From: an uncultured Lachnospiraceae bacterium
GTDB lineage: Bacteria > Bacillota > Clostridia > Lachnospirales > Lachnospiraceae
Reading direction: 5' to 3'
Assembly (NCBI GenBank): GCA_947630025.1
Contig: CANRFZ010000017.1
Span: forward strand, 1-64,000
Length of the DNA stretch: 64,000 nucleotides
In this document: in pieces, positions 1-64,000 of the stretch
How the letters are laid out: every line of letters begins with the position of its first letter
How positions within the stretch are numbered: the first letter of the stretch is position 1
The notes under the pieces: model-generated
What the model was told of the DNA's origin: nothing
Database searches by the model: none
The model's input: only the letters and a program-made list of their open reading frames with translations
Translations under genes and position numbers: made by a program

Positions 1-692
1 ATTTCCAAATCCGCCCAGATACGGGCAGCATTCCCATCATGCACGAGGTTCGGGTATTTGCTTAAATAGGTCTGTGCCAACGCCTCATACTTTGCCACAT
101 CTGCTTCGCTCTGCAAAAGCACCTTTCCGCCGTGTCCTTCCTCTCCATCCCTGATCAGAAATTGAATGCCTGTTCCTGCGTGGGTATGTAAGGTAAATCC
201 CTGCAAAGTTTCCGTTTCCAGTTCCTCTTTTCCCATTACTTTCTGTAGAGCATCCTTTAATTCTCCGTCCAACACGGTTGCATCATAACTCATCGTCCCA
301 TGCTCGGAAATCAAAAACTGCTTGCCTGTGACGGAATCCTGCCTGATTTTTATGTCGGCATAATCAAATGCCCCTATCTTCTCTCCCTGTCCGTTATAAA
401 TATCAAAGCAGCCCGACTCATTATCCGGTATGATTTTATAGTTCTCTGACTGGTATGTTTCATACGCAGTTTTCACATGGCTTGCCCCTTGCACAAACGA
501 CATTCTATAGGCATCCTGCACTGAACTTCCAGTGTTCATCCGCAATCCGGCATTGTAAGGTGATATTTGTTCTCCTGCCTTATCCGTTGATTTTGCCATG
601 CGCTTTATAAATTCATTTTGTGCTATATATTTATTTCTTTCTTTAGACCGATATACAGGCATAGCGCCTGCTGATATTCCATTGATGCCCAT
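1..692 (-). CDS. Array protein A, unknown function (3' end outside window)
   Basis: The open frame runs from an ATG at 692 to the window edge, giving 230 codons with no stop, so the C-terminus is missing. The start is supported by a strong GGAGGG box about 9 bases upstream. The protein begins MGINGIS, the same opening as the array protein at 3414-3977, but the rest does not resemble that protein clearly. No signal peptide, membrane segment or catalytic motif is visible; the early part is polar and probably disordered. It lies 20 bases downstream of the array gene 713-1453, and the junction DNA is nearly identical to the junction between the genes at 4009 and 3977, so it looks like the second gene of a duplicated two-gene module. 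Function unknown. Confidence 0.75.
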   Translation of the reverse strand, partial: MGINGISAGAMPVYRSKERNKYIAQNEFIKRMAKSTDKAGEQISPYNAGLRMNTGSSVQDAYRMSFVQGASHVKTAYETYQSENYKIIPDNESGCFDIYNGQGEKIGAFDYADIKIRQDSVTGKQFLISEHGTMSYDATVLDGELKDALQKVMGKEELETETLQGFTLHTHAGTGIQFLIRDGEEGHGGKVLLQSEADVAKYEALAQTYLSKYPNLVHDGNAARIWADLE

Positions 693-712
693 TTTTATAA
701 CCCTCCGTTTCT

Positions 713-1453
713 TCAAATATTTTCTATCGCTTTAGTTATCGACTTATTTCGATAATACTCTTGATGCAGCCGTGCCTGTTCACTGCGCTCTAAAGCGCTT
801 TCCTCCAGTATCTGCATATACTTGGCTCTCCGCTTCCGTTTTGCCGCCTGTTCCGCCTCAAACTGCCGCATTTCTGCTTCTGACGGACCGGTAAAGTTAC
901 CACCATGACTTGAAGCTCGAGATCGTGCGATTTCTCCATTTGCATCTAAAATGATTAAATGAGAACAGATCCTGCCGGGTACTTGATTAACTGCAATAAA
1001 GTTTTCCACCTTTGCCATTACTTGTTGTGCTAATGCCGGATTGTTTTTCATTTTTTCCTCTAATTCTGGTGGTACAACGATTGATTTCTGCCCCACGATT
1101 GAATGCAATCTTGACTGAACCCCAGATGAATCCATAGCAGGATCTGCTCCATTGGGTTTCCAGTTCAAAATTGATTCATCCACATCATTTTGAAAAAACT
1201 TCTCAAACGGATAATCATTTCTGCACCATATACTCATCGGAATATTTGAGGCATCCATCGTATGATAGTATGCGCCCGGAAATCTCGCCTGCCACATATC
1301 CTTTAAGTTTGCTCCTTCTGTTTTCTCTGCCTGCTTTGCAGAAACCGCACTTAAAAACCCGGTACTGCCTGTTTTCGCCGTATTGTTTTTCTGCGCCTTA
1401 TTTGCATACTGATATGCCGCCATCATCGCACTGTTTACATTACCAATATTCAT
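713..1453 (-). CDS. Array protein B, family 1, unknown function
   Basis: This is a 246-residue protein from an ATG (MNIGNVNS) with AAGGAG nine bases upstream; a GTG three codons earlier overlaps that box and is a poorer start. Residues 1-45 are the shared array leader (AYQYANK, then TAKTGSTGFLSAVSAKQAEK). The body shares with the genes at 1510 and 4009 a PGAYYH-MD segment, a WKPNGADP-like turn, a VVPPELEEKM helix, a 'LDANGEIA' strand and a C-terminal charged helix with KRRAKYMQILEESA. No signal peptide or membrane segment. It is followed after 20 bases by array gene A. The family has no name I can give; the C-terminal coiled helix and a cytosolic or export-substrate character are what can be seen. 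Confidence 0.8.
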   Translation of the reverse strand: MNIGNVNSAMMAAYQYANKAQKNNTAKTGSTGFLSAVSAKQAEKTEGANLKDMWQARFPGAYYHTMDASNIPMSIWCRNDYPFEKFFQNDVDESILNWKPNGADPAMDSSGVQSRLHSIVGQKSIVVPPELEEKMKNNPALAQQVMAKVENFIAVNQVPGRICSHLIILDANGEIARSRASSHGGNFTGPSEAEMRQFEAEQAAKRKRRAKYMQILEESALERSEQARLHQEYYRNKSITKAIENI

Positions 1454-1509
1454 TTTCTGCACTCCTTATCTATTTTGATTTTTGTGCCATTCAGAACCGC
1501 TCATGCCCA

Positions 1510-2775
1510 TTACTTGCTGCTCATAAAGTCCCAATATGCCTGCATACTGTATCTGTAATATGACGCCGCTTTTTGAGAATTTAATGTCGTCAGATCACGG
1601 ATTGTTTTTTCAAACATATCCATAAAGTTCCTTCTGTCATTCAATCCCATGTTTCCGTCAGATAAGGGAAGGGAAGAAAATCCATTCTTTTTTTCTACGC
1701 CTGTGTATGCCTCCAACGCCCGCATCTCCACATATGTCGCACACATTAGGTTTATCTTATTGATATGTATGGTCTGTTCAAATTTGTTTCCGTTTTCATC
1801 AACACCTTTCGCGACAACGGCAGGATCATCTTCTGTTGAATCTTCAGCATATTTAAGATAAAAAGACAATCCTGTACCGTTTCCGCCGGAATAAAGCATA
1901 TCGTCTGTTTTCATATAAACGATGTGCCCCTTTCCTTTCTGAACCCTTACCGCTATGATTGGATTATCCTCAGAATAATCCTCTGCATATTCGGCTCTCA
2001 TTCCGTAGTGCATATTTCCTGAACCCTTTAAGAAACCTATCCCCAACAGTCTTTCATCCGCATCAGAAGCATCCACTTCCCCGACACTATTCTTTTCCAC
2101 TTCTCGCTGCCGCAGTCTGCGCTTCATAGCCGCTTCTTCGGCAAGCCGCTCATATTCCGCCTGTTTTGCCTCCCTTTTCTTTCTGGCTTCAACAAATTCT
2201 GATGAAGATACCGTAATGCGCCCCTCACCTGCTACACAAGCATGATTCATCTTGCCATTTTCATCAAACGTCATTACATAACCTTTCAATACACCGGGCG
2301 CCGAAAGCTCATTCTCCAATATAAAATTATCTATTTTGTCCATGACACTTTGGGCCAGCTTCGGATCATTTTTCATCTTTTCTTCCAGTTCCGGCGGTAT
2401 CACTATAGCCACCTTTCCTAACATAGAGTTTAATTTGGCGTGTACCTGCGGGCTCTGCATATCAGGCTCCGGTCCTGAAGGTTTCCAGCTTAAAACCGAT
2501 TCGTCCGCAGGCTCCTTGAAATACGCATCCCACGGATAATCCTGGCGTCCCCATGCGCCGCCGTCGATCTTAGAGGTATCCATCACATTATAATAGGAAT
2601 TTGGATACTTCTCTTTCAGCATATCCTTTAAGTCTGCGCTTTCTGTTTTCTCTGCCTGCTTTGCAGAAACCGCACTTAAAAACCCGGTACTGCCTGTTTT
2701 CGCCGTATTGTTTCTCTGTGTCTTATTTGCATACTGATATGCCGCTAAACTGCCGCTTATATTTCCAATGCTCAT
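1510..2775 (-). CDS. Array protein C, extended family 1, unknown function
   Basis: This 421-residue protein starts MSIGNISGS behind AAGGAG. Residues 1-47 are the common array leader and the next roughly 180 residues match family 1, with VIPPELEEKM and the KKREAKQAEYERLAEEAA helix. It carries an additional C-terminal region of about 180 residues not found in the other copies, beginning near GIGFLKGSGNMHYGMRAEY and ending in an aromatic stretch (SYYRYSMQAYWDFM). The first 50 or so bases of this gene are identical to those of the gene at 2825-3307. No known domain is recognised. Its length beside the 246-248 residue siblings suggests a family-1 core with an added module. Confidence 0.8.
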   Translation of the reverse strand: MSIGNISGSLAAYQYANKTQRNNTAKTGSTGFLSAVSAKQAEKTESADLKDMLKEKYPNSYYNVMDTSKIDGGAWGRQDYPWDAYFKEPADESVLSWKPSGPEPDMQSPQVHAKLNSMLGKVAIVIPPELEEKMKNDPKLAQSVMDKIDNFILENELSAPGVLKGYVMTFDENGKMNHACVAGEGRITVSSSEFVEARKKREAKQAEYERLAEEAAMKRRLRQREVEKNSVGEVDASDADERLLGIGFLKGSGNMHYGMRAEYAEDYSEDNPIIAVRVQKGKGHIVYMKTDDMLYSGGNGTGLSFYLKYAEDSTEDDPAVVAKGVDENGNKFEQTIHINKINLMCATYVEMRALEAYTGVEKKNGFSSLPLSDGNMGLNDRRNFMDMFEKTIRDLTTLNSQKAASYYRYSMQAYWDFMSSK

Positions 2776-2824
2776 TTTCTGAACTCCTTCGCTATATGGT
2801 TACAAAACCAATCATTTGATCCAT

Positions 2825-3307
2825 TCATAAAGCATTCAAATTATCCAAAAACCTTTCGTAAAACCTACGTTCCTCTGCCACGAACTCAGGATGCATCGGC
2901 GGAGATATAGGGTTATAAATCCTTTCCAAGATTTTTTTTGCCATAGCTATTGCTGATTCAACAGTGTTTCCCAAAAAATCAGAACTTAGCTGTTCTTTCC
3001 CTTGTTCAACATGGATAACCAGCGCTGTTGATATACGGTTCATTGGAAATGGATCTATCCCTGTCTCTTTCAATGTTTTGTCATATGCCTGCAAGACCGT
3101 TTCTGAGCAGGACGGTTTGAATGTATCTTCTTGTTTTCTTTCATAAATATCAACATCGCCTGCCTTTTTTCGCATTACTTCTGAAAAGCGTTGATTTTCC
3201 TGCTCCTTAACATCCGTATAGCCGGTCTTTTCCGCCGCACTGTTTTTCTGCACTTTGTTTGTGTACTGATATGCCGCTAAACTGCCGCTTATATTTCCAA
3301 TGCTCAT
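2825..3307 (-). CDS. Array protein D, short paralogue, unknown function
   Basis: This 160-residue protein has the same first 15 residues as the gene at 1510-2775 (MSIGNISGSLAAYQY) and the same GAGGAGTTCAGAAA ribosome binding region. After the leader it diverges from family 1. Its last part, AEERRFYERFLDNLNAL, matches an internal segment of the long array protein at 5389-6582 (EKERRFYESFRDKLEKL). It therefore looks like a free-standing version of the middle domain of that longer protein. A leucine-rich helical C-terminus is the main visible feature. No signal peptide or transmembrane segment. Function unknown. Confidence 0.75.
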   Translation of the reverse strand: MSIGNISGSLAAYQYTNKVQKNSAAEKTGYTDVKEQENQRFSEVMRKKAGDVDIYERKQEDTFKPSCSETVLQAYDKTLKETGIDPFPMNRISTALVIHVEQGKEQLSSDFLGNTVESAIAMAKKILERIYNPISPPMHPEFVAEERRFYERFLDNLNAL

Positions 3308-3413
3308 TTTCTGAACTCCTCATTTATTTTGATTCTTTTGTCAGTCAGAGCCGCCTTGCGCCGCCACACTCTGGCAGCGCTTTCGCTCTCTTATAAAGTC
3401 CAAGCCTTTCTCA

Positions 3414-3977
3414 TCACTGCTCTAAGCAATCCAAAAACTGCTTATATTTTACATAGCCAGCCAGATTCCCGGCATCATACTGCATCTGCATCATATCCCT
3501 GATCATGCCAAACCAATCTGTTTTATCAAAATAAGAATACCCATTGTCAGAATTGTAAATTGCATTTGCGCCTACGAAAGCACCCTGCGCATCAGGGCAT
3601 TTCCCGCTGTCCGCCAAATGGCTGGAATAGGCGAACATATCCAGATAATCTGCACTGTTCGGATCGACCTCTGCGACATCCACCATACGTTCTGCCGTCA
3701 CGTTACCCTCTGTGTCCCACGCTTTCACATGATAAACCGGATGTGACAGGTCGAAATCTTTCGGCTTATAAACGGTCACAGAGCCATTTCGGTCTGTTGC
3801 GCAACCTATTGCTTTCTCGCCAGCCTCGTTGGAAATATGCAGCGCAAACGAAGCCGCTTGCGAGGCCGCGGTCTTGCCCATGCTCCCCGCAAAGCCTGCG
3901 CCCGCCGCATTTGCCTTATTTTTTACATTTGTATATCTTGCCTCATAATATCCTGTAGATATGCCGTTGATACCCAT
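3414..3977 (-). CDS. Array protein E, family 2, unknown function
   Basis: The start chosen is the ATG at 3977 (MGINGIS), eight bases after a GGAGGG box; an upstream in-frame ATG at 4001 would place that box inside the gene. The 187-residue product shares with the protein at 4832-5392 the pattern HPVYHVKAWDTEGNVT, then D-V-x-x-V-(D/N)-P, a small aromatic YSSHLADSGK-type segment, and a C-terminal helix with DAGNLAGYVKYKQFL (compare ASGDFKGYMGWLMFL). These two define array family 2. It follows a family-1 gene (4009-4755) after 31 bases. Function unknown. Confidence 0.78.
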   Translation of the reverse strand: MGINGISTGYYEARYTNVKNKANAAGAGFAGSMGKTAASQAASFALHISNEAGEKAIGCATDRNGSVTVYKPKDFDLSHPVYHVKAWDTEGNVTAERMVDVAEVDPNSADYLDMFAYSSHLADSGKCPDAQGAFVGANAIYNSDNGYSYFDKTDWFGMIRDMMQMQYDAGNLAGYVKYKQFLDCLEQ

Positions 3978-4008
3978 TTTTATAGCCCTCCGTTTCTTCA
4001 AATATTTT

Positions 4009-4755
4009 CTATCGCACCGCTTCTACCACATTCTCATAAGCGTGAAAAGCCGTTTCCACTGCCGCTTTGTGTTCAAAATATTCCTTTTCTATTATTTGTT
4101 GCTGCAATTTACGTTTCAAAGCATTTTCTTCAGCAATCTTCTCATATTCCTCATGTAACTGATCCACTTTTTCACGTCCGGTTTCAGTTACTGAATGCGT
4201 GATCCTTAGCGGCCCTGTCACACAAAACTTAGCAATCTCACCGTTTTCATCTAATTCAATAAGATAGGAGCAGCCCGGCTCTGCAGGATATTCCGCTATC
4301 CAGTTTTCAAGGTTCTGCATCACCTTTTCTGCCAATTCCGGATTGTTTTTCATTTTTTCTTCTAACGCTGGATGCACAATGATTGCTTTTTGTCCTGCTA
4401 CGGAGCTTCGCCTTGTAATCACTTTTGAATCAAAATCAGATGGTTCTGCACCGGAAGGCTGCCAGTCTAATATCGATTCGTCCACGTTATCAGAGAAAAA
4501 TTTCTCAAAAGGGAAGTCGTTTCTATTCCATGCTGCCTGTGAAATCTTAGAACCGTCCATCACATGGTAGTACGCTCCCGGAAATCGAAGTTTCCACATA
4601 TTCTCTAAACTTGTTCTTTCCGTTCTCTCTGCCTGCTTTGCAGAAACCGCACTCAAAAACCCGGTACTGCCTGCTTTCGCCGTACTGTTTCTCTGCGTCT
4701 TATTTGCATACTGACATACACCGAGCCATGCGCTGCTTACATTCGCAATCCCCAT
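4009..4755 (-). CDS. Array protein F, family 1, unknown function
   Basis: This 248-residue protein is closest to the one at 713-1453: both have FPGAYYH(T/V)MD, NDxPFEKFF, VDESIL and a VxPxLEEKMKNNP segment. It keeps the leader with TAKAGSTGFLSAVSAKQAE. The last bases of the gene are nearly identical to the end of the 713 gene, but here the frame meets TAG at VVEAVR slightly earlier, so the C-terminus is a few residues shorter. A GGAT-type ribosome binding site precedes the ATG. The next gene downstream is the family-2 protein E. No catalytic motif seen. Confidence 0.8.
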   Translation of the reverse strand: MGIANVSSAWLGVCQYANKTQRNSTAKAGSTGFLSAVSAKQAERTERTSLENMWKLRFPGAYYHVMDGSKISQAAWNRNDFPFEKFFSDNVDESILDWQPSGAEPSDFDSKVITRRSSVAGQKAIIVHPALEEKMKNNPELAEKVMQNLENWIAEYPAEPGCSYLIELDENGEIAKFCVTGPLRITHSVTETGREKVDQLHEEYEKIAEENALKRKLQQQIIEKEYFEHKAAVETAFHAYENVVEAVR

Positions 4756-4831
4756 TTTCAGTCATCCTTTCCTATATCATTTTTGTTATTCCATTTTCAT
4801 GCCGCCTTACGCTAAGTCTAGGTGTCAGCGG

Positions 4832-5392
4832 TCACTTTAAAAACCCAAGGAACATCAGCCACCCCATATATCCCTTAAAATCGCCGCTGGCATATGCCGA
4901 CCGCATCAGTTCCCGCACCGCCTCCGTCCAGTCTATGCTCTTTGCAAAATCCCATGTGTTCCCTGTTTGCCGCTCCGCGCCCGCTGCCGCCTTAGCAGTG
5001 GCGGTACGCAGCACCGTTTCCTCGAAGCTGCCTTTCCCGGTCTCTTTTAAATCTGCGGCATAGGCATACATCTCATAAGTATTGCAGTCTCTTGGATTCA
5101 CTTTCGAGACATCGATCACCTGCTCTGTCAGATTTCCCGCCGCATCCCATGACTTCACTCTGTATACCGGATGTTCCGGCGTATAGTCCTGCGCCTGATA
5201 CACTTCCCCTGTAGAGCCGTCCGCAGAGTATAACCAGCGGAACACCGGTTTTTTGCTGCCTGCAGCCGTCTGCCCCACAGGATTTTTCTGTCCTGCCTGC
5301 CCTATCGCTTCCGCGAATCCTGCTGCGGCTTTCTGCCCGCGTTGGGTATTTACCATATCATAACCATGATGACTGATTGCTCCTACGTTCAT
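4832..5392 (-). CDS. Array protein G, family 2, unknown function
   Basis: This 186-residue protein begins MNVGAISHHGYDM and is homologous over its last 130 residues to the protein at 3414-3977 (HPVYRVKSWDAAGNLT; IDVSKVNP; a final FKGYMGWLMFLGFL helix). Its ATG overlaps the stop of the upstream long array gene as ATGA, so the two are translationally coupled. This is the tightest of the module junctions in the array. No signal sequence or recognised domain. The conserved YRVKSWD and VNPR motifs suggest a small beta-rich fold, but that is only a visual impression. Confidence 0.78.
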   Translation of the reverse strand: MNVGAISHHGYDMVNTQRGQKAAAGFAEAIGQAGQKNPVGQTAAGSKKPVFRWLYSADGSTGEVYQAQDYTPEHPVYRVKSWDAAGNLTEQVIDVSKVNPRDCNTYEMYAYAADLKETGKGSFEETVLRTATAKAAAGAERQTGNTWDFAKSIDWTEAVRELMRSAYASGDFKGYMGWLMFLGFLK

Positions 5393-6582
5393 TGTGATCC
5401 TCCTTCCAGTGCAGCTTCTCTGCCGCCATATGCACCGACCGCTCTCTTATAGGCTGCCGCCGATACCTGCGGCTGCCCGATGAAAAGATATTTTTCCATA
5501 CCAAAACCGCTTGTTTGCAGTGCTTCCGCCATGAGTATTTTATGATATTGCCATTCAGCAAACTCCCTGCGCCTCTCCGCCGTTTCCTCGGCAAGCTCCT
5601 GATACCTCTCCCTTCTTCCCCGCTTTGCCGCCTGCTCTGCCTTGATCTTGGCTCTGGTTTCCGGCGTATCATTATCGCAACCGCCGATATAAGTTACACT
5701 TCCGTCCTCATGAATGACGATTCCACCGGGTGTATGATTCAATCCCTGCGCCGCGAACTGTGCTTTTAATCTGGGAATTGCATGAAAATAATCATCTATT
5801 TTTCCTTCATAGTAGGCCGCTTTTTCCGAGTCATTCGCCATCTCCTCCACAATATTCGGCGCAATAATAACATCATTTCCGCTCATGCCCTTCCCGACTC
5901 GGTCGAGGCTTTTCTGATCCTTACCAACGCTTTCATAACGCACATTTCCGTACTTTTGCTTCAGATAACCTTTGTACGCTTCCGTCCGATCTGCTGCGGC
6001 CCCTTCCGCGGAATCTGTCTGGACGAGTTTCTCCAGCTTATCGCGAAACGACTCGTAAAACCGCCGTTCTTTCTCCACCAGCCACTTATCCCCCGATTTG
6101 ACCGGCGCTGCTCCCATTAACGGATGATCCAGATCATACATCCATCTGTTTACCGCGTTGATGGCGCCCTGCACTGTGCTCCCCAGCATATCGCACCCTT
6201 GGGTTTCTCCGTGAAGCCATCGGACAAAGCGCTCCACAAACATCTTTGTCATTTGACAATGTTTGCCGTCAGCCGAAATCCACATCCCTGCGCTGGTAAA
6301 AAAACCGCCTGTTTCCTTGGCCGCCTCCGTAAAAGCCTGCTTCACTTTTTCGGGAGCGTTTTTGCCGATTTCGCCCAAGACTGCCGGATATTTTTCCACC
6401 GGATTTTCCGCTATATTTTCAACGGCGTTGTCCACCGCAGCTGCTCCGGCAGCTTTCTGTGCCGCTTTCTCGGCGAACCGCATAAATCCTGTGTTTTCCG
6501 CTTTCGCCGCATTGTTTCTCGGCGTTTTGTCTGCATATGGATATGCGCCTATCCATGCACTGTTCACATTACCGATGCTCAT
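5389..6582 (-). CDS. Array protein H, two-domain founder-like paralogue
   Basis: The start chosen is the ATG at 6582 (MSIGNVNSAW) behind an AAAGGGTGG box; an ATG six codons upstream precedes the box. The 397-residue protein joins three parts: the array leader (1-45), a middle domain matching the 160-residue protein at 2825-3307 (shared ERRFYE-x-F-x-D-x-L), and a family-1 C-terminal domain (IIAPNIVEEMAND, then RRERYQELAEETAERR). It is the first gene of the array in the direction of transcription and overlaps the next gene by four bases. It may be the ancestral arrangement from which single-domain copies split, or a later fusion. Function unknown. Confidence 0.78.
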   Translation of the reverse strand: MSIGNVNSAWIGAYPYADKTPRNNAAKAENTGFMRFAEKAAQKAAGAAAVDNAVENIAENPVEKYPAVLGEIGKNAPEKVKQAFTEAAKETGGFFTSAGMWISADGKHCQMTKMFVERFVRWLHGETQGCDMLGSTVQGAINAVNRWMYDLDHPLMGAAPVKSGDKWLVEKERRFYESFRDKLEKLVQTDSAEGAAADRTEAYKGYLKQKYGNVRYESVGKDQKSLDRVGKGMSGNDVIIAPNIVEEMANDSEKAAYYEGKIDDYFHAIPRLKAQFAAQGLNHTPGGIVIHEDGSVTYIGGCDNDTPETRAKIKAEQAAKRGRRERYQELAEETAERRREFAEWQYHKILMAEALQTSGFGMEKYLFIGQPQVSAAAYKRAVGAYGGREAALEGGSQ

Positions 6583-6608
6583 CCCATCCACCCTTTCCAT
6601 ATAATCGT

Positions 6609-6687
6609 AATCCCCATTCCGGAGCGTTCCCTCGACGTCACAAAAGTCAATTTTTTCGGAATGAACTTTGCCGTCAGGGGAATTTGT
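6609..6687 (-). repeat. Structured repeat element, copy 1
   Basis: A roughly 80-base element lies directly upstream of the first array gene. Read on the minus strand it has nested complementary arms: AATTCCCC with GGGGATT at the ends, and CATTCCG with CGGAATG just inside. A second, diverged copy lies at 19004-19083 on the other strand between glyA and the PAP2 gene. It could be a small mobile repeat or a structured RNA leader. I cannot assign it to a known riboswitch class. Confidence 0.55.
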
Positions 6688-6754
6688 AATGCCCGCCCGC
6701 TGCTCCTTTTATAAGTAATACGAATCAAACCCCAAAAAAGTTTCACTTTGGGCA

Positions 6755-6790
6755 CAAAAAAATACCGGAATGTAATTTACACTCCGGTAT
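6755..6790 (-). terminator. Rho-independent terminator of the Rpn-like gene
   Basis: On the minus strand the arms ATACCGGA and TCCGGTAT form a hairpin followed by seven T residues. It sits 43 bases after the stop codon of the gene at 6833-7879, and upstream of the array. Confidence 0.85.
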
Positions 6791-6832
6791 CCGATGCCGT
6801 ATCAAATCATTTGTAACAGTTTGTATCTGTTG

Positions 6833-7879
6833 TCACTTCAACAGTATTCCCTCGCGCTCCGCCAGCCATTCGCGGACGGTGTCCATGCTGACTCTGACGG
6901 CTCTGGCAATCTTCTCCACAGGCATCCCCATATCCTGAAGCTCATACGTCGTTTCCCGCGCCTGCTCCATTTTCCCCTTATTATAAACACCCGTACTCAA
7001 GTTGCACACATTCAGCACCTCCTCGCTGATCTCCCGGCTCACACTGATCCGAAACTCATTTTGCAACATATCCAGCTTTTCTCCGTAGCCGATGTCTGTA
7101 GAAAACATCCGACTGAGAAGCCGTATGGCGTTGTCTCCGCTATCCGCACCTTTTCTTCCGAGCCGCAGCACCACTACCGTCATCAGGTCGTAATGCTCCC
7201 TTGCTTCGCGATATTCTCCCCGCAGACACTCCTCCTTGAAAGAATATCTGTTGATGGTGTCGGAGCGGTTGTCCGCCGTGTCCTCACAGATCCAGATACT
7301 TACCACTTTTCTGATTCTGTCGTATTCCTGATCTTTGAATATGGTGCCCCGCTGCGAGGAAATCATTCTCGCCGCGTAATAAATGCCGCGTCTGGGTATT
7401 GCATATCCCGGCGTGTCACTATTCTGGATCTCCACATTCACAAAAATCCCCACCGTTTCGCCACTCTGCGGCAGCACCGCGCGGAATCGAATATCATAGT
7501 AGACTGTGCCGTCTCTCTGAGACTTGTCGGCAGTGGGAAGGCCCTCCACCTTCCTGCCGCCCTCCATCAGCCCGCCGCCGGTTTTTCTGTCCGGGTGATC
7601 CTGATGAACTGCAGACTCTCTGATCTCCGGCTCTCCTTCGATAAACCTCTCCGCGATCTCCTCTACCGTATAGTCCGCATACTCGTCAAGCGCACTTTTC
7701 AAGATATAGGCAAGCACAGGTTTCTCCGCCACAAGATTTCTGGCCGCCTCATCATATCTGAAGCTGGCGTCCTCGTCTGCCACCTTCAGATTCTGTGCGA
7801 GCTCATTCGGCACGGACACGGTGGTTGTTTTTTTCTCTCCATAAAAGCTCCCGGCTTCCTTCTGAACAGTTGGATTCAT
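6833..7879 (-). CDS. Rpn family recombination-promoting nuclease / PD-(D/E)XK transposase-like
   Basis: The 348-residue product has the layout of Rpn (YhgA-like, PDDEXK) proteins: a nuclease core with YYDIRFRA and the acidic/Gln signature VNVEIQ, followed by the typical PRRGIYYAARMI segment and RKVVSIWIC, then a C-terminal helix-turn-helix-like segment (PVEKIARAVRVSMDTVREWL). Such enzymes cut DNA with Mg2+ and in E. coli promote RecA-independent recombination. The ATG at 7879 (MNPTVQ) has GGAGG at the right distance; a TTG two codons upstream is the alternative. It has its own terminator at 6755-6790. The family is often multicopy and mobile, but no terminal repeats are visible here. Confidence 0.85.
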   Translation of the reverse strand: MNPTVQKEAGSFYGEKKTTTVSVPNELAQNLKVADEDASFRYDEAARNLVAEKPVLAYILKSALDEYADYTVEEIAERFIEGEPEIRESAVHQDHPDRKTGGGLMEGGRKVEGLPTADKSQRDGTVYYDIRFRAVLPQSGETVGIFVNVEIQNSDTPGYAIPRRGIYYAARMISSQRGTIFKDQEYDRIRKVVSIWICEDTADNRSDTINRYSFKEECLRGEYREAREHYDLMTVVVLRLGRKGADSGDNAIRLLSRMFSTDIGYGEKLDMLQNEFRISVSREISEEVLNVCNLSTGVYNKGKMEQARETTYELQDMGMPVEKIARAVRVSMDTVREWLAEREGILLK

Positions 7880-7917
7880 GTCCAATCCTCCTTTGTAGAA
7901 ACCGACAGCAACTTCTC

Positions 7918-8050
7918 CCTGCGCTTATTATAACATAATCTCTGATGTCAGCAACATAAATTATTCCAGAAGAATTGCGAAGCAATTCTTTAGAGTTAAT
8001 TGCGAAGCAATTTACTCATAAGCATGGCTGCTGAGCCTGCGCTTATTATA
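7918..8050. repeat. 15-bp direct repeats flanking twin stem-loops
   Basis: The same 15 bases, cctgcgcttattata, occur at 7918-7932 and 8036-8050. Between them lie two consecutive hairpins with the same AATTGC-GCAATT arms (about 7974-7993 and 8000-8014). The second direct repeat overlaps the stop codon of the glycosyltransferase gene. The stem-loops may end the glycosyltransferase transcript, although no long T-run follows. Confidence 0.6.
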
Positions 8051-9236
8051 TCATCAACGCCTCCGTCTGTCGATATGCGCTTTCAATAAAATCCGCCGCT
8101 CCAGACGCCCCGGAACAAGAACGGAAATCCGCGCTACACTCCCTTGCTGCCTCCCCGTATGCGCCGTTTTGCAGGACTTCCCGCACGGCTGCGCGGATAC
8201 CGTCAGCCGAATCGTCGGTGAGCATAACGCCCGCGTCCATTTCCGCCGTTCTTCTCGCCACCGCCCACTGCTCGCCCGTCTGTGGATACAGAATCATCGG
8301 CGCCGCCATATACAGGCTCTCGGAGACACTGTTCATGCCGCAGTGGGTAAGAAAAGCGTCCGCCGCGGCGAGAACCGCAGGCTGGTTAACATACGGATAC
8401 ACACTGACATTGTCCGGCAGTGTGCGGAACACATCGCTGTCCGCCGCCTTTTTACAGGATATGACGACGTCCACATTTTCCTCCCGCAACGCTTCGATGC
8501 AGCGATTGTAAAAGTCCGGTTTGTCGTATATCACTGTTCCCAGAGAAATATAAACGAGCGGCCTGTCTTTCTTTTTGTCCGGTTCGCTGTCGGAAAAAAC
8601 CGATGGCCCGACAAAGGCGTAATGACTGGAGAAACTTTCCGCATACGGCTGGAAACGCCGCGAGGTATAGACAACCGTGTCCGTTTCATTGTCGCTTTGC
8701 ACAAGAGACAACGCGCTCTTTACATGATAGCCGAGCGGCCTGAGTTTTTTCAATTCACGCGCGATCCGCGGAAGGCCGAAAACCATATCCGCCAGTTCTC
8801 CCGGCGAATGTTTCATATACCGCGAGGACAGTTGATTAAAGGCAAACGTGCTGGTAGATACTACCATCGGCACATGATGTTTCTGGGCGTTCAACCTGCC
8901 CCAAAAGCAGACCGAGTCCGTATATACGACGTCGGGCCGGAATGTCCGGAACTCGTCGTCCAGAAAAGCGTCCATGCGAAGCGTAACTCTGATATCCTGT
9001 ATCGTCATTTCCGTCGTGGAAACCCGTTTTAATCCGGCCTCCTCCTTCTGCGTCAGTGCGGGGAGATACGCATCACAGGATACAAATTCCGCGCCGGATG
9101 CCGCAATCTTTCCGGCAAATTCATCAAACGAATAAAACCTGACCGCATTCCCGCGTCTGACCAGTTCTGCCGCGACAGGAAGCATGGGATTGGTATGACC
9201 GTGCGCCGGAATACAGAAAAAGGCTATCCTTTTCAA
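8046..9236 (-). CDS. MGT-type family 1 glycosyltransferase
   Basis: A 396-residue GT-B enzyme of the macrolide glycosyltransferase type, expected to transfer a sugar from a UDP-sugar to a small hydrophobic acceptor in the cytoplasm. It shows PAHGHTNPMLPVA near the N-terminus and the donor-binding C-terminal block FLTHCGMNSVSESLYMAAPMI followed by PQTGEQ. The N-terminal beta-strand KRIAFFCIPA requires the upstream start, which is a TTG overlapping the stop of the AbrB-like gene as TTGA, so the two are coupled. Length is normal for the family (about 390-400). The acceptor is unknown; members detoxify antibiotics or decorate lipids. Confidence 0.88.
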   Translation of the reverse strand: MKRIAFFCIPAHGHTNPMLPVAAELVRRGNAVRFYSFDEFAGKIAASGAEFVSCDAYLPALTQKEEAGLKRVSTTEMTIQDIRVTLRMDAFLDDEFRTFRPDVVYTDSVCFWGRLNAQKHHVPMVVSTSTFAFNQLSSRYMKHSPGELADMVFGLPRIARELKKLRPLGYHVKSALSLVQSDNETDTVVYTSRRFQPYAESFSSHYAFVGPSVFSDSEPDKKKDRPLVYISLGTVIYDKPDFYNRCIEALREENVDVVISCKKAADSDVFRTLPDNVSVYPYVNQPAVLAAADAFLTHCGMNSVSESLYMAAPMILYPQTGEQWAVARRTAEMDAGVMLTDDSADGIRAAVREVLQNGAYGEAARECSADFRSCSGASGAADFIESAYRQTEALMI

Positions 9237-9523
9237 TCGGCTTCACCGTCCTTTTCCCTATATGCCATATCAAATAATTCAGCAAACGCTCCCTTTGGCG
9301 GAATAGCGATCCCCCGCTGCCGGTCACCGAGAAGGAGCAGGGTGTCTCCGGGTTTGATGTCAAAGACATCCCGCGCCTGTTTCGGGATCACGATCTGTCC
9401 TTTCTCGCCGACAGTGGCGGTCCAAGCGTATTTTCCTTCCGGCGCTTTCATCTGCTTTGCCGCTTTCTCGTTTTTTGCTTCTTCCATATTCGTTCTTGTT
9501 TTCACGTTCGTTCCCTCTTTCAC
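9233..9523 (-). CDS. AbrB/MazE/SpoVT-type DNA-binding regulator
   Basis: The last 70 residues form a swapped-hairpin AbrB domain: TATVGEKGQIVIPKQARDVF followed by IKPGDTLLLLGD. Proteins of this type bind DNA as dimers and often repress their own promoter. The start is uncertain: GTG at 9523 (96 residues), ATG at 9487 and ATG at 9451 are all in frame, and the first 24 residues are low-complexity and charged. A consensus promoter lies at 9632-9660 with a palindrome on its -10 box, which suits autoregulation. It is coupled by overlap to the MGT glycosyltransferase, so it probably controls that gene. Confidence 0.85.
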   Translation of the reverse strand: MKEGTNVKTRTNMEEAKNEKAAKQMKAPEGKYAWTATVGEKGQIVIPKQARDVFDIKPGDTLLLLGDRQRGIAIPPKGAFAELFDMAYREKDGEAD

Positions 9524-9610
9524 GCTCTTTGCTTTTTCCTGTTCCCTGTTTCTTTCTCGTTCCTTCTTTCACATTTTCCGCTCTTTCTGCTATTCTCATT
9601 TGAAGTTAGA

Positions 9611-9641
9611 AAAGTATGATTTGTATAACTTATTATACTTT
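9611..9641 (-). promoter_or_regulatory. Nested palindromic operator over the abrB-like promoter
   Basis: The inner palindrome is GTATAA-CTTA-TTATAC (9623-9638), and it overlaps the -10 box of the promoter at 9632-9660. Outer arms AAAGTAT and ATACTTT (9611-9617 and 9635-9641) add a second symmetric pair. The AbrB-like product of the gene it drives is the obvious candidate binder; that link is inference. Confidence 0.55.
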
Positions 9642-9660
9642 AAGCACATGGAGATGTCAA
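9632..9660 (-). promoter_or_regulatory. Sigma-A-type promoter for abrB-like/MGT pair
   Basis: On the minus strand TTGACA (9660-9655) and TATAAT (9637-9632) are separated by exactly 17 bases. This is a full consensus promoter about 110 bases upstream of the longest AbrB-like start. Confidence 0.85.
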
Positions 9661-9707
9661 GAAACACTTTTCTCTGTTATGCACTTTTCTCTGCCCTAGC
9701 CCGTCCA

Positions 9708-9800
9708 TTCTTTTTCATATGGCTCGCTCCTTCTTTTTCATATAGCCCGCCCCGCTCCTTCTTTTTCATATAGCCCGCCCCGCTCCTTCTTTTTCATATG
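9708..9800. repeat. 28-bp tandem repeat
   Basis: A unit beginning gctccttctttttcata recurs at 9726, 9754 and 9782, with partial copies on both sides. It lies between the AbrB-like promoter and the tRNA-Gly terminator. There are no unique spacers, so it is a minisatellite rather than a CRISPR. Confidence 0.8.
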
Positions 9801-9838
9801 AAAAAAGCGGAAACCACCGATGACCGGCATTTCCGCTA
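9801..9838 (-). terminator. Terminator after tRNA-Gly
   Basis: On the minus strand the arms AGCGGAAA and TTTCCGCT are followed by a run of six T residues. It begins about ten bases after the tRNA 3' end. Confidence 0.85.
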
Positions 9839-9847
9839 AAAGAAAAG

Positions 9848-9919
9848 AGCGCGAGACGGGACTCGAACCCGCGACCCCGACCTTGGCAAGGTCGTGCTCC
9901 ACCACTGAGCCACTCGCGC
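9848..9919 (-). tRNA. tRNA-Gly (anticodon GCC)
   Basis: The 72-nucleotide sequence folds as a cloverleaf: acceptor arms GCGCGAG and CTCGCGC, D-stem GCTC/GAGC, anticodon stem CGACC/GGTCG with loop TTGCCAA (anticodon GCC), and T-arm GCGGG-TTCGAGT-CCCGT. The discriminator base is T. CCA is not encoded, since TCTTTT follows, so it must be added by CCA-adding enzyme. A terminator follows directly, so this is a monocistronic tRNA. Confidence 0.95.
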
Positions 9920-10017
9920 ACACTGCATATTACCTGTCCGGGCTTTTCGCTCGGACAAGTAATAATATACTATATGGATTTTGCTTTGTCAACCACAAAA
10001 TATAATTTTATTGCCGC

Positions 10018-11709
10018 CTATCGGTAGTTCATGTCCGCCTCGTCCAGCTTGCCCGCGTATTTTACCCGGTAGATCCGTTCCAGCGACTCGTTGAGACGCT
10101 CCTCGGTGATCGTGCCGTCTTCGACCGCTTTCAGCACGCCTTCATATGCCGTCTGAAAATCCTCCGGCATCAGCAGCATATCCGCTCCGGCCTGAAGCGC
10201 CATCACCGCCGCCTGATCCGCGGTGTAATATTCCGTGATCGAGCCCATATTCAGCGCATCTGTGACGACCACGCCCTGAAAGCCCAGCTCGCCCCGCAAG
10301 ATATCGGTGATTACCTTCTTTGACAACGAGGACGGTACTGCCTCCTCATCCAGCGACACCGCTACCGCATGGCTCACCATCACAAAATCCGCGCCCGCCG
10401 CGATTCCCTGCTGAAAAGGCACGAAGTCCGAAGCGCGCATCTCGTCCAGCGTCTTGGTGATCTCCGCCCTGCCTTCGTGGGTGTCGCCCTCCGCGCTCCC
10501 CAGCCCCGGAAAATGTTTCAGGCAGGCGCTGACCTTCTGCTCCTCGATCCCACTTACGGTCTCGGCCACCATGCTGCCGACGATCTGCGGATCTGTGCCG
10601 AACGTGCGGCTGCCCAGCGTATCTATGCCCTCCACCGTCACATCGGCGACCGGCGCGAAATCCAGATTGAATCCCAGACCGCTGAGATAAGCGCCGATGT
10701 CCGCCCCGGCCTGATGCGCCTGCGCGGTATCGCCAGACGCGCCGATATCCGCCATGGCTCCCACGTCTGCCACGTCGATACTGCTATTGGCCACACGGCT
10801 GACCGTGCCGCCTTCCTCATCCACCGCCAGAAAGATCGGGTATCTGCTCATCGAAGACGTTCCGGCGAGCATCTGCTTTAACTGCTCCTCGTCAACGATA
10901 TTTTTGTCAAAATAAATCAGGCCGCCTATCGCGCACTCATTCAAAGCCGTCTGGGTTCCCTCTCCCGCCTGTACCGCGGTGCCGACGCCCGTCAGCGCCT
11001 CCGGCGTTATGATAAAGAGTCCCGCCACTTTATCCTGCAGGGGCATCTCGGAAATGCAGGCGTCCACCATATCTCCCAGATAGTCTTCTTCCGCCGTCTC
11101 CGTCTCCTCGGTATCGTAGGACTCGGGGGCGTCGATCACGATTTCACCGGCTTCCTCCGCTTCCTGCGCCGCCTGTGCTTCTGCCTCCAGCCTTGCCTGC
11201 TCCTCCGCCTGTTGTCTGGCCTTAACGTTTCTCATAATCCTGCTGCCAACCACAATGCCGCAGCCGGCCAGCGCCGCCAGAAACACCAAGACAACGGAAT
11301 AACAGATGAGCTGATTCCGTATCCGCCTGCGCCTGCGGAACGCCCGCCGCTCGTCCTCAGGTTCTTCCTCCTCGTCGTCTTCGCCCTCGTCGACTTCTTC
11401 TTCATCGGCTTCCTCTGCGTCATCTTCTTCCTCGTCGGCTTCGTTCTCGTCAACTTCGTCTGCGCCGTCTTCTTCCTCGTCGGTTTCTTCGGCGCTGTCT
11501 CCGTCCTCGTCAGCTTCGTCTGCGCCGCCTTCTTCCCCATCGGCTTCTTCTATGTCGGATTCCTCTATAGCCTGCTGCGCGGAATCGTCCTCCCAAGACG
11601 CCTCTCCGTCTTGCCCGATAGCGGATTCTTCGTCAGCTTCGCCGTCAAACCCTTCGTTCTCGTATTCTTCATCCCGGTACTTGTTTCTGCCGCCGAATAA
11701 TTTACCCAT
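10018..11709 (-). CDS. Membrane-anchored GH3 beta-N-acetylhexosaminidase-like protein
   Basis: The C-terminal roughly 370 residues form a glycoside hydrolase family 3 N-terminal domain of the NagZ/NagA type: AVDEEGGTVSRV, then KHFPGLGS with the D-T-H loop, and the predicted nucleophile Asp in VVTDALNM. Such enzymes remove N-acetylglucosamine from muropeptides or chitooligosaccharides. Residues 1-130 (start at ATG 11709, GGGGAG upstream) are extremely rich in Glu and Asp; then comes an Arg cluster (RRAFRRRRRIR) and one membrane helix (LICYSVVLVFLAALAGCGIV). The positive cluster predicts the acidic tail inside and the catalytic domain outside. A GTG at 11787 is a less likely start because it lacks a binding site. 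Confidence 0.85.
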   Translation of the reverse strand: MGKLFGGRNKYRDEEYENEGFDGEADEESAIGQDGEASWEDDSAQQAIEESDIEEADGEEGGADEADEDGDSAEETDEEEDGADEVDENEADEEEDDAEEADEEEVDEGEDDEEEEPEDERRAFRRRRRIRNQLICYSVVLVFLAALAGCGIVVGSRIMRNVKARQQAEEQARLEAEAQAAQEAEEAGEIVIDAPESYDTEETETAEEDYLGDMVDACISEMPLQDKVAGLFIITPEALTGVGTAVQAGEGTQTALNECAIGGLIYFDKNIVDEEQLKQMLAGTSSMSRYPIFLAVDEEGGTVSRVANSSIDVADVGAMADIGASGDTAQAHQAGADIGAYLSGLGFNLDFAPVADVTVEGIDTLGSRTFGTDPQIVGSMVAETVSGIEEQKVSACLKHFPGLGSAEGDTHEGRAEITKTLDEMRASDFVPFQQGIAAGADFVMVSHAVAVSLDEEAVPSSLSKKVITDILRGELGFQGVVVTDALNMGSITEYYTADQAAVMALQAGADMLLMPEDFQTAYEGVLKAVEDGTITEERLNESLERIYRVKYAGKLDEADMNYR

Positions 11710-11792
11710 ATGACTCCCCATTCCTGCCGTCCGTGCATCCATCTGCCATGGCACCGGCCTGTGATGCAGGCGCGCGCCTACAGACACAATAT

Positions 11793-11817
11793 ATAGTATG
11801 TGACAAGTATACTATAA
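11793..11817. promoter_or_regulatory. Perfect 8-bp-arm inverted repeat upstream of GH3 gene
   Basis: TATAGTAT (11793-11800) and ATACTATA (11810-11817) flank the 9-base spacer gtgacaagt. It lies about 85 bases upstream of the GH3 start and has the size of a dimeric repressor operator. No cognate regulator is adjacent. Confidence 0.45.
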
Positions 11818-11859
11818 CCTATTTTGACAAAATGCGCCACCCTTTTTCTTATCCGTTAT

Positions 11860-11940
11860 CGATTTTGTTTCTCGGCTTTATTTCTCGATTTTATTTCTTG
11901 ACTTTGTTTCTCGATTTTATTTCTATCCTTTATTGATTTT
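11860..11940. repeat. Short degenerate tandem repeat, T-rich
   Basis: A unit close to tttctcgattttat is repeated about five times with variation. It lies in the 940-base gap between the GH3 gene and the hydrogenase-like gene. It does not encode a convincing protein. Confidence 0.6.
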
Positions 11941-11974
11941 GCCTTTATGCAGGATCGAATTTTTAACGCAAAGC

Positions 11975-12012
11975 GAAGCGGGTATCAATTCCTCAGAATC
12001 AATACCCGCTTC
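11975..12012. other. Long hairpin
   Basis: GAAGCGGGTAT (11975-11985) pairs perfectly with ATACCCGCTTC (12002-12012). After two mismatches, ATTC and GAAT add a further short stem around a 4-base loop. It has no T-run on either side, so it is not a classical terminator. It could close the transcript that starts at the strong minus-strand promoter near 12264. Confidence 0.6.
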
Positions 12013-12263
12013 TATACCTCGCTATCCAATGGTCCTTACCTCCATTTTTCTTCCGTACTCTTTCCATTTCTCTTTCGTTTGTATTCCTATACTGTAACGT
12101 GCTATCTTCTTCTCTTTAGTGTACCGTTACTTCTTCTTATGTACTCGACTACGTTTTTTCATTGGTTCCCTATTCATTTGTACTTTAAATGGATTTAGGT
12201 GTTCGTTGGACCGTACCTCTCTTTCTTTCAGATTATCTATGTGAACTTGTTGTTTATGGTTTT

Positions 12264-12291
12264 ATTATAACAACCCATTTTAATTTGTCAA
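12264..12291 (-). promoter_or_regulatory. Strong orphan promoter reading minus
   Basis: TTGACA (12291-12286) and TATAAT (12269-12264) are spaced by 16 bases. The next supported gene in that direction starts 550 bases away (GH3, 11709). The transcript in between is purine-rich and has no ORF longer than about 22 codons that I can see. It may be a long leader or an independent small RNA. Confidence 0.65.
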
Positions 12292-12505
12292 CACATTTTT
12301 TCAAAAAAAATAAAATTTTTTCATATTTTTTCTTTTTATGCCAAATTCTCTCTTTTTTCACATATTTTTCAAGCAATTTACAGTTAATTGCAATTCTCTA
12401 CGCAGACCAATAACGATACCGCACCGTTGGCGGCGCCGGACTTCTCCCGGCAGTCCGGCGGCCATCTCCCGAATACTTTCCGCAGCGGATTTCGCCTTGC
12501 TATAA

Positions 12506-12535
12506 AAAAAGGGTTATGCGCTGCACAACCCTTTT
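12506..12535 (-). terminator. Terminator after the hydrogenase-like gene
   Basis: AAAAAGGGTT-A-TGC and GCA-C-AACCCTTTTT form a stable stem with A/T runs on both sides. It lies about 120 bases past the stop at 12652, and can act in both directions. Confidence 0.8.
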
Positions 12536-12651
12536 TCTTTCCGTTCGATTCCGTTATTTCATTCCGTTACTTTATTCTGCTATTTCACTGCCGTTCCGTT
12601 CTGCTTTTCACCTGATCGGTTCATCCTGTCACGGCAGTTCCGCTTCCGACA

Positions 12652-14610
12652 TCAGTCGCACGCATTCAGCGCGTCCAGCTTCTGCTTGATGTCTGCGGAG
12701 ACATTCTTCACCATGTCTGCCGACGCCGCGATCTCCTCGGTGGATGCCGCCAGATTGGTGACGCGCACGTTGACGCTGTCGATAATATCGATCAGCTTCT
12801 CCGCGTCGGACAGAAGATCGGCAATCGCGTGCTGGATCTGCTCCTTGTTGGCGTCGCTATCGCTTGCCGTCTCCTTGGACAGATCGGCCAGCTTCTTGAT
12901 ATTCTCGGCGATGATGGCAAAGCCCCTGCCGGACTCTCCGGCTCTGGCGGCCTCGATGCTCGCGTTCAGCGCCAGCAGATTGGTCTCCTCGGCCACGTTG
13001 GTGATCTCGCTATTGTTTTCCTCCAGCTTGATCAGCAGATTCTGAATCGCATTCAGCGCCGCTTTCAACTGGTCGCAGAAAGAAACCACGTCGGACATGG
13101 AGGCAGAGATGCCGCTGCTCTCCTCGGCGTTGTTCGTATTGCCCGCGGCCATATCGCTGATGGACGAATCCAGCGTCTCGAAGTCGCCGTTCACGCCGAC
13201 AATCATCCCTTCGATCATTTCATTCTTCTGCCGGATCTCATCATTCCTGACTTCCATCTCCTCCGCCATGCGCTTCGCTTCTTCGCCGTCGCGCTCGACC
13301 TCGCCCTTGACGTACTGGATGCAGTTGTCCTTATGGTTGCACTCGTTGTAGATCGCGGTAGCCATCTCCTGGCAGCTGTTGTAACCGCACGCAGAGCAGT
13401 TAATCTTGCGCTGCTTCTCCGTGTGTTTATCCATATCGTCAAAAATCGCGTTCAGCGCAGACGTGGAAGGCTGCTTGATCTCCAAGCCCTTGGACTTGTC
13501 CGTGTAATGCCTGATAAAGTCGTTGATATCCAAATCCTTGAACTGTTTGTTAAAGCGATCCAATCTCTGTTTCGGCGTCAGATTCCTGCTCCATGCGTTC
13601 TGTCTGCCGTTCCGCTTGCTGGCCTCTTTGATCTTCTGCAGCTCATAGAGCGTGTCGTCCGTCTTTGTCTTAACCTCCTCGACGCCGGTGCCGTAGATGC
13701 AGCCTTTGGCGCAGTTGAGGGCGTCAACCATAAACGGCAGCTCTTTCTTGCCGAGCACTCTCGTCTTATAATCTTCCAGAAATTCGTAGGCGTGCTTTTC
13801 GCCTTCGATCTGCCGGATAAAGATCTCCTCGCCGCAGAACCAGTATACGTTTTCTTTCAGGCCGCCGGGCATCGGGTAGATGGAGCCGAGGCCGTACTCG
13901 ATCTCGTCCTTGACGGACGGGCCGGAAATATTGTGCTTCCGCACATAGTCCATCAGATGATCGAAAGTCACGTTGTACGACACATAGCCGCCGCAGTTGG
14001 GATCGTCGATCTCGTTCTTCTTGGCGATGCACGGACTGATAAACGCCAGCTTGTCCGGCACCTTCATATATTTCTTCACATAGATCGCGCCGCACATCAT
14101 CGGCGAATGAACCGGCACCAGACTGGGAATCAGCTCCGGTATGTACTTCTCGATATAACCGACGATCGCCGGACATGGCTGCGAAATGCCGCCCGTAAAA
14201 TTGTGCTCCGTAATATATTTGATGTAACCCCATGTGGTGATGTCCGCGCCGAAGCTGACGCTGATAATGCGGTTTACGCCGAGCTGCTTCAAGCCGCCCA
14301 GCACGCTGCCGTATTCCCGCGGATAATTTGCCAGAAACGCCGGCGCCAGCAGAAGCGATATTTTTTCGCCCCGCTTCAGATCCTCAAAAAACCTCTCCGT
14401 GTCATCATGGAAACTCCGCGCCTCATGCGCGCAGGCGTCGAAGCAGGCGCCGCAGGCTACACACTGGCTGCCGTCCACGACAATCCGGTTCTCTCCGTCC
14501 TCCACTACGGCGTGATTCGCCGTCAGGACGGGGCAGGCCGAAATACATCTGTTGCAGCCCACGCAGTTATCGTTTGTAAATACCAATGAGTCGGGTTTTT
14601 GGTTCGCCAT
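12652..14610 (-). CDS. Sensory [FeFe]-hydrogenase-like domain fused to MCP signalling domain
   Basis: The 652-residue soluble protein has, in order: two ferredoxin 4Fe-4S motifs ([11 protein letters not shown] at 16-26; [11 protein letters not shown]), an H-cluster domain with altered signatures ([42 protein letters not shown]), a further Fe-S motif ([10 protein letters not shown] with two later Cys), a coiled coil, and an MCP signalling tip ([22 protein letters not shown]). Group C/D-type sensory hydrogenases are believed to sense H2 or redox state rather than catalyse turnover. The MCP tip would signal to CheA/CheW. No membrane segment is seen, so it is a cytoplasmic receptor. It is monocistronic, with a good GGAGG at its ATG. 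Confidence 0.88.
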
Positions 14611-14795
14611 TTACTCGTACCTCCGTATTTTACCGATACTTTTGTAACTATGACTGTAAAATTACGCAATTTTTATTAATTATACATTATTTTATTGTAA
14701 AAAGAAAGCAAAAAATGTGCATTTCTCCAAAAAATTGACGAAAATTACGCAAAAAAGGGAAAAAATATGCGGCGGCCCCACCCCATCAGGGAGCA

Positions 14796-14873
14796 GGAAA
14801 CCACCGCCAAGTCAAAAACGCATAGACCGCTTCCAGGCTAAAATGTAAAGAAACCGCCGCCAAGAAAAAAACG
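14796..14873. repeat. Two 25-bp near-direct repeats upstream of hydrogenase-like gene
   Basis: Copies at 14796-14820 and 14849-14873 share a GAAACC(A/G)CCGCCAAG core followed by an A-rich end. They lie in the 323-base gap between lysC and the hydrogenase-like gene. On the minus strand GGCGG of the nearer copy could pair with CCGCC at about 14772, just before a T-rich stretch, so the region may hold the lysC terminator. That reading is tentative. Confidence 0.45.
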
Positions 14874-14933
14874 TCAAATCACAAAAATTCTCTGTCAACG
14901 CCAAGCAGAAAACCCAGCATCTGCGATAAGCTA

Positions 14934-16253
14934 TTATATCTGAATCCTGACAAAAATATCGTAAATCGCCTTGATCGCCGTCTCGAAATCGGAGTTCGCG
15001 ACGCCGATAATAATATTTAACTCGCTGGAACCCTGATCGATCATCTTTACGTTGACGTTGGAATGCGCCAGCGCGGAGAAGATCCTGCCCGCCGTGCCGC
15101 GCGTGGACTTCATACCGCGGCCCACCACCGCGATCAGCGCCAGATCCGCCTCGATCTCGATGTGATCCGGCTCCGCCAGCCTGTGGATGCCGGACACAAC
15201 CTGCTGCTCTTTGTGCATAAACTCGTCCTGATGGACAAACACCGTCATCGTGTCGATTCCGGACGGAACGTGCTCGAACGAGATGCCGTTTTCCTCAAAC
15301 GCCTGCAGCACTTTGCGCCCAAAGCCGATCTCGGAGTTCATCATGTCTTTGTCGATATTGACCGAGCAGAACCCTTTTTTGCCCGCTATGCCGGTAATGA
15401 CATACTTCGGCTTCTGACAGGTGCTCTCCACGATCCACGTGCCGTTGTCGTCCGGCGCGTTCGTATTCCGGATGTTGATCGGAATCCCTTCCCTTCTGAC
15501 CGGAAAGATCGCGTCTTCGTGAAGCACCGTGGCGCCCATGTACGCCAGCTCGCGCAGCTCTTTGTAGGTAATCGTCTCGATCGTCTCCGGCTTATAGATG
15601 ATGCGCGGATCGGCGATCAGGAAGCCCGATACGTCAGTCCAGTTCTCATATACGTCCGCCTTGACCGCACGCGCCACGATAGAGCCCGTGATGTCGGAGC
15701 CGCCTCTGGAAAAAGTCTTCACCCTGCCGTCCGCATACGCGCCGTAGAAGCCCGGAATCACCGCCGCCTCCACGCCCTGCAGCCGCTCGCGCAGCCTCGT
15801 GTTGGTCTCCTCGGCGGCGAACTCGCCGTTGTCCTGAAAGAGAATCACTTCCGCGGCGTCCACAAACTCGTAGTGCAGATACGCCGCCATAATGATGCCG
15901 TTCAAATATTCGCCGCGGGACGCCGCATAGTTGTCGCCCGCCTTGTCTTTAAAATTCTTTTCGATCTGTTCAAACTCGCCGTCCAGCGAAAGCTGCAGCC
16001 CCAGGCCGTCTACGATCTCCTGATACCGTTCCCGGATCGCCGCAAGCTGCGCCTTGAAGTTTTTGCCTTCCTCCGCCAGCGCATAGCAGGCGTAAAGCAT
16101 ATCCGTCACTTTCGTATCGTCCGGATTCCTCTTGCCCGGCGCGGAGGGCACGACAAACTTGCGCTTCTCGTCCGCCCGGACGATGTCACCCGCCTTTTTG
16201 AACTGCTCCGCGCTCGCCAGCGAGCTTCCGCCGAATTTTACTACCTTTCTCAT
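14934..16253 (-). CDS. lysC: Aspartate kinase
   Basis: This 439-residue enzyme phosphorylates L-aspartate, the first step toward lysine, threonine and methionine. It opens with the kinase signature VVKFGGSSLAS, and FSRGGSDITGSIVA forms the substrate and phosphate-binding site. Two ACT-type regulatory segments follow (GFCSVNIDKDMMN; LALIAVVGRGMKSTRGTAG), so feedback control is expected. Length is normal for monofunctional class enzymes. It lies 85 bases downstream of hom on the same strand, with glyA further upstream, forming an aspartate-family cluster. A threonine or lysine leader was looked for and not seen. Confidence 0.93.
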   Translation of the reverse strand: MRKVVKFGGSSLASAEQFKKAGDIVRADEKRKFVVPSAPGKRNPDDTKVTDMLYACYALAEEGKNFKAQLAAIRERYQEIVDGLGLQLSLDGEFEQIEKNFKDKAGDNYAASRGEYLNGIIMAAYLHYEFVDAAEVILFQDNGEFAAEETNTRLRERLQGVEAAVIPGFYGAYADGRVKTFSRGGSDITGSIVARAVKADVYENWTDVSGFLIADPRIIYKPETIETITYKELRELAYMGATVLHEDAIFPVRREGIPINIRNTNAPDDNGTWIVESTCQKPKYVITGIAGKKGFCSVNIDKDMMNSEIGFGRKVLQAFEENGISFEHVPSGIDTMTVFVHQDEFMHKEQQVVSGIHRLAEPDHIEIEADLALIAVVGRGMKSTRGTAGRIFSALAHSNVNVKMIDQGSSELNIIIGVANSDFETAIKAIYDIFVRIQI

Positions 16254-16338
16254 GACTTCTCTCCATTCACAGTGAAAATTTATGTCTATGACAGGATGCC
16301 TGCCCGGTCTGCTCCGGCACGGGCCGAAATCCCTGCGC

Positions 16339-17547
16339 CTACGCGCTCAGAATGCGGATTCTGTTGATGCAGCCGCCGATTTCGTCTATTTTGGCATTGA
16401 ACTCTTTTTCCGTGATTACCTGCGTCATAAAGGCGAACTCCTCCGCAATACCCACGTTGATCTCCGCCAGCGAACCGAACGCCGCCATCGCCTGTTCGCG
16501 CCTGTCGGCCTTTACGCGCACAAAAAACTTGCCGTTGTCCTCCTCGATTCCCTTGACCTGCACGTCCTCGTTCTCCCAGAAGCACATGACGGTCTTGCCC
16601 AGATGTCTGGCACAGTCCACCACATCCGACACCACCGCGCTGGCCGTGGGCAGCTTGCCGGCTCCCCTGCCGTAATACATGGAATCGCCCAGCATATTGC
16701 CGTGCACATAGACGGCGTTGAACACGCCGTTGACACTGTAGAGCGGATGCTCTCTGGAGATCATAAAAGGTGCCACCATCGCAAAAAATCCTCTGTCCGT
16801 ATCTCTGCTCATGGCCAGCAGCTTTATGGATTTGTTCATCTGTTTGGCATACTTAAAATCCGCCGCAGTGATCTTCGTGATCCCCTCCGTGTAAATTTCC
16901 TCGTATTTGACGTTCTTGCCGCACATCAGCGACGAAAGAATCGCGATCTTGCGGCAGGCGTCGTACCCTTCCACATCGGCCTCCGGGTTGCGCTCGGCAT
17001 AGCCCTTCTCCTGCGCCTCCCGCAGCACTTCTTCAAAACCGGCGCCCTCTTTGTCCATTTTGGTCAGGATATAGTTCGTCGTACCGTTCAGAATGCCCGT
17101 GATGGAATCAATCTTTTCCGCGGTCAGCGAATAGTTGAGAGGACGGATGATCGGAATGCCGCCGCCCACGCTCGCCTCAAAAAGATAGTTGCAGTGGTTC
17201 TCCCGCGCCGTCTGAATCAGCTCCGGGCCGTGGCTCGCCACCAGCTCCTTATTGGACGTGCACACGCTCTTGCCCGCCAGCAGCGCTTTTTTGGAAAAGT
17301 CGTAGGCCGGATGGATGCCGCCCATCGTCTCGCAGATCACGCTGACTTCGGGATCGTTCAATATGATGTCAAAATCGTGGACGACCTTATCTTCATACGG
17401 ATCGCCCGGAAAATCGCGCAGATCCAGAATGTATTTGATATGCAGTTCCGCCCCCGCGCGTTTGTTGATGGCGCTCTTGTTCGTCTCTATCACTTCCACG
17501 ACACCGCTTCCCACCGTGCCGTAGCCCAACACCGCTACCTGTATCAT
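16339..17547 (-). CDS. hom: Homoserine dehydrogenase
   Basis: The 402-residue enzyme reduces aspartate semialdehyde to homoserine with NAD(P)H. It starts at ATG 17547 (MIQVAVLGYGTVGSG, a Rossmann Gly motif) with AGGAG eight bases upstream; the open frame extends 32 codons further but that extension is not protein-like. The catalytic region includes SVGGGIPIIRPL and GILNGTTNYILTKM, typical of the family. A C-terminal ACT domain (FVRVKADRREQAMAAFGS) suggests threonine feedback. It is flanked by glyA (115 bases upstream) and lysC (85 bases downstream). Confidence 0.94.
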   Translation of the reverse strand: MIQVAVLGYGTVGSGVVEVIETNKSAINKRAGAELHIKYILDLRDFPGDPYEDKVVHDFDIILNDPEVSVICETMGGIHPAYDFSKKALLAGKSVCTSNKELVASHGPELIQTARENHCNYLFEASVGGGIPIIRPLNYSLTAEKIDSITGILNGTTNYILTKMDKEGAGFEEVLREAQEKGYAERNPEADVEGYDACRKIAILSSLMCGKNVKYEEIYTEGITKITAADFKYAKQMNKSIKLLAMSRDTDRGFFAMVAPFMISREHPLYSVNGVFNAVYVHGNMLGDSMYYGRGAGKLPTASAVVSDVVDCARHLGKTVMCFWENEDVQVKGIEEDNGKFFVRVKADRREQAMAAFGSLAEINVGIAEEFAFMTQVITEKEFNAKIDEIGGCINRIRILSA

Positions 17548-17662
17548 GAGTTGCTCCTCTCCTGTCTGTGCGTTATCCCGGTTACGGCTCTGCCCGGCGT
17601 CCGTCGGGAAATCCCTGCCTGTGCCAGTCCGCCGCCCGGTCATATGATCCGGCTGCCTGCCG

Positions 17663-18901
17663 TCAAATCAGCGGATACTTATCCGTCAGCGTCTTGACGA
17701 TGGCGCGCGCCTTGCCGATACCGGCCTCGCCCTCTTTGACGACGATGGAGATCGCCTCCGCAACCTGATCCATATCCTGCGTATTCAGTCCGCGGGATGT
17801 GGCTGCAGGCGTTCCGAGACGAATACCGCTGGTGACGAAAGGCGACTTCGGATCGTTGGGGATCGTGTTCTTGTTGGCGGTGATATGCGCTTCGTCCAGC
17901 AGCTTCTCCACCGCCTTGCCCGTCAGATCGTAGGGCGTCAGGTCCACCAGCATCAGGTGATTGTCCGTCCCGCCGGAAACGATCTTGATATCCCGGTTCT
18001 GCAGCCCCTTGCAGAGCGCCTGCGCATTGTCGATGACTCCCTGCTGGTACTGCCGGAACGCCGGAGCCAGCGCCTCCTTGAAGCACACCGCCTTCGCCGC
18101 GATCACGTGCATCAGCGGGCCGCCCTGGATGCCGGGGAATATGGCTTTGTTAAAATTGTATTTGTCCGCCGTCTCCTGATCGGACATAATCATGCCGCCG
18201 CGGGGCCCCCGCAGCGTCTTGTGCGTCGTCGTGGTAGTCACATGGGCATAGGGAATCGGGCTGGGATGAAGCCCCGCCGCGACCAGGCCCGCGATGTGGG
18301 CGATGTCCACCATCAGCACCGCGCCGACCTCGTCAGCGATCTCGCGGAATTTCTTAAAGTCGATCGTCCTCGCATACGCCGACGCGCCGGCAACGATCAT
18401 CTTCGGCCTGCACTCCAGCGCGATTCTGCGCACATTATCATAGTCCAGAAAGCCGTCGTCGTTGACGCCGTAGGGCACGCAGTGGAAATATTTGCCGGAC
18501 ATATTCACCGGTGAACCGTGGGAGAGATGTCCGCCGTGGTCCAGATTCATACCCATAAACGTGTCGCCCGGCTCCATCACCGCAAAGAATACCGCCATGT
18601 TCGCCTGCGCGCCGGAATGAGGCTGGACGTTGACATACTCGCACCCAAACAGTTTCTTGGCCCGCTCCCGCGCCAGATCCTCCACCACGTCTACGCACTC
18701 GCAGCCGCCGTAATATCTCTTGCCCGGATAGCCCTCGGCGTACTTATTTGTCAGCGGGCTGCCCATAGCCGCCATAACCGCCTTGCTCACCCAGTTCTCG
18801 GATGCGATCAGCTCAATGTGGGAATCCTGACGTTTCTGTTCGTCTTCAATCGCCTGCGCGATCTCCGGGTCCGTCATTCTTACTTCATCCAGTGAATACA
18901 T
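17663..18901 (-). CDS. glyA: Serine hydroxymethyltransferase
   Basis: This 412-residue PLP enzyme interconverts serine and glycine with tetrahydrofolate and supplies one-carbon units. The start is ATG 18901 ([11 protein letters not shown]), with AGGA upstream; the upstream open frame is a non-coding extension. The family motifs are [36 protein letters not shown], and the PLP lysine in [16 protein letters not shown]. Length matches bacterial GlyA. It is transcribed from a promoter at 19095-19124 with a leader of about 190 bases. No glycine or folate riboswitch could be matched in that leader. Confidence 0.95.
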
Positions 18902-19003
18902 ATCGTTCCTGCCTTTCTCTGCCCTTATTCTTTTTTCTGTCCTGTCTCTGGCTTTTTCTGTCTCTGCTTCTGATTGATTCTGACTGCCTCTGTGCCGGAG
19001 CGT

Positions 19004-19083
19004 CACAAATCCCCTGATGCGAAGTGCATTCCGAAAGAATTTACTTTTTGCTCCGTCGCGTAAACGCGCCGGGATGGGGATTA
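19004..19083 (+). repeat. Structured repeat element, copy 2
   Basis: This is the diverged second copy of the element at 6609-6687, in opposite orientation. It keeps AATCCCC/GGGGATT end arms and CATTCCG/CGGGATG inner arms, the latter with one U-G wobble when read on plus. It lies inside the glyA leader but antisense to it; read as RNA in its best-paired orientation it points toward the PAP2 gene. Confidence 0.55.
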
Positions 19084-19094
19084 AAATCTTTATA

Positions 19095-19124
19095 AGTATA
19101 ACACAAGGACTGTTCACGACGCAA
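19095..19124 (-). promoter_or_regulatory. glyA promoter
   Basis: TTGCGT (19124-19119) and TATACT (19100-19095) are 18 bases apart. The predicted transcript starts near 19088 and crosses repeat copy 2 before the glyA ATG. Confidence 0.6.
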
Positions 19125-19330
19125 CAGGAAACATTCCGATTCCGTTCCTCCCGCCGCTGATACGGTCGAAAGCCATGCCTGCACAGGTTTTCTCCTGAGG
19201 ATAGCGGATGTGGGCGTGCGGGAGATGCCGTGTCCATTGAGCATTTTGAATAATTTTTCAGGAAATCTTAATAAATATTTATGGAAAACTTATTTTGACT
19301 TTCCTATATAATCTGCTAAGATATCATTTA

Positions 19331-20080
19331 ATGAAAGAAACAGTCCTCGGCACTAAGAAGGACGGAAAGGACAGGAGTACGTTGAAGGAAGCAATACAGA
19401 CGCTGCAGAAACAACTGGTAAAATATAAGCACGGCATTCCGCTGCTTCTCTACGGCATCGTCTATCTTGTATGGTTTGGCCGTCTGGAGCAGACTGTCAC
19501 CAGCCGCTATCATGTCATCCATGTGCAGCTTGACGACCTGATTCCTTTCTGTGAGATTTTTGTCGTACCCTATCTGTTATGGTTCGCCTATGTCGCGGTG
19601 GTCGTGGGGTACTTTTTCCTGAAAGACAAAAACGACTATATCAGAATCTTCGTATTCCTCGCAACGGGCATGACGATCTTTCTGCTGGTATCGACGCTCT
19701 GGCCCAACGGACACCATCTGCGCCCGCATATCATGCCGCGGGACAATCTGTTTACCCATATGGTAGCCGCCCTCTACAGGACGGATACGCCCACCAATCT
19801 GTGGCCAAGCATCCACGTATATAATTCGCTGGGCTGCCATATCGCGGTGATGAAAAGCAATCGGCTAAAGAAGCGCCCTGTCGTCCGCACCGTGTCGCTT
19901 GTCCTGTGCGTGTCGATCATTTTGTCCACAATGTTCATCAAGCAGCATTCCGTGTTCGATGTGACGACGGCATTTGTCATGGCCGGCATTATGTACGGCA
20001 TTGTATACCATTCCGATCTGCTGCTCGGCTTTGGCCGCGGCTTATCCCATCATAGCAGGCGCAAGCCGGAGATCGGCTGA
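19331..20080 (+). CDS. PAP2 family membrane phosphatase
   Basis: This protein of about 249 residues has several hydrophobic segments and a split PAP2 acid-phosphatase signature: PRD near RPHIMPRDNLF, the PSIH motif (NLWPSIHVYNSLG), and a final KQHSVFDV with the catalytic His and Asp. Such enzymes remove phosphate from lipids such as undecaprenyl or phosphatidate derivatives at the membrane. The start is not certain: ATG 19331 has a weak binding site, while TTG 19382 has AGGAG close by. It is one of only two plus-strand genes here and converges on the GT2 gene. Confidence 0.82.
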   Translation: MKETVLGTKKDGKDRSTLKEAIQTLQKQLVKYKHGIPLLLYGIVYLVWFGRLEQTVTSRYHVIHVQLDDLIPFCEIFVVPYLLWFAYVAVVVGYFFLKDKNDYIRIFVFLATGMTIFLLVSTLWPNGHHLRPHIMPRDNLFTHMVAALYRTDTPTNLWPSIHVYNSLGCHIAVMKSNRLKKRPVVRTVSLVLCVSIILSTMFIKQHSVFDVTTAFVMAGIMYGIVYHSDLLLGFGRGLSHHSRRKPEIG

Positions 20081-20170
20081 CGACACATACACTCGGAACG
20101 GCGGAAAATACCGCCGGCGCACACGGCATCCGGCCGCCTGCCGGCGGCTGCACACCTTATCCGAGCATTG

Positions 20171-21196
20171 TCAGTTAAATTTAAAGAACCGCTGGCATAT
20201 CTTATAACAGTCTACGGAAATCTTCCTGCCGCCCCTGCCGGGCAGATTCATGGAATTACCCATAATGCCGTATCGGAGCCGGATATACAGTCTTATGTCC
20301 TTTTTCTTAATATATTCCCAGAGTTCACGCTTCTTTGCCAGACCTTCCTCCGTGCCGGAACGGATCAGCAGGATAGAGGAGACAACCGTTATGATTTCGA
20401 GGTAATTCACCATATAATTCTTTAATTTGCGTCTCGTGCAGATTTTGTCAAAATGATCCGTCAGATAGTCTATCATGATCTTGTTGACTCTGATCTGCTG
20501 GTCGATCCTGGAGATCATGACTTTCTCGTTTACGGACTGCCCTTCCCTGCCGATATAGTAACGGTAGAAATTGACATCCAGATAATACATATTCCGCACA
20601 AACGGAAGCGGCTCAAACACAAACAGATTGTCCACATAAAACGTGTGCTCGGGGAGGGTGAGCCCACAGTCTTTCAGCAGTCTGGTGCGGAAAATGACCG
20701 AGTGCATCAGAATATACTGCCCCTTGTGAAAATGCCGCACTTCGCTCCACGTAAAAATCCTGTCCTGCGGCAGCGCATGACGGTATTTCATGACTTTATG
20801 TCTGGCCGCGCCCTCCTTCTCGTAGACGAAATTGCTGATCAGCATATCCAGAGAAGAATCCCCCGACGTGATATCCCGGAGGGTATCCAATATCTTATAG
20901 TAGGCGCTCTCCTTCACCCAGTCGTCGCTATCCACCACTTTAAAATACAACCCTGATGCCGCCGCAAGGCCGGCGTTCACCGCCGCGCCGTGGCCGCCGT
21001 TCTCCTGATGGATCACCCTGACGATGGCGGGAAATCTCTTTGCGTAGGAATCCGCGATCTTTGCGGTTCGGTCCGTAGAGCCGTCGTCCACGATGATAAT
21101 CTCCACATCCTCGCCGCCCACGATCAGGGAATCGATGCACTTCTCCATATAGGCTTCGGAATTATAGCACGGGACTGCCACTGACAATAATTTCAT
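20171..21196 (-). CDS. Family 2 glycosyltransferase
   Basis: The 341-residue protein is a GT-A enzyme: the N-terminal LLSVAVPCYNSEAYMEKCIDS, then IIIVDDGSTDRT, and the metal/donor motif VDSDDWV. There is no clear membrane helix at the C-terminus, so it is probably peripheral. It starts five bases after the SfsA-MutY stop and appears to be the last gene of that operon. The resemblance to GT2 enzymes for cell-surface glycans is good; the sugar and acceptor cannot be told. Confidence 0.87.
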   Translation of the reverse strand: MKLLSVAVPCYNSEAYMEKCIDSLIVGGEDVEIIIVDDGSTDRTAKIADSYAKRFPAIVRVIHQENGGHGAAVNAGLAAASGLYFKVVDSDDWVKESAYYKILDTLRDITSGDSSLDMLISNFVYEKEGAARHKVMKYRHALPQDRIFTWSEVRHFHKGQYILMHSVIFRTRLLKDCGLTLPEHTFYVDNLFVFEPLPFVRNMYYLDVNFYRYYIGREGQSVNEKVMISRIDQQIRVNKIMIDYLTDHFDKICTRRKLKNYMVNYLEIITVVSSILLIRSGTEEGLAKKRELWEYIKKKDIRLYIRLRYGIMGNSMNLPGRGGRKISVDCYKICQRFFKFN

Positions 21197-21200
21197 TCTC

Positions 21201-22934
21201 TTACTCCCTGCTTTCTTTCAGTCTTGTATAATATGCCGCAAACGCCGACGGCACCGGATAGTCCCTTTCGATCTGCTCCGCCGTCACGAACATATAGCCG
21301 CCGGTTCCCGCCAGATCGTCTATCCGTATCTGGTAGGCCGTCATATGCCACTCCTTATGGGTAAAGATATGCTTGGACTCCGGCAGTCTGCGGATTCGTA
21401 TCGGCGTTACGCCCTGCGCCCTGAGATAAGCGAGGACTTCCTCCTTCGTGCGGTGTCCCTCCAGCGACGGAAACTCGTACATCCCCGCCAGCAGCCCGCG
21501 GGACGGCCTCCTGCACAGAGCGGTTTTGTCGTCGTGCCGGATCAGCAGCACCGTCTTCTCCTCCACGGTGCGCTGCTTCTTCTTCGCCTTGTGCGGAAAT
21601 TCCGTCTCTCTGCCTTCCCGGTGCGCAAGACATAGCTTCTCCCACGGACACTGTCCGCACGCCGGACTGCCGTTCGGAATACAGACGACCGCGCCCAGCT
21701 CCATCAATGCCTGATTGAAATCCCCTGCCCTGTCGCATGGGATGACGCCCCGCAGCTCGTCCTCCACGGACTGCCTGACCTTGGCGTCCAGAATATCCCT
21801 GCCGTCCGACCGCAGTCTTGCCAGCACCCGCAGAACGTTGCCGTCCACCGCCGGAACCGCCTGTCCGAAGGCGATCGAAGCGATGGCACCCGCCGTATAG
21901 CTTCCGATTCCTTTGAGCCTGATGAGCTTTTCATACTCCGACGGCATTCTGCCGCCATACTCCTCCATGATCTGCACCGCGGACGCCTTCAGGTTACGCG
22001 CCCTGTTATAGTAGCCCAGACCTTCCCACAGTTTCAGGAGTCTCTCCTCCTTTGCTCCGGCCAATGTCTCGATCGTCGGAAGCTCCTTGATAAACCTGTC
22101 GTAATACGGTTTCACCGCCTCTACCCGCGTCTGCTGCAGCATGATCTCCGAGAGCCAGACATGGTAGGGCGTAGGCTCGCTGCGCCATGGCAGGACTCTC
22201 CTGCCGCTATCATACCATGCGAGCAGCGGTTTGGCAATCCGGTCCAGAACATCCGCGACCACCGGCACCTGCCCGCGAACCGCCATCCGTCCGGGTTCCA
22301 CCGTACAGTCATAGGCCAGCAGACGTACCCCGGCGTTCCGCGCCCTCACCACTGCCTCCGCAAAGGCCGGATGGGTGAGTCTGTTGGGCTCCACATACCG
22401 GACGCCTTCCATCTGCACCACGAAGACCAGATAAGACTCATACCCCTGCCGGTGCGCCTCGATCAGCTCCTCCACGTGCCTGACGGCGCGCTCCGACGGC
22501 GCATCCGGAAAGAACGCGATATTATCCTGCTCCAGTGTGACGCCCTTCACCTCGACAAACGCCTTCAGCCCCGACCGGCTCTCCACATAAAAATCAAACC
22601 GCGAACCGCCAAACACCGTCTCGGGCCGTACCAGTTCCACATCCCGGTACAGTCCGCCTTCACGCAGCCACTCGCCCACCGCTCTGTTGGGCGCGGCGGA
22701 ATCCATGTTGATTAACCTTCCGTCCTTCTCCACTGCGATCAGGTCGTAGGCGGTGGCCCGCTCCGTGCTGCCGCTCCGCTCCAGATAGACTCTGGCGCGA
22801 TCCCGCAGCAGTTCCTTGCATCTACCGGTATTTTTCACGTGCACTTTTGTTCTTTCGCCCGCAAGATCCACATAGGCGATAAACCGGTTGGGCCGCTCTA
22901 TAAAATTCGCTTCGACAATCTCATTGTATTCCAT
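21201..22934 (-). CDS. SfsA-MutY fusion: sugar-fermentation-stimulation nuclease plus A/G-specific adenine glycosylase
   Basis: The 577-residue protein joins two complete domains. Residues 1-225 are SfsA-like: HVKNTGRCKELL, LINMDSAAPNRAV, and a PD-(D/E)XK-like core with FDFYVE...FVEVKGVTLE. Residues 233-577 are MutY: LPWR, the catalytic Glu in LSEIMLQQTRVE, an HhH (LKGIGSYTAGAIASIAFG), the catalytic Asp in VPAVDGNVLRV, a C-x7-C-x2-C-x5-C iron-sulphur loop, and a NUDIX-like C-terminal domain. MutY removes adenine opposite 8-oxoguanine. Both halves keep key residues. The operon is DUF1653-5'-nucleotidase-this gene-GT2. Confidence 0.92.
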   Translation of the reverse strand: MEYNEIVEANFIERPNRFIAYVDLAGERTKVHVKNTGRCKELLRDRARVYLERSGSTERATAYDLIAVEKDGRLINMDSAAPNRAVGEWLREGGLYRDVELVRPETVFGGSRFDFYVESRSGLKAFVEVKGVTLEQDNIAFFPDAPSERAVRHVEELIEAHRQGYESYLVFVVQMEGVRYVEPNRLTHPAFAEAVVRARNAGVRLLAYDCTVEPGRMAVRGQVPVVADVLDRIAKPLLAWYDSGRRVLPWRSEPTPYHVWLSEIMLQQTRVEAVKPYYDRFIKELPTIETLAGAKEERLLKLWEGLGYYNRARNLKASAVQIMEEYGGRMPSEYEKLIRLKGIGSYTAGAIASIAFGQAVPAVDGNVLRVLARLRSDGRDILDAKVRQSVEDELRGVIPCDRAGDFNQALMELGAVVCIPNGSPACGQCPWEKLCLAHREGRETEFPHKAKKKQRTVEEKTVLLIRHDDKTALCRRPSRGLLAGMYEFPSLEGHRTKEEVLAYLRAQGVTPIRIRRLPESKHIFTHKEWHMTAYQIRIDDLAGTGGYMFVTAEQIERDYPVPSAFAAYYTRLKESRE

Positions 22935-22940
22935 GTTATG

Positions 22941-23885
22941 TCAACCTGTTGGCTGCACATCCTCCGGGCTGCCGCACGGCTCACGGCTTCTGTAGGGAAC
23001 CCTCGCTGCGGGTACGACCTCCGAGGCCGGCCCGGTGTGCACGGACTGGTCATCAAAAAAGATATGCGCCCCAAACGCCTGCAGTACGTCTTTTTTGCGG
23101 ACGCCGCCCAGAAAGAACATCTCGTCGATACGCACATTCCACGCGCGCAGCGTGCGGATAACCCTCTCGTGCGCCGGCGCGCATCTGGTCGTAACGAGCG
23201 CCGTCCTGATCGGCGCCTCCTCCTGTGTAAAATCCTTCTGCAGCGCGGACAACGTCTTCAGAAACTTGGCAAACGGGCCGGCCCCCAGCGGGTTGCCGGC
23301 GTTGCGCCTCTCGTTTTCCTCAAAAGCCTCCAGTCCCTGCTCCTGAAAGATCTGCTCGGACTCGTCGGAAAACAATACCGCGTCGCCGTCGAAAGCAATT
23401 CTGATCTGCCGGATCTGGCGGTCACAGTCGTAAGTGTGCAGCCCGTCGGTGCAGATAATTCCCGCGGCGATATTGGAATCGATGGCGCTCTGCACATCAT
23501 CCTCATAGGCGGACAGGAACAGATCCGTCTTAAAAGCCGACAGATAGGGGGCAAGCGAAGCGCCGCTGGCCAATACCGCCCGCGTGATGTTGAGGCCGTA
23601 ATGTTCGATCGCTTTGAAAACGCGCAGCGACGAATCCGGACTGTTCCGCGACATGATGATGACCTCCACGCTGCCCTCCTTGCCCGGCAGATTGTTCAGA
23701 TTCAGCAGCGCTTTGATCAGCGGAAAACCCGGGCCCGGACGCAGGATGTCATTCTCATGCTCGATCTGATACCGGCAGTACGCCTCCACACCGTCCGACT
23801 CAAATATTGTATTCTCATAAGTCAGGTCGAACAATGCCCGGGACGATACGCCCACTACCAGCCTGTTATCCAAATCATATGCCAT
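22941..23885 (-). CDS. Cytosolic 5'-nucleotidase (NT5C1-like)
   Basis: The 314-residue protein matches the 5-nucleotidase family related to eukaryotic cN-I: it opens LVVGVSSRALFDLT, and has VIIMSRNSPDSSLRVF and IAFDGDAVLFSDESE, the HAD-like Asp motif. It would hydrolyse nucleoside monophosphates. A further HAD-like site is seen in HIFFDDQSVH. It sits six bases upstream of the SfsA-MutY gene and is co-transcribed with it, which suggests a nucleotide-quality or repair role; that functional link is inference. The ATG at 23885 (MAYDLDNR) fits the family start. Confidence 0.87.
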   Translation of the reverse strand: MAYDLDNRLVVGVSSRALFDLTYENTIFESDGVEAYCRYQIEHENDILRPGPGFPLIKALLNLNNLPGKEGSVEVIIMSRNSPDSSLRVFKAIEHYGLNITRAVLASGASLAPYLSAFKTDLFLSAYEDDVQSAIDSNIAAGIICTDGLHTYDCDRQIRQIRIAFDGDAVLFSDESEQIFQEQGLEAFEENERRNAGNPLGAGPFAKFLKTLSALQKDFTQEEAPIRTALVTTRCAPAHERVIRTLRAWNVRIDEMFFLGGVRKKDVLQAFGAHIFFDDQSVHTGPASEVVPAARVPYRSREPCGSPEDVQPTG

Positions 23886-23951
23886 AAGCCACCTCCGAAG
23901 ACCACCGCATATCCGATGCGCGCCCGATCCTGCGGGATGGCTCCTGTCCGA

Positions 23952-24623
23952 CTACCTCAGTCTGCTGCACTCATACTTTTTGAATGTGAGCAGGCAGTTC
24001 TTAAATTCCTCGTACCTCTCCGCCACATCGCCGTCCTTGATCTCCAGATCGATAGCCGCAGCCATCGTGTTGATCATGTCGTCGGTGATCCTATGGCGGA
24101 GCGAAGCCAGAACCGTAAGCCTCTGTTCATAAGTATCCGCATCCAGAAATTCCATCACCTGTGGATCGATATTCACCTGTTCTTCCGCCGTCTGCCGTAT
24201 GGGTGCCGCGGACACTGCTGCCTGCTGCATGGGTGCCGCGGACACTGCTGCCTGCTGCGCTGGTGCCGTAGATGCTGCCGCCTGCCGTGCTGGTGCCGTG
24301 GCTGGCGTCTCCTGCATGGGCGTCTCCTGCCGTGCGGATGCCGTGGGCACTGCCGTACCCTGTACCGGGCCGTTCTCGGTCTCGTCTTCCAGATCCTGCA
24401 GAAGCTCGAAACGATAGGTCTGCTTCGCGTCCGGATATTTGGTGCGGTCCACTTCATCCATAAACATGGAAAGCGGTCTGACATAAATCTGGAACGTATC
24501 GTACATGGCCTGATAAACTACCATCTGTTCGCCCGTTTCGCTATGTCTGGCAAGACAACGGATCTGATATATATTTCCTTTGAAATGTCGATACATTTCC
24601 TGTGGTTTGGGATTTGGTCTCAT
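23952..24623 (-). CDS. DUF1653 domain protein with Ala/Gln repeat linker
   Basis: The N-terminal 70 residues match DUF1653: YRHFKGNIYQIRCLARHSETGE, then VVYQAMYDTFQIYVRPLSMF. The middle (about 85-145) is a low-complexity linker with tandem repeats of the QQAAVSAAP type, encoded by near-identical 36-base DNA repeats. The C-terminal 75 residues are helical (FLDADTYEQRLTVLASLRHR). It is the first gene of the nucleotidase/SfsA-MutY/GT2 set. The linker length may vary between strains by slippage. Function of DUF1653 is not established. Confidence 0.85.
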   Translation of the reverse strand: MRPNPKPQEMYRHFKGNIYQIRCLARHSETGEQMVVYQAMYDTFQIYVRPLSMFMDEVDRTKYPDAKQTYRFELLQDLEDETENGPVQGTAVPTASARQETPMQETPATAPARQAAASTAPAQQAAVSAAPMQQAAVSAAPIRQTAEEQVNIDPQVMEFLDADTYEQRLTVLASLRHRITDDMINTMAAAIDLEIKDGDVAERYEEFKNCLLTFKKYECSRLR

Positions 24624-24724
24624 ACGCTGCTCCGATCTGCTTTATTTGCGGTCGGGACGCCCGGCTCACGTTCTCGGACAACCCGCCCGCTTTTATTAGT
24701 ATAATCCCAAATCAGGAAAATGTC

Positions 24725-24920
24725 ATTCCATCTGTTGCAAAAAATGAATGTTTTATCTTTTATAAAAAAAGAAGGTTTTATCTGTTATAAAATAATGCGT
24801 TATCCTTTATAAAGAAGATTGCTTTATCTGTTATAAAATAATGCGTTATCCTTTATAAAGAAGATTGTTTTATCTGCTGCCAAAAAATCTCTTATTTTCT
24901 CGCAAAAGATAATGCTTTAT
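24725..24920. repeat. 46-bp AT-rich tandem repeat
   Basis: A 46-base unit beginning tttatctgttataaaataat starts at 24777 and 24823, with partial copies before and after. Each unit holds TTATAAA and TTTATAA arms. It fills most of the 350-base gap between the DUF1653 gene and the small membrane protein gene. No gene is supported here. Confidence 0.75.
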
Positions 24921-24977
24921 CTCCTATTGCCGAACAAATGTTCTGTATCTATAATATAAAACATATGTTCGATTCTG

Positions 24978-25439
24978 TCAACCCACAACATATCGGAAAC
25001 TGCACATTTCATCCTCAAATTCCGTCCCGGACAACACCGCCTCCACGTCAGCGATCTCCTCGTCCGACATCCGCGCAAACTTCCTGTGGTGGAGCTGCAC
25101 CGTGTACTCCCGGCTGCCGTCCGTATCGCACACCCAGCGGATAGTGATCCCACAGTCGTGGAATCCCCCGTCCTCTAACGCCTGCCGCATATCGTCCAGA
25201 TAGACTTCCTCCAGCGCCGCATAATAGCCGTTGTGCCGCTCCTCCGTCTTCCGCTCCCGGCTCATCACGGTGCCGCCGATGGCGAAAGCCGCCGCCAGTA
25301 TCAGGATAACCGTCGCCGCAATAAAACCTTTTGTGCCCATCCGCGTCGTATGCTTCATCCGCGTCATGGGTGTTGTGTGCGTCATGTGTGCTGCGCGTGC
25401 CAAATGTGTTGTGCGTTCTATATGTGTTGTGCGTTCCAT
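24978..25439 (-). CDS. Small single-pass membrane protein, unknown function
   Basis: The 153-residue product starts at ATG 25439 with GGGAGG upstream. Residues 1-37 are built of imperfect Met-Glu-Arg-Thr-Thr-His repeats, coded by tandem DNA repeats of about 24 bases. One membrane helix follows (GFIAATVILILAAAFAIGG), then a soluble domain with IRWVCDTDGSREYTVQLHHR and a final DVEAVLSGTEFEDE. No family is recognised. The His/Thr-rich repeat N-terminus is cytoplasmic if the positive residues before the helix define topology. It is transcribed alone. Confidence 0.65.
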   Translation of the reverse strand: MERTTHIERTTHLARAAHMTHTTPMTRMKHTTRMGTKGFIAATVILILAAAFAIGGTVMSRERKTEERHNGYYAALEEVYLDDMRQALEDGGFHDCGITIRWVCDTDGSREYTVQLHHRKFARMSDEEIADVEAVLSGTEFEDEMCSFRYVVG

Positions 25440-25444
25440 ACTAT

Positions 25445-25515
25445 ACCTCCCTCTGCCGTATCTCCGTCTGCTTCTGTCTTCGTCTGCTTCTGTCTCCGTC
25501 TGCTTCTGTTACCAC
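25445..25515. repeat. Short tandem repeat upstream of small membrane protein
   Basis: The unit tctgcttctgtctccg recurs three to four times just upstream of the gene at 24978-25439. Together with the repeats inside that gene, it makes a repeat-dense stretch of about 160 bases. Confidence 0.6.
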
Positions 25516-25681
25516 AATAGCACGCCGTATGTACCATAAAACGGACTCTGTGTAAAAATAAGGAAAAACTTACGGAGAAAAAATAGAAAATGCAAATCGA
25601 AACACAAAAGACCAAAATAAACGCCGAAATAGGGAATAGGGAAACGTGAACCAAAAAGCAGCAAAGCAAAAAAAGAAACGC

Positions 25682-25712
25682 AAAAAAGACACATGGTTTC
25701 TGCTCCATGTGC
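25682..25712 (-). terminator. Terminator after the GNAT/acyltransferase operon
   Basis: On the minus strand CACATGG and CCATGTG form a stem followed by a six-T run. It lies 160 bases past the GNAT stop at 25873. The interval between holds short imperfect repeats of cttgatgctatt and no gene. Confidence 0.75.
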
Positions 25713-25872
25713 CTTGACGTATCGAACTGCCCATAGCGCCGCTTCTGCGCCGCGGACTATCGTTCTCTCTTGATGTTGTTTTCCGGCATCCTGCCTTTCT
25801 ATTGCTCAGACGTTTGCCCTTGATGCTATTCGTCCTCGATGCTATTGCTCAGGCATCTCCGCCTAACGCCGC

Positions 25873-26463
25873 CTAGCGCTCCGTCTCCCACGGCATCCGA
25901 CTCCTGATCTCGCCGAAAGTCTTGACGGGCGGCTGGACGGCGAGATGTTCTCCGATATGCTTCTCCAGCCAGACCATGTCGTACCAGCGTCCGAACTTGT
26001 AGCCGCATTGATTGAACTTTCCCACAGGGCGGTATCCCATTCTCTGATGGAAAAGCAGGCTGTCGTCGGTCAGATATGCGTCCTCGCGCTCCGTATAGGC
26101 GGCGCAGGCGTTGAGATTTAAGAAGCCCTGCGCCTTTAACGCCTCCTCCAGCGCATCGTACAATAACCTTCCGGCTCCGAGGCGGCGGCAATCCTTTTTG
26201 ATATAGATGGAAGTCTCCACGGCCCAGCCGTAGGCGGCCCGCTCATGAAAAGGCCCCGCGTAGGCGTAGCCCAGCACTTCCGCGCCGTTCTGCGCCACGA
26301 TATAGGGATATTTGGGCAGCGTCCGCTCGATGCGCGAGGTAAATTCCGCCACCGTCGGCGCCTCATATTCAAAAGAAACCGCCGTATCTCGGACATACGG
26401 CGCATATATTTGCAAAAGCGCAGCCGCGTCGGAAGGGGCGGCGGTGCGAAGCGTGATCTCCAT
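25873..26463 (-). CDS. GNAT N-acetyltransferase, phosphinothricin acetyltransferase-like
   Basis: The 196-residue protein resembles the Pat/MnaT group: MEITLRTAAPSDAAALLQIYAPYV, VSFEYEAPT, LGYAYAGPFHERAAYGWAVETSIYI, and the acetyl-CoA loop RRLGAGRLLYDALEEAL. These enzymes acetylate the amino group of small amino acids or analogues such as methionine sulfoximine. The start is ATG 26463 with GTGGAG upstream. It lies 27 bases after the acyltransferase gene, as the last gene of a kinase/transglutaminase/acyltransferase run. Confidence 0.87.
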   Translation of the reverse strand: MEITLRTAAPSDAAALLQIYAPYVRDTAVSFEYEAPTVAEFTSRIERTLPKYPYIVAQNGAEVLGYAYAGPFHERAAYGWAVETSIYIKKDCRRLGAGRLLYDALEEALKAQGFLNLNACAAYTEREDAYLTDDSLLFHQRMGYRPVGKFNQCGYKFGRWYDMVWLEKHIGEHLAVQPPVKTFGEIRSRMPWETER

Positions 26464-26490
26464 ATCAGTCTCCACTTTCCTTTTCTTTTT

Positions 26491-27522
26491 TTAAATCCAC
26501 TTTCTCACGCCGGGAATCCTGTGCAGCAGACAGACCGGAACGAAGGTGACTGCCGCAATCAGGGCCACCGACAGCGGGATCGAGAGAAACGGCGGCGCAA
26601 AGAGCGTGTTCCAGCCCAGATGCCGCGCGACGGTCAGCATCAGCGGATGCAGCAGGTAGATTCCCAGCGTATAGCCGGAAAGCTGCCGGAGCATCCTGCT
26701 CCCGCGGACAGGCAGGTGTCTGCCCAGAATGAACAGAACCGTTGTGCTGACAAACGCCGTGAGCAGCAGCGGATTGTTCAGAATCACGGAAAGCCTTCCT
26801 TCCCTCACGGAATAGACGTTGCAGACATGGATTTCGATTCCCAGAGAAACCAGCCCTGCCGCTCCCAGCGCCAGCAGGACGCCTCCTTTTAACTGGGGCA
26901 GAAATTCATGGAGCACGTGTCCCAGCACAAAATAGCCCAGATAGCCCACAAACATATAGTTTTCAATTTGACTATACAAACTCTGCACGATGGTGCGGTA
27001 GGGAAAATCAAACAGAACCGCCGTGGGAATCAGTATTCCCAGCAGGAAATACAGTCCCAGAAACCACAGACATTTGTCACGATCCTGCGCAAATCCCCTG
27101 ATAAAAGGCGTCACAAGGTACAATGCGGCCATCACTGGCAGGAACCAAAGGTGGTACATCCCCTCGCCCATCAGCGTTTTTAAGACAACTTCCTTCGGAG
27201 TTTCCAGATCTCCGGCGAAGTAATTAACCGTATTGTAAAGCAGCAGCCAGAAGAAATACAGAACCACCAGCCTGCCGATTTTCCCCAGATAGAGCTTTTT
27301 AAAACCCGCCTTATAATCTTCCGCCAGCATCAGCGCGCCGCTGATCATGACAAACAGCGGAACGCCCAAGACGGAAAAGCAGTCAAACGCATCCATGACC
27401 GCAAAGGTAAAGCTGCCCACCGGAACTTCTTCAAGGAAGGAAGCCGTCACGTGTCCGCAGATCACCATAAGACAGGCCGCCACCCGCAGGAAATCCAAGT
27501 ACGCCGTTTTTTCCCGTTGCAT
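26491..27522 (-). CDS. Acyltransferase 3 family membrane protein
   Basis: The 343-residue protein has about ten hydrophobic segments and the family signature at its start: YLDFLRVAACLMVICGHV with the catalytic His, then PLFVMISGALML and the KLYLGKIGRLVVLYFFW arginine block. These enzymes move acetyl or other acyl groups onto extracytoplasmic sugars or lipids. The ATG at 27522 (MQREKTAYLDF) is used, with AGGAG about 11 bases upstream; the open frame upstream overlaps the transglutaminase gene and is not coding. It follows that gene by 20 bases. Confidence 0.87.
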   Translation of the reverse strand: MQREKTAYLDFLRVAACLMVICGHVTASFLEEVPVGSFTFAVMDAFDCFSVLGVPLFVMISGALMLAEDYKAGFKKLYLGKIGRLVVLYFFWLLLYNTVNYFAGDLETPKEVVLKTLMGEGMYHLWFLPVMAALYLVTPFIRGFAQDRDKCLWFLGLYFLLGILIPTAVLFDFPYRTIVQSLYSQIENYMFVGYLGYFVLGHVLHEFLPQLKGGVLLALGAAGLVSLGIEIHVCNVYSVREGRLSVILNNPLLLTAFVSTTVLFILGRHLPVRGSRMLRQLSGYTLGIYLLHPLMLTVARHLGWNTLFAPPFLSIPLSVALIAAVTFVPVCLLHRIPGVRKWI

Positions 27523-27542
27523 ATCTAATTTTTCTCCTCTGT

Positions 27543-29225
27543 CTACTCGGTGAGGGTGACGTCGTGCCGGATCAGATATTTGTCGTCCTGCAGTTTCTCC
27601 ACCACAAGCCCCATGGAGCAGTGGTACGCGCCGACCTGTTCCATCGCTTCGTCCATGTAAGCCTGCTTGTATCCGTCGTGGTCGTAGGCGTCTTCCCATT
27701 CTCCGAACAGGCCGCTTCCTTCTATCACATTATAAAAAGAATAGCGCCCCAGTCCGTTCTGTATGATCTGGCTGTAGCAGTCGTCATAGTAACTGTCCAT
27801 ATCGGTAAAGACGGAGGCGTCGCCGAATCCGGTGTCTTCGAGGCTTCTCATCCTCCCGCCGGACGATTCCGTGCCGGTGCCGCTATCGTCTGTTCCGGCA
27901 CTGTCGTTCCCGCTGCCGCCGCTATTGCCTGTTCCGGCACTGCCGCCGTTTTCTGTATCGTCGCTGCCGCTGCCTGCATTATTTCCGCTGCCGCTGTTTT
28001 CCTCGCTCTGCTCCGGGCCGCGGTAAGTCTGCCCTTCGCAGGGCGGCAGATTGACCGACAGTTCCTGCCGGATATGGGTTCCGGCGTAGTCCGCATCCGT
28101 CTTGTTGAAATAGTCGTATGCGCCGCCGCCCGCATCGTCCCATGTCACGTCCACGTTATAGCAGCCGTCGTCCAGCACGACGATATTCCATGCGTGGCTC
28201 TCCCCGGCGTACCCGGTGCAGTAGTAACACGGAATGCCGAGCTGCTGCAGGATGTACTGGAACGACCGCGCATAACCGGCGCAGACGGTTCTTCCTTCCA
28301 CCAGAGCGCTATACGCGCTCTGGTTCATTTCGGCGCCCGTATAATAGGACACCGTATCGAGCAGCCTGTCGTGCACATATTTTTCCTTGGCGTAGTCGCT
28401 GGACATATTCCGGGCCTGCGACAGGATAGCGTCCGCCTGCTCCGCAAAAGCCGCCTGCGACGCTTCCAGATCCCGCGCCGTGCGGTTCGTCCGCAGATCG
28501 ATCTCCACGCAGCGCCCCGTCTCGGTATACTTGCAGACATAGGCAGTCTCCAGCCAGAAAAGTTCCGGGTGGTCGTTATAGACCGCTTCAAACACACTCT
28601 TTAACCGCGCCGGCGTCAGATCCTCCACCGGCCGAAAGGACAGGCAGAGCGCGCCCGCATTGGCATAGACCTGTCTGTAGACGTGCTGCTGGGCGTCGTC
28701 CAGCATATGATAATAGGGATAAAAAACCGCGTCGAAGCTATAGTCGTCTCCCGTCTCCCCGACGTCCAGACTGGCCTCCAGCGCCGCCGCCGTATGCTCG
28801 TCGACCTGCCGCGCATCTCCCTCTACCTGACGGTAGCCGTTGATGCCGGACACCTGCGAGGGAATGGAGAGCTCCTCCTCGGAAGGCGCTACATACCCAG
28901 AGAGCGCGCCGCCCGCCGCCGTACCGCCACCGCTGCCCGAACCGCCCGAACCATCCACGCCATCCGCACCGTCCGTATCGGATATGGCTACACCGTCCGC
29001 GCCGTTCCTGCCGGCCATACCCGTACCGTCCGCAGCATCCGCGCCCGCCGCACCGATTGCGTCCGCTGCCGGCTGCTGCACATAGGCGGCCTCCGGCTGC
29101 CCATGGTACAGAAACGCGGACAGTCTCCGCGTCAGATCCGGCCTGAGCGCGCAGACTGCCACCAACAGGCACAAGAGCGCCGCCAGACCAGCTATTCCAT
29201 AGAGTATTCTCCGTAATATCTTCAT
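27543..29225 (-). CDS. Transglutaminase-like extracellular protein
   Basis: The 560-residue protein has an N-terminal membrane anchor (LYGIAGLAALLCLLVAVCAL), a Gly/Ala/Asp-rich linker, and a transglutaminase-like fold with the Cys-His-Asp triad visible: GRTVCAGYARSF, GESHAWNIV, YNVDVTWDD. A long Gly/Ser/Asn linker (about 395-455) precedes a C-terminal region that ends in the DKYLIRHDVTLTE strand. Bacterial members act as cysteine proteases or crosslinkers on cell-wall or surface substrates. It starts nine bases after the hybrid kinase gene, so the two are probably co-transcribed. Confidence 0.87.
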   Translation of the reverse strand: MKILRRILYGIAGLAALLCLLVAVCALRPDLTRRLSAFLYHGQPEAAYVQQPAADAIGAAGADAADGTGMAGRNGADGVAISDTDGADGVDGSGGSGSGGGTAAGGALSGYVAPSEEELSIPSQVSGINGYRQVEGDARQVDEHTAAALEASLDVGETGDDYSFDAVFYPYYHMLDDAQQHVYRQVYANAGALCLSFRPVEDLTPARLKSVFEAVYNDHPELFWLETAYVCKYTETGRCVEIDLRTNRTARDLEASQAAFAEQADAILSQARNMSSDYAKEKYVHDRLLDTVSYYTGAEMNQSAYSALVEGRTVCAGYARSFQYILQQLGIPCYYCTGYAGESHAWNIVVLDDGCYNVDVTWDDAGGGAYDYFNKTDADYAGTHIRQELSVNLPPCEGQTYRGPEQSEENSGSGNNAGSGSDDTENGGSAGTGNSGGSGNDSAGTDDSGTGTESSGGRMRSLEDTGFGDASVFTDMDSYYDDCYSQIIQNGLGRYSFYNVIEGSGLFGEWEDAYDHDGYKQAYMDEAMEQVGAYHCSMGLVVEKLQDDKYLIRHDVTLTE

Positions 29226-29234
29226 TCCGAACGC

Positions 29235-32200
29235 CTATATTGCTCTGATGGCATCGTCCGCCCCGCCTACAAACTTCCGCAATACCTGCATGAACACATC
29301 CATGTCAAGCGGCTTGGCAATATGGGCGTTCATGCCGCATTTTAACGCCATCTCCCTGTCTTCCTCCAGCGCGTTGGCGGTCATGGCGATGATCGGCATC
29401 GTGTTGACGTCGCTCCGGGGCAGGCTCCTGATCGCCCGCGTCGCCTCGTAACCGTTCATAATCGGCATCTGGATGTCCATCAGCACCACATCGTAATAGC
29501 CTTCCTCCGAATCTCTGACCATCCGCACGGCATCCGTGCCGTCGGGCGCGCTCTCCACCACAAATCCCGACTCGGTCAGGATCATCTCCGCGATCTCCCG
29601 GTTCATCTCGATATCTTCCACCAGCAGCACGCGCCTGCCGCCGAAATCTTCCGTCTGCCAGACCGGTTTGACTTCTTCCCTGCGGCTTAAGTCGTTGACC
29701 TCCAGCAGGGCGGAGCGCAGATTGGACATAAAGAGCGGCTTGGCGCAGAAAGCCGTAACGCCAGCTTCCTTGGCCTCCGCCTCGATATCCGTCCAGTCGT
29801 AGGCGGTCATAATGATCACCGGCGCGTCGTGCCCCACCGCCTGTCGGATCATCCGCACCGTCTCGACGCCGTCCATATCGGGCATCTGCCAGTCGATGAT
29901 ATAGGTGTGGTACGGATCGTGTTCCTCGTGCGCCTCGCCCGCGAGCCGTGCCGCCTCCTTGCCGGACGTGGTGCTCTCTGCGCGCATACCGAGCTCCTCC
30001 AGCATCCCGGCGACGCTCTCGCATATATTCGAGTCGTCGTCCACCACCATCGCGCGCATACCGTTCAGCTCTTTGATCCGTTCGGCGCGCCCGGCGACAT
30101 CCTGCAGCTGCAACTTGATCTCCACCGTGAACGTGCTGCCGACGCCCGGACTGCTCTCCACGTTGATCGTGCCGCCCATCATGTCCACGATATTTTTGGT
30201 GATCGCCATCCCCAAGCCCGTGCCTTGGATGCCGGACAGGGTGACGGTGGACTCTCTCTCAAAGGGTTCAAAAATATGTTTGACAAACTCCGGCGCCATG
30301 CCGATGCCGTTGTCCTTGACGAGAAAGACGTAGGCGCCGTATCCGTCCTCGTCCGCTTCTTTCTGGAAAATGCGGAATTCCACCGTTCCTTCCGGCGGCG
30401 TGTATTTGACCGCGTTGCTCAGCAGATTGATCAATACCTGATTGAGTTTCAGCGGATCGGCGATCACATCCTCATTGGCGACCTCGCACGTGTCGATGCA
30501 GAATTTCTGCTGCTTCGCCTTCACCTGCGGCTGGATGATATTGACGATATTGTGCATCAGCTCCGCCAGATTGCACTCCTGCATTTTGATCTGCACTTTG
30601 CCGCTCTCTATCCTGCTCATGTCGAGGATATCGTTGATCAGGCTCAGCAGATGGTTGCTGGACGAGAGCACCTTGTCCAGACAGTCGCGCACCTGATCCC
30701 TGTTGTCGATGCGGCTCTGCGCGATCGTGGCAAACCCGATGATCGCGTTCATCGGCGTGCGGATATCGTGGGACATATTGGACAGGAACGTGGACTTGGC
30801 GTTATTGGCGTGCTGCGCCTGCAGCAGCGCCTCCTGGAGCTGCTGCGTCTGAATCCGCTGCTTCCTGACCATCTCGGTCACGTCCTTGGTGACTACCATG
30901 ACCATGATATCGCCCGTGTCATCGTCTCTGGTCATCAGGAAAGACTGTCTGACGCAGATCGCCTCCTCCGCGTCTCCGCCGAGCCCTTCTTTGCTCCAGT
31001 ATTCTGCCACCACTTCCTCTTGGCCTTTCAGGAAGCACTCGTTCATATGCTCCAGATTGACCGTCTCCGCAAAGTCCTCCAGCGAATCCTCCTCCACGAA
31101 CTGTTTCCATTTTTCCAGCCACTCGGAGACGCGGCAGGGCGCCTGCATTCCGGTGCTGGCCAGCATGGAGACTTCCCTGCCGTCGATCAGGCGCACCACA
31201 TCCTCCTCGATCAGGTCTTTGGTCAGATTAAATTCAAACGTACAGAGGTCGTTGGCGTTGACCGCGATCTGGTACTGCCTCTCCCTGCGCTTCGCCACGG
31301 CGATCTTTTTGTAGCTCGTGCGCTCCAGATGCTTTTTCTCGATCTGCGCACGCGCCACCAGCCAGATGACATACAGGCTGAACAGGAGCAGCAGCGCCAC
31401 CTCCAGCCGGATGCCGGACAGATTCGCGTCGCTGATCATGCCCTGCGTGACGGTCTTGGGGAAAGTCTGCACCAGCGCGTACCCGCTCTCCGGCAGGAAC
31501 ATGACGCACACGTTATCGGTCTGGCAGTCTTCGTCGCATACGAAAGCGCCCTCGCCGCTGCCGCTGTCGAACACGCCCTGCACGCCTGCCGCCGCTTCTT
31601 CGTCGATAATATTCTCCCTCGTCAGCAGCTCGATCACGTTCTGCCGCTGGGCGCTGCTGTCGGAACCGGCGATCACCCTGCCGTCTTTCATACATAGATA
31701 GACGCCCGCGCTCTCGCCGAAATACGTCGTGGACAACAGATCCTGCAGATATTCTTCCGCCAGAAACACGCCGCGGATAATCCCTTGGATCTCTCCGTCA
31801 TGGTAGACCGGAGCGTAGAAATTCAGCATCGTCTCGTCATAAAAAGGAGAGTTGAACACAATGGACATCCCACTCTGTCCTGTCATTCCTTTTTTGTAAA
31901 AGCCGCGCTCCGTGGCGTCTGCCGTCCGCCCGTCCGCGTTGTGGTCTACGCCCTCCTTATCGCAGAATATGATCACATCGAAGATCGAGTTTTCCTTCAT
32001 CTCCTGAAGCTGCGCCGCGCTGAGGTCGGACGTGCCGAGACTCTTGCCGATAAATTCCGCATAAGTATTGATCAGCGTCAGCGCGTATGTCATTTCCTCG
32101 TCCACGCGGTATCCCGTCAGCCGCGCGGAGTCCGCCGCATAGTCCATGTTGCGGGCCTCTATCCTGTGCCTGTTCTGCACCGTATACCACACAAACAAAG

Positions 32201-32267
32201 CCAGCATCACCGCCACGACGATGATGACCAGCAAAAGCTCCTGCAGCAGTTTCTTTCTCTTTTCCAT
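29235..32267 (-). CDS. Hybrid sensor histidine kinase with two receiver domains
   Basis: This 1010-residue membrane kinase has helix 1 near 11-28, an extracytoplasmic Cache-like sensor (about 40-290), helix 2 near 297-315, a PAS-like region, and a coiled coil. HisKA follows with the phospho-accepting His in FLSNMSHDIRTPMNAIIGF, then a HATPase domain (NLLSNAVKYT, DNGIGM, GTGLGMAI). Two receivers follow, with Asp in YIIDWQMPDMDG and VVLMDIQMPIMNG. No output domain is present, so a separate Hpt or regulator should exist. GGGAGAGG precedes the ATG. The gene heads an operon with the transglutaminase-like protein, the acyltransferase and the GNAT enzyme. Confidence 0.93.
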   Translation of the reverse strand: MEKRKKLLQELLLVIIVVAVMLALFVWYTVQNRHRIEARNMDYAADSARLTGYRVDEEMTYALTLINTYAEFIGKSLGTSDLSAAQLQEMKENSIFDVIIFCDKEGVDHNADGRTADATERGFYKKGMTGQSGMSIVFNSPFYDETMLNFYAPVYHDGEIQGIIRGVFLAEEYLQDLLSTTYFGESAGVYLCMKDGRVIAGSDSSAQRQNVIELLTRENIIDEEAAAGVQGVFDSGSGEGAFVCDEDCQTDNVCVMFLPESGYALVQTFPKTVTQGMISDANLSGIRLEVALLLLFSLYVIWLVARAQIEKKHLERTSYKKIAVAKRRERQYQIAVNANDLCTFEFNLTKDLIEEDVVRLIDGREVSMLASTGMQAPCRVSEWLEKWKQFVEEDSLEDFAETVNLEHMNECFLKGQEEVVAEYWSKEGLGGDAEEAICVRQSFLMTRDDDTGDIMVMVVTKDVTEMVRKQRIQTQQLQEALLQAQHANNAKSTFLSNMSHDIRTPMNAIIGFATIAQSRIDNRDQVRDCLDKVLSSSNHLLSLINDILDMSRIESGKVQIKMQECNLAELMHNIVNIIQPQVKAKQQKFCIDTCEVANEDVIADPLKLNQVLINLLSNAVKYTPPEGTVEFRIFQKEADEDGYGAYVFLVKDNGIGMAPEFVKHIFEPFERESTVTLSGIQGTGLGMAITKNIVDMMGGTINVESSPGVGSTFTVEIKLQLQDVAGRAERIKELNGMRAMVVDDDSNICESVAGMLEELGMRAESTTSGKEAARLAGEAHEEHDPYHTYIIDWQMPDMDGVETVRMIRQAVGHDAPVIIMTAYDWTDIEAEAKEAGVTAFCAKPLFMSNLRSALLEVNDLSRREEVKPVWQTEDFGGRRVLLVEDIEMNREIAEMILTESGFVVESAPDGTDAVRMVRDSEEGYYDVVLMDIQMPIMNGYEATRAIRSLPRSDVNTMPIIAMTANALEEDREMALKCGMNAHIAKPLDMDVFMQVLRKFVGGADDAIRAI

Positions 32268-32403
32268 GTTCCTCTCCCGGATGCCATCGCACGATTTTCC
32301 GAGTGTATCTGCCGTGTCTCATCCTTTGCCGAAGGCACTGCACCGGACGGCATCGCATTTCCCCTTACACACATACAGGCGGGCCGCTTCGTCCCGCCCG
32401 GAC

Positions 32404-32694
32404 TCACTCCATCGGCTCGTACCGCTGGAAGATCTTGTCCTCGCCGCAGACGTGCTTGGTGCCGTCGCCGTCCACGATCACATAATCGCCCTCTCCGATA
32501 AAAGTGCGCCCTCTGCGGTCCATAATGTACGGACACACGATCGTGCCATTGTCGCGCTTGATCTTGACCAGCGTATCGGTGACGATCCAGCCCTTCGTGA
32601 CCACATCCGACCACAACTCGAATCCGTCCTCCAGCCCTCGGCCCGTCTCGTACTTCTCCACGTCCGCTTCCATGGGAACTCGTCTGTATTTCAT
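32404..32694 (-). CDS. Small PGDYG-like protein, unknown function
   Basis: The 96-residue product starts MKYRRVPME. It ends in GEGDYVIVDGDGTKHVCGED followed by KIFQRYEPM. This end resembles the short GDxV-x-C-xxxxFxxTYEP domain common in phage proteins of unknown function, although here the rest of the protein is longer and more charged. No phage genes flank it; the neighbours are thrH upstream and the hybrid kinase downstream. It is probably a domesticated small domain, but its role is unknown. Confidence 0.65.
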   Translation of the reverse strand: MKYRRVPMEADVEKYETGRGLEDGFELWSDVVTKGWIVTDTLVKIKRDNGTIVCPYIMDRRGRTFIGEGDYVIVDGDGTKHVCGEDKIFQRYEPME

Positions 32695-32799
32695 GTCTTC
32701 TCCTCCTATCGCGCGCCCGGCCTGCCGGTTCCCGCGCCTGCCGCGTTATCCTGCCTGCCGTCTAAGCGCCGCGCCATCTCTCATATCCATATCCGGTAT

Positions 32800-33411
32800 T
32801 TACCGCGCCAGCGCATCACGGATCGCCGCCATCAGTTCCTCATACGTCTCATAGGCGGGAATCTGCGGGTTGTCCTTTTTGATCTGCTCCGTGCTCCTGA
32901 ACAGGAAGCCGTCCCGCCCCGCCCGGATCATCCCCAGATCGTTGTGGCTGTCGCCCGCCGCGATGGTCTCGAAGCCGACGGACTGCAGCGCCTTGACGGT
33001 GGCCAGCTTGGAATCGGCGATCCGCATCCGATAGCCGGTGATCGCGCCGTCCGCCGCCGTTTCCAGCGTGTTGCAGAAGATTGTGGGATATCCCAGCTTC
33101 CGCATCAGCGGCCCTGCAAACTGTGTGAACGTGTCGCTGATAATAATGACCTGCGTGATGCCGCGCAGCTCGTCCAGAAATTCCTTTGCTCCGGGGAGCG
33201 GATCGATGGTGGCAATCGTGTCCTGTATCTCCTTTAACCCCAGCCCGTGCTCTTTCAAAATGCCGAGACGCCAGCGCATCAGCTTGTCATAGTCGGGCTC
33301 GTCCCTCGTGGTGCGTTTCAGCTCCGGTATGCCGCTGGCCTCGGCAAACGCGATCCAGATCTCCGGGACCAGCACGCCCTCCAGATCCAGACATACAATT
33401 TTCATACTCAT
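32800..33411 (-). CDS. thrH: ThrH-type phosphoserine phosphatase / homoserine phosphotransferase
   Basis: The 203-residue HAD-superfamily enzyme has the ThrH-type nucleophile motif CLDLEGVLVPEIW, VIIISDTFTQFAGPLMRKLG, and the Mg-binding AAGDSHNDLGMI. ThrH dephosphorylates phosphoserine and can pass the phosphate to homoserine. This ties it to the glyA/hom/lysC genes 14 kb away in metabolism. The start is ATG 33411 (MSMKIVCLD), with GGAGG six bases upstream; a second ATG at 33405 is possible. A separate promoter lies at 33568-33596. Confidence 0.9.
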   Translation of the reverse strand: MSMKIVCLDLEGVLVPEIWIAFAEASGIPELKRTTRDEPDYDKLMRWRLGILKEHGLGLKEIQDTIATIDPLPGAKEFLDELRGITQVIIISDTFTQFAGPLMRKLGYPTIFCNTLETAADGAITGYRMRIADSKLATVKALQSVGFETIAAGDSHNDLGMIRAGRDGFLFRSTEQIKKDNPQIPAYETYEELMAAIRDALAR

Positions 33412-33567
33412 AATCGTCCTCCGCCGTATCGTCCGTGCGCTCCGGCAGGCAGCATCGCCGTGCGGCATCTGTCCCGCCGGAAAGCCGCCGCGCATCCTGC
33501 ATCTTCCGGCACGTTCCGGGCCGTGGACGCAGAAAAATGCCCGCGCAAGCACACATAGTCTACCTAT

Positions 33568-33596
33568 AGTATAACTTACCCGGGCATGAACCGCAA
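33568..33596 (-). promoter_or_regulatory. thrH promoter
   Basis: TTGCGG (33596-33591) and TATACT (33573-33568) are 17 bases apart, about 155 bases upstream of the thrH ATG. The leader in between is GC-rich and non-coding as far as I can see. Confidence 0.6.
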
Positions 33597-33694
33597 TATT
33601 TAACATCCGAAAATCCTTCGGAAATCTACAAATTTAAAAATATATTTTTTTAAAAATGCACTTCCTATATGCTTCTTGTCATATATATATTTCT

Positions 33695-35815
33695 CTAAAA
33701 ATGCACTTCCAGCTCCGCCGGCTTCCTGCCGGTCAGCTCCAGCGTGCGGCTGTCGGGCTGGCCCGTGCCGACGTACAGAAGATATCTGTCGGCATCCCGC
33801 ACAAACGCGCCGTCCTCGTCATAGGAGCCGAACGCCCCGCCTGCCACCCGCAGCTCTACCGTCTTCGTCTCTCCGGCCTGCAGGCTGACTCGCTGAAAAG
33901 CGCGTAAGCTATGGTTCGGCACCGCATTGGAAGACACCGGATCTTTGACATAGACCTGTATGACGTCCTGCGTCGCCCGCACACCCCTGTTTGTGATCTG
34001 CACTTCCAGCGCCACGTCTCTGGTATCCGGATTGAGCCCGGCCACGGAAGCCTTTTCCACCGCCACGTCGCCGTAGGTCAGGCCGTAGCCGAACGGATAG
34101 AGCGCCTCGCCGGTCATATAGCGGTAGGTGCGCCCCTTCATGCTATAGTCTTCAAACGCCGGAAGCTCGTCGACGGTGCGGTAGAACGTCACCGGCAGCT
34201 TGCCGGAAGGAGAACGGTCGCCGAACAGAAGCTCCGCCACGGCCCTGCCGCCCCGCGCGCCCGGATACCATAGCTGCAGGATGGCCTGCGCGCTCTCCTG
34301 CGCCGCCGACAAGTCGATGGCGCTGCCCGCCATCAGGCATACCACCGTCGGCCTGCCGACCGCCAGCACCGCATCCATCAGATCCCGCTGGCACTTGGGC
34401 AGCAGCAGGTCGGTCTTGTCGCCGGAAGCATAACTGTTGCCGGTGTCGCCCTCCTCGCCCTCCAGCGTCTCGTCCAGCCCCACGCAGAGGACGACGACGT
34501 CACTGTGCTTCGCCACGGTCACTGCCTCGGCGATTCTGTCGTTCTGCCATGCCAGATTTTCCACCCTGTCGCGGAACAGGTGGGAGCCCTCCGCGTACAA
34601 AACTCTGCCATTATGTCCGACTTTATCCTGTATGCCCTCCAAAACCGTAATATATCGGGATGACGTTCCGTGGTAGTTGCCTACCAGCGCGGCCCTGCTG
34701 TCGGCATTGGGCCCGATCACGCCGATGGTCTGTCCGGCGTCCGCGCGAAGCGGCAGGATGCCGTCGTTTTTCAATAGCACCACCGACTCCTTGGTAAGCT
34801 GCTCCGCGATCTGTAAATGTTCCTCGCATTCCACTTTTTCATAGGGAATGTCGTCATACTCGCTGCCGTCAAAGAGGCCCAGCAGATATCTGGCGGTAAA
34901 CGCGCGCTCCGCCGCCTGCGTGATCTCCTCCTCGCTCACCAGTCCGTCCTGATAAGCCTTCAGCAGATGCAGGTAGGTATTGCCGCAGTTGATGTCGCAG
35001 CCGGCTTTCAGCGCCATGGCCGCCGACTCCTCCGCCGTGCCGGTCACCATATGGTGCTCGTGGAAATCCCTGACCGCCCAGCAGTCCGACACGTAATGTC
35101 CCTCAAATCCCCACTCGCCCCGCAGGATGTCCTGCATCAGCGTTTTGCTGCCGCAGCAGGGCTCGCCGTTGGTGCGGTTATACGCGCCCATGACGGACTC
35201 CACGCCCGCCTCCTGCACGCACGCCTTGAACGCGGGGAGATACGTCTCCGCCATGTCTTTCTTGGTCGCTCTGGCGTCAAACTCGTGCCGCAGCGCCTCC
35301 GGCCCGGAATGCACGGCAAAATGCTTGGCGCAGGCGCCGCTCTTGAGGACGTCGCCGTCCCCCTGCAGGCCCTCCACATAGGCCACGCCCATGCGGGACG
35401 TCAGATACGGATCTTCTCCGTAAGTCTCGTGGCCGCGGCCCCATCTGGGATCGCGGAAGATATTGACGTTGGGCGACCAGAACGTCAGTCCCTTGTAGAT
35501 ATCCCTGTCGCCCTCCTTGGAATAGGCATTGTATTTCGCCCTGCCCTCGGTGGCCGCCACGTCGCCAGCCTGCCTGACCAACGCCGGATCAAACGTGGCG
35601 CCCATGCCGATGGCCTGCGGAAAACTGGTGGCCACGCCCGCTCTGGCCACGCCGTGCAGCGCTTCGTTCCACCAGTTGTAGGCGGGCACGCCCAGCCTCT
35701 CAATAGGCGGCGCGTCGTAGCGAAGCTGGGAGGCTTTCTCCTCCACCGTCATCTGCGCCACCAGCGCCTTGGCCTTGCGCCTTGCTTCCTGTCTTGCTTC
35801 CTGCCGAATCTTCAT
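33695..35815 (-). CDS. Glycoside hydrolase family 3 beta-xylosidase/beta-glucosidase
   Basis: The 706-residue intracellular enzyme has no signal peptide. It shows YNWWNEALHGVARAG, typical of GH3 xylosidases and plant-type members, then SPNVNIFRDPRWGRGHETYGED, the conserved KHFAVHSGPE, and the predicted nucleophile Asp in GHYVSDCWAVRD. The GH3 C-terminal domain (NSYASGD, then LWYPGARGGRAVAELLFGD) and a FnIII-like domain (VALEVQITNRG) follow. It is the last gene of an operon with a MalFG-type transporter, so it should hydrolyse imported oligosaccharides, most likely xylo-oligosaccharides or beta-glucosides. Confidence 0.92.
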   Translation of the reverse strand: MKIRQEARQEARRKAKALVAQMTVEEKASQLRYDAPPIERLGVPAYNWWNEALHGVARAGVATSFPQAIGMGATFDPALVRQAGDVAATEGRAKYNAYSKEGDRDIYKGLTFWSPNVNIFRDPRWGRGHETYGEDPYLTSRMGVAYVEGLQGDGDVLKSGACAKHFAVHSGPEALRHEFDARATKKDMAETYLPAFKACVQEAGVESVMGAYNRTNGEPCCGSKTLMQDILRGEWGFEGHYVSDCWAVRDFHEHHMVTGTAEESAAMALKAGCDINCGNTYLHLLKAYQDGLVSEEEITQAAERAFTARYLLGLFDGSEYDDIPYEKVECEEHLQIAEQLTKESVVLLKNDGILPLRADAGQTIGVIGPNADSRAALVGNYHGTSSRYITVLEGIQDKVGHNGRVLYAEGSHLFRDRVENLAWQNDRIAEAVTVAKHSDVVVLCVGLDETLEGEEGDTGNSYASGDKTDLLLPKCQRDLMDAVLAVGRPTVVCLMAGSAIDLSAAQESAQAILQLWYPGARGGRAVAELLFGDRSPSGKLPVTFYRTVDELPAFEDYSMKGRTYRYMTGEALYPFGYGLTYGDVAVEKASVAGLNPDTRDVALEVQITNRGVRATQDVIQVYVKDPVSSNAVPNHSLRAFQRVSLQAGETKTVELRVAGGAFGSYDEDGAFVRDADRYLLYVGTGQPDSRTLELTGRKPAELEVHF

Positions 35816-35850
35816 ACCCGCTTTTCCTCATTCCTTCCGATGGTATCGGT

Positions 35851-36708
35851 CTATCCTTTTACGGCTCCCGCCGTCAGACCGTCGACAATCTGGTTACTGA
35901 ACATACAGTATACTACAATCGTGGGAACGATTGCAATCACAATCGCCGCAAACATCTGTGAATAATTTGTGTTGTAGGGCCCTACGAATTTGGACAGGGA
36001 AACCGGCAGCGTCTTCTTCTGGTCGTCGGAGATAAATACCATCGCCAGCAGCAGCTCGTTCCAGTTCGCCACAAACGTCATAAGACCGGTTACGAAAAGT
36101 CCCGTCCGCGAGAGCGGCAGCGCAATATGCGTAAACGACTTGTAGATCGAGCAGCCGTCTATGCAGGCCGACTCGAACAGTTCGTTGGGCAGGCCCTGAA
36201 AAAATCCCGTCATGATAAAGATCGTCACCGGCAGCGAAAACGTCAGGTAGGGAAGAATCAGCCCCCACAGGTTATTGGAGAGCCCCACCTTGGCAAACTT
36301 CGTAAACAATGGGATCAATACGCAGTGCACCGGAATCATCATGCCGGTCAGGAAATACGTCATGGCGACGCCCGACAGTTTCCAGCGCATCCGCCCGATC
36401 GCAAATGCCGCCATGGAGCCGATCAGCATACTCAAAGCCAGCGTCACGATGCACACGATCGCCGAGTTTAACGTCGCCTTGCCCAGATAACCCGCGCTCC
36501 ACGCGAACGTATAGTTTTCTATCATCAGCTTGTCGGGCAGTGCGAACGGCGAGATGAACAGTGTCTTGTCATCCTTTAACGACGTCACCACAACCCAGAA
36601 CAACGGCAGCAGATAAAGCAGCGCCATCAGTACGAGAAAAATATAAATAATCACATTTATGATTTTGGTTTTTGTGCTTCCTACTTTTTTCTGACTCATC
36701 TGTCCCAC
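35851..36708 (-). CDS. Sugar ABC transporter permease, MalG type
   Basis: The 285-residue inner-membrane protein has six hydrophobic segments and the EAA loop contacting the ATPase: ESACIDGCSIYKSFTHIALP. It is the partner of the permease gene upstream, from which it is separated by only three bases, and lies 35 bases ahead of the GH3 gene. With the binding protein at 37704-39077 it forms a CUT1-type importer for oligosaccharides. No ATPase gene is nearby, so it likely uses a shared MsmK-type ATPase elsewhere in the genome, as is common in this group. Confidence 0.92.
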   Translation of the reverse strand: MGQMSQKKVGSTKTKIINVIIYIFLVLMALLYLLPLFWVVVTSLKDDKTLFISPFALPDKLMIENYTFAWSAGYLGKATLNSAIVCIVTLALSMLIGSMAAFAIGRMRWKLSGVAMTYFLTGMMIPVHCVLIPLFTKFAKVGLSNNLWGLILPYLTFSLPVTIFIMTGFFQGLPNELFESACIDGCSIYKSFTHIALPLSRTGLFVTGLMTFVANWNELLLAMVFISDDQKKTLPVSLSKFVGPYNTNYSQMFAAIVIAIVPTIVVYCMFSNQIVDGLTAGAVKG

Positions 36709-36711
36709 CTC

Positions 36712-37596
36712 CTACATCTCATAATTTTCCACTTTAACAAACTTGTTGATCAGGAATGTCACCAGCAGACAGAGAACCAGCAGCACCACGCCTATGGCGC
36801 TGGCATATCCGTATTTAAAATATTTGAATCCCTGCGTATACAGATGTGTCGCAAGCACCTCCGTTTTGTGGTTGGGGCCTCCCTCGGTCATGTTAAATAC
36901 TAAGTCGAAAAACTTCAGCGAGCCGATCGCGTTTAACGACATGGCCGTCGCCATCATCGGCCTCAGCAGCGGGAGCGTGATGTAGCGGAACGTCTTAAGC
37001 CTCGTGCAGCCGTCTATGTAGGACGCCTCGTACAGGGCCGTGCTCACGCCGGAAATCTGCGCCATATAGAGCATCATCGACTGGCCCACGTACTGCCACA
37101 GGGCCACGAACGCGATCACCCACATCGGGAGAATGATCGTCCCCTTCGTATCCATCAGCCACAGAGGGCCCTCGATCCCCACCTGCTCGAGCAGCTGGTT
37201 GATACCCAGCTTGGGGCTGAAAATAAACATCCACAACAGGCCCAGCGCCGCCGAGGAGAGCACGCAGGGCAGATAGTATATATTTTTAAAGAGATTTCGT
37301 CCCTTTTTGATATTCGTCAGCAGTCCTGCCAGCAGGAGGCCGAAAAGAAGCTGCGATACGATGGAGAACACCATGAAGAAGGCCGAGTTTTTCAACGCCG
37401 TCATCATTGTGCTGTCCTTCATCAGCTTCGTATAATTTTTCAGGCCGATAAACTGCGGCGCGGTCAGCGCGTCATAATCGCAGAATGAATAATAGACCGA
37501 CTGGCAGATCGGTATAAAAAGTACCAGTGTAAATAAAATAATGCCCGGTGCCATAAAAACGCAGATGGCTTTTTTATTGCGCAGCATTTTATCCAT
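36712..37596 (-). CDS. Sugar ABC transporter permease, MalF type
   Basis: The 294-residue permease has six membrane segments and the EAA motif EASYIDGCTRLKTFRYITLP. The start is set at ATG 37596 (MDKMLRNKKAICVFM), although the GGGAG box is about 12 bases away; a TTG ten codons upstream has no binding site. It pairs with the permease at 35851-36708 and the solute-binding protein upstream. The order binding protein-permease-permease-glycosidase is typical of CUT1 oligosaccharide loci. Confidence 0.9.
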   Translation of the reverse strand: MDKMLRNKKAICVFMAPGIILFTLVLFIPICQSVYYSFCDYDALTAPQFIGLKNYTKLMKDSTMMTALKNSAFFMVFSIVSQLLFGLLLAGLLTNIKKGRNLFKNIYYLPCVLSSAALGLLWMFIFSPKLGINQLLEQVGIEGPLWLMDTKGTIILPMWVIAFVALWQYVGQSMMLYMAQISGVSTALYEASYIDGCTRLKTFRYITLPLLRPMMATAMSLNAIGSLKFFDLVFNMTEGGPNHKTEVLATHLYTQGFKYFKYGYASAIGVVLLVLCLLVTFLINKFVKVENYEM

Positions 37597-37703
37597 AAAT
37601 ACCACAGCTCCCTTCCGATACGACAACAGTTTCGCATATAGCAGGCGGGACCGGCACGATGTGTCAGTCCCGCACAGATTTATTCAGTCCGGATATCCGC
37701 CGG

Positions 37704-39077
37704 TCAGTTTACATTCTCGTCATAGAAATCCTGAACCTGCTGGAAACCTTCTTCCACTGTCAGATCGCCCAGATAAACGGCAACCATGGCATCGTCGAAC
37801 GCCGATCCCGCTTCCGTGGAAGCAAGGGACTCGTTGTAGAATCCCAGCGTACCTGTCGTGTTGGCCAGAATGTCCATCACGTAGCTTAACTGCTTGGGAG
37901 CCTTGTCATAGTCTACTTCAACGTTCGTCACAGGAATCTTACCGCCCACCTCAGCCGTGTACTTCTGGGCCGTCTCATCCGTGAAATATTTTAACAATGC
38001 CACTACCGCATCTTTGTGCTCCGTCGTGGAGCTCATGCAGAAGGAGTCTGTCTTCGCAATAATTCTGTTCGGATCGGCGCCGCCCTCGATGCCGGGGAAC
38101 TGGAACACGCCGCATTTATCTTCAAATTCAGGGTTTGCACCGTTGATCTGTCCGATTACCCAGGAGCCCTGGATCAGCATAGCCGCCTCGCCGTTGTAGA
38201 ACGCAGCCGTCGCAACGTCGTTGGTGTCGCCTGCAGCCGTCTTCTGGAAATACTGGGAAAGCTCAACCATCTTGTTGCCTGCGTTGATGAACGTAGGATC
38301 AAGCCAGTTGCCCGTTCCGTTGGTGATCGCATCCAGATTGTCCGGGCCGCCCTCTCTGTCGCACAGATAGCCTACCAGCATGGACAGGCACCAAGCTGTG
38401 CCGGCGCTGATGGAGATCGGTGTGTAGCCTGCGTCCTGAATCTTCTGGCAGGCATCCAGCAGCTCCGTGTATGTAGTGGGCACTTCTACGCCGGCTTCCT
38501 CAAAGATCTCCGTATTGTAGAATACGCACGCCGCCGCGAGGTTCGCGGGAACCGCATAGATCTTGCCGTCATAGGTCTGCTTGTCGAACATACCGCCGTT
38601 GAAGCTCGCATACCAGTCGGGATTCTCGTCCTTTAAGATGCTCGTCAGATCCGCCGCAACGCCGGGCGTTACATAGTCCGTAAGGTTCGGGCCGGGGCTG
38701 ACGATGAAGCAGTCAGGCGTATCGCCGGAAGCTACAAGGGCATTCAGCTTCGTATAATATTCTTCCAAGTTCGTCGTAATCGGCGTGCAGTGGTACTGCC
38801 CTGCATAGTCCGTGTTAAATCTGTCGATTACGTCTTTGTAGCCGAGGGAGATCAAATCCTCCGTGGCATTCAGATCATCCCAGAACATCCATGTGATTTC
38901 TTCCACATCACCGGATGCCGCGCTATCTGCCTGCGCGCTGTCGGAGCTCTGCGCGCTGTCAGAACCCCCTCCCGACGTGTCAGCCGACGCCGCGCCGGAA
39001 CCGCCGCCGCAGCCTGCCAGAAGCGACGTTACCATGGCAGCTGCCAAAAGCACTGATAAAAATTTTTTCTTCTTCAT
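37704..39077 (-). CDS. Sugar ABC transporter solute-binding lipoprotein
   Basis: The 457-residue protein has a type II signal peptide, KKKKFLSVLLAAAMVTSLLAGC, with the lipidated Cys in the LLAGC box, then a Ser/Asp/Ala linker and a family 1 extracellular binding domain (ITWMFWDDLNAT; LVASGDTPDCFIVSPG; GEAAMLIQGSWVIGQING). It captures the oligosaccharide outside the cell for the permeases downstream. ATG 39077 has AAAGGAGG eight bases upstream. It is transcribed divergently from the AraC regulator, which probably controls it. Confidence 0.93.
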   Translation of the reverse strand: MKKKKFLSVLLAAAMVTSLLAGCGGGSGAASADTSGGGSDSAQSSDSAQADSAASGDVEEITWMFWDDLNATEDLISLGYKDVIDRFNTDYAGQYHCTPITTNLEEYYTKLNALVASGDTPDCFIVSPGPNLTDYVTPGVAADLTSILKDENPDWYASFNGGMFDKQTYDGKIYAVPANLAAACVFYNTEIFEEAGVEVPTTYTELLDACQKIQDAGYTPISISAGTAWCLSMLVGYLCDREGGPDNLDAITNGTGNWLDPTFINAGNKMVELSQYFQKTAAGDTNDVATAAFYNGEAAMLIQGSWVIGQINGANPEFEDKCGVFQFPGIEGGADPNRIIAKTDSFCMSSTTEHKDAVVALLKYFTDETAQKYTAEVGGKIPVTNVEVDYDKAPKQLSYVMDILANTTGTLGFYNESLASTEAGSAFDDAMVAVYLGDLTVEEGFQQVQDFYDENVN

Positions 39078-39338
39078 GGTATCCTCCTTTTTTATAACCA
39101 TGTGATACAGGGGCTATACCGCCGCCCCTTTTACCATGTTACACTTGCAGTATAACACAGCGTTCCCATGCGGGCATTTCAATAATTGCTTTTTGCATAT
39201 CAAAAGTTGCTATTGTATTCCCGCTTCAAACATGGCATTTTGCATATCCGTGCCCGCCGTTTCCGCGTCCAAATCAGCAATCTGCCGGAGAGACGCCGGG
39301 TTTCTGTCATTTTTTATCTTCTTATTTCATAATAATCA

Positions 39339-39366
39339 TTGATTTTTGCCCGATCCGTGTTATAAT
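39339..39366 (+). promoter_or_regulatory. araC-type regulator promoter
   Basis: TTGATT (39339-39344) and TATAAT (39361-39366) are 16 bases apart, 80 bases upstream of the AraC-type gene at 39446. The 370-base gap to the binding-protein gene is the likely shared regulatory region; no further palindrome stood out. Confidence 0.7.
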
Positions 39367-39445
39367 GAAATCTGCAAAAAAGCAATTTTTGATATAACAA
39401 AAAATGCGGTTCCGCCGCACGCGGATATTCCGCATGGAGGCTGCC

Positions 39446-40300
39446 ATGATTGAAATACTGAACGGAATCAAAGAAACTGTCGCCTACAAAGGAATTGACG
39501 GCATCCTTCTGTACGACAATACGGACAACGAGGCATACCCCGACCACTGGCACACGCCGTTAGAGATCGTCATGCCGCTGCACAATCCGTACAAAATCTG
39601 CTGCCGCGAGGAAGAATATCTGCTGCAGGAGGAGGATCTGCTGCTCATCAACTCCGGCGTCATCCACAGTATGCCGGCCATGCGCGGGGAACGGCTCATC
39701 TTTCAGGCGGACTACAATCTGCTGCACCACATCGTCGACATCGACTCGACACTGTCGAACACACCGCCGGCGGTGCTGGTCACGCCCGAAAGCGCGCCCG
39801 CCGTGCACGGTCAGATTGTCCGGCTGATGCGTGAGATTCAGGACGAATATTTCAGCGGCACCATTCTGGCAGGCGCGTCCATTTATTCAAAGCTGATCGA
39901 GATGCTGGTGCTGATCGGGCGGGGCTGCACGATCAGAACCGCCGTCTTTGACGGCAGCCGCACCAAGCAGAAAGAGTACACCGAGAAGTTTATCTCCGTG
40001 TGTACCTACATCCACGAGCACTGCACCGAGAATCTGTCGCTGGACGACGCGGCGGCGCTGGCGGGCTTTTCCAAATACCACTTTACCCGGCTTTTCAAAC
40101 AGTTTACGGGAGTTCCGTACTATAAGTACCTGAACCGCAAAAGAATAGAACACGCGGAAAAACTGCTGGTCGATCCGGAGATCTCGATCACAGAGGTCGC
40201 CCTGCAGTCGGGATTTGCAAGTCTTTCCGCGTTTATCAGAATGTTTAAGATTATCAAAGACTGTACGCCTACCGAATTTCGGAATATGTATCACTATTGA
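39446..40300 (+). CDS. AraC family transcriptional regulator
   Basis: The 284-residue protein has an N-terminal cupin sensor (PDHWHTPLEIVMPLHN) and a C-terminal two-helix-turn-helix AraC domain (LDDAAALAGFSKYHFTRLFKQ, then ITEVALQSGFASLSAFIRMFK). It should bind a sugar and activate the divergent transporter/GH3 operon. The start is ATG 39446 with GGAGG upstream; an upstream ATG at 39404 has no such site. Its last 32 bases overlap the 3' end of the deacetylase gene on the opposite strand. Confidence 0.92.
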   Translation: MIEILNGIKETVAYKGIDGILLYDNTDNEAYPDHWHTPLEIVMPLHNPYKICCREEEYLLQEEDLLLINSGVIHSMPAMRGERLIFQADYNLLHHIVDIDSTLSNTPPAVLVTPESAPAVHGQIVRLMREIQDEYFSGTILAGASIYSKLIEMLVLIGRGCTIRTAVFDGSRTKQKEYTEKFISVCTYIHEHCTENLSLDDAAALAGFSKYHFTRLFKQFTGVPYYKYLNRKRIEHAEKLLVDPEISITEVALQSGFASLSAFIRMFKIIKDCTPTEFRNMYHY

Positions 40301-41084
40301 GGCACGTCCCCGCGGGCAGCCGGACCGTGTGGCCGTCGGCTTCCAGATACAGCGTGACCGCGGAAGGGTTGTAGACGAGCGTGCCGTCCGCCGACACTGC
40401 CAGCGAGCGCATCGCCGTCACATACTCGTAGATCTCCATATTGGTGGCGTACCAGACGTCTTTCCGCCCCTGCAGCAGTTCGCAGATGTGCGTCAGATGT
40501 TCCCAGTTACCGTTTCTCTCAAATTCAAAACTGTGCCCCCAGATATACAACAGGGAAAGATTGCGGTATTCCGGCGGATTCAGATAATCTTCCGCCAGCG
40601 CGTCCGTCACCTTGTCGTGGTGGCACGTGGGATGCCATAGCATAAAGTCGGAGGGCAGATTAAAATTCATCGTGTCTTCCACCGTCCTGCTATATACGAT
40701 CCCCATGGCTCTGGCCGTGTCGATCAGCCGGTCGCTGAACTCCCCGAAAGGATAGGAAAATCCCCGGACGATCCTGCCCCAGCACGCCTCCAGCGTCCGC
40801 CGGTCTTCATAAATCTCCGCCGCCGCCTGTCCGCCGGACAACTGGTTAAAAAAGGGATGCGTCACGGCGTGGCAGGCCACCTCATGCCCCGCGTACAGTT
40901 CGCGGATCTCGGCCTTCGTGATAAAGCCCTCTGTGTCCAGCGTTCCGCTGTTCAGATGGAACGTTCCTTTCATGCCGTGCCGGTTCAGGATGCTGACCAG
41001 CCTTCTGTCATAAATCTGCGCGTCGTCATAGCTGAACGTCAGCGCCTTGTCTTTTCCTTCCGGAAAAAGAAATCGAATCCCCAT
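40269..41084 (-). CDS. Polysaccharide deacetylase family protein
   Basis: The 271-residue protein has a NodB homology domain: KALTFSYDDAQIYDRR with the catalytic Asp pair, a metal-binding His block in CHAVTHPFF, and YPFGEFSD. There is no signal peptide, so it may be cytoplasmic. Such enzymes remove acetyl groups from sugars. It is convergent with the AraC gene and overlaps it tail to tail. The link to the xylo-oligosaccharide locus, for example removing acetyl side groups from imported sugars, is inference. Confidence 0.85.
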   Translation of the reverse strand: MGIRFLFPEGKDKALTFSYDDAQIYDRRLVSILNRHGMKGTFHLNSGTLDTEGFITKAEIRELYAGHEVACHAVTHPFFNQLSGGQAAAEIYEDRRTLEACWGRIVRGFSYPFGEFSDRLIDTARAMGIVYSRTVEDTMNFNLPSDFMLWHPTCHHDKVTDALAEDYLNPPEYRNLSLLYIWGHSFEFERNGNWEHLTHICELLQGRKDVWYATNMEIYEYVTAMRSLAVSADGTLVYNPSAVTLYLEADGHTVRLPAGTCLNSDTYSEIR

Positions 41085-41143
41085 ATTGTAACTATGCCTC
41101 CGATTATTTTTTATTTTCTATCGATCGTATCGACCGCCGTATC

Positions 41144-41764
41144 TTATTTCCCCTGCAGCGCTTCCCTGCAGAAATAGCAGCAGTATTTCGTCCGGGGCTG
41201 CGCCGGTATCAGATTCTCCGCGCCGCAGTAGCCGCATATGACGCAGCGCTTCCCCTGCGGTATCATGTCGCCGAGCAGATAGCGTTCCGCCACCGCCAGT
41301 CCGCCCCGCGTCTCGTACAGACGCTTCTGCTCCTCCATCTTCTCCCGCGCGTGCTCTCTGGCATCCTCCTCGGCCTTCTGCATCAGATAGGCGGTGGTGG
41401 TGTTGCCGTCCTGCGCCGCCTGCTCGTGCCCGGCTTTCCGGGCCGCTTTGCCAGCCGTCTGCCGGTTCTGCTGCGCGTGTCTGCCGGACGCCGCGGGCCG
41501 GTTCTGCGCCATCGGGCCGCCGTGTGCCATGGGCCCGTTAGAAGGCATCGGCCCGCCCTGCACCATCGGCCCATTAGAAGGCATCGGCCCGCCCTGCATT
41601 ATAGGCCCGCCAGAAGGCATCGGCCCACCGGACATCGCCGGGCCGCCGGAAGACGCCGGGCGTCCCTGTTGCGGAATGTTCTGCTGCCGCTCTGCCTGTC
41701 TTTTTTTGACGCGCGACACGCAAACCCCTATGATCACACAGATAAAAACAATTTCAAAAAGCAT
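41144..41764 (-). CDS. Membrane-anchored protein with Gly-Pro-Met repeats and zinc ribbon
   Basis: The 206-residue protein opens with one membrane helix (MLFEIVFICVIIGVCVS), then about seven repeats of GGPMPSxGPMVQ type (residues 40-95), a charged helix, and a C-terminal double-CxxC zinc-binding segment (CVICGYCGAENLIP, then KYCCYFC). The repeats are encoded by DNA repeats of roughly 45 bases. No family is recognised. It follows holA by 24 bases and may share its transcript. Function unknown. Confidence 0.72.
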   Translation of the reverse strand: MLFEIVFICVIIGVCVSRVKKRQAERQQNIPQQGRPASSGGPAMSGGPMPSGGPIMQGGPMPSNGPMVQGGPMPSNGPMAHGGPMAQNRPAASGRHAQQNRQTAGKAARKAGHEQAAQDGNTTTAYLMQKAEEDAREHAREKMEEQKRLYETRGGLAVAERYLLGDMIPQGKRCVICGYCGAENLIPAQPRTKYCCYFCREALQGK

Positions 41765-41788
41765 CCTGCCGCCTCCGTTTTCATTTTA

Positions 41789-42769
41789 TTATTTCGCGCT
41801 ATACCTGACGATCAGCAGTTCCACGCTCATGACGTCGTTCATCCTGCCGGTCTTCACCGCTTCTTCCGTCTCCACGCAGTCCGTCAGCGCGCGGCGCAGA
41901 TCCGCCTCCCGGAAGCCGTCCGCCTGCCTGATATACTTGCGGGCGATAAATCCCGCCAGCCCTACTTTCTCGCCGATGGCATTGGCGTCGTACCCTTTGC
42001 CCCGCAGTTCCTTCACCTGCAGCAGCAGATTAAACTGTCTGGTGATCAGAAACAGAATCCGCATGGGCGGCTCCTTCAGGGCCAGCAGATCGTAGTAGAG
42101 CGCCATCGCCTCCCGCTGCCGCTTCTCCGCCACCGCGCCGATCATGTCAAAGATCTGGCTGCCGATCTGTCTGGTGCAGACCGCGTCGATATCCGCCGCC
42201 GTGACCACGTCCCGATCCATGCAGTAGCATAGCAGCTTCTCCAGCTCGCTGCGGATATTTCCCATATCGGCGCCTGTCATATCCAGAAAGTGATTCAGGT
42301 CGCGCTCGGTGATATTCTTGTTTTCTTTTTTTAAAAAGCCCAGAATCCACCGTTTAAGCACCGCCTCGTCCTGCGCGGCGAACTCGATCGCCCGCCCTCT
42401 GGCCGTGGCCGCCTTATAGAGCCTGCTCCGCTTATCCACGGAAGGCTCCACGAACACGAAGCCCGCCGTCTCCGCGGGGTGCTGCAGATACGCCGCCAGC
42501 TCCTCCCCGCCGCGGGCGAACAGGCCGGTATCCTCCAGAATGAGCACCCGCCGCGGCGCCAGAAACGGCATCGTCTCCGCCAGACTGATGACTTCCTCCG
42601 TCTTGACGTCCTTGCCGGTAAAGTGGTGGCAGTTCATGGCGTCTCCGCCGCCCAGCATGGCTTCCTTTAACCGGTCGCGGTACTGGCAGCGCAGATACGC
42701 CTCGTCGCCGTACAGTACATAGACCTGTTTCAGTTGCCCCGATTTGATTTCCTCCGCCAGCTTCTTCAT
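41789..42769 (-). CDS. holA: DNA polymerase III subunit delta
   Basis: The 326-residue protein is the clamp-loader delta subunit: it opens VYVLYGDEAYLRCQYRDRLKEAM, the helical core RVLILEDTGLF is followed by a FVFVEPSVDKRSRLYK segment, and the C-terminal part contains FLITRQFNLLLQVKEL. It opens the sliding clamp and loads it with gamma/tau. It lies 20 bases downstream of comEC, an arrangement common in Firmicutes. Length is normal (about 330-340). Confidence 0.93.
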   Translation of the reverse strand: MKKLAEEIKSGQLKQVYVLYGDEAYLRCQYRDRLKEAMLGGGDAMNCHHFTGKDVKTEEVISLAETMPFLAPRRVLILEDTGLFARGGEELAAYLQHPAETAGFVFVEPSVDKRSRLYKAATARGRAIEFAAQDEAVLKRWILGFLKKENKNITERDLNHFLDMTGADMGNIRSELEKLLCYCMDRDVVTAADIDAVCTRQIGSQIFDMIGAVAEKRQREAMALYYDLLALKEPPMRILFLITRQFNLLLQVKELRGKGYDANAIGEKVGLAGFIARKYIRQADGFREADLRRALTDCVETEEAVKTGRMNDVMSVELLIVRYSAK

Positions 42770-42789
42770 ACTCTCAGTATAGAGGATAA

Positions 42790-45099
42790 TTACAAATTAC
42801 GCAAACGGTTTGTGAATCCGCCGACGCGCACCCTGCCGTATCGCACCGTCACCGTCACCGCGCCGCTCTCCTGCGTCAGCCATATATCGCAGCCGCTCTC
42901 CTCCAGCCGTTCCAGCAGTTCGGCGTGGGGATGGCCGTAACGGTTGTCCCTGCCCGCCGAAATCAGCGCGATCCGCGGCCTGATCAGCCGCAGCAGTTCT
43001 TCGCCGGTGGCATAGCCGGAGCCGTGATGAGCCACCTTTAAGAGCGTGACGCCCTCTCGGGGCAGCGGAAGCTCCTCCATGCGCTGCCGCGCCAGCCGCT
43101 CGCCCTCTCCTTCCAGATCTCCCGTAAAAAGCGCCGTAAAATCGCCGTACTGCAGATACAGAGTGGTGGAGTAGGCGTTGGGCTCCGCAAGGGATGTCCC
43201 GGCGGGCGGGTGAATGCACGTAAACACCGCTTCGCCGCAGTACAGCCTGTCTCCGGCGGAAAGATATCCCACCGCCGTGCCGTTCTCCGCCGCCAGCCGC
43301 TCCAGCTCCCGGTAGGCTTCGTTCCTGCCCGCGCCGCCCACATCCGGAAGATACAGCGTGCCGATGCCGACGCCCTCCGAATCGGTCTGCGCGAGCATAT
43401 CCAGTATGCCGCTTATATGGTCGTTGTCGGGATGGGTGACCACCACGGCGTCGAGGCGGCTTATGCCCTCATATTTCAGAAACGGCACGATCCGATCGTC
43501 CGCCACGCCGCTCTGGTCCGTGCTGCCGCCGTCGATCAGCAGATGGAACCGCCCCGGACTGCCCACATAGATGCAGTCGCCCTGCCCCACATCCGCCATG
43601 GTGATCTGCAGGCCGCCGTAGGAGCGAAGGCAGAGCACTGACAGGGCCAGAAGGATACACTGCCAGAACTGCAGCTTGGAGAGTCTGCCGTTTGCGGCCA
43701 CGGCGCACGCAAGGAGCAGCACGAACAGAACCGCCTGCCAGAGCCGCGGGCAGCCCGTAACCCATCGGTGGCCGGGCAGCCGCAGGCACAGACGGCACAG
43801 TTGGTCGTACAAAAGCAGCAGCAGATGTACCGGGTACGCAGCGGCGGCGCCGAGCGGCAGCCAGAGCGCTGCCGCCGCCACGCTGACCAGCCCGCCGGCC
43901 AGCACCAGCGTCATGCACGGAATGACCGCCAGATTTAAGAGTACCGAATAGGGCGGAAACTCATAATAAAAGCACAGGTACACGGGCAGCGTGGACAACG
44001 ACACCGCGGCCCCCGACAGTACCAGCTTCTCTGCCCTGCCGCCGCCTAACAGATTGTCCTGCACCGCCGGAAGCAGCGTGCCGATGCCGCACACCGCGCC
44101 GAACGAAAAGAGGAAGCCGCTATGCTGCACATACAACGGCTGCTGCACCAGCGTCACAAGCGCCGCCACGGTCAGCGCCGTGAGCAGATCGTACGTCCTG
44201 CCCACCAGTCCGGCGGCCAGATGCAGGGCAAACATCAGATACGCCCGCACCATCGAGACGCCCATGCCAGTCATGACGCCGTAGGCGTACATCAGCCCCA
44301 CCGTGACCGCCACGGCTGCCGGAACCGGAACCCGCAGTCTGCGGAGTCCTTTGTAACATCCCATGCCGAGCACGGACAGATGCAGGCCGCTGACCGCCAG
44401 AATATGCAGGATGCCGTTCTGCTGATACAACGCTTTCAGCCCGCTGTCCAGATCGGCGCGGTCGCCCAGAAGCATCGCCTTTAGCGCGTCGGCGTCCGTG
44501 CCGTCGTAGCAGGCGTCGATCAGCAGCGCGCAGTATTCCCGCCACCGGTACAGGCCGTCCCGGAAGCCGTCGCAGGCCGCGCTCTGCGCTGCCACCATAG
44601 CGTCCATGACTCTGCCCTGCTGCCCCATGATCCTGTAATAGTCCGCCGCGTCGAATTCTCCCGGATTGGCCGCGTGGTCAAAAGCCCGGAATCTCCCGGT
44701 CACGACGACGAGACTGCCCATCCGCGGCGCGTCCTGCCCGTCCATATAGCAGATCACGCCGTCGATGCCCGCGGCGTCCTGCCGTGTCATATGTTCTTTT
44801 TCTCTGTTCCAAAATCTGCGCAATTCGGTTCGGGATACGGTATCGGAATCTGTCAGAAACTGTGTCAGATAAGAAATTTGATCTTCTCTTAGAATTGCGG
44901 TATTCCGTAAAGTGACTGTCAGGCGTGTGCCGTCCTGCGACGTCTTGTACGCGATGGCGTCCACATAGCCCGCCACGGCGATCTGCTGCCGGTCCATGTC
45001 CTCCCAGACCGGTGCACTGCGGACGGTCAATAGCACCGCCAGCGCCGCTGCCGCCGCATACGCCAGCCCCGCCATGCAAAGTGGTCTTCGTATTTTCAA
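42790..45099 (-). CDS. comEC: DNA internalisation competence protein ComEC/Rec2
   Basis: The 769-residue protein has an N-terminal DUF4131-like extracytoplasmic part, a multi-helix competence channel core (ILHILAVSGLHLSVLGMG is the family motif), and a C-terminal metallo-beta-lactamase domain (MADVGQGDCIYV, VVTHPDNDHISGI, LLKVAHHGSG). It carries single-stranded DNA across the membrane during natural transformation. All three domains are present and uninterrupted, so the gene looks functional. A conserved comEA gene lies 3.4 kb upstream. Confidence 0.94.
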   Translation of the reverse strand: MKIRRPLCMAGLAYAAAAALAVLLTVRSAPVWEDMDRQQIAVAGYVDAIAYKTSQDGTRLTVTLRNTAILREDQISYLTQFLTDSDTVSRTELRRFWNREKEHMTRQDAAGIDGVICYMDGQDAPRMGSLVVVTGRFRAFDHAANPGEFDAADYYRIMGQQGRVMDAMVAAQSAACDGFRDGLYRWREYCALLIDACYDGTDADALKAMLLGDRADLDSGLKALYQQNGILHILAVSGLHLSVLGMGCYKGLRRLRVPVPAAVAVTVGLMYAYGVMTGMGVSMVRAYLMFALHLAAGLVGRTYDLLTALTVAALVTLVQQPLYVQHSGFLFSFGAVCGIGTLLPAVQDNLLGGGRAEKLVLSGAAVSLSTLPVYLCFYYEFPPYSVLLNLAVIPCMTLVLAGGLVSVAAAALWLPLGAAAAYPVHLLLLLYDQLCRLCLRLPGHRWVTGCPRLWQAVLFVLLLACAVAANGRLSKLQFWQCILLALSVLCLRSYGGLQITMADVGQGDCIYVGSPGRFHLLIDGGSTDQSGVADDRIVPFLKYEGISRLDAVVVTHPDNDHISGILDMLAQTDSEGVGIGTLYLPDVGGAGRNEAYRELERLAAENGTAVGYLSAGDRLYCGEAVFTCIHPPAGTSLAEPNAYSTTLYLQYGDFTALFTGDLEGEGERLARQRMEELPLPREGVTLLKVAHHGSGYATGEELLRLIRPRIALISAGRDNRYGHPHAELLERLEESGCDIWLTQESGAVTVTVRYGRVRVGGFTNRLRNL

Positions 45100-45143
45100 T
45101 TTTCATCCTCCGTTTTTAGGGGCGTCCGCGCTTATGCTTATAC

Positions 45144-46139
45144 TTATTCTTCCTCCGGCGCTGCCAACAGATCCAGATTCCGCTCGAACACCTCGTTCAG
45201 ACTGATTTTTTCGCGGTAAGAATAGTTCGTATCGCCGTTGACGGTGATCTGCACCTTATTGATGTTAGGCAGCTCCACCAGCGAATTGGTGATGGCGTAG
45301 ATCGTCACTTCCGCGCTTGTGTCATAGATTTGGTTCAGAAACGTCTCGTCAAAGTTTACATAACATATGCCGTCCTTGACGTTCACGCCGAGGATCTGGG
45401 TAGACGGGTCCACCACCGGATAGGCGTTCTCCGACACCGGCCCGGCGACCAGCTTTTCCACCACCAGCTTTTCCAGCGAGATATTGCTGCTGTATACGAC
45501 GTCGCTGCGGTTCTCCTCCACCAGCGCGCCGCCGTCCTCGTCGGCAAAATACAGGAGCAGATTCACCTTTTCATAGGAATTGATCTCGCTGCCCGCATTC
45601 TCGATAAAGGAATCCGCGGACATCGCGCCCACCGCCATGCCGCCGCCGTCCGTCAGCACTTCGCCCTGTACGGTAAAGGACACGTAATCCACGCCCGGAA
45701 TCTGCGTCAGCGTCCTGACTACGGCTGCTCTGGTCAGCACTTCCTTGACACTGTCCATCTCCCGGTACGCGGTGTCAAAATTCATCACAAGCTGCCCGTT
45801 GTCCACGGTATAGCCCAGCAGCGCGAAGTTCCCCGCCAGAGGCGCCTCGTACTCAAACTTGGAAGGAACTTCCGCGAGCTGCCCCAGCAGTTCCTCGATC
45901 AGCAGCGCCATATCTTCCGTCCGGGTGACATACTCTCTGGCGCCCGTCTTGGTTTCCTCATTGTTTACATAATATATCAAATACACGTCGCCGTCCGCGT
46001 CGGCCTGCTGCCTGCCGCACGCCGCACACAACACTGCACACCATGCCGCAAGCAGCAGACAGAGGGTAAACCCGGCGGCTCTGCGCGCCGTCTTCCCTGC
46101 CGTCTTCCGATGCTTTGGGCCGTCCGTCAATCGTGTCAT
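45144..46139 (-). CDS. GerMN domain lipoprotein
   Basis: The 331-residue lipoprotein starts at ATG 46139 (MTRLTDG), with AAGGA nine bases upstream. It has a twin-Arg/Lys N-terminus and a lipobox (LCAAC), then two GerMN domains (VYLIYYVNNEET ... LVMNFDTAYREM; VNLLLYFADEDGG ... ICYVNFDETFLNQI). GerM is a sporulation and germination cell-wall protein in Bacillus. Here it lies directly downstream of a two-component kinase, as in many Clostridia, and probably works in the envelope. Confidence 0.88.
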   Translation of the reverse strand: MTRLTDGPKHRKTAGKTARRAAGFTLCLLLAAWCAVLCAACGRQQADADGDVYLIYYVNNEETKTGAREYVTRTEDMALLIEELLGQLAEVPSKFEYEAPLAGNFALLGYTVDNGQLVMNFDTAYREMDSVKEVLTRAAVVRTLTQIPGVDYVSFTVQGEVLTDGGGMAVGAMSADSFIENAGSEINSYEKVNLLLYFADEDGGALVEENRSDVVYSSNISLEKLVVEKLVAGPVSENAYPVVDPSTQILGVNVKDGICYVNFDETFLNQIYDTSAEVTIYAITNSLVELPNINKVQITVNGDTNYSYREKISLNEVFERNLDLLAAPEEE

Positions 46140-46282
46140 ACGTACCATTCCTTTTCTTTCATCAAAAACAACGCCATCCCCGAAACGCCGCCGCGCAGAG
46201 GCTCCGCTTTTCCTGTAAGCCGTCTTTTCACAGGCGCATTTACGAAACGCCGCACAGAGGCTCACAGAGGAGCAAAGGCGCG

Positions 46283-47767
46283 CTACGCCGGGAGATAGGA
46301 TAGCGGAATCCGAACCGTAAAGGTCGTTCCCACGCCCTCGGCGCTCTCCACATGGATCGAACCGCGGTGCATCATCACGGCGTTTCTGGTGATCGCCAGC
46401 CCCAAGCCGGTGCCGCCGATCTCGCGGGAGCGGGATTTGTCCACGCGGTAAAATCTCTCGTAGATCTTGTCGAGGGAGTCCTCCGGGATGCCGATGCCCG
46501 AATCCTCCACGACCACGGTAAAATACTGGTGGTCGGCGTCCAGCGTCACCCGCACGCGCCCGTGCTCCTTGTTGTATTTGATGGCGTTCTCCACCAGATT
46601 GGTCAGCACCAGCGTGATCTTAACTTCGTCGATGGCGGCAGTGACCGGACGCAGGCTCTCGTAGATCACTTCCACGTCCCGCTTCTGCGCGATGGGCCGG
46701 AGCCGTTTCAGGATCAGCTCCACCAGCGTATTGACGTCCACCTCGCTGATGTTCATGGTTGCCGCCGTCCGGTCCATCTTGACCAGCGACAGAAGATCCG
46801 TGATGATCTTGTCCTCCCGCTCGATCTCGCCGGTGATGTCCTCCATAAACTCCCGGTAGACCTCGATCGGCACGTCCCGCTCGTTCAGCAGGGAATCCGC
46901 CAGCACTTTCATCGAAGTGAGCGGCGTTTTCAGCTCGTGGGAGACATTGGAGACAAACTCCTGCCTAGAGTCGTCCAGCGCTTTCATCCTGCCCAGCACC
47001 CTGTTAAAGGCGTCGCCGATCCGCTCCGTCTCCAGACAGTCCGTGACGGCGATCGGCTCGTCGATATAGCCCTCCTTGGCCCGTTCCAGCGCGTCGGTGA
47101 TCTTTTCAAAAGGCCGGATCAGCAGGCGCACCGCCAGCACCGACAGGATAAAAATAGCCACGATAACGATCACTTCAATAATGAGCGCCTGCCTGCTGAG
47201 CGTGGCCATCGTCGCGGTGATACTGTCCGTGGACGCGCTGACCAGCATCACGCCCCGCACCCTGTCCCAGCTCTCCGGCGCGCCGTCCTCGCCATAGCGG
47301 ACGGCCTCCGCGATCGGAATCGTCATCTCGATATAGCCGTTCTCGCTGTCGTGGGTGCTGGTAGTCTCGCCCTTTTTCAGGCTGCGCACCACTTCCTCGG
47401 AAATAATCGTCTTGTTTTCACTGATCCCATAGGTGTCTTTGACGATGCGCAGGTCGTTGTTGATCACCATCACACGACCGTCATAGAGATCGGACAGTTG
47501 TTCCAGCTCCGCGTTGATCACCTCCGAGGAGGTGTCCTGCAGATAATGGTACGTGATCAGATGATTCGCCAGAATCCTGAGCTGGGATGCGACGTCGGCG
47601 GTGCGGATATTTACCGCCCGGCGCTCATAGCTCTGCAGGATCGCGTAGCGCATACCGATGCACGGAACCAGCCCGACAAGCAGAAGGATCAGAAAGATCC
47701 GCGTTTTCAGACTTCTCAGAAATGCCAGTTTTTTTAGTTTTTCTTTAAGCAAAGTAATATCCCACAC
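46283..47767 (-). CDS. Two-component sensor histidine kinase, HAMP type
   Basis: The 494-residue protein has two membrane helices (IFLILLLVGLVPC; IEVIVIVAIFILSVLAV), an extracytoplasmic sensor between them, a HAMP linker, HisKA (VSNVSHELKTPLTSMKVLA, phospho-His), and HATPase (TNLVENAIKYNKE; EDSGIGIPED; GTGLGLAITR). It resembles the WalK/VicK and PhoR group. The start is a GTG 23 bases inside the end of the response-regulator gene; an in-frame TTG six codons later would leave an overlap of a few bases. The regulator upstream is its partner. Confidence 0.92.
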   Translation of the reverse strand: MWDITLLKEKLKKLAFLRSLKTRIFLILLLVGLVPCIGMRYAILQSYERRAVNIRTADVASQLRILANHLITYHYLQDTSSEVINAELEQLSDLYDGRVMVINNDLRIVKDTYGISENKTIISEEVVRSLKKGETTSTHDSENGYIEMTIPIAEAVRYGEDGAPESWDRVRGVMLVSASTDSITATMATLSRQALIIEVIVIVAIFILSVLAVRLLIRPFEKITDALERAKEGYIDEPIAVTDCLETERIGDAFNRVLGRMKALDDSRQEFVSNVSHELKTPLTSMKVLADSLLNERDVPIEVYREFMEDITGEIEREDKIITDLLSLVKMDRTAATMNISEVDVNTLVELILKRLRPIAQKRDVEVIYESLRPVTAAIDEVKITLVLTNLVENAIKYNKEHGRVRVTLDADHQYFTVVVEDSGIGIPEDSLDKIYERFYRVDKSRSREIGGTGLGLAITRNAVMMHRGSIHVESAEGVGTTFTVRIPLSYLPA

Positions 47768-48431
47768 CCCACTTAGTCCGCACGTAGACCGGCTCTCCGG
47801 GGACGCTCTCGATCTTTTCCCGCAGTCTTCTGATATGTACGTCCACGGTTCTGACGTCGCCGGGATAGGCTTCGCCCCACACGAGCTGCAGCAGCTTTTC
47901 CCGGCTGTATACCCGGCCCGGATTCCGGATCAAAAGCTCCAGCACCTCGTACTCCTTGGCGGTCAGATTGATCTCCCGGCCCTTGATGTATACCCGCCTG
48001 CTCTCGCTGTCCAGCCGCATCTCGCCCTTGACGATCACATGGGAATCATCCCTTTCTGCCGTCCTGTGGGCCGTCCGGCGCATGATCGCCTTGATCCGCG
48101 CCTTTACTTCCAGTATGTTAAAGGGTTTGGTGATATAATCGTCCGCACCGTAGTCCAGTCCCAGTATCTTGTCCATGTCGTCGCCTTTGGCGGTCAGCAT
48201 CACGATCGGCACGCCGGAAAACTCGCGTATCTGCTGGCACACTTCAAAGCCCGACATCTTCGGCAGCATCACGTCCAGCAGCACCATGTCGTACTCATTC
48301 TGCCGCGCGAGCTCCAGCGCTTCCTCTCCGTCGTAGGCGCAGTCCACTTCCATGCCGTCCTGTTCCAGACTGAAGCGGATGCCCTTTACGATCATCTTTT
48401 CATCATCGACTACCAAAACCCTCTGTCCCAT
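47745..48431 (-). CDS. OmpR/PhoB family response regulator
   Basis: The 228-residue protein has a receiver domain (VLVVDDEKMIVKGI; phospho-Asp in YDMVLLDVMLPKMSG; Lys in DYITKPFN) and a winged-helix DNA-binding domain (LTAKEYEVLELLIRNPGRVYS; TVDVHIRRLREKIE). It pairs with the overlapping kinase gene downstream. It lies 13 bases after comEA, so comEA, the regulator, the kinase and the GerMN lipoprotein may be one transcript. The regulon cannot be read from sequence. Confidence 0.94.
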   Translation of the reverse strand: MGQRVLVVDDEKMIVKGIRFSLEQDGMEVDCAYDGEEALELARQNEYDMVLLDVMLPKMSGFEVCQQIREFSGVPIVMLTAKGDDMDKILGLDYGADDYITKPFNILEVKARIKAIMRRTAHRTAERDDSHVIVKGEMRLDSESRRVYIKGREINLTAKEYEVLELLIRNPGRVYSREKLLQLVWGEAYPGDVRTVDVHIRRLREKIESVPGEPVYVRTKWGVGYYFA

Positions 48432-48443
48432 AGCTGCCTGCCT

Positions 48444-49259
48444 CTACTCCACTTTGATACTGTCCCGTATCTTCTCGTAAGTGCCCTCTTTGATGCCGCT
48501 TACGTTCATAATCTCCTCTACCGAGGAAAAACCGCCCGCCTTCTCCCGGTACGCGACGATCGCCGCCGCGCGGGTAGAGCCGATGCCCGGAATGCCGCAC
48601 AGTTCCTCCACCGTGGCGGTATTGATATTCACCCTGCCGTCCGACGCGCCCGAAACGCCGCCCGATGCGCTCTGTCCTGCAGACTCGGACACGCCTGCGC
48701 CGCCGCCCTGCTGCACGATACCGTATTCCCGGCCCGCGCCGCCGTTCTGTCCGGCTTCGCCCTGCCGTGCCGCAGACGCCGTATCTGCCAGCGCCGTATC
48801 CGCAGACGCCGCTTCTGTCAGCGCCGCGGTCTGCTCCAGCGTGGGGATCACCAGCTTCGCGCCGTCCGGCAGCTTCTGCGCTTGATTTACATAACTTTCG
48901 TCCGCATCTGCCGCAAAACCGCCCGCCGCCTGCACCGCCTCGTAAACCCTGCTGCCCTCCGGCAGTTCGTAGACATCGGGATTCTGCACCGCGCCGCAGA
49001 CGTGCACGTAGATGACGCCCGCGGAAGTGTTGGGGTTCGTGGCGCTTTGGGCTGAGACTGCTGCATCGTCTTGGTTTGAGTTTACATAACTTTCTCCATC
49101 CACACCATCGGCACCCGCCGCGCTGCTATCCTCCCCGCCGCTGCCGACGTCCGCCGCGCCGGGCCGGAGCGTCAGCTCCTGCCGAGAGGTGCATCCGCCC
49201 AGCATAAGCGCCGCCGACAACCCGGCGGCCAGCAATATGATTCTGTTTTTTCTATCCAT
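48444..49259 (-). CDS. comEA: ComEA-type DNA-binding lipoprotein
   Basis: The 271-residue protein has a lipoprotein signal (LAAGLSAALMLGGC), a linker, a SLBB domain (VIYVHVCGAVQNPDVYELPEG), a long Ala/Ser/Gly linker, and a C-terminal helix-hairpin-helix domain (VNINTATVEELCGIPGIG; VEEIMNVSGIKEGTYEKIRD). ComEA binds double-stranded DNA outside the membrane and hands it to ComEC. Most ComEA proteins have an N-terminal membrane helix; lipid anchoring is the variant seen here. Confidence 0.91.
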   Translation of the reverse strand: MDRKNRIILLAAGLSAALMLGGCTSRQELTLRPGAADVGSGGEDSSAAGADGVDGESYVNSNQDDAAVSAQSATNPNTSAGVIYVHVCGAVQNPDVYELPEGSRVYEAVQAAGGFAADADESYVNQAQKLPDGAKLVIPTLEQTAALTEAASADTALADTASAARQGEAGQNGGAGREYGIVQQGGGAGVSESAGQSASGGVSGASDGRVNINTATVEELCGIPGIGSTRAAAIVAYREKAGGFSSVEEIMNVSGIKEGTYEKIRDSIKVE

Positions 49260-49335
49260 GTCTTCCTCTCCGAGCCCGTCGTCCCGAAGGAAGTTCCCGC
49301 CTGCATGGTATTTTCATTGTAAAATAAATTCCGCC

Positions 49336-49767
49336 CTATGTCCACTTAAAAATCACAATTCCCGCTATTGCGATTCCCATACCGACGATTTTACGCATTT
49401 CGAGAGGCTGCTTTTCCACGCCGAACCAGCCAAATAGCTCGATCACATACGCGACGACTAACTGGGAGATGACGATGAGCATCACCGCCCGCGCCGGGCC
49501 CAGCATCTCCATCCCCTTGATAACGGTGTAGGTGATGAAAGCGCCGATCGCGCCGCCTAATAGCATATATTTCGGCTCTACCTTCCAGAGTGTGCCAAAG
49601 GATGTCCTGTCCGTCACAAGCCACGCCGCCAGACAGACCAGCAGCGCGGTGAACTGGACAAAGGCGTTGGCCACCCAGATGCCGGAGCTCTTGGTCACCT
49701 GCGTATTGAATACTCCCTGCACGCTCATCAGCGCGCCCGACAAAAGTGCAATCAAAAATCCAAACAT
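49336..49767 (-). CDS. DMT-type small transporter, YdcZ/DUF606 family
   Basis: The 143-residue protein has five hydrophobic segments (FLIALLSGALMSVQG, FVQFTALLVCLAAWLV, YMLLGGAIGAFITYTV, AVMLIVISQLVVAYVI, IVGMGIAIAGIVIFKW). This fits the DUF606/YdcZ group of the drug/metabolite transporter superfamily. The start is ATG 49767 with CGGAG upstream. The open frame upstream of it reads through short DNA repeats and is not protein-like. Substrate unknown. Confidence 0.85.
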   Translation of the reverse strand: MFGFLIALLSGALMSVQGVFNTQVTKSSGIWVANAFVQFTALLVCLAAWLVTDRTSFGTLWKVEPKYMLLGGAIGAFITYTVIKGMEMLGPARAVMLIVISQLVVAYVIELFGWFGVEKQPLEMRKIVGMGIAIAGIVIFKWT

Positions 49768-49779
49768 ATGCTCTCCGTT

Positions 49780-49870
49780 CCGGAGCGTTCCGTAATATGG
49801 CGCGGCGCTTATCCGTATGATCTGTCTGCACGATCTGTCCGCATGACCTATCTGCATGATCTGTCCGCAT
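49780..49870. repeat. Degenerate short tandem repeat
   Basis: A unit near gatctgtccgcatgacc recurs four or five times just upstream of the DMT transporter gene. It is another of the many minisatellite-like stretches in the window. Confidence 0.5.
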
Positions 49871-49926
49871 CTTCTGTCCGCCGCCGTCAGAGGAAGCCGC
49901 GACGCTCCGACGCAGACTCCCGTACC

Positions 49927-49957
49927 AAAAAAAGACAAGACGTTTCCGTCCTGTCTT
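49927..49957 (-). terminator. Terminator after the orphan solute-binding protein gene
   Basis: On the minus strand AAGACA-GACG and CGTC-TGTCTT arms are followed by seven T residues. It lies about 115 bases past the stop at 50071. Confidence 0.8.
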
Positions 49958-50070
49958 AGTGTGTCCGTTTTATCGGTAAATATGCACCTGATACGCTCTG
50001 TTCTTCGGCGGCGCAGCGTCAATCCTTTCCGGCAGGCTGCGCCGGGGTTCGATGCGGAGAACGGCAGCGC

Positions 50071-51696
50071 TTATTCTCCGCTTTCTTCCCCGCCTGCGTC
50101 TCCGTCCACAGTTTCTTCCGCGTCCGACGCGGACTCATCCGGCACGTCGATGTACTCCTCCTCGTAGGCTTCGCCCGTCACCTGCGCCATGATCTGTTCG
50201 GACAACGCTTTTAAGTCGGCGTTGGCGTCCTCGCCGTCCCAGATCTTTGCAAAGGCGATCTCCAGCTCCACCCAGAAGTTGCTCGTCTCGATCATCTTCG
50301 GCATCGGAACGGAATCGTCGTATTCCTCCAGAAAAGCCGCCTTGTTGGGATCGTCGTAAGTGTCGCCGCTGTCACAGATGGGCAGCTTGCCTGTCCTTGC
50401 GTAGAGACTGTCCGTGGCGTATTCCGTCAGGAACACCGCGAACTCATTGGCCATCTCCTTCTGCGTGGAATAGCCGTTGACCACGACGCACTGTGTCACC
50501 GACAGAGACGCGGAGCGCAGCTCGCCGCTCACGTTCGGCATTTTCGAGATGCCGTAATCGAAGTCAAAGCCGCCTTCCGCCTTGGCCTGCTCGATCCGTG
50601 ACAGGGCATCCGTGGTGGCCACGGTATACACGATCTTGCCGTCCATAAAGTCCTGCAGGACGCCGTCGTAGCTGATCTCCTTCGTATCGATGGAAAAGAA
50701 CTGGTTCAGGTTCTGGTACACCTTGAGGCAGCGGATCGCATCCTCCGTATAGATATGGATGGAATCCGTCATATCGCCGTTCACGCCGCCTACGTCTATG
50801 GCATTTCCCACGAAGAAATAGTTATAAAAAATATCCGACACATCCCATTTAAAGACCGCCTCCACCTGCTCCGGCGCGTCGTATGTGTCCGCAAAAGTGA
50901 GGATATCGTCTATCGTCTCGGGCAGAATCTCCTCCACCCGCTGCAGCACCGCTTCGTCCGTGACCGCGCCGTCTCCGGCCTCATCCGCCGCCGCGCCGTC
51001 CGCACTGCCGTCTCCCGCACCCGTGTCAGCCGCGTCCGCACCGCCCGCGTTTCCGCCGCCCGCGTTTCCGCCGTCCGCGTTATCCGCACTGTCCGCACCG
51101 TCGTCCGCGTCGATCTGCCGCTGCGCCTCCTCGCCTTCCTGCGCGTCACGCTCCGCCTCGATCTGCGCCCGCGCCCAGTCTTTCAGATAAGTCTCGTTAT
51201 AGAGGAAGCAGCTCGTCTCGAAGTAAAAAGGATAGCCGATGAGTTTGTCCTGATAAGTGACCGCGCGTACCGCCGTCTCCGGGAAAACGTCCTGCAGCGG
51301 CGCGACCTGCTCCGGCAGGGCCACCCGCGAGGCCAGCCCCGCCAGATACGCCTTTTCCAGAGAATCGTTTCCCACGATATACAGATCCGGCGTTTCGTCC
51401 CCCTGCAGGGACGCCTGGCTGATCGTCTCCAGATATTCCCGCCCGGACGTGTATACCGGCATCACGCGCACGTCGTCCTGATATTCGCTGTAGGCCACCG
51501 CCACACTGTTCAGATAGTCTGTCAGCGCCTCGTCGGTATACCAGAGGTACAGCGTATCGCGGTGTCCGAACACCACATTTTCCTCGGCTTCTTCCTCAAC
51601 AGGCTCCACCGTAACGCCCAGCCTGCCGAGCCCGTATATTCCACCTACACACAATGCGATCACGAGGATCGTAAGCAGTCTTTTCTTCAGAGTCAC
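50071..51696 (-). CDS. Membrane-anchored family 1 solute-binding protein, orphan
   Basis: The 541-residue protein has one N-terminal hydrophobic segment (LLTILVIALCVGGIYGLG) without a convincing lipobox, then a family 1 type binding fold (TLYLWYTDEALTDYLNSVAVAYSEYQDD; GDETPDLYIVGND; DGKIVYTVATTDALSRIEQ). A low-complexity Asp/Ala/Gly-rich insertion (about 195-245) interrupts the fold. There is no permease or ATPase beside it; upstream is argD and downstream a DMT transporter. It may serve a shared transporter or act as a sensor. A terminator follows at 49927-49957. Confidence 0.8.
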   Translation of the reverse strand: MTLKKRLLTILVIALCVGGIYGLGRLGVTVEPVEEEAEENVVFGHRDTLYLWYTDEALTDYLNSVAVAYSEYQDDVRVMPVYTSGREYLETISQASLQGDETPDLYIVGNDSLEKAYLAGLASRVALPEQVAPLQDVFPETAVRAVTYQDKLIGYPFYFETSCFLYNETYLKDWARAQIEAERDAQEGEEAQRQIDADDGADSADNADGGNAGGGNAGGADAADTGAGDGSADGAAADEAGDGAVTDEAVLQRVEEILPETIDDILTFADTYDAPEQVEAVFKWDVSDIFYNYFFVGNAIDVGGVNGDMTDSIHIYTEDAIRCLKVYQNLNQFFSIDTKEISYDGVLQDFMDGKIVYTVATTDALSRIEQAKAEGGFDFDYGISKMPNVSGELRSASLSVTQCVVVNGYSTQKEMANEFAVFLTEYATDSLYARTGKLPICDSGDTYDDPNKAAFLEEYDDSVPMPKMIETSNFWVELEIAFAKIWDGEDANADLKALSEQIMAQVTGEAYEEEYIDVPDESASDAEETVDGDAGGEESGE

Positions 51697-51715
51697 TTCT
51701 ATCTCCTTCTGTCAC

Positions 51716-51781
51716 GCCGCAGCGCAGTCGCTCCGGCAGCATATTCCCCGGATGCCGCAGCGCAGTCGCTCCGGCAGCATA
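51716..51781. repeat. 28-bp direct repeat, two copies
   Basis: The same 28 bases, beginning gccgcagcgcagtcgctccg, occur at 51716-51743 and 51754-51781 with a 38-base period. They lie between argD and the solute-binding protein gene. No hairpin with a T-run is seen. Confidence 0.8.
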
Positions 51782-51805
51782 CGTGCCGAATACACCGCAG
51801 CCCGG

Positions 51806-53011
51806 TCAGCAGCACACTTCCCGTATGCTTTGGCGCAGTATCGCAATCATTTCGTCTACGTTTTCCCTGCTGATGACTAACGGCGGCACGAAACGGATAA
51901 TATCCGTGCCCGCGTTGATCAGCACCAGCCCGCGGCTCATCGCGTCGCGGATGATGTCGCCCACCGGCCTGTCAAAGACAAGCCCCTGCATAAGTCCCAC
52001 GCCGCGGCGTGCCGTAATGCAGGGATATTCCGCCGCCAGCGCGTCAAGCTGCCGCTCCAGATAGGCGCCCACTGTCCGCACGTTGGCAAGCACATCCTGT
52101 TTTTCATATAGCTCCAGCACTTTGCAGACCGCCGCGCAGACGAGGGGGTTGCCGCCGTAGGTCGCTCCGTGGTCGCCCGCCTCCAGCGAATGCGCGCCCA
52201 CCTTTTCCGTCATCAGGAAAGCGCCCACCGGCACGCCGCAGCCCAGCGCCTTGGCCGTCGTCATCACGTCGGGCTTTACGCCATAGCGCTGCCATGCAAA
52301 CATCTCCCCTGTGCGTCCCATGCCGCACTGGATCTCGTCCAGCATCATCAGAATATCGCGCTCGTCGCACAGGGCGCGCACTTTGCGCATAAAATCTTCC
52401 GTGGCGGGGTAGATGCCGCCCTCGCCCTGCACCGTCTCAAAAAGAATCGCGCAGGTGCGGTCCGTCACCTGAGCCAGCACGCTGTCGAAGTCATTCAGCG
52501 CGGCGAAACGGATATGGCCGATCATCGGCTCGAAAGGCTCCCTGTAGTGGGCGTTGCCCGTCACCGACAACGCGCCCATGGTCCTTCCGTGGAACGAGTG
52601 CTCCATCGCGATTATCTCATGGTCGGTGCGCCCGTCTTTCAGATAGGCGTACTTGCGCGCCGTCTTGATCGCGCCCTCCACCGCCTCCGCGCCGCTATTG
52701 GTAAAAAACACCCGATCCATGCCGGAGACCGCCTTCAGCTTCTTCGCCGCTTCTATGGCGGGCCGGTTGTAGTAGTAGTTGGATGTGTGGATGATCTTGT
52801 CGATCTGCTCTTTCAGCGCGTCGTTGTACTCCCGGTTATGATACCCCAGCGCGAACACGGCGATACCCGACACGAAATCCAGATATCTGCCGCCCTCCAT
52901 ATCATACAGATACACGCCCTCGCCCCTGTCGAACACCACCTGATAACGGTTGTAGGTGTGCAGGAGGACGCTCTCCGCCTCGTCGATATACTGCTGCATT
53001 GTCATATCCAT
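51806..53011 (-). CDS. argD: Acetylornithine aminotransferase
   Basis: The 401-residue class III PLP enzyme converts N-acetylglutamate semialdehyde to N-acetylornithine in arginine synthesis. It shows NYYYNRPAIEAAKKL, FFTNSGAEAVEGAIKTAR, MMLDEIQCGMGRTG and the PLP lysine in DVMTTAKALGCGVPVGAF. The start is ATG 53011 with GGAG upstream. It is the last gene of a GNAT-argJ-argB-argD operon, 23 bases after argB. Confidence 0.94.
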   Translation of the reverse strand: MDMTMQQYIDEAESVLLHTYNRYQVVFDRGEGVYLYDMEGGRYLDFVSGIAVFALGYHNREYNDALKEQIDKIIHTSNYYYNRPAIEAAKKLKAVSGMDRVFFTNSGAEAVEGAIKTARKYAYLKDGRTDHEIIAMEHSFHGRTMGALSVTGNAHYREPFEPMIGHIRFAALNDFDSVLAQVTDRTCAILFETVQGEGGIYPATEDFMRKVRALCDERDILMMLDEIQCGMGRTGEMFAWQRYGVKPDVMTTAKALGCGVPVGAFLMTEKVGAHSLEAGDHGATYGGNPLVCAAVCKVLELYEKQDVLANVRTVGAYLERQLDALAAEYPCITARRGVGLMQGLVFDRPVGDIIRDAMSRGLVLINAGTDIIRFVPPLVISRENVDEMIAILRQSIREVCC

Positions 53012-53034
53012 GTCCGTTCTCCGTTTCCGCCGTT

Positions 53035-53934
53035 TTACTGCTCTATCATCGCCCTGTCCTCGTCCGCGATGATGGCCGTGCCGATACCTTTGTCGGTAAA
53101 AATCTCCAGCAGCAGACAGTGGGCGATGCGCCCGTCCAAAATGTGCACCCTGTTGACGCCCTGTTTGATGGCGTCCGTGCAGTTGCTCAGCTTAGGCAGC
53201 ATCCCGCCGCCGATGCAGCCGCTGCGGATCAGTTCGTCCGCCTGCGACGCCGTCAGCCGGGAGATAAAGCTGCTCTTGTCGTTGATATCCCGGTACAGTC
53301 CCTCAATGTCCGTCAGGAACACCAGCTTGTCGGCCCCCACCGCCTTGGCGATGGCGCAGGCCGCGTCGTCCGCGTTGATATTGTAGGTCTGGAACGCATC
53401 GTCGAGTCCCACCGGGGCAACGATAGGGAGGAAATCTTTTTCCAGCAGATCATACAACACCTTGGGATCGACTCCGGCAACGTCTCCCACGTAACCGATA
53501 TCCTCGCCGTCCGGACATTTCTTCACGCACCGGAGAAGGCCGCCGTCCTTGCCGCTGACGCCCACCGCGCGCACGCCCAGTTCCTCCACCATCCTGACCA
53601 GATTCTTGTTGACTTTGTTCAGCACCATCTCGGCGATTTCCATCGTCTCGCCGTCCGTCACCCGCAGGCCGCCCACGAACCGGGGCTCCTTGCCGACTTT
53701 GCCTACCCAGCGGCTGATCTCCTTGCCGCCGCCGTGGACGATGATAGGCTTGAAACCCACCAGCTTCAACAGGGTAACGTCCTTGATGACGTTCCTCTGC
53801 AGTTCCTCGTTGCTCATGGCGCTGCCGCCGTATTTGACCACGATAATCTTGCGGTTGAATTTCTGGATATAGGGAAGCGCCTCGATCAACACCTGCGCCT
53901 TCGCCAAAATCTGATCCATCTCCTGTTGTTCCAT
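53035..53934 (-). CDS. argB: Acetylglutamate kinase
   Basis: The 299-residue amino acid kinase phosphorylates N-acetylglutamate, the second arginine step. It has [33 protein letters not shown], and [22 protein letters not shown]-terminal GIG-TAI segment completes the fold. The N-terminal helical extension [20 protein letters not shown] suggests the arginine-sensitive hexameric type. It lies 49 bases after argJ and 23 bases before argD. Confidence 0.95.
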
Positions 53935-53983
53935 TGTGCCGTTCCTTTCCGTATCTATAGAAATTCGTAAAACGCTCCGCAGC

Positions 53984-55207
53984 CTAGCTTCTGTAGTCCG
54001 CGTTGATCTTTACATAGTCATAACTCAGGTCGCAGCCCCACGCGCTGGCCTCGGCGTCTCCCATGTGCATATCCACGACCACGCGCACTTCCGGCGAAGC
54101 CAGGATCTGCGACGCCTCCTCCTCGCTGTAGTCCGCCGCCATGCCGTCCCGGTAGATCAGAATGCTCTTTTCGTCGTTGGCAAAGGAGAGCTCCACCCGC
54201 TCCGGATCAAACGCCACGCCCGCATATCCCAGCGCGCACAGGAATCTGCCGAAATTCGCGTCATGGCCGTAGATCGCCGCCTTGCACAGATTAGAAGAAA
54301 CCACGCTGCGGCTCAGGATTCTGGCGTCCTGCTTCGTCGCCGCATGGATGACTCTCGTCTCAAAGAGCGCCGTCGCGCCCTCGCCGTCTCCCGCCATCTT
54401 CTTGGCCAGCGTCTCGTCGATATAGTGGAGCGCCTCCCGGAACGTGTCATAGTCGCTATTCCGCTCGGTGATCTCCGGATTCCCCGCCAGACCGTTGGCC
54501 AGCACCACCAGCGTATCGTTGGTGGAGGTGTCGCCGTCCACGGAGACCATATTAAACGTATCCGTCACATCTTCCGAAAGCGCCTCCTGCAGAAGCGCGC
54601 GGGAGATGGCGATATCCGTCGTGATAAAGCCGAGCATCGTACCCATATTGGGGTGGATCATGCCGGAACCCTTGCACATACCGCCGACAGTGACCGTCCG
54701 GCCCGCGATCTCGATCTGCACCGCGGCCTGCTTGTAGACCGTGTCCGTAGTCATGATCGCCTGCGCCGCGTCCGTGCCCGCCGCGTCGGAATGCGTCTTG
54801 GCCTGCGCCAGCTTCTCCACGCCCGCGAGTATCCTGTCAATGGGGAGCTGGCTGCCGATCACGCCGGTGGACGCCACCAGCACCGTATCCGCCGGAATCC
54901 CCAGCGTCTGCGCCGCCCGCTCCGCCGTCCGCCTGCAGTATTCGTAGCCCTGCGCACCGGTAGCTGCATTGGCGATCCCGGTATTGACCACCACCGCCTG
55001 CACCGCCGGGGAATGGCTGACGATCTCCTGATCCCATCTGACGGGAGCCGCCTTGACGATATTGCTCGTAAAGACGCCCGCAGCCCTGCAGGGAACGGTA
55101 CTGTAGACCATCGCCATGTCTTTTCTGTTCTGATATTTTACCGCCGCTTCGACGCCCGCCGCCTCAAAGCCCTGCGCCGACGCCACGCCGCCCTCGATTA
55201 TCTTCAT
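53984..55207 (-). CDS. argJ: Glutamate N-acetyltransferase / amino-acid acetyltransferase
   Basis: The 407-residue protein recycles acetyl groups from acetylornithine to glutamate. It shows the autoprocessing site [16 protein letters not shown], where the Thr becomes the new N-terminus of the beta chain; most homologues have Ala before this Thr, here it is Gly. The start is ATG 55207 ([14 protein letters not shown]), with GGAG upstream; the longer open frame is not protein-like. Bifunctional forms also acetylate glutamate with acetyl-CoA, but that cannot be decided from sequence. Confidence 0.93.
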
Positions 55208-55331
55208 CTCTGTGCCTCTCCGTTTCTCCGGATGGCCGCACGGCTCTCCGGGGCTTCTTATGACTGCCGGGCACGGCCTGTCTTCCGTTCCGGCCCGTTC
55301 TATTTTAATACATTTGCACGTCCATGGGAAG

Positions 55332-55787
55332 TCATAATTTATTAAAAGCCGTGATATTTTCCTCATTCAGCGTAAAATCATAATAATTCAGGTCTTCCCG
55401 CCTCGTCCAGCCGATCCGCCGCCAGAAGGCGTTGCCGATATCGTTGGCGGTAAAGGCGATCAGCGACACTTTGTTGATCTTTTCTTTCTTCAGCGCCTCC
55501 ATGCAGTACACCACCATCGCCTTGCCGATGCCGTGCATACGGTACTGCTCCGCCACGCACACATGGTACAGGCAGCCGCGCCTGCCGTCGTGCCCGCACA
55601 GGATCGCGCCCACGATCCGCTGATCGTCCACGGCCACCACGCTGGCGCCGGGATTCCTCCTGAGGAACCGTTCCACGCCCTCCCGCGAGTCGTCTATGCT
55701 CCTGATGGCAAAGCCTTTGATGGAAAGCCAGAGCGCTTTCACGCCGTCGTAATCTTCTGTTGTCATCGGTCGGATCAGTGCCGTCAT
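55332..55787 (-). CDS. GNAT N-acetyltransferase leading the arginine operon
   Basis: The 151-residue GNAT protein has IRPMTTEDYDGVKALWLSI, VVAVDDQRIVGAILCGHDGRRG, and the acetyl-CoA loop CVAEQYRMHGIGKAMV. It is the first gene after the ARG-box promoter and lies 124 bases ahead of argJ. By position it could be an N-acetylglutamate synthase of the short GNAT type; this is inference, because its substrate cannot be read and ArgJ may already provide that activity. Confidence 0.82.
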   Translation of the reverse strand: MTALIRPMTTEDYDGVKALWLSIKGFAIRSIDDSREGVERFLRRNPGASVVAVDDQRIVGAILCGHDGRRGCLYHVCVAEQYRMHGIGKAMVVYCMEALKKEKINKVSLIAFTANDIGNAFWRRIGWTRREDLNYYDFTLNEENITAFNKL

Positions 55788-55799
55788 ACCTGTTCTCCT

Positions 55800-55845
55800 C
55801 GTATGTGCTGATTTCGTATGTGTTGATTTCGTATGTGCTCTTTGC
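55800..55845. repeat. Three-copy tandem repeat in the arginine leader
   Basis: The unit cgtatgtgctgattt recurs three times between the arginine promoter and the GNAT start. It contributes to a leader of about 130 bases. Confidence 0.6.
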
Positions 55846-55910
55846 CGCCGTTATCCGCCGGCCTGTCTATCATAGCACACGCCGCATCCGCGTGCAAATG
55901 CAGTTCTATA

Positions 55911-55946
55911 TTGCATAATAATACAACTTTTATGTATAATATGCAA
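55911..55946 (-). promoter_or_regulatory. Twin ARG-box-like operators
   Basis: Two palindromic 15-16 base boxes, TTGCATAATAATACAA (55911-55926) and the reverse-orientation TTGCATATTATACAT (55946-55932), sit about 20 bases apart, close to two helical turns. Their size, AT-rich symmetry and pairing resemble ArgR sites. They cover the promoter of the arginine operon, so bound ArgR would repress it. The ArgR identity is inference from operon content. Confidence 0.6.
55918..55946 (-). promoter_or_regulatory. Arginine operon promoter
   Basis: On the minus strand TTGCAT (55946-55941) and TATTAT (55923-55918) are 17 bases apart. The -35 box lies in one ARG-box-like palindrome and the -10 box in the other. 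Confidence 0.7.
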
Positions 55947-55983
55947 CATAAAATTTATTCTCTTTTTTGCCTTTCATGCACAA

Positions 55984-56013
55984 AACCCGGAAGAACGGTA
56001 TGTCCTCCGGGTT
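55984..56013 (-). terminator. Probable terminator after TIR-MORN gene
   Basis: AACCCGGA and TCCGGGTT arms form a hairpin about 100 bases past the TIR-MORN stop. The T-run after it is short (TTTTG), so termination is plausible but not certain. Confidence 0.45.
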
Positions 56014-56116
56014 CTGTCTGTGGGTTCTGTCTATGGGTTCTGCCTGTGATTTCTGTGCGCTGCCGGACGCCGCCGCGCGCATCCGCCGTCAGTCAGGCGC
56101 CGCCCCACGGCTGCGT

Positions 56117-58519
56117 TTACCATTCCTCCACCAGTTGGTCTTCCTCCCAGACGCCGATCGACACCTTGCCGTCGCTATTCACTTCGAAGCCGGGGCCGTT
56201 CCGTTTGGAACCCTGCCAGTGCGAGACGAGATATCCGCCGTTCTCAAAATAGTAAAAGGCATACCCGGTATATCCGCCATCCTGCGATTCACCCAGATAA
56301 TAACTTCCGCCGCCGCCATTTCTGTTATAGCCATAGGCAAATTTGCCGCCGCTGAACAATCCGACCAGCAATCCGCCGTCGCTTTTGTTCACATAGCCGA
56401 AGCCTTCCGGCGTACCGTCGGACGACACCTGTCCGTAATACTCCCCGACGTCGAGCTGGACTGTCTGTATATCCGCGCTTTCGGTGCATTCCCCGTCCGC
56501 AAAGGTCCCGCACGCATACGAACCGTCCGCGAAACTGATTTTGATGCCCTGTCCGTTCAGCGCACCCTCCTCAAAATAACCGACACACAACGCTTTGTCC
56601 GCATCGTCAAAGCTAAAAGTGGCGCCCAGTCCGGACAGTTTAGAATTAGAATCTGATCCTTCTCCGAACTCTCCGATTTTGATTGATGTCACTTCTCCGT
56701 CCTCTCCGCGGTTCACATTAGCGCCCTGCCCTTTTATCTTATCATCCTGCCACTGGCCTGTCCATAGCGAGCCACCCTTAAAGACATAAGTGCCGCTGCC
56801 GCCCCTTATATTATCCTGATACTCTCCTTTATAATAATCGCCGTTGACATAAGTCCTCGTTCCCTGTCCTTTTTGATCAGCCACCCATGTGCCGTCATAG
56901 ACAGAGCCGTCGGCATAGGTACATTTCCCCTGTCCTTCTCTCTGATCGGCCTTCCATTCACCCTCATAGACAGAGCCGTCGGCATAGGTCATCGTTCCCT
57001 GTCCTTCTCTCTGATCAGCCACCCATGCGCCGTCGTAGACATCGCCGCCGGCATAAGTCATCGTTCCCTGTCCTTCTTTGCAGTCGGCTGCCCATGCGCC
57101 GTCGTAGACGTCGCCATTGGCATAGGTCATGACACCCTTTTCTCCTTCCCGCTGGCCCGCCGCAAACGCACCGTCGTAGACATCGCCGTTGGCATACTTC
57201 CATGTTCCTCGTCCGTCGGGCTGATCGGCTTTCCATGAGCCGTCATAGACAGAGCCGTCGGCATAGGTGCACTTGCCCTGCCCCTCGCGCTGGCCGTCCT
57301 GCCATGCGCCCTCGTAGACATCGCCGTTGGCGTAGGTCATCGTGCCGCTTCCCTCCGGCTTGCCGTCGCGCTGACTGCCTTCATAGACGTCGCCGTCGTC
57401 CGCCTGTGCGCCGTCCTCATCGGTCGATCCGCCGTCCTCATCGCTCTGCGTATCCTCCGACCGCGCCATATCGTCGTCGCCCGAGCTGCTGCCGATGACC
57501 GCAAAGAAGATGATAATCATCAGCACCGCCGCCCCGATCGCGGCGAAGATTGCGATTTTCTTTTTGGACTTCCCGCCCGATGCCTGCGGCTCGACTTCCT
57601 GCACCGTCACCGGATTGTCAAACGTGAACACCACCGGAGCGCTGCCGTCGGGAGCGGGTGTTCCCTGCATCTCCGCGCTCTGCGCATCCTGCGCCGTGGC
57701 TGCCGCATCCGCATTGTCCGCGTCCGTCCCCTGCGCCGTCTGTGTCTGTGCATCCGCGCCCTGTACGCCCTGCGCCGCGGCTGCCGCATTTGCATTGTCC
57801 GCGCTTTGGTACTGCGGCGCAAACGGCGTCCCCGCAGGCAGAACCAGCGAGGGATCAAATACCCGATTGCTGATCGAAGCCACGGTATACCGGATGGAAT
57901 TTAAGTCGTTGATCGACTTTCTGTTCACCGAAGCGTCGCGGAAGAAGTTGATAAAGGCGTCGGACAGGTCGTACTTGGATAGCGCATCCTGCTCCACCAG
58001 CGTGGACAGACTCGTGTAGGCGGATTTCATCGCCCGCATGATGTCGTTGGACGTATTGTTGATATTCGTGATCATGTTCGCGCCCTGATTCAGTATCTCG
58101 TTCTTAGCCCCGCGCTCGATCACCGGCTGATCCGTCGTGTCGCCCAGACGCAGTCCCTGCTCCAGCGATACGAATACGATCTGCTTCCTGCTGTTGACCG
58201 CGGTGAGCAGCTCCAGAAAGCAGGCGTAGCTCTCTATGTAGCTCTGGCTGACGAACGCTATGACCACTTCGGCGCCGCGGATGTTGCGCAGCATCGGCAC
58301 GATCCACTTGTCGTTTACCTTGTCGAACGCCTTGTCCGCGTACACTCTCATACCGTACTGTTTCTGCAGCGGCACTACCGCGGATTTGAATACCGTCTCC
58401 CAGTTGTCGCTGGCGTAGCTGATGAAAACATAGGGCTGATACTGGGAACACTCCGTGATTACCAGATTGTGTTCCAGATATTCCGCCCGTTCCTGCCTTT
58501 GGTGTGCATTTAAAGCCAT
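56117..58519 (-). CDS. TIR domain-transmembrane-MORN repeat protein
   Basis: The 800-residue protein has an N-terminal TIR-like domain (FISY at 32-35; WIVPMLRNIRGAEVVIAFVS; a candidate catalytic Glu103 in SYACFLEL), a helical region, an Ala/Gln/Asp-rich linker (240-310), one membrane helix (321-343) preceded by KSKKK, an acidic spacer, and at least ten MORN repeats of GDVYDGAWxADQREGQGTMTYA type from 377, with decayed repeats to the C-terminus. By the positive-inside rule the TIR is cytosolic and the MORN part is outside. Many bacterial TIR domains cleave NAD+ in defence. The ATG at 58519 is used. The RyR-like gene lies 53 bases upstream. Confidence 0.85.
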   Translation of the reverse strand: MALNAHQRQERAEYLEHNLVITECSQYQPYVFISYASDNWETVFKSAVVPLQKQYGMRVYADKAFDKVNDKWIVPMLRNIRGAEVVIAFVSQSYIESYACFLELLTAVNSRKQIVFVSLEQGLRLGDTTDQPVIERGAKNEILNQGANMITNINNTSNDIMRAMKSAYTSLSTLVEQDALSKYDLSDAFINFFRDASVNRKSINDLNSIRYTVASISNRVFDPSLVLPAGTPFAPQYQSADNANAAAAAQGVQGADAQTQTAQGTDADNADAAATAQDAQSAEMQGTPAPDGSAPVVFTFDNPVTVQEVEPQASGGKSKKKIAIFAAIGAAVLMIIIFFAVIGSSSGDDDMARSEDTQSDEDGGSTDEDGAQADDGDVYEGSQRDGKPEGSGTMTYANGDVYEGAWQDGQREGQGKCTYADGSVYDGSWKADQPDGRGTWKYANGDVYDGAFAAGQREGEKGVMTYANGDVYDGAWAADCKEGQGTMTYAGGDVYDGAWVADQREGQGTMTYADGSVYEGEWKADQREGQGKCTYADGSVYDGTWVADQKGQGTRTYVNGDYYKGEYQDNIRGGSGTYVFKGGSLWTGQWQDDKIKGQGANVNRGEDGEVTSIKIGEFGEGSDSNSKLSGLGATFSFDDADKALCVGYFEEGALNGQGIKISFADGSYACGTFADGECTESADIQTVQLDVGEYYGQVSSDGTPEGFGYVNKSDGGLLVGLFSGGKFAYGYNRNGGGGSYYLGESQDGGYTGYAFYYFENGGYLVSHWQGSKRNGPGFEVNSDGKVSIGVWEEDQLVEEW

Positions 58520-58571
58520 GTTCTTTCCTCCCTTGTATCTTAAATTGTATCTTATTGCACTTTATTGTATC

Positions 58572-59945
58572 TTACCCTTTGCTTTTGGCTCTGATTGCCT
58601 CTATGTCCTTCCGCTTTTCTTCCTCGCTGAGCTGGTCAAAAGGCACCAGACAGTTGTGCCGCCGTCTGGCCGCATCCGTCTCCGGCGCGTACTGCCAGTT
58701 GTTGAGATAGTGGTATCTGCACCAGCGGATATGCTCCAGCTCCGCCAGCTTTTCCTCTGACACGCCCTCGCGCAGCAGGCGCTCCGTCACGCTCATATAG
58801 TCCGAGGAGCTGACGTTGGAATACCGCTTGAAACTGTTCAGCTGCTCCCACGGCGTGCCGCCGTATCTGCTCACATAATACTCGTGCTGCCGTCTGGCCG
58901 CCTCCATGGACTTCTGGTTCAGTATCATGTCAATGGACGCCATCTCTCTGGCGGTGCCGAAGCAGACCACGTTTTCCTCCCCGAACAGGCCGGAGATAAT
59001 GTCACCGTTGGGCGCATAGACATACACAGGATTCCGCACCGGCGCCGCCGCCAGCAGCCCGCTCAACGTCCCGATATTCTGCTGCCTGCTGTCGCCGCAC
59101 AGTATGATGCGGTCAAATGCCGCCAGCTCGCTATACGCATAGACGCCGTCGTCGTGGAAGAAGATCGCGTCCGGCTCCATCCGATCCAATTCCGTGTGCT
59201 CCCGCCTGAAGCCGCTGCCGTCGCCGTAGATATGGTACTCCATGTGCTGCGCGGGATCGATCAGGTTGACCTGCAGCCCATAGAGCAGGATGTTCTGTCC
59301 CACGCTGCCGAAGCCCACGATCGCGATCCGCTCGTCCGAGAGCACCGGATAGTCCCGCCAATACTGCCGCGCGCAGTTCTCCGCGATGCTGAATACGGTG
59401 ATCCGCGGGTTGGCGATGCTCTGCCGCGAGATGTCATTCAGCATGAGGTAAACGCGGGCTTTTTTCATCTGCTCATAATAAGTGCTGAAAAAGGTGATGT
59501 TTTTTACCTCGTCGGAAAACATCAGCAGATATCTGCCCGCGCCGCCGATAAACTTGTCTGTTCCGCGGATGCGGCGGCTGCGCGGCAGGCTCTCGTACAG
59601 ATACCCCGCGTACTCGGAGTCGCCGTATACCACGGTGGATTCCGAGGAAAGGAATTTTAACAGGTTGACGATGTCCGCCGCCTTATTGAACACGTTGACC
59701 AAAATGCTCAATGTGGCCGCCAGCGCCATAAATCTGGCGATCTGTAGCAGTACGCCGATCTCCACGCCGGACTCCGTGGAGCCGGAATAGAGCCGCAGCG
59801 CCGCATAGACGGCGTCCAGCAGCGGGAACCTGCGCGTCCCCTGCTCCTGAAACTGCGGATAATAGCAGCAGATACCCAAAAACAGCGGAATAATCTTATA
59901 AAATGTTTTCAGAAAATCTTTGATCTTCTGCAGTATCTTTTTCAT
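58572..59945 (-). CDS. Membrane protein with Rossmann-like region and C-terminal RyR-like domain
   Basis: The 457-residue protein has two hydrophobic segments (about 18-30 and 64-86), a first nucleotide-binding-like strand (TVVYGDSEYAGYLYESL), a clear Rossmann motif (IAIVGFGSVGQNILLYGL, Gly at 211-216), and a C-terminal segment (400-457) of RyR type: LAELEHIRWCRYHYLNNWQY, then NCLVPFDQLSEEEKRKD. RyR domains in prokaryotes recur with TrkA/NAD-binding and TIR proteins and are thought to bind nucleotides. ATG 59945 is used; a TTG seven codons upstream is possible. It lies directly upstream of the TIR-MORN gene. Confidence 0.75.
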   Translation of the reverse strand: MKKILQKIKDFLKTFYKIIPLFLGICCYYPQFQEQGTRRFPLLDAVYAALRLYSGSTESGVEIGVLLQIARFMALAATLSILVNVFNKAADIVNLLKFLSSESTVVYGDSEYAGYLYESLPRSRRIRGTDKFIGGAGRYLLMFSDEVKNITFFSTYYEQMKKARVYLMLNDISRQSIANPRITVFSIAENCARQYWRDYPVLSDERIAIVGFGSVGQNILLYGLQVNLIDPAQHMEYHIYGDGSGFRREHTELDRMEPDAIFFHDDGVYAYSELAAFDRIILCGDSRQQNIGTLSGLLAAAPVRNPVYVYAPNGDIISGLFGEENVVCFGTAREMASIDMILNQKSMEAARRQHEYYVSRYGGTPWEQLNSFKRYSNVSSSDYMSVTERLLREGVSEEKLAELEHIRWCRYHYLNNWQYAPETDAARRRHNCLVPFDQLSEEEKRKDIEAIRAKSKG

Positions 59946-60063
59946 TGGTTCTATACTCCATTCCAAACCGGGTGCGCGGATGATGCCGCCCGCCTGTGTC
60001 AGCCGCTAACCGCGGAAGACGCCGTCTGCCGTCAGTTGCAGACGCGGAGGATGCCGCCTGCCG

Positions 60064-62071
60064 TCAGTTGGCAAACATCGTCAGTCCCAGCATACCGGAA
60101 TCGCCGCAGTCTATGACATAGACGTCATTCTGATAGATATAGTCCAGCCACTCCTCCGAATCCAGATACTCGATGGGCCCCTGAAAATCAGTGCCGGACA
60201 CGCCGTTATTCAAGATCGAATTGGCATCTGCCACAAAAAGCGAATTGTTATTGGAGCGGCTGCTGAGCGCCGTCGTCTCGATCAGGAAATATTCCCCGGT
60301 GCCGGAAGCGTCTCTGCCCGATCCGTCCCAGATCTCCACCGCCACCTGCGCATGGCCCGTAGGCAGCAGCAGGAAAGCGTGCATCCCCGCGGACTGCAGC
60401 GCGCTGGCCACCGTCAGCGCCGTCTCGATACACAGGCCGCTGCCCTGATCCAGCACGTCCTCCGGCAGCAGAATATGCTGGTTGCTGCCGCTCAGGGAGA
60501 AGGGGTCCATATTGTAGCGGACGCCCATATCGTACATGGCCCGCATGATGCCCGCGGACTGCAGATACGTGCCCACATAGTTATTGCCCCATGCGTTGCC
60601 CTGATAGCCGACGAAGGCTTCCATCCCGCCGCCCGTCATATCGGAGAGCTCCGTGATCGCCTGACGCTTCAGCTTCGATACGGCCACGGCCTCCGGCGTC
60701 AGGAAACACAGAATATTGTCCTTCGTGACGACGCCATAATCTTCCGTGAACCACTCAAAGTCATACTTGCTCTTAATCGTCACCGGGAATGTCTGGACAT
60801 CGATCACGCCGCCGTTCTGATCCGAAATCGTCACGTTGATCTGGGCGTTCTTGGCCGACGCCAGATTCAGGTTGCCCGTCAGCGCGGGCGGCTTCACATA
60901 GATCTGCGTATACTCCTGTCCGTTCAGTGTGAAACCCTGCCTGTATTTCTGGGTAAAGCCCGGTATTTCCATCTCCACGATGATATTCCTGCTGCCGCTC
61001 AGACAGCCGCCTTTGATAATCAGGAAAGCGTCGTAAGTGTTGTAGAGCGAGGGATAGATCGTGGACGCCGGCTCGTACTGCAGCGACAGCCTGCCCGATT
61101 GGATATTGCGGAACGTGTAGGACTCGCGCTCCTCCTCGTCCATCTCCGCGTAGCTGCAGATCTCGTCATAGAGGTTATCTGACACTTCCGTCGCAATTTC
61201 AAGCAGGAAATTTTCTTCCTCTGTCATACACGTTGTCAGTTTGTCGGTCTGAACGCTGTCAACCGTATCGTAGCGGTCGGACAGATACCCCGCCGAAAAA
61301 TAGCGCAGATAATCCCCATAATTCGCCGCCTGATACATCTTCTCCACAATCGTGTCGTTCAGGTCGATGTTCTCGCGGAATCCCGCCCACACGCTTCTCA
61401 TGCTGGTGGGGCAGGTGTCCAGCGCATCATACCCGTCCCGCGCCGCCTGCGTCCACGCATTCAGATCCGTATAGTAGTCGTCAATATACTGATAATCATT
61501 GATATCGGGCCTGCGCAGAAGCGTATCGCCTTCCAGCGCAAAAAAGTCCCCGACAAAATTCATCATATCTGCATAGTGGGATAAAAAATTAGAATAAACA
61601 GAATAGTATTCCTGCTCGGCCTCTCTCATCTTGCGGTCCACGCCTTCCAGCGCGTCCACCTCGGCCTGCAGCTCCGACATATCCGCCTGCAGCGCTTCCA
61701 GACTTGCACCGCCGCCGGAAAAATATGCCGCGTAATCCGCCGCGTCCCAGTCATCCGGCATCTCCGTGCTGACTAGCGGCTCATATACGTCCAGAAACGC
61801 AGTGTTCATCCGGTCGATGTAAGCCACCACCGCGTCCATCGATTCCTGTGAAGCCGCGCCCGCATCTTCCGCGGATTCCTCGGAGGATATAGCCCCCCCC
61901 CACGTTCTCATTCGTCCAAGCGATGGCTCTCTCTACGCTGTCATCCTCCTGACTGCCGCAGCCGCCCACCGCAAGCAGCGCGCCGCACATGGCCGCCGCC
62001 AAAGACGCCGTGGCAGCCCGCCGCCGCGTCATCTTCCTCTCTGTCTGTACCTGATTCCGAAAGCCGCTCAT
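60064..62071 (-). pseudogene. Transglutaminase-fold lipoprotein, frame broken at G9 tract
   Basis: The N-terminal frame starts at ATG 62071 (GGGAG upstream) and encodes a lipoprotein signal with LLAVGGC as lipobox. At a run of nine G residues (61893-61901) it shifts out of frame with the rest of the protein. The second frame continues for about 600 residues and ends with a transglutaminase-like core: GLCIETAL (Cys), GHAQVAVEIW (His), EYFLIETTAL. Eight G residues would restore one continuous reading frame. So this is either a sequencing or assembly error, a phase-variable gene in the off state, or a recent mutation. The coding strength on both sides argues against an old pseudogene. A good promoter precedes it. 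Confidence 0.7.
61893..61901 (-). repeat. G9 homopolymer (possible contingency tract)
   Basis: Nine consecutive G on the minus strand, just after the signal peptide and linker of the lipoprotein at 60064-62071. A change to eight would restore the reading frame. Slippage here would switch the protein on and off. Confidence 0.85.
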
Positions 62072-62214
62072 ATTCTCCCTTTCCTCTGTACCTTCCGCGC
62101 CCGGCGCCCGCCGGCGCAGTTCTCCCCGGAAGCGACGCGCCGCTTCCCTCTCCGTTGATATGCGCATGACCTGAAACAACATAACGCATCATAATATGGC
62201 CACGCACATATATG

Positions 62215-62244
62215 ATTGTAATATACTTCTGTTCGTGGTGTCAA
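62215..62244 (-). promoter_or_regulatory. Promoter for the transglutaminase lipoprotein gene
   Basis: TTGACA (62244-62239) and TACAAT (62220-62215) are 18 bases apart, about 145 bases upstream of ATG 62071. It suggests the lipoprotein and perhaps the RyR and TIR genes can be transcribed separately from the genes further upstream. Confidence 0.65.
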
Positions 62245-62282
62245 TCCATAATTCAACAAGGCGGGGGTGGTGGCGATACAGG

Positions 62283-63263
62283 TTATTGAGACGCCTCTTT
62301 GAGGAGATCCAGAAGGCCATCCTTAAAAACGCCCTTGATTTCTTCCCATAGATAATCAGCCATCCCTCTTGTCGCACTGGCGGCGATTCCGTCAGGAGTC
62401 CTTGCATTTCCAAACGTTCCTGCCAACCCGCAGATCGTATCGAAGAAAGAAACGATTTCGTCTGCAACAGGCAGGCCTATAGCAGCATATCCTCGCAGTT
62501 CATCAATGGACGGTGTAATCCAGCTTACGAACATTTCAAATTCCTTCATCGGTTCGCTGCTTCCCAGCGACTCGAATCCCCGTTGTCTTTCTGTGGGATG
62601 ATAAATGCAGTCCGCATCCTGCGGAATCAGGAATCCGTTTTCATCCGGCTGCGGCGGAGGCGGATCTTGGTCTTCTTTATGGGAAAAGAGGGAAAAGCTG
62701 AATGTCGCCTCTGACACCTCCCCCTGTACTGCTCCGAAATTCTCCGCCTGTAGCTGCCCGGCGTCCTCCGGTTGTAATTGTCCGAAGTCCTCCGACTGCA
62801 GAAACGCCAAAAAATCATCCTGCCACCGGTCGACAAGACGCCCCGCAATCCGGGAGGCCGTCAGCCACTGGCCGACAGATAGCATCGCGGCCCGGAAGTT
62901 CTCCTCCCACTGCTCGGCAGACCGCATCGCGGCCCGGAAGTCCTCCTGCCGCTGCTCGGCAGACCGCTCCGCATCCCCGTCGTTCTTCTGCCCGATGATT
63001 CTTGCCTCCGTGCGCTGATACAAATCTGCGCTTCTGCCCAGCGCGGCGCTCATCGCGCCTATCTGTCCGCTCTCCTGCCGCATCCGGCTGCCTGCCCTGT
63101 CCAGAGCGGCTCCGATGGCATCCACCGCGCTAAGCTCGTGCCGGAGACTGCTGCGCACCGCTTTTACCTCGTTGTAGAGAGCGTCCAGCTTCTTCTGATG
63201 ATCTGCCAGTTGTTTCGACTGGAGATGCAGTTGTGTGACCTCTGCGTGAAATTTACTGCCCAT
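62283..63263 (-). CDS. Coiled-coil WXG-like protein, possible type VII secretion substrate
   Basis: The 326-residue protein begins with about 95 residues of helical heptads (LHLQSKQLADHQKKLDALYN; SLRHELSAVDAIGAALDRAG; IGAMSAALGRSADLYQRTEA) that resemble WXG100/LXG-type helical hairpins. A middle Gln/Glu-rich repeat follows (DFRAAMRSAEQ, NFRAAMLSVGQ; FGQLQPEDAGQLQ). The C-terminal region has EIVSFFDTICGLAG and ATRGMADYLWEEIKGVFKDG. No W-x-G motif is present. Its 5' end overlaps the gene upstream by 11 bases, so the two are coupled. It could be a type VII effector or scaffold; this is tentative. Confidence 0.6.
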   Translation of the reverse strand: MGSKFHAEVTQLHLQSKQLADHQKKLDALYNEVKAVRSSLRHELSAVDAIGAALDRAGSRMRQESGQIGAMSAALGRSADLYQRTEARIIGQKNDGDAERSAEQRQEDFRAAMRSAEQWEENFRAAMLSVGQWLTASRIAGRLVDRWQDDFLAFLQSEDFGQLQPEDAGQLQAENFGAVQGEVSEATFSFSLFSHKEDQDPPPPQPDENGFLIPQDADCIYHPTERQRGFESLGSSEPMKEFEMFVSWITPSIDELRGYAAIGLPVADEIVSFFDTICGLAGTFGNARTPDGIAASATRGMADYLWEEIKGVFKDGLLDLLKEASQ

Positions 63264-63957
63264 GTGTTTTCTCCTCCGCCTGTTTCATCCCATTTTCATC
63301 TGCCGTTTCTTCCTCCGCCGCCTGTTTCATCCAGTCGGCAAACAACCCGGCAAAATCCTCTCTGGTCGGTTTCACGGCCCACGTTTCTTCTGTCCGCAGG
63401 CCGAGCAGAATCTGCTCGTCGTCCAGATCCGCCAGAAAATACAAGCCGTTCCGCTCCTTTACCCCGGTATCTATTGTCATCAGCATAAGGACTTTTTCCG
63501 GCGCGTTCCACTGCTTCTTAAAATCGACATCCACAGTCGTCTGCTGGTTTTTATATTCCCCGACATGGCTGGTAAGCGCGCCCACCGCCATCTGCCAGGA
63601 CGGTAGGGCCAGCAGGTCATATTCTTCTTCGTCCTCGGACAGATAGACGATCTTTTTCTGCGCAAAACAGAAGACGAATCTGCGAGGCGGCGCATCTTTT
63701 TCAAAGCAGGCGCCTGTCAGGAACACCCGGCTATTCCGTACCGTTTGCAGGATATCGTACAGGGAAACGCGGAGCGCTATTTTCCCTTCCTCTCCGTCTC
63801 TGATATAGCCTTTCCGGGAAAGGCTCCCGCGAACCGCCTCCGGAGATGCCTTCTCTTTTTCCGCCCCTTTCGTGGGGATGCCCGGAATCCCTTCGATTCC
63901 TGCAAGTTCCTTTAAAAAACCGAGTTCCGCACGGCTCAGCCGGTATTTTGCTGCCAT
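63253..63957 (-). CDS. Possible ESX accessory (EspG-like) protein
   Basis: The 234-residue product starts at ATG 63957 with GGAGG upstream. It is mostly alpha/beta without membrane segments: YRLSRAELGFLKELAGIEGI, IALRVSLYDILQTVRNSRVF, FVFCFAQKKIVYLSEDEEEY, and a C-terminal REDFAGLFADWMKQAAEEE. This general pattern is seen in small proteins near Firmicutes type VII secretion genes that are compared with EspG chaperones; I recognise the style rather than a definite family. It is coupled to the coiled-coil gene at 62283-63263. Confidence 0.5.
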   Translation of the reverse strand: MAAKYRLSRAELGFLKELAGIEGIPGIPTKGAEKEKASPEAVRGSLSRKGYIRDGEEGKIALRVSLYDILQTVRNSRVFLTGACFEKDAPPRRFVFCFAQKKIVYLSEDEEEYDLLALPSWQMAVGALTSHVGEYKNQQTTVDVDFKKQWNAPEKVLMLMTIDTGVKERNGLYFLADLDDEQILLGLRTEETWAVKPTREDFAGLFADWMKQAAEEETADENGMKQAEEKTHGQ

Positions 63958-64000
63958 ATATTTTCCTCCGTGTCACGTTCTTGTCTTTTCGGATGGTTGT

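Follow-up and report, generated by a model that had tools for sequence, protein, structure and literature searches.

A TIR protein and an RyR-domain channel-like protein as a predicted Thoeris-type signalling pair in an uncultured Lachnospiraceae bacterium

Five consecutive genes on one strand of an uncultured Lachnospiraceae contig raise the question of whether they act as a single system or whether a smaller unit lies among them. The window (the whole 64,000-nucleotide stretch of DNA that was analysed) carries genes 1 to 5 in order on the minus strand from 63957 to 56117, as the ORF listing confirms, and the initial annotation had proposed that all five form a type VII secretion-associated or surveillance module. 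The features concerned are as follows.

63253..63957, minus: gene 1, 234 aa, family unknown, outside the conserved pair (Pfam, relatives search, hhalign)
62283..63263, minus: gene 2, 326 aa, coiled-coil-like, possibly type VII substrate-like, outside the conserved pair (Pfam, relatives search, hhalign)
62215..62244, minus: promoter-like site before gene 3, TTGACA, 18 nt, TACAAT, 11/12 positions (motif scan)
60064..62182, minus: gene 3, lipoprotein with a transglutaminase-like domain, in two frames, outside the conserved pair (ORFs, NCBIfam, homologs)
61893..61901, minus: nine-G run near the frame loss of gene 3 (sequence scan)
58572..59966, minus: gene 4, two transmembrane (TM) helices, pore helix, Rossmann/RCK and RyR, 464 aa as listed (AlphaFold2, VIA-align, 79 homolog loci)
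59655..59951, minus: channel-like membrane part of gene 4, helices 6-42, 48-61 and 72-104 (model, VIA-align)
58947..59639, minus: Rossmann/RCK-like gating-ring part of gene 4, residues 110-340 (model, VIA-align)
58575..58934, minus: RyR domain of gene 4, residues 345-464, with H412, W415, H437 and D454 (Pfam, model, residue table)
56117..58519, minus: gene 5, TIR-transmembrane-MORN, 800 aa, predicted to sense and to make the signal (Pfam)
58157..58429, minus: TIR domain of gene 5, residues 31-121 (Pfam TIR_2)
57473..57565, minus: transmembrane stretch of gene 5, residues 319-349 (hydropathy scan)
56729..57394, minus: MORN repeats of gene 5, approximately residues 376-597 (Pfam MORN, repeat motif positions)
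55332..55787, minus: GNAT-type acetyltransferase, named from sequence reading (flank downstream of gene 5)

The initial annotation had called for a look past position 64000 for secretion genes; the 1.2 kb of contig left beyond the window is instead occupied by argC up to the contig end, with no essC at the locus, and genes 1-3 have no homolog in any of 79 gene-4 loci, so the five genes are not one system. The five-gene unit was rejected on these grounds, and a module of all five is very improbable even though the genes are adjacent and share a strand. The promoter-like site preceding gene 3, the best of 13 found in the stretch (shuffles expect 5.8), also argues against it. Genes 1-3 occupy the argC-GNAT gap of an arginine operon, a spacing that is under ~100 bp in 6 of the 17 relatives' loci examined; they are separate cargo sharing an insertion site with genes 4-5. 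In favour of a secretion link, essC is present in the same genome on another contig (C4), and genes 1-2 may therefore still feed a type VII system. The case for gene 2 as a WXG-like protein is weak: Pfam showed no WXG100 or LXG domain, but a 70-residue stretch at the N-terminus can be aligned to two proteins encoded at the type VII (essC) locus of the same genome (hhalign E 1.6e-4, probability 51%, one single comparison). Gene 1 was considered as an ESX-like or EspG-like protein and found no support, since the hhalign probability in a single-sequence comparison was 0.2%, which gave nothing usable. Neither gene 1 nor gene 2 had a match among the 115 other relatives searched.

Gene 3 had been described as a transglutaminase-fold lipoprotein. 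The lipoprotein piece holds, as a signal-peptide segment (62182-61781) bearing what we take to be a lipobox; the single reading frame does not, and the remainder is a separate 615-aa piece (61911-60064), with the nine-G run, the sole G/C run of at least 8 in the window, close to the frame loss. Pfam called no family on gene 3, including over the transglutaminase-like region, which spans approximately residues 395-530 in the 615-aa piece. That region is indicated by gene 3 homologs, which Pfam matches weakly to transglutaminase-like families, and by a match to the anti-phage protein ProA (NCBIfam NF058533, E 1.6e-18) that at 65.6 bits lies far below the cut-off of 1500. Gene 3 was rejected as a ProA relative because the two have just this region in common; the ProA model has 1903 positions and the one long homolog scanned has helicase and nuclease domains, unlike gene 3. 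No solved structure matched gene 3 or its transglutaminase-like region, and a literature search on ProA found nothing relevant. Matches to gene 3 were present in 1 of 115 other relatives and, across the order, in 9 of a further 391 genomes, and the five of these nine loci that were inspected (four by BLAST, the fifth by eye) had no relative of gene 4 or gene 5.

The Rossmann/RyR membrane protein anticipated at gene 4 was borne out. The likely start is residue 8 (ATG), where homolog alignments begin, and the AlphaFold2 monomer model (pLDDT 92.8) depicts an RCK-type channel with two helices and a pore loop, terminating in an RyR domain. When aligned by VIA-align to CASTOR, GsuK, Slo1 and TrkA, the model has the TM-pore helix-TM arrangement and Rossmann ring of a two-TM K+ channel with an RCK ring. 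The RCK-gated channels GsuK, MthK, Slo1 and CASTOR/DMI1 likewise combine a pore-helix membrane part with a Rossmann gating ring; gene 4 differs from them in lacking the TVGYGD filter and in its C-terminal RyR domain. The filter segment reads LYSGSTESG in place of TVGYG, leaving a pore loop without a recognisable filter, and among the 75 gene-4 homolog rows that contain the segment, T-x-GYG occurred in none, GYGD in one (L064) and N/D-Y/F-GD in 12.

RyR (PF02026; 43.2 bits against a cut-off of 27.4, 4.7e-11, residues 404-459) was the only Pfam family above cut-off in gene 4. Residues H412, W415, H437 and D454 correspond, with identical spacing, to the four ligand-contact residues of RyDEP, although the H-W of this motif belongs to the pattern by which the loci were found and its conservation is partly by construction. 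PMC13232231 describes RyDEP as a phage RyR protein that contacts 2'/3'cADPR through these four residues, which it has in common with phage RyR-domain sponges. RyDEP comes from a phage and eliminates the signal, whereas the RyR domain of gene 4 is bacterial, forms one end of a channel-like protein and is encoded near a TIR gene. Searches of phage and plasmid records returned partial RyR matches only (3 and 2 records, respectively). Animal ryanodine receptors, which carry the domain as Repeat12, are 5000-residue calcium-release channels, whereas gene 4, at about 460 residues, is an RCK-type protein with two TM helices. Nucleotide binding by the RyR domains of prokaryotes, as part of conflict systems, was reportedly proposed earlier by Aravind and colleagues.

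Gene 4 sits 52 bp upstream of gene 5 on the same strand. The identification of gene 5 as a TIR-MORN protein was upheld, with both TIR_2 (38.1 bits, cut-off 28, 2.4e-9) and MORN (149.7 bits, cut-off 22.5, 3.3e-45) above their cut-offs. The catalytic-type glutamate E103 lies in a conserved alignment column that holds E in 54 of the 59 partner TIRs. At E 1e-5, gene 5 had no match to any PADLOC model, and 48 gene-4 proteins gave no convincing match (best E 0.0018).

The pairing of genes 4 and 5 recurs across genomes. A TIR lies within 4 kb of gene 4 in 55 of 79 gene-4 loci, and 57 of 59 TIR ORFs fall within that distance, although the TIR profile, seeded from 8 sequences all out of gene-4 loci, may favour near TIRs. 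Shared ancestry of the hosts may account for part of the distance correlation. The C-termini of the TIR partners vary (MORN, TPR, Sel1, WD40, AAA), and a DUF4062 protein replaces the TIR twice. By profile, 24 of the 79 loci lack a TIR. Four of these (L044, L069, L081, L088) are on contigs under 6 kb, and L044 retains a remnant of a gene-5 relative consisting of the first 29 residues and MORN repeats with no TIR domain; a DUF4062 protein adjoins gene 4 at L067, and a DUF4062-type motif lies 5.5 kb from gene 4 at L111; others, such as L036, L041, L054, L056 and L066, display 21 kb of ordinary-looking genes. In the phylum draw, one genome (G116) had two matches, neither with a TIR or DUF4062 motif, and another (G670) had a DUF4062-type motif only, about 3 kb away. 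Pfam found no TIR family among the 25 commonest in 110 neighbours uncalled by the TIR profile, which indicates that at most 2 TIRs were missed among them. PADLOC, applied to 110 of 316 neighbouring ORFs, returned generic ATPase matches and a few methyltransferases (one type III, E 2.3e-140) and did not show defence-gene enrichment around gene-4 loci. The suggested surveillance role involving nucleotide-conflict domains is favoured for genes 4-5, which co-occur widely, and fails for the five genes as a module as far as the contig extends.

These data point to genes 4-5 as a two-gene Thoeris-type signalling pair in which an ADP-ribose signal made by the TIR opens an RyR-gated channel, a reading to which we assign a probability of roughly 0.55. 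Sensing of a disturbance such as phage attack would fall to the MORN repeats of gene 5, which probably lie on the outer side of the cell membrane, and the cytosolic TIR, acting as an NADase, would convert NAD+ to an ADP-ribose-type signal. Within the gating ring of gene 4, the RyR domain would bind this signal and open the two-TM potassium-channel-like pore, and the membrane would depolarise such that the infected cell stops or dies, giving the pair an anti-phage role. In the Thoeris systems summarised in PMC12847820, a TIR enzyme with a catalytic-type glutamate, as in gene 5, is encoded beside a signal-binding effector, the role predicted for gene 4, and type II also has a membrane effector. 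Against Thoeris types I, II and IV, the ones compared, gene 4 is distinguished as a predicted RCK-type channel with RyR and not a SIR2, TM-macro or caspase-like effector; the present pair also differs in the varied C-terminal domains of its TIR partners. PMC13232231 cites a preprint for Thoeris type VI. Our literature search found no paper describing a TIR and RyR-channel pair, and a 2025 preprint by Yirmiya may already describe it.

The RyR domain could also act against the TIR. D454 corresponds to a catalytic residue in RyDEP, so the domain might cleave the signal instead of sensing it, and gene 4 would then be a brake that destroys or soaks up the TIR product as RyDEP and the sponges do, with the TIR alone depleting NAD+. 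Both the histidine and the aspartate equivalent to the RyDEP catalytic pair are present in the window protein, and other RyR-bearing genes (HD-RyR, stand-alone RyR) found at some loci also adjoin TIRs. Such a role is nonetheless unlikely: a pure hydrolase would not need an RyR domain built into a channel-like gating ring, the aspartate position is N in 8 of 76 gene-4 homologs, and the other RyR genes could themselves serve as the brake at some loci. Furthermore, in PMC13232231, 6 of 8 phage RyR homologs bound the signal and those other than RyDEP did not cleave it.

We likewise doubt that gene 4 is a common K+ or cation channel whose Rossmann and RyR domains sense NAD+/ADP-ribose metabolism, with the TIR independent of it or relying on it solely for ion homeostasis during stress. 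The TIR-less gene-4 loci are compatible with such a channel, as are the solved RCK rings that bind nucleotides by their entry titles (GsuK with NAD or ADP, TrkA with ATP or ATP-gamma-S) and seven related RyR channels, all with the TVGYGD filter, of which none has a TIR (7/7). However, the filter, which the gene-4 rows lack, sets these TIR-free channels apart as their own group, and the recurrence of TIRs near gene 4 also speaks against such a channel. That recurrence also makes chance adjacency of the two genes scarcely credible, although neighbours in one genome would prove little alone.

The preferred reading, a TIR-made signal opening the channel of gene 4, may extend more tentatively, at somewhat less than even odds, to an immune family spread widely among clostridia, whose interchangeable TIR (or DUF4062) sensors produce cyclic ADP-ribose that directly gates an RyR potassium-channel-like pore, with the further RyR genes (HD-RyR, stand-alone RyR) as off-switches at some loci. 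If the signalling reading is true, an RyR-gated channel effector would be added to TIR immunity, phage RyR-domain proteins and bacterial RyR channels may compete for the same signals, and the repeated C-terminal swaps beside a constant channel partner would supply a set of sensors ready for screening. The link between cADPR and the ryanodine receptor has long been disputed; the pair would be a bacterial counterpart of that link, and gene 4 would provide a small bacterial protein for testing the direct action of cyclic ADP-ribose on the opening of an RyR-domain channel.

The five genes form a minus-strand run from 63957 to 56117 of the window, which covers bases 1-64000 of the 65,228-bp contig C17 (genome 2.6 Mb, 82% complete). 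The initial annotation had proposed that they could constitute one type VII secretion-associated or surveillance module, to be checked by looking for secretion genes past position 64000; the last 1.2 kb of the contig upstream proved to be argC. Downstream of gene 5 lie a GNAT-type acetyltransferase gene and argJ-, argB- and argD-like ORFs (named, like argC, by sequence reading without a family call), and the five genes are therefore located within an arginine operon. An argC search gave matches in 50 of 61 genomes and 30 loci, 26 of which were tested, the source genome's own included. The argC-to-GNAT gap, computed by hand, is below ~100 bp in 6 and 0.6-1.4 kb in 10 of the 17 nearest relatives' loci (L137-L153), with no GNAT gene seen in one; in eight more distant argC loci (L154-L161), argJ is present and the GNAT gene was not seen. 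The ten gaps inspected (L145 left out) contain other ORFs; by eye, and with provisional names, some of these ORFs would encode a dCMP deaminase and a YbaK-like protein. The argC-GNAT junction is thus a variable insertion point, and since the gap in the source genome is 8.3 kb (window 55787 to position 10087 of locus L002), genes 1-5 look like an accessory insertion there.

The proposed unity of the run also failed on co-occurrence, as genes 1-3 had zero matches in 79 loci with gene-4 homologs (tblastn, E 1e-3). Searches of 116 relatives gave no match for gene 1 (234 aa) or gene 2 (326 aa) in the 115 besides the source genome; gene 3 matched one of these 115 and, when 392 genomes of the order were searched, nine of the other 391. 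In two of the nine (G115 and G292), the part in common with gene 3 is longer and takes in the transglutaminase-like region, and the gene upstream is a partner that looks helical; gene-4 or gene-5 relatives were not seen at these two loci by eye or BLAST. Six are frames of 1,928-2,078 aa with only the transglutaminase-like stretch in common, and the one scanned carries DUF4011, AAA and DUF3320 domains; the last (G421) matches weakly and sits in a series of genes that are flagellar-looking by eye. Gene 3, a lipoprotein gene, is broken across two frames near a nine-G run at 61893-61901 (no other G/C homopolymer in the window reaches 8), and the frame change may reflect assembly error, decay or phase variation. 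Elsewhere in the window, a solute-binding-type lipoprotein (by eye) at 50071-51696 has a long low-complexity D/G/N/A-rich insert mid-protein. Contig C4 of the same genome carries essC next to genes that, by eye, look WXG100-like and LXG-like; the products of two of them align weakly with the gene 2 N-terminus, and genes 1-2 may possibly be tied to this system.

Genes 4 and 5, by comparison, are linked. TIR was found in 55 of the 79 gene-4 loci, in 39 of them no more than 600 bp from the gene-4 match, and of the 59 TIR ORFs 57 fall within 4 kb of gene 4 (545 kb of flank) versus two further off (645 kb). Since the 8 sequences on which the TIR profile was iterated all came from gene-4 loci, Pfam scans served as a control; TIR families were absent among the 25 commonest in 100 of 251 far ORFs and in 110 of 316 near ORFs left uncalled by the profile, that is, at most 2 in each set. 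Pfam TIR_2 is present in 60/60 scanned partner proteins, gene 5 included, alongside TPR (TPR_12 in 13), MORN (9), Sel1 (7), AAA_16 (7) and WD40-type propellers (3), and 54 of 59 TIRs have E at the E103 column. MORN-like TIR proteins in eight of the nearest loci have, like gene 5 (TM 319-349), a single TM ahead of the repeats, so that the MORN repeats of gene 5 are probably outside. With PADLOC (E 1e-5), 12 of the 60 proteins fell near a SAVED-TIR model and four near a ThsB model, and gene 5 near none. Gene-4 and TIR distances were correlated (r 0.67, 48 pairs; r 0.52, 33 distant pairs; 0/5000 permutations each) when three loci with several TIRs and five with fragments were left out, and host relatedness may be part of the cause.

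The other 24 gene-4 loci are TIR-free by profile. Four of their contigs are shorter than 6 kb, what is left of gene 5 in L044 lacks the TIR domain, a DUF4062 protein adjoins gene 4 in L067, and in L111 a DUF4062-type motif lies 5.5 kb off. DUF4062 is a TIR-like NADase family according to the accessible part of PMC13174449, a part in which RyR goes without mention. In a phylum draw of 299 genomes, the gene-4 profile matched five besides the source genome, at full length in two (G585 and G116). G585 carries three consecutive genes: one with RyR and AAA domains, one for a TIR protein, and the gene-4 homolog. G558 and G750 have a RyR gene with TIR within 2 kb, G670 has a DUF4062-type motif at ~3 kb, and both TIR and this motif are absent in G116. 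On an Arcobacter plasmid, TrkA_N, RyR and DUF4062 genes stand side by side, with a type I restriction gene near. Potassium-type channels from the same genus that have the TVGYGD filter together with Rossmann and RyR domains (L026-L032) show no TIR linkage (0/7 loci of 6-20 kb).

The available portion of PMC13232231 reports that the phage RyR protein RyDEP contacts 3'cADPR through H75, W78, H100 and D117, with H75 and D117 as catalytic dyad, that six of eight homologs tested bound 2'/3'cADPR, and that cleavage was absent in homologs other than RyDEP itself. The gene 4 equivalents are H412, W415, H437 and D454, with identical spacing. In the 79-row gene-4 alignment, H437 is conserved in 78/78 rows with a letter, and of 76 rows at the D454 column 68 have D and eight have N; H412 and W415 fall inside the retrieval pattern for gene-4 loci, and their conservation is thus not independent evidence.

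Further RyR genes occur beside gene-4 homologs:

L024 12376-14379 (= L094 1250-3253) and 16 further loci: HD-RyR-like protein, beside gene-4 homologs, often with TIR
L025 8190-8525: stand-alone RyR gene, 111 aa, Pfam RyR E 2.9e-37

The former, of 660-810 aa and present in at least 17 gene-4 loci (aligned set), ends in a RyR-like region and keeps invariant positions (H, HD, H and D) suggestive of an HD phosphohydrolase. Its RyR likeness is based on BLAST and the gene-4 profile; Pfam on one such protein returned zero families, not even RyR. The L025 gene, the only stand-alone one among these loci, lies between the gene for a 909-aa protein with a TIR and a gene-4 homolog, and its plan resembles that of RyDEP. 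These extra RyR genes may terminate the signal, the HD-type protein being a candidate signal-degrading partner. A PDDEXK_4 (PD-(D/E)XK nuclease-family) gene directly precedes the gene-4 homolog in L024 (9455-10672; = L094), L079, L086, L092, L098, L099, L109 and L113.

Genes 4-5 resemble Thoeris in overall plan; however, the effectors of types I, II and IV are all absent from the pair, which is therefore filed as a variant and not a member. Type VI signals by 2'cADPR, as stated in the accessible part of PMC13232231, and the pair may in fact coincide with one of the newer Thoeris types; literature searches, whose coverage did not extend to the preprint cited for type VI, found no description of a TIR and RyR-channel pair. 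Domains, modelled fold, residues and linkage are observed for genes 4 and 5, and from these the TIR of gene 5 would produce an ADP-ribose signal, to be received by the RyR domain of gene 4, whose pore would open and arrest the cell. We assign this account as a whole, observations and signalling steps together, a probability of roughly 0.55.
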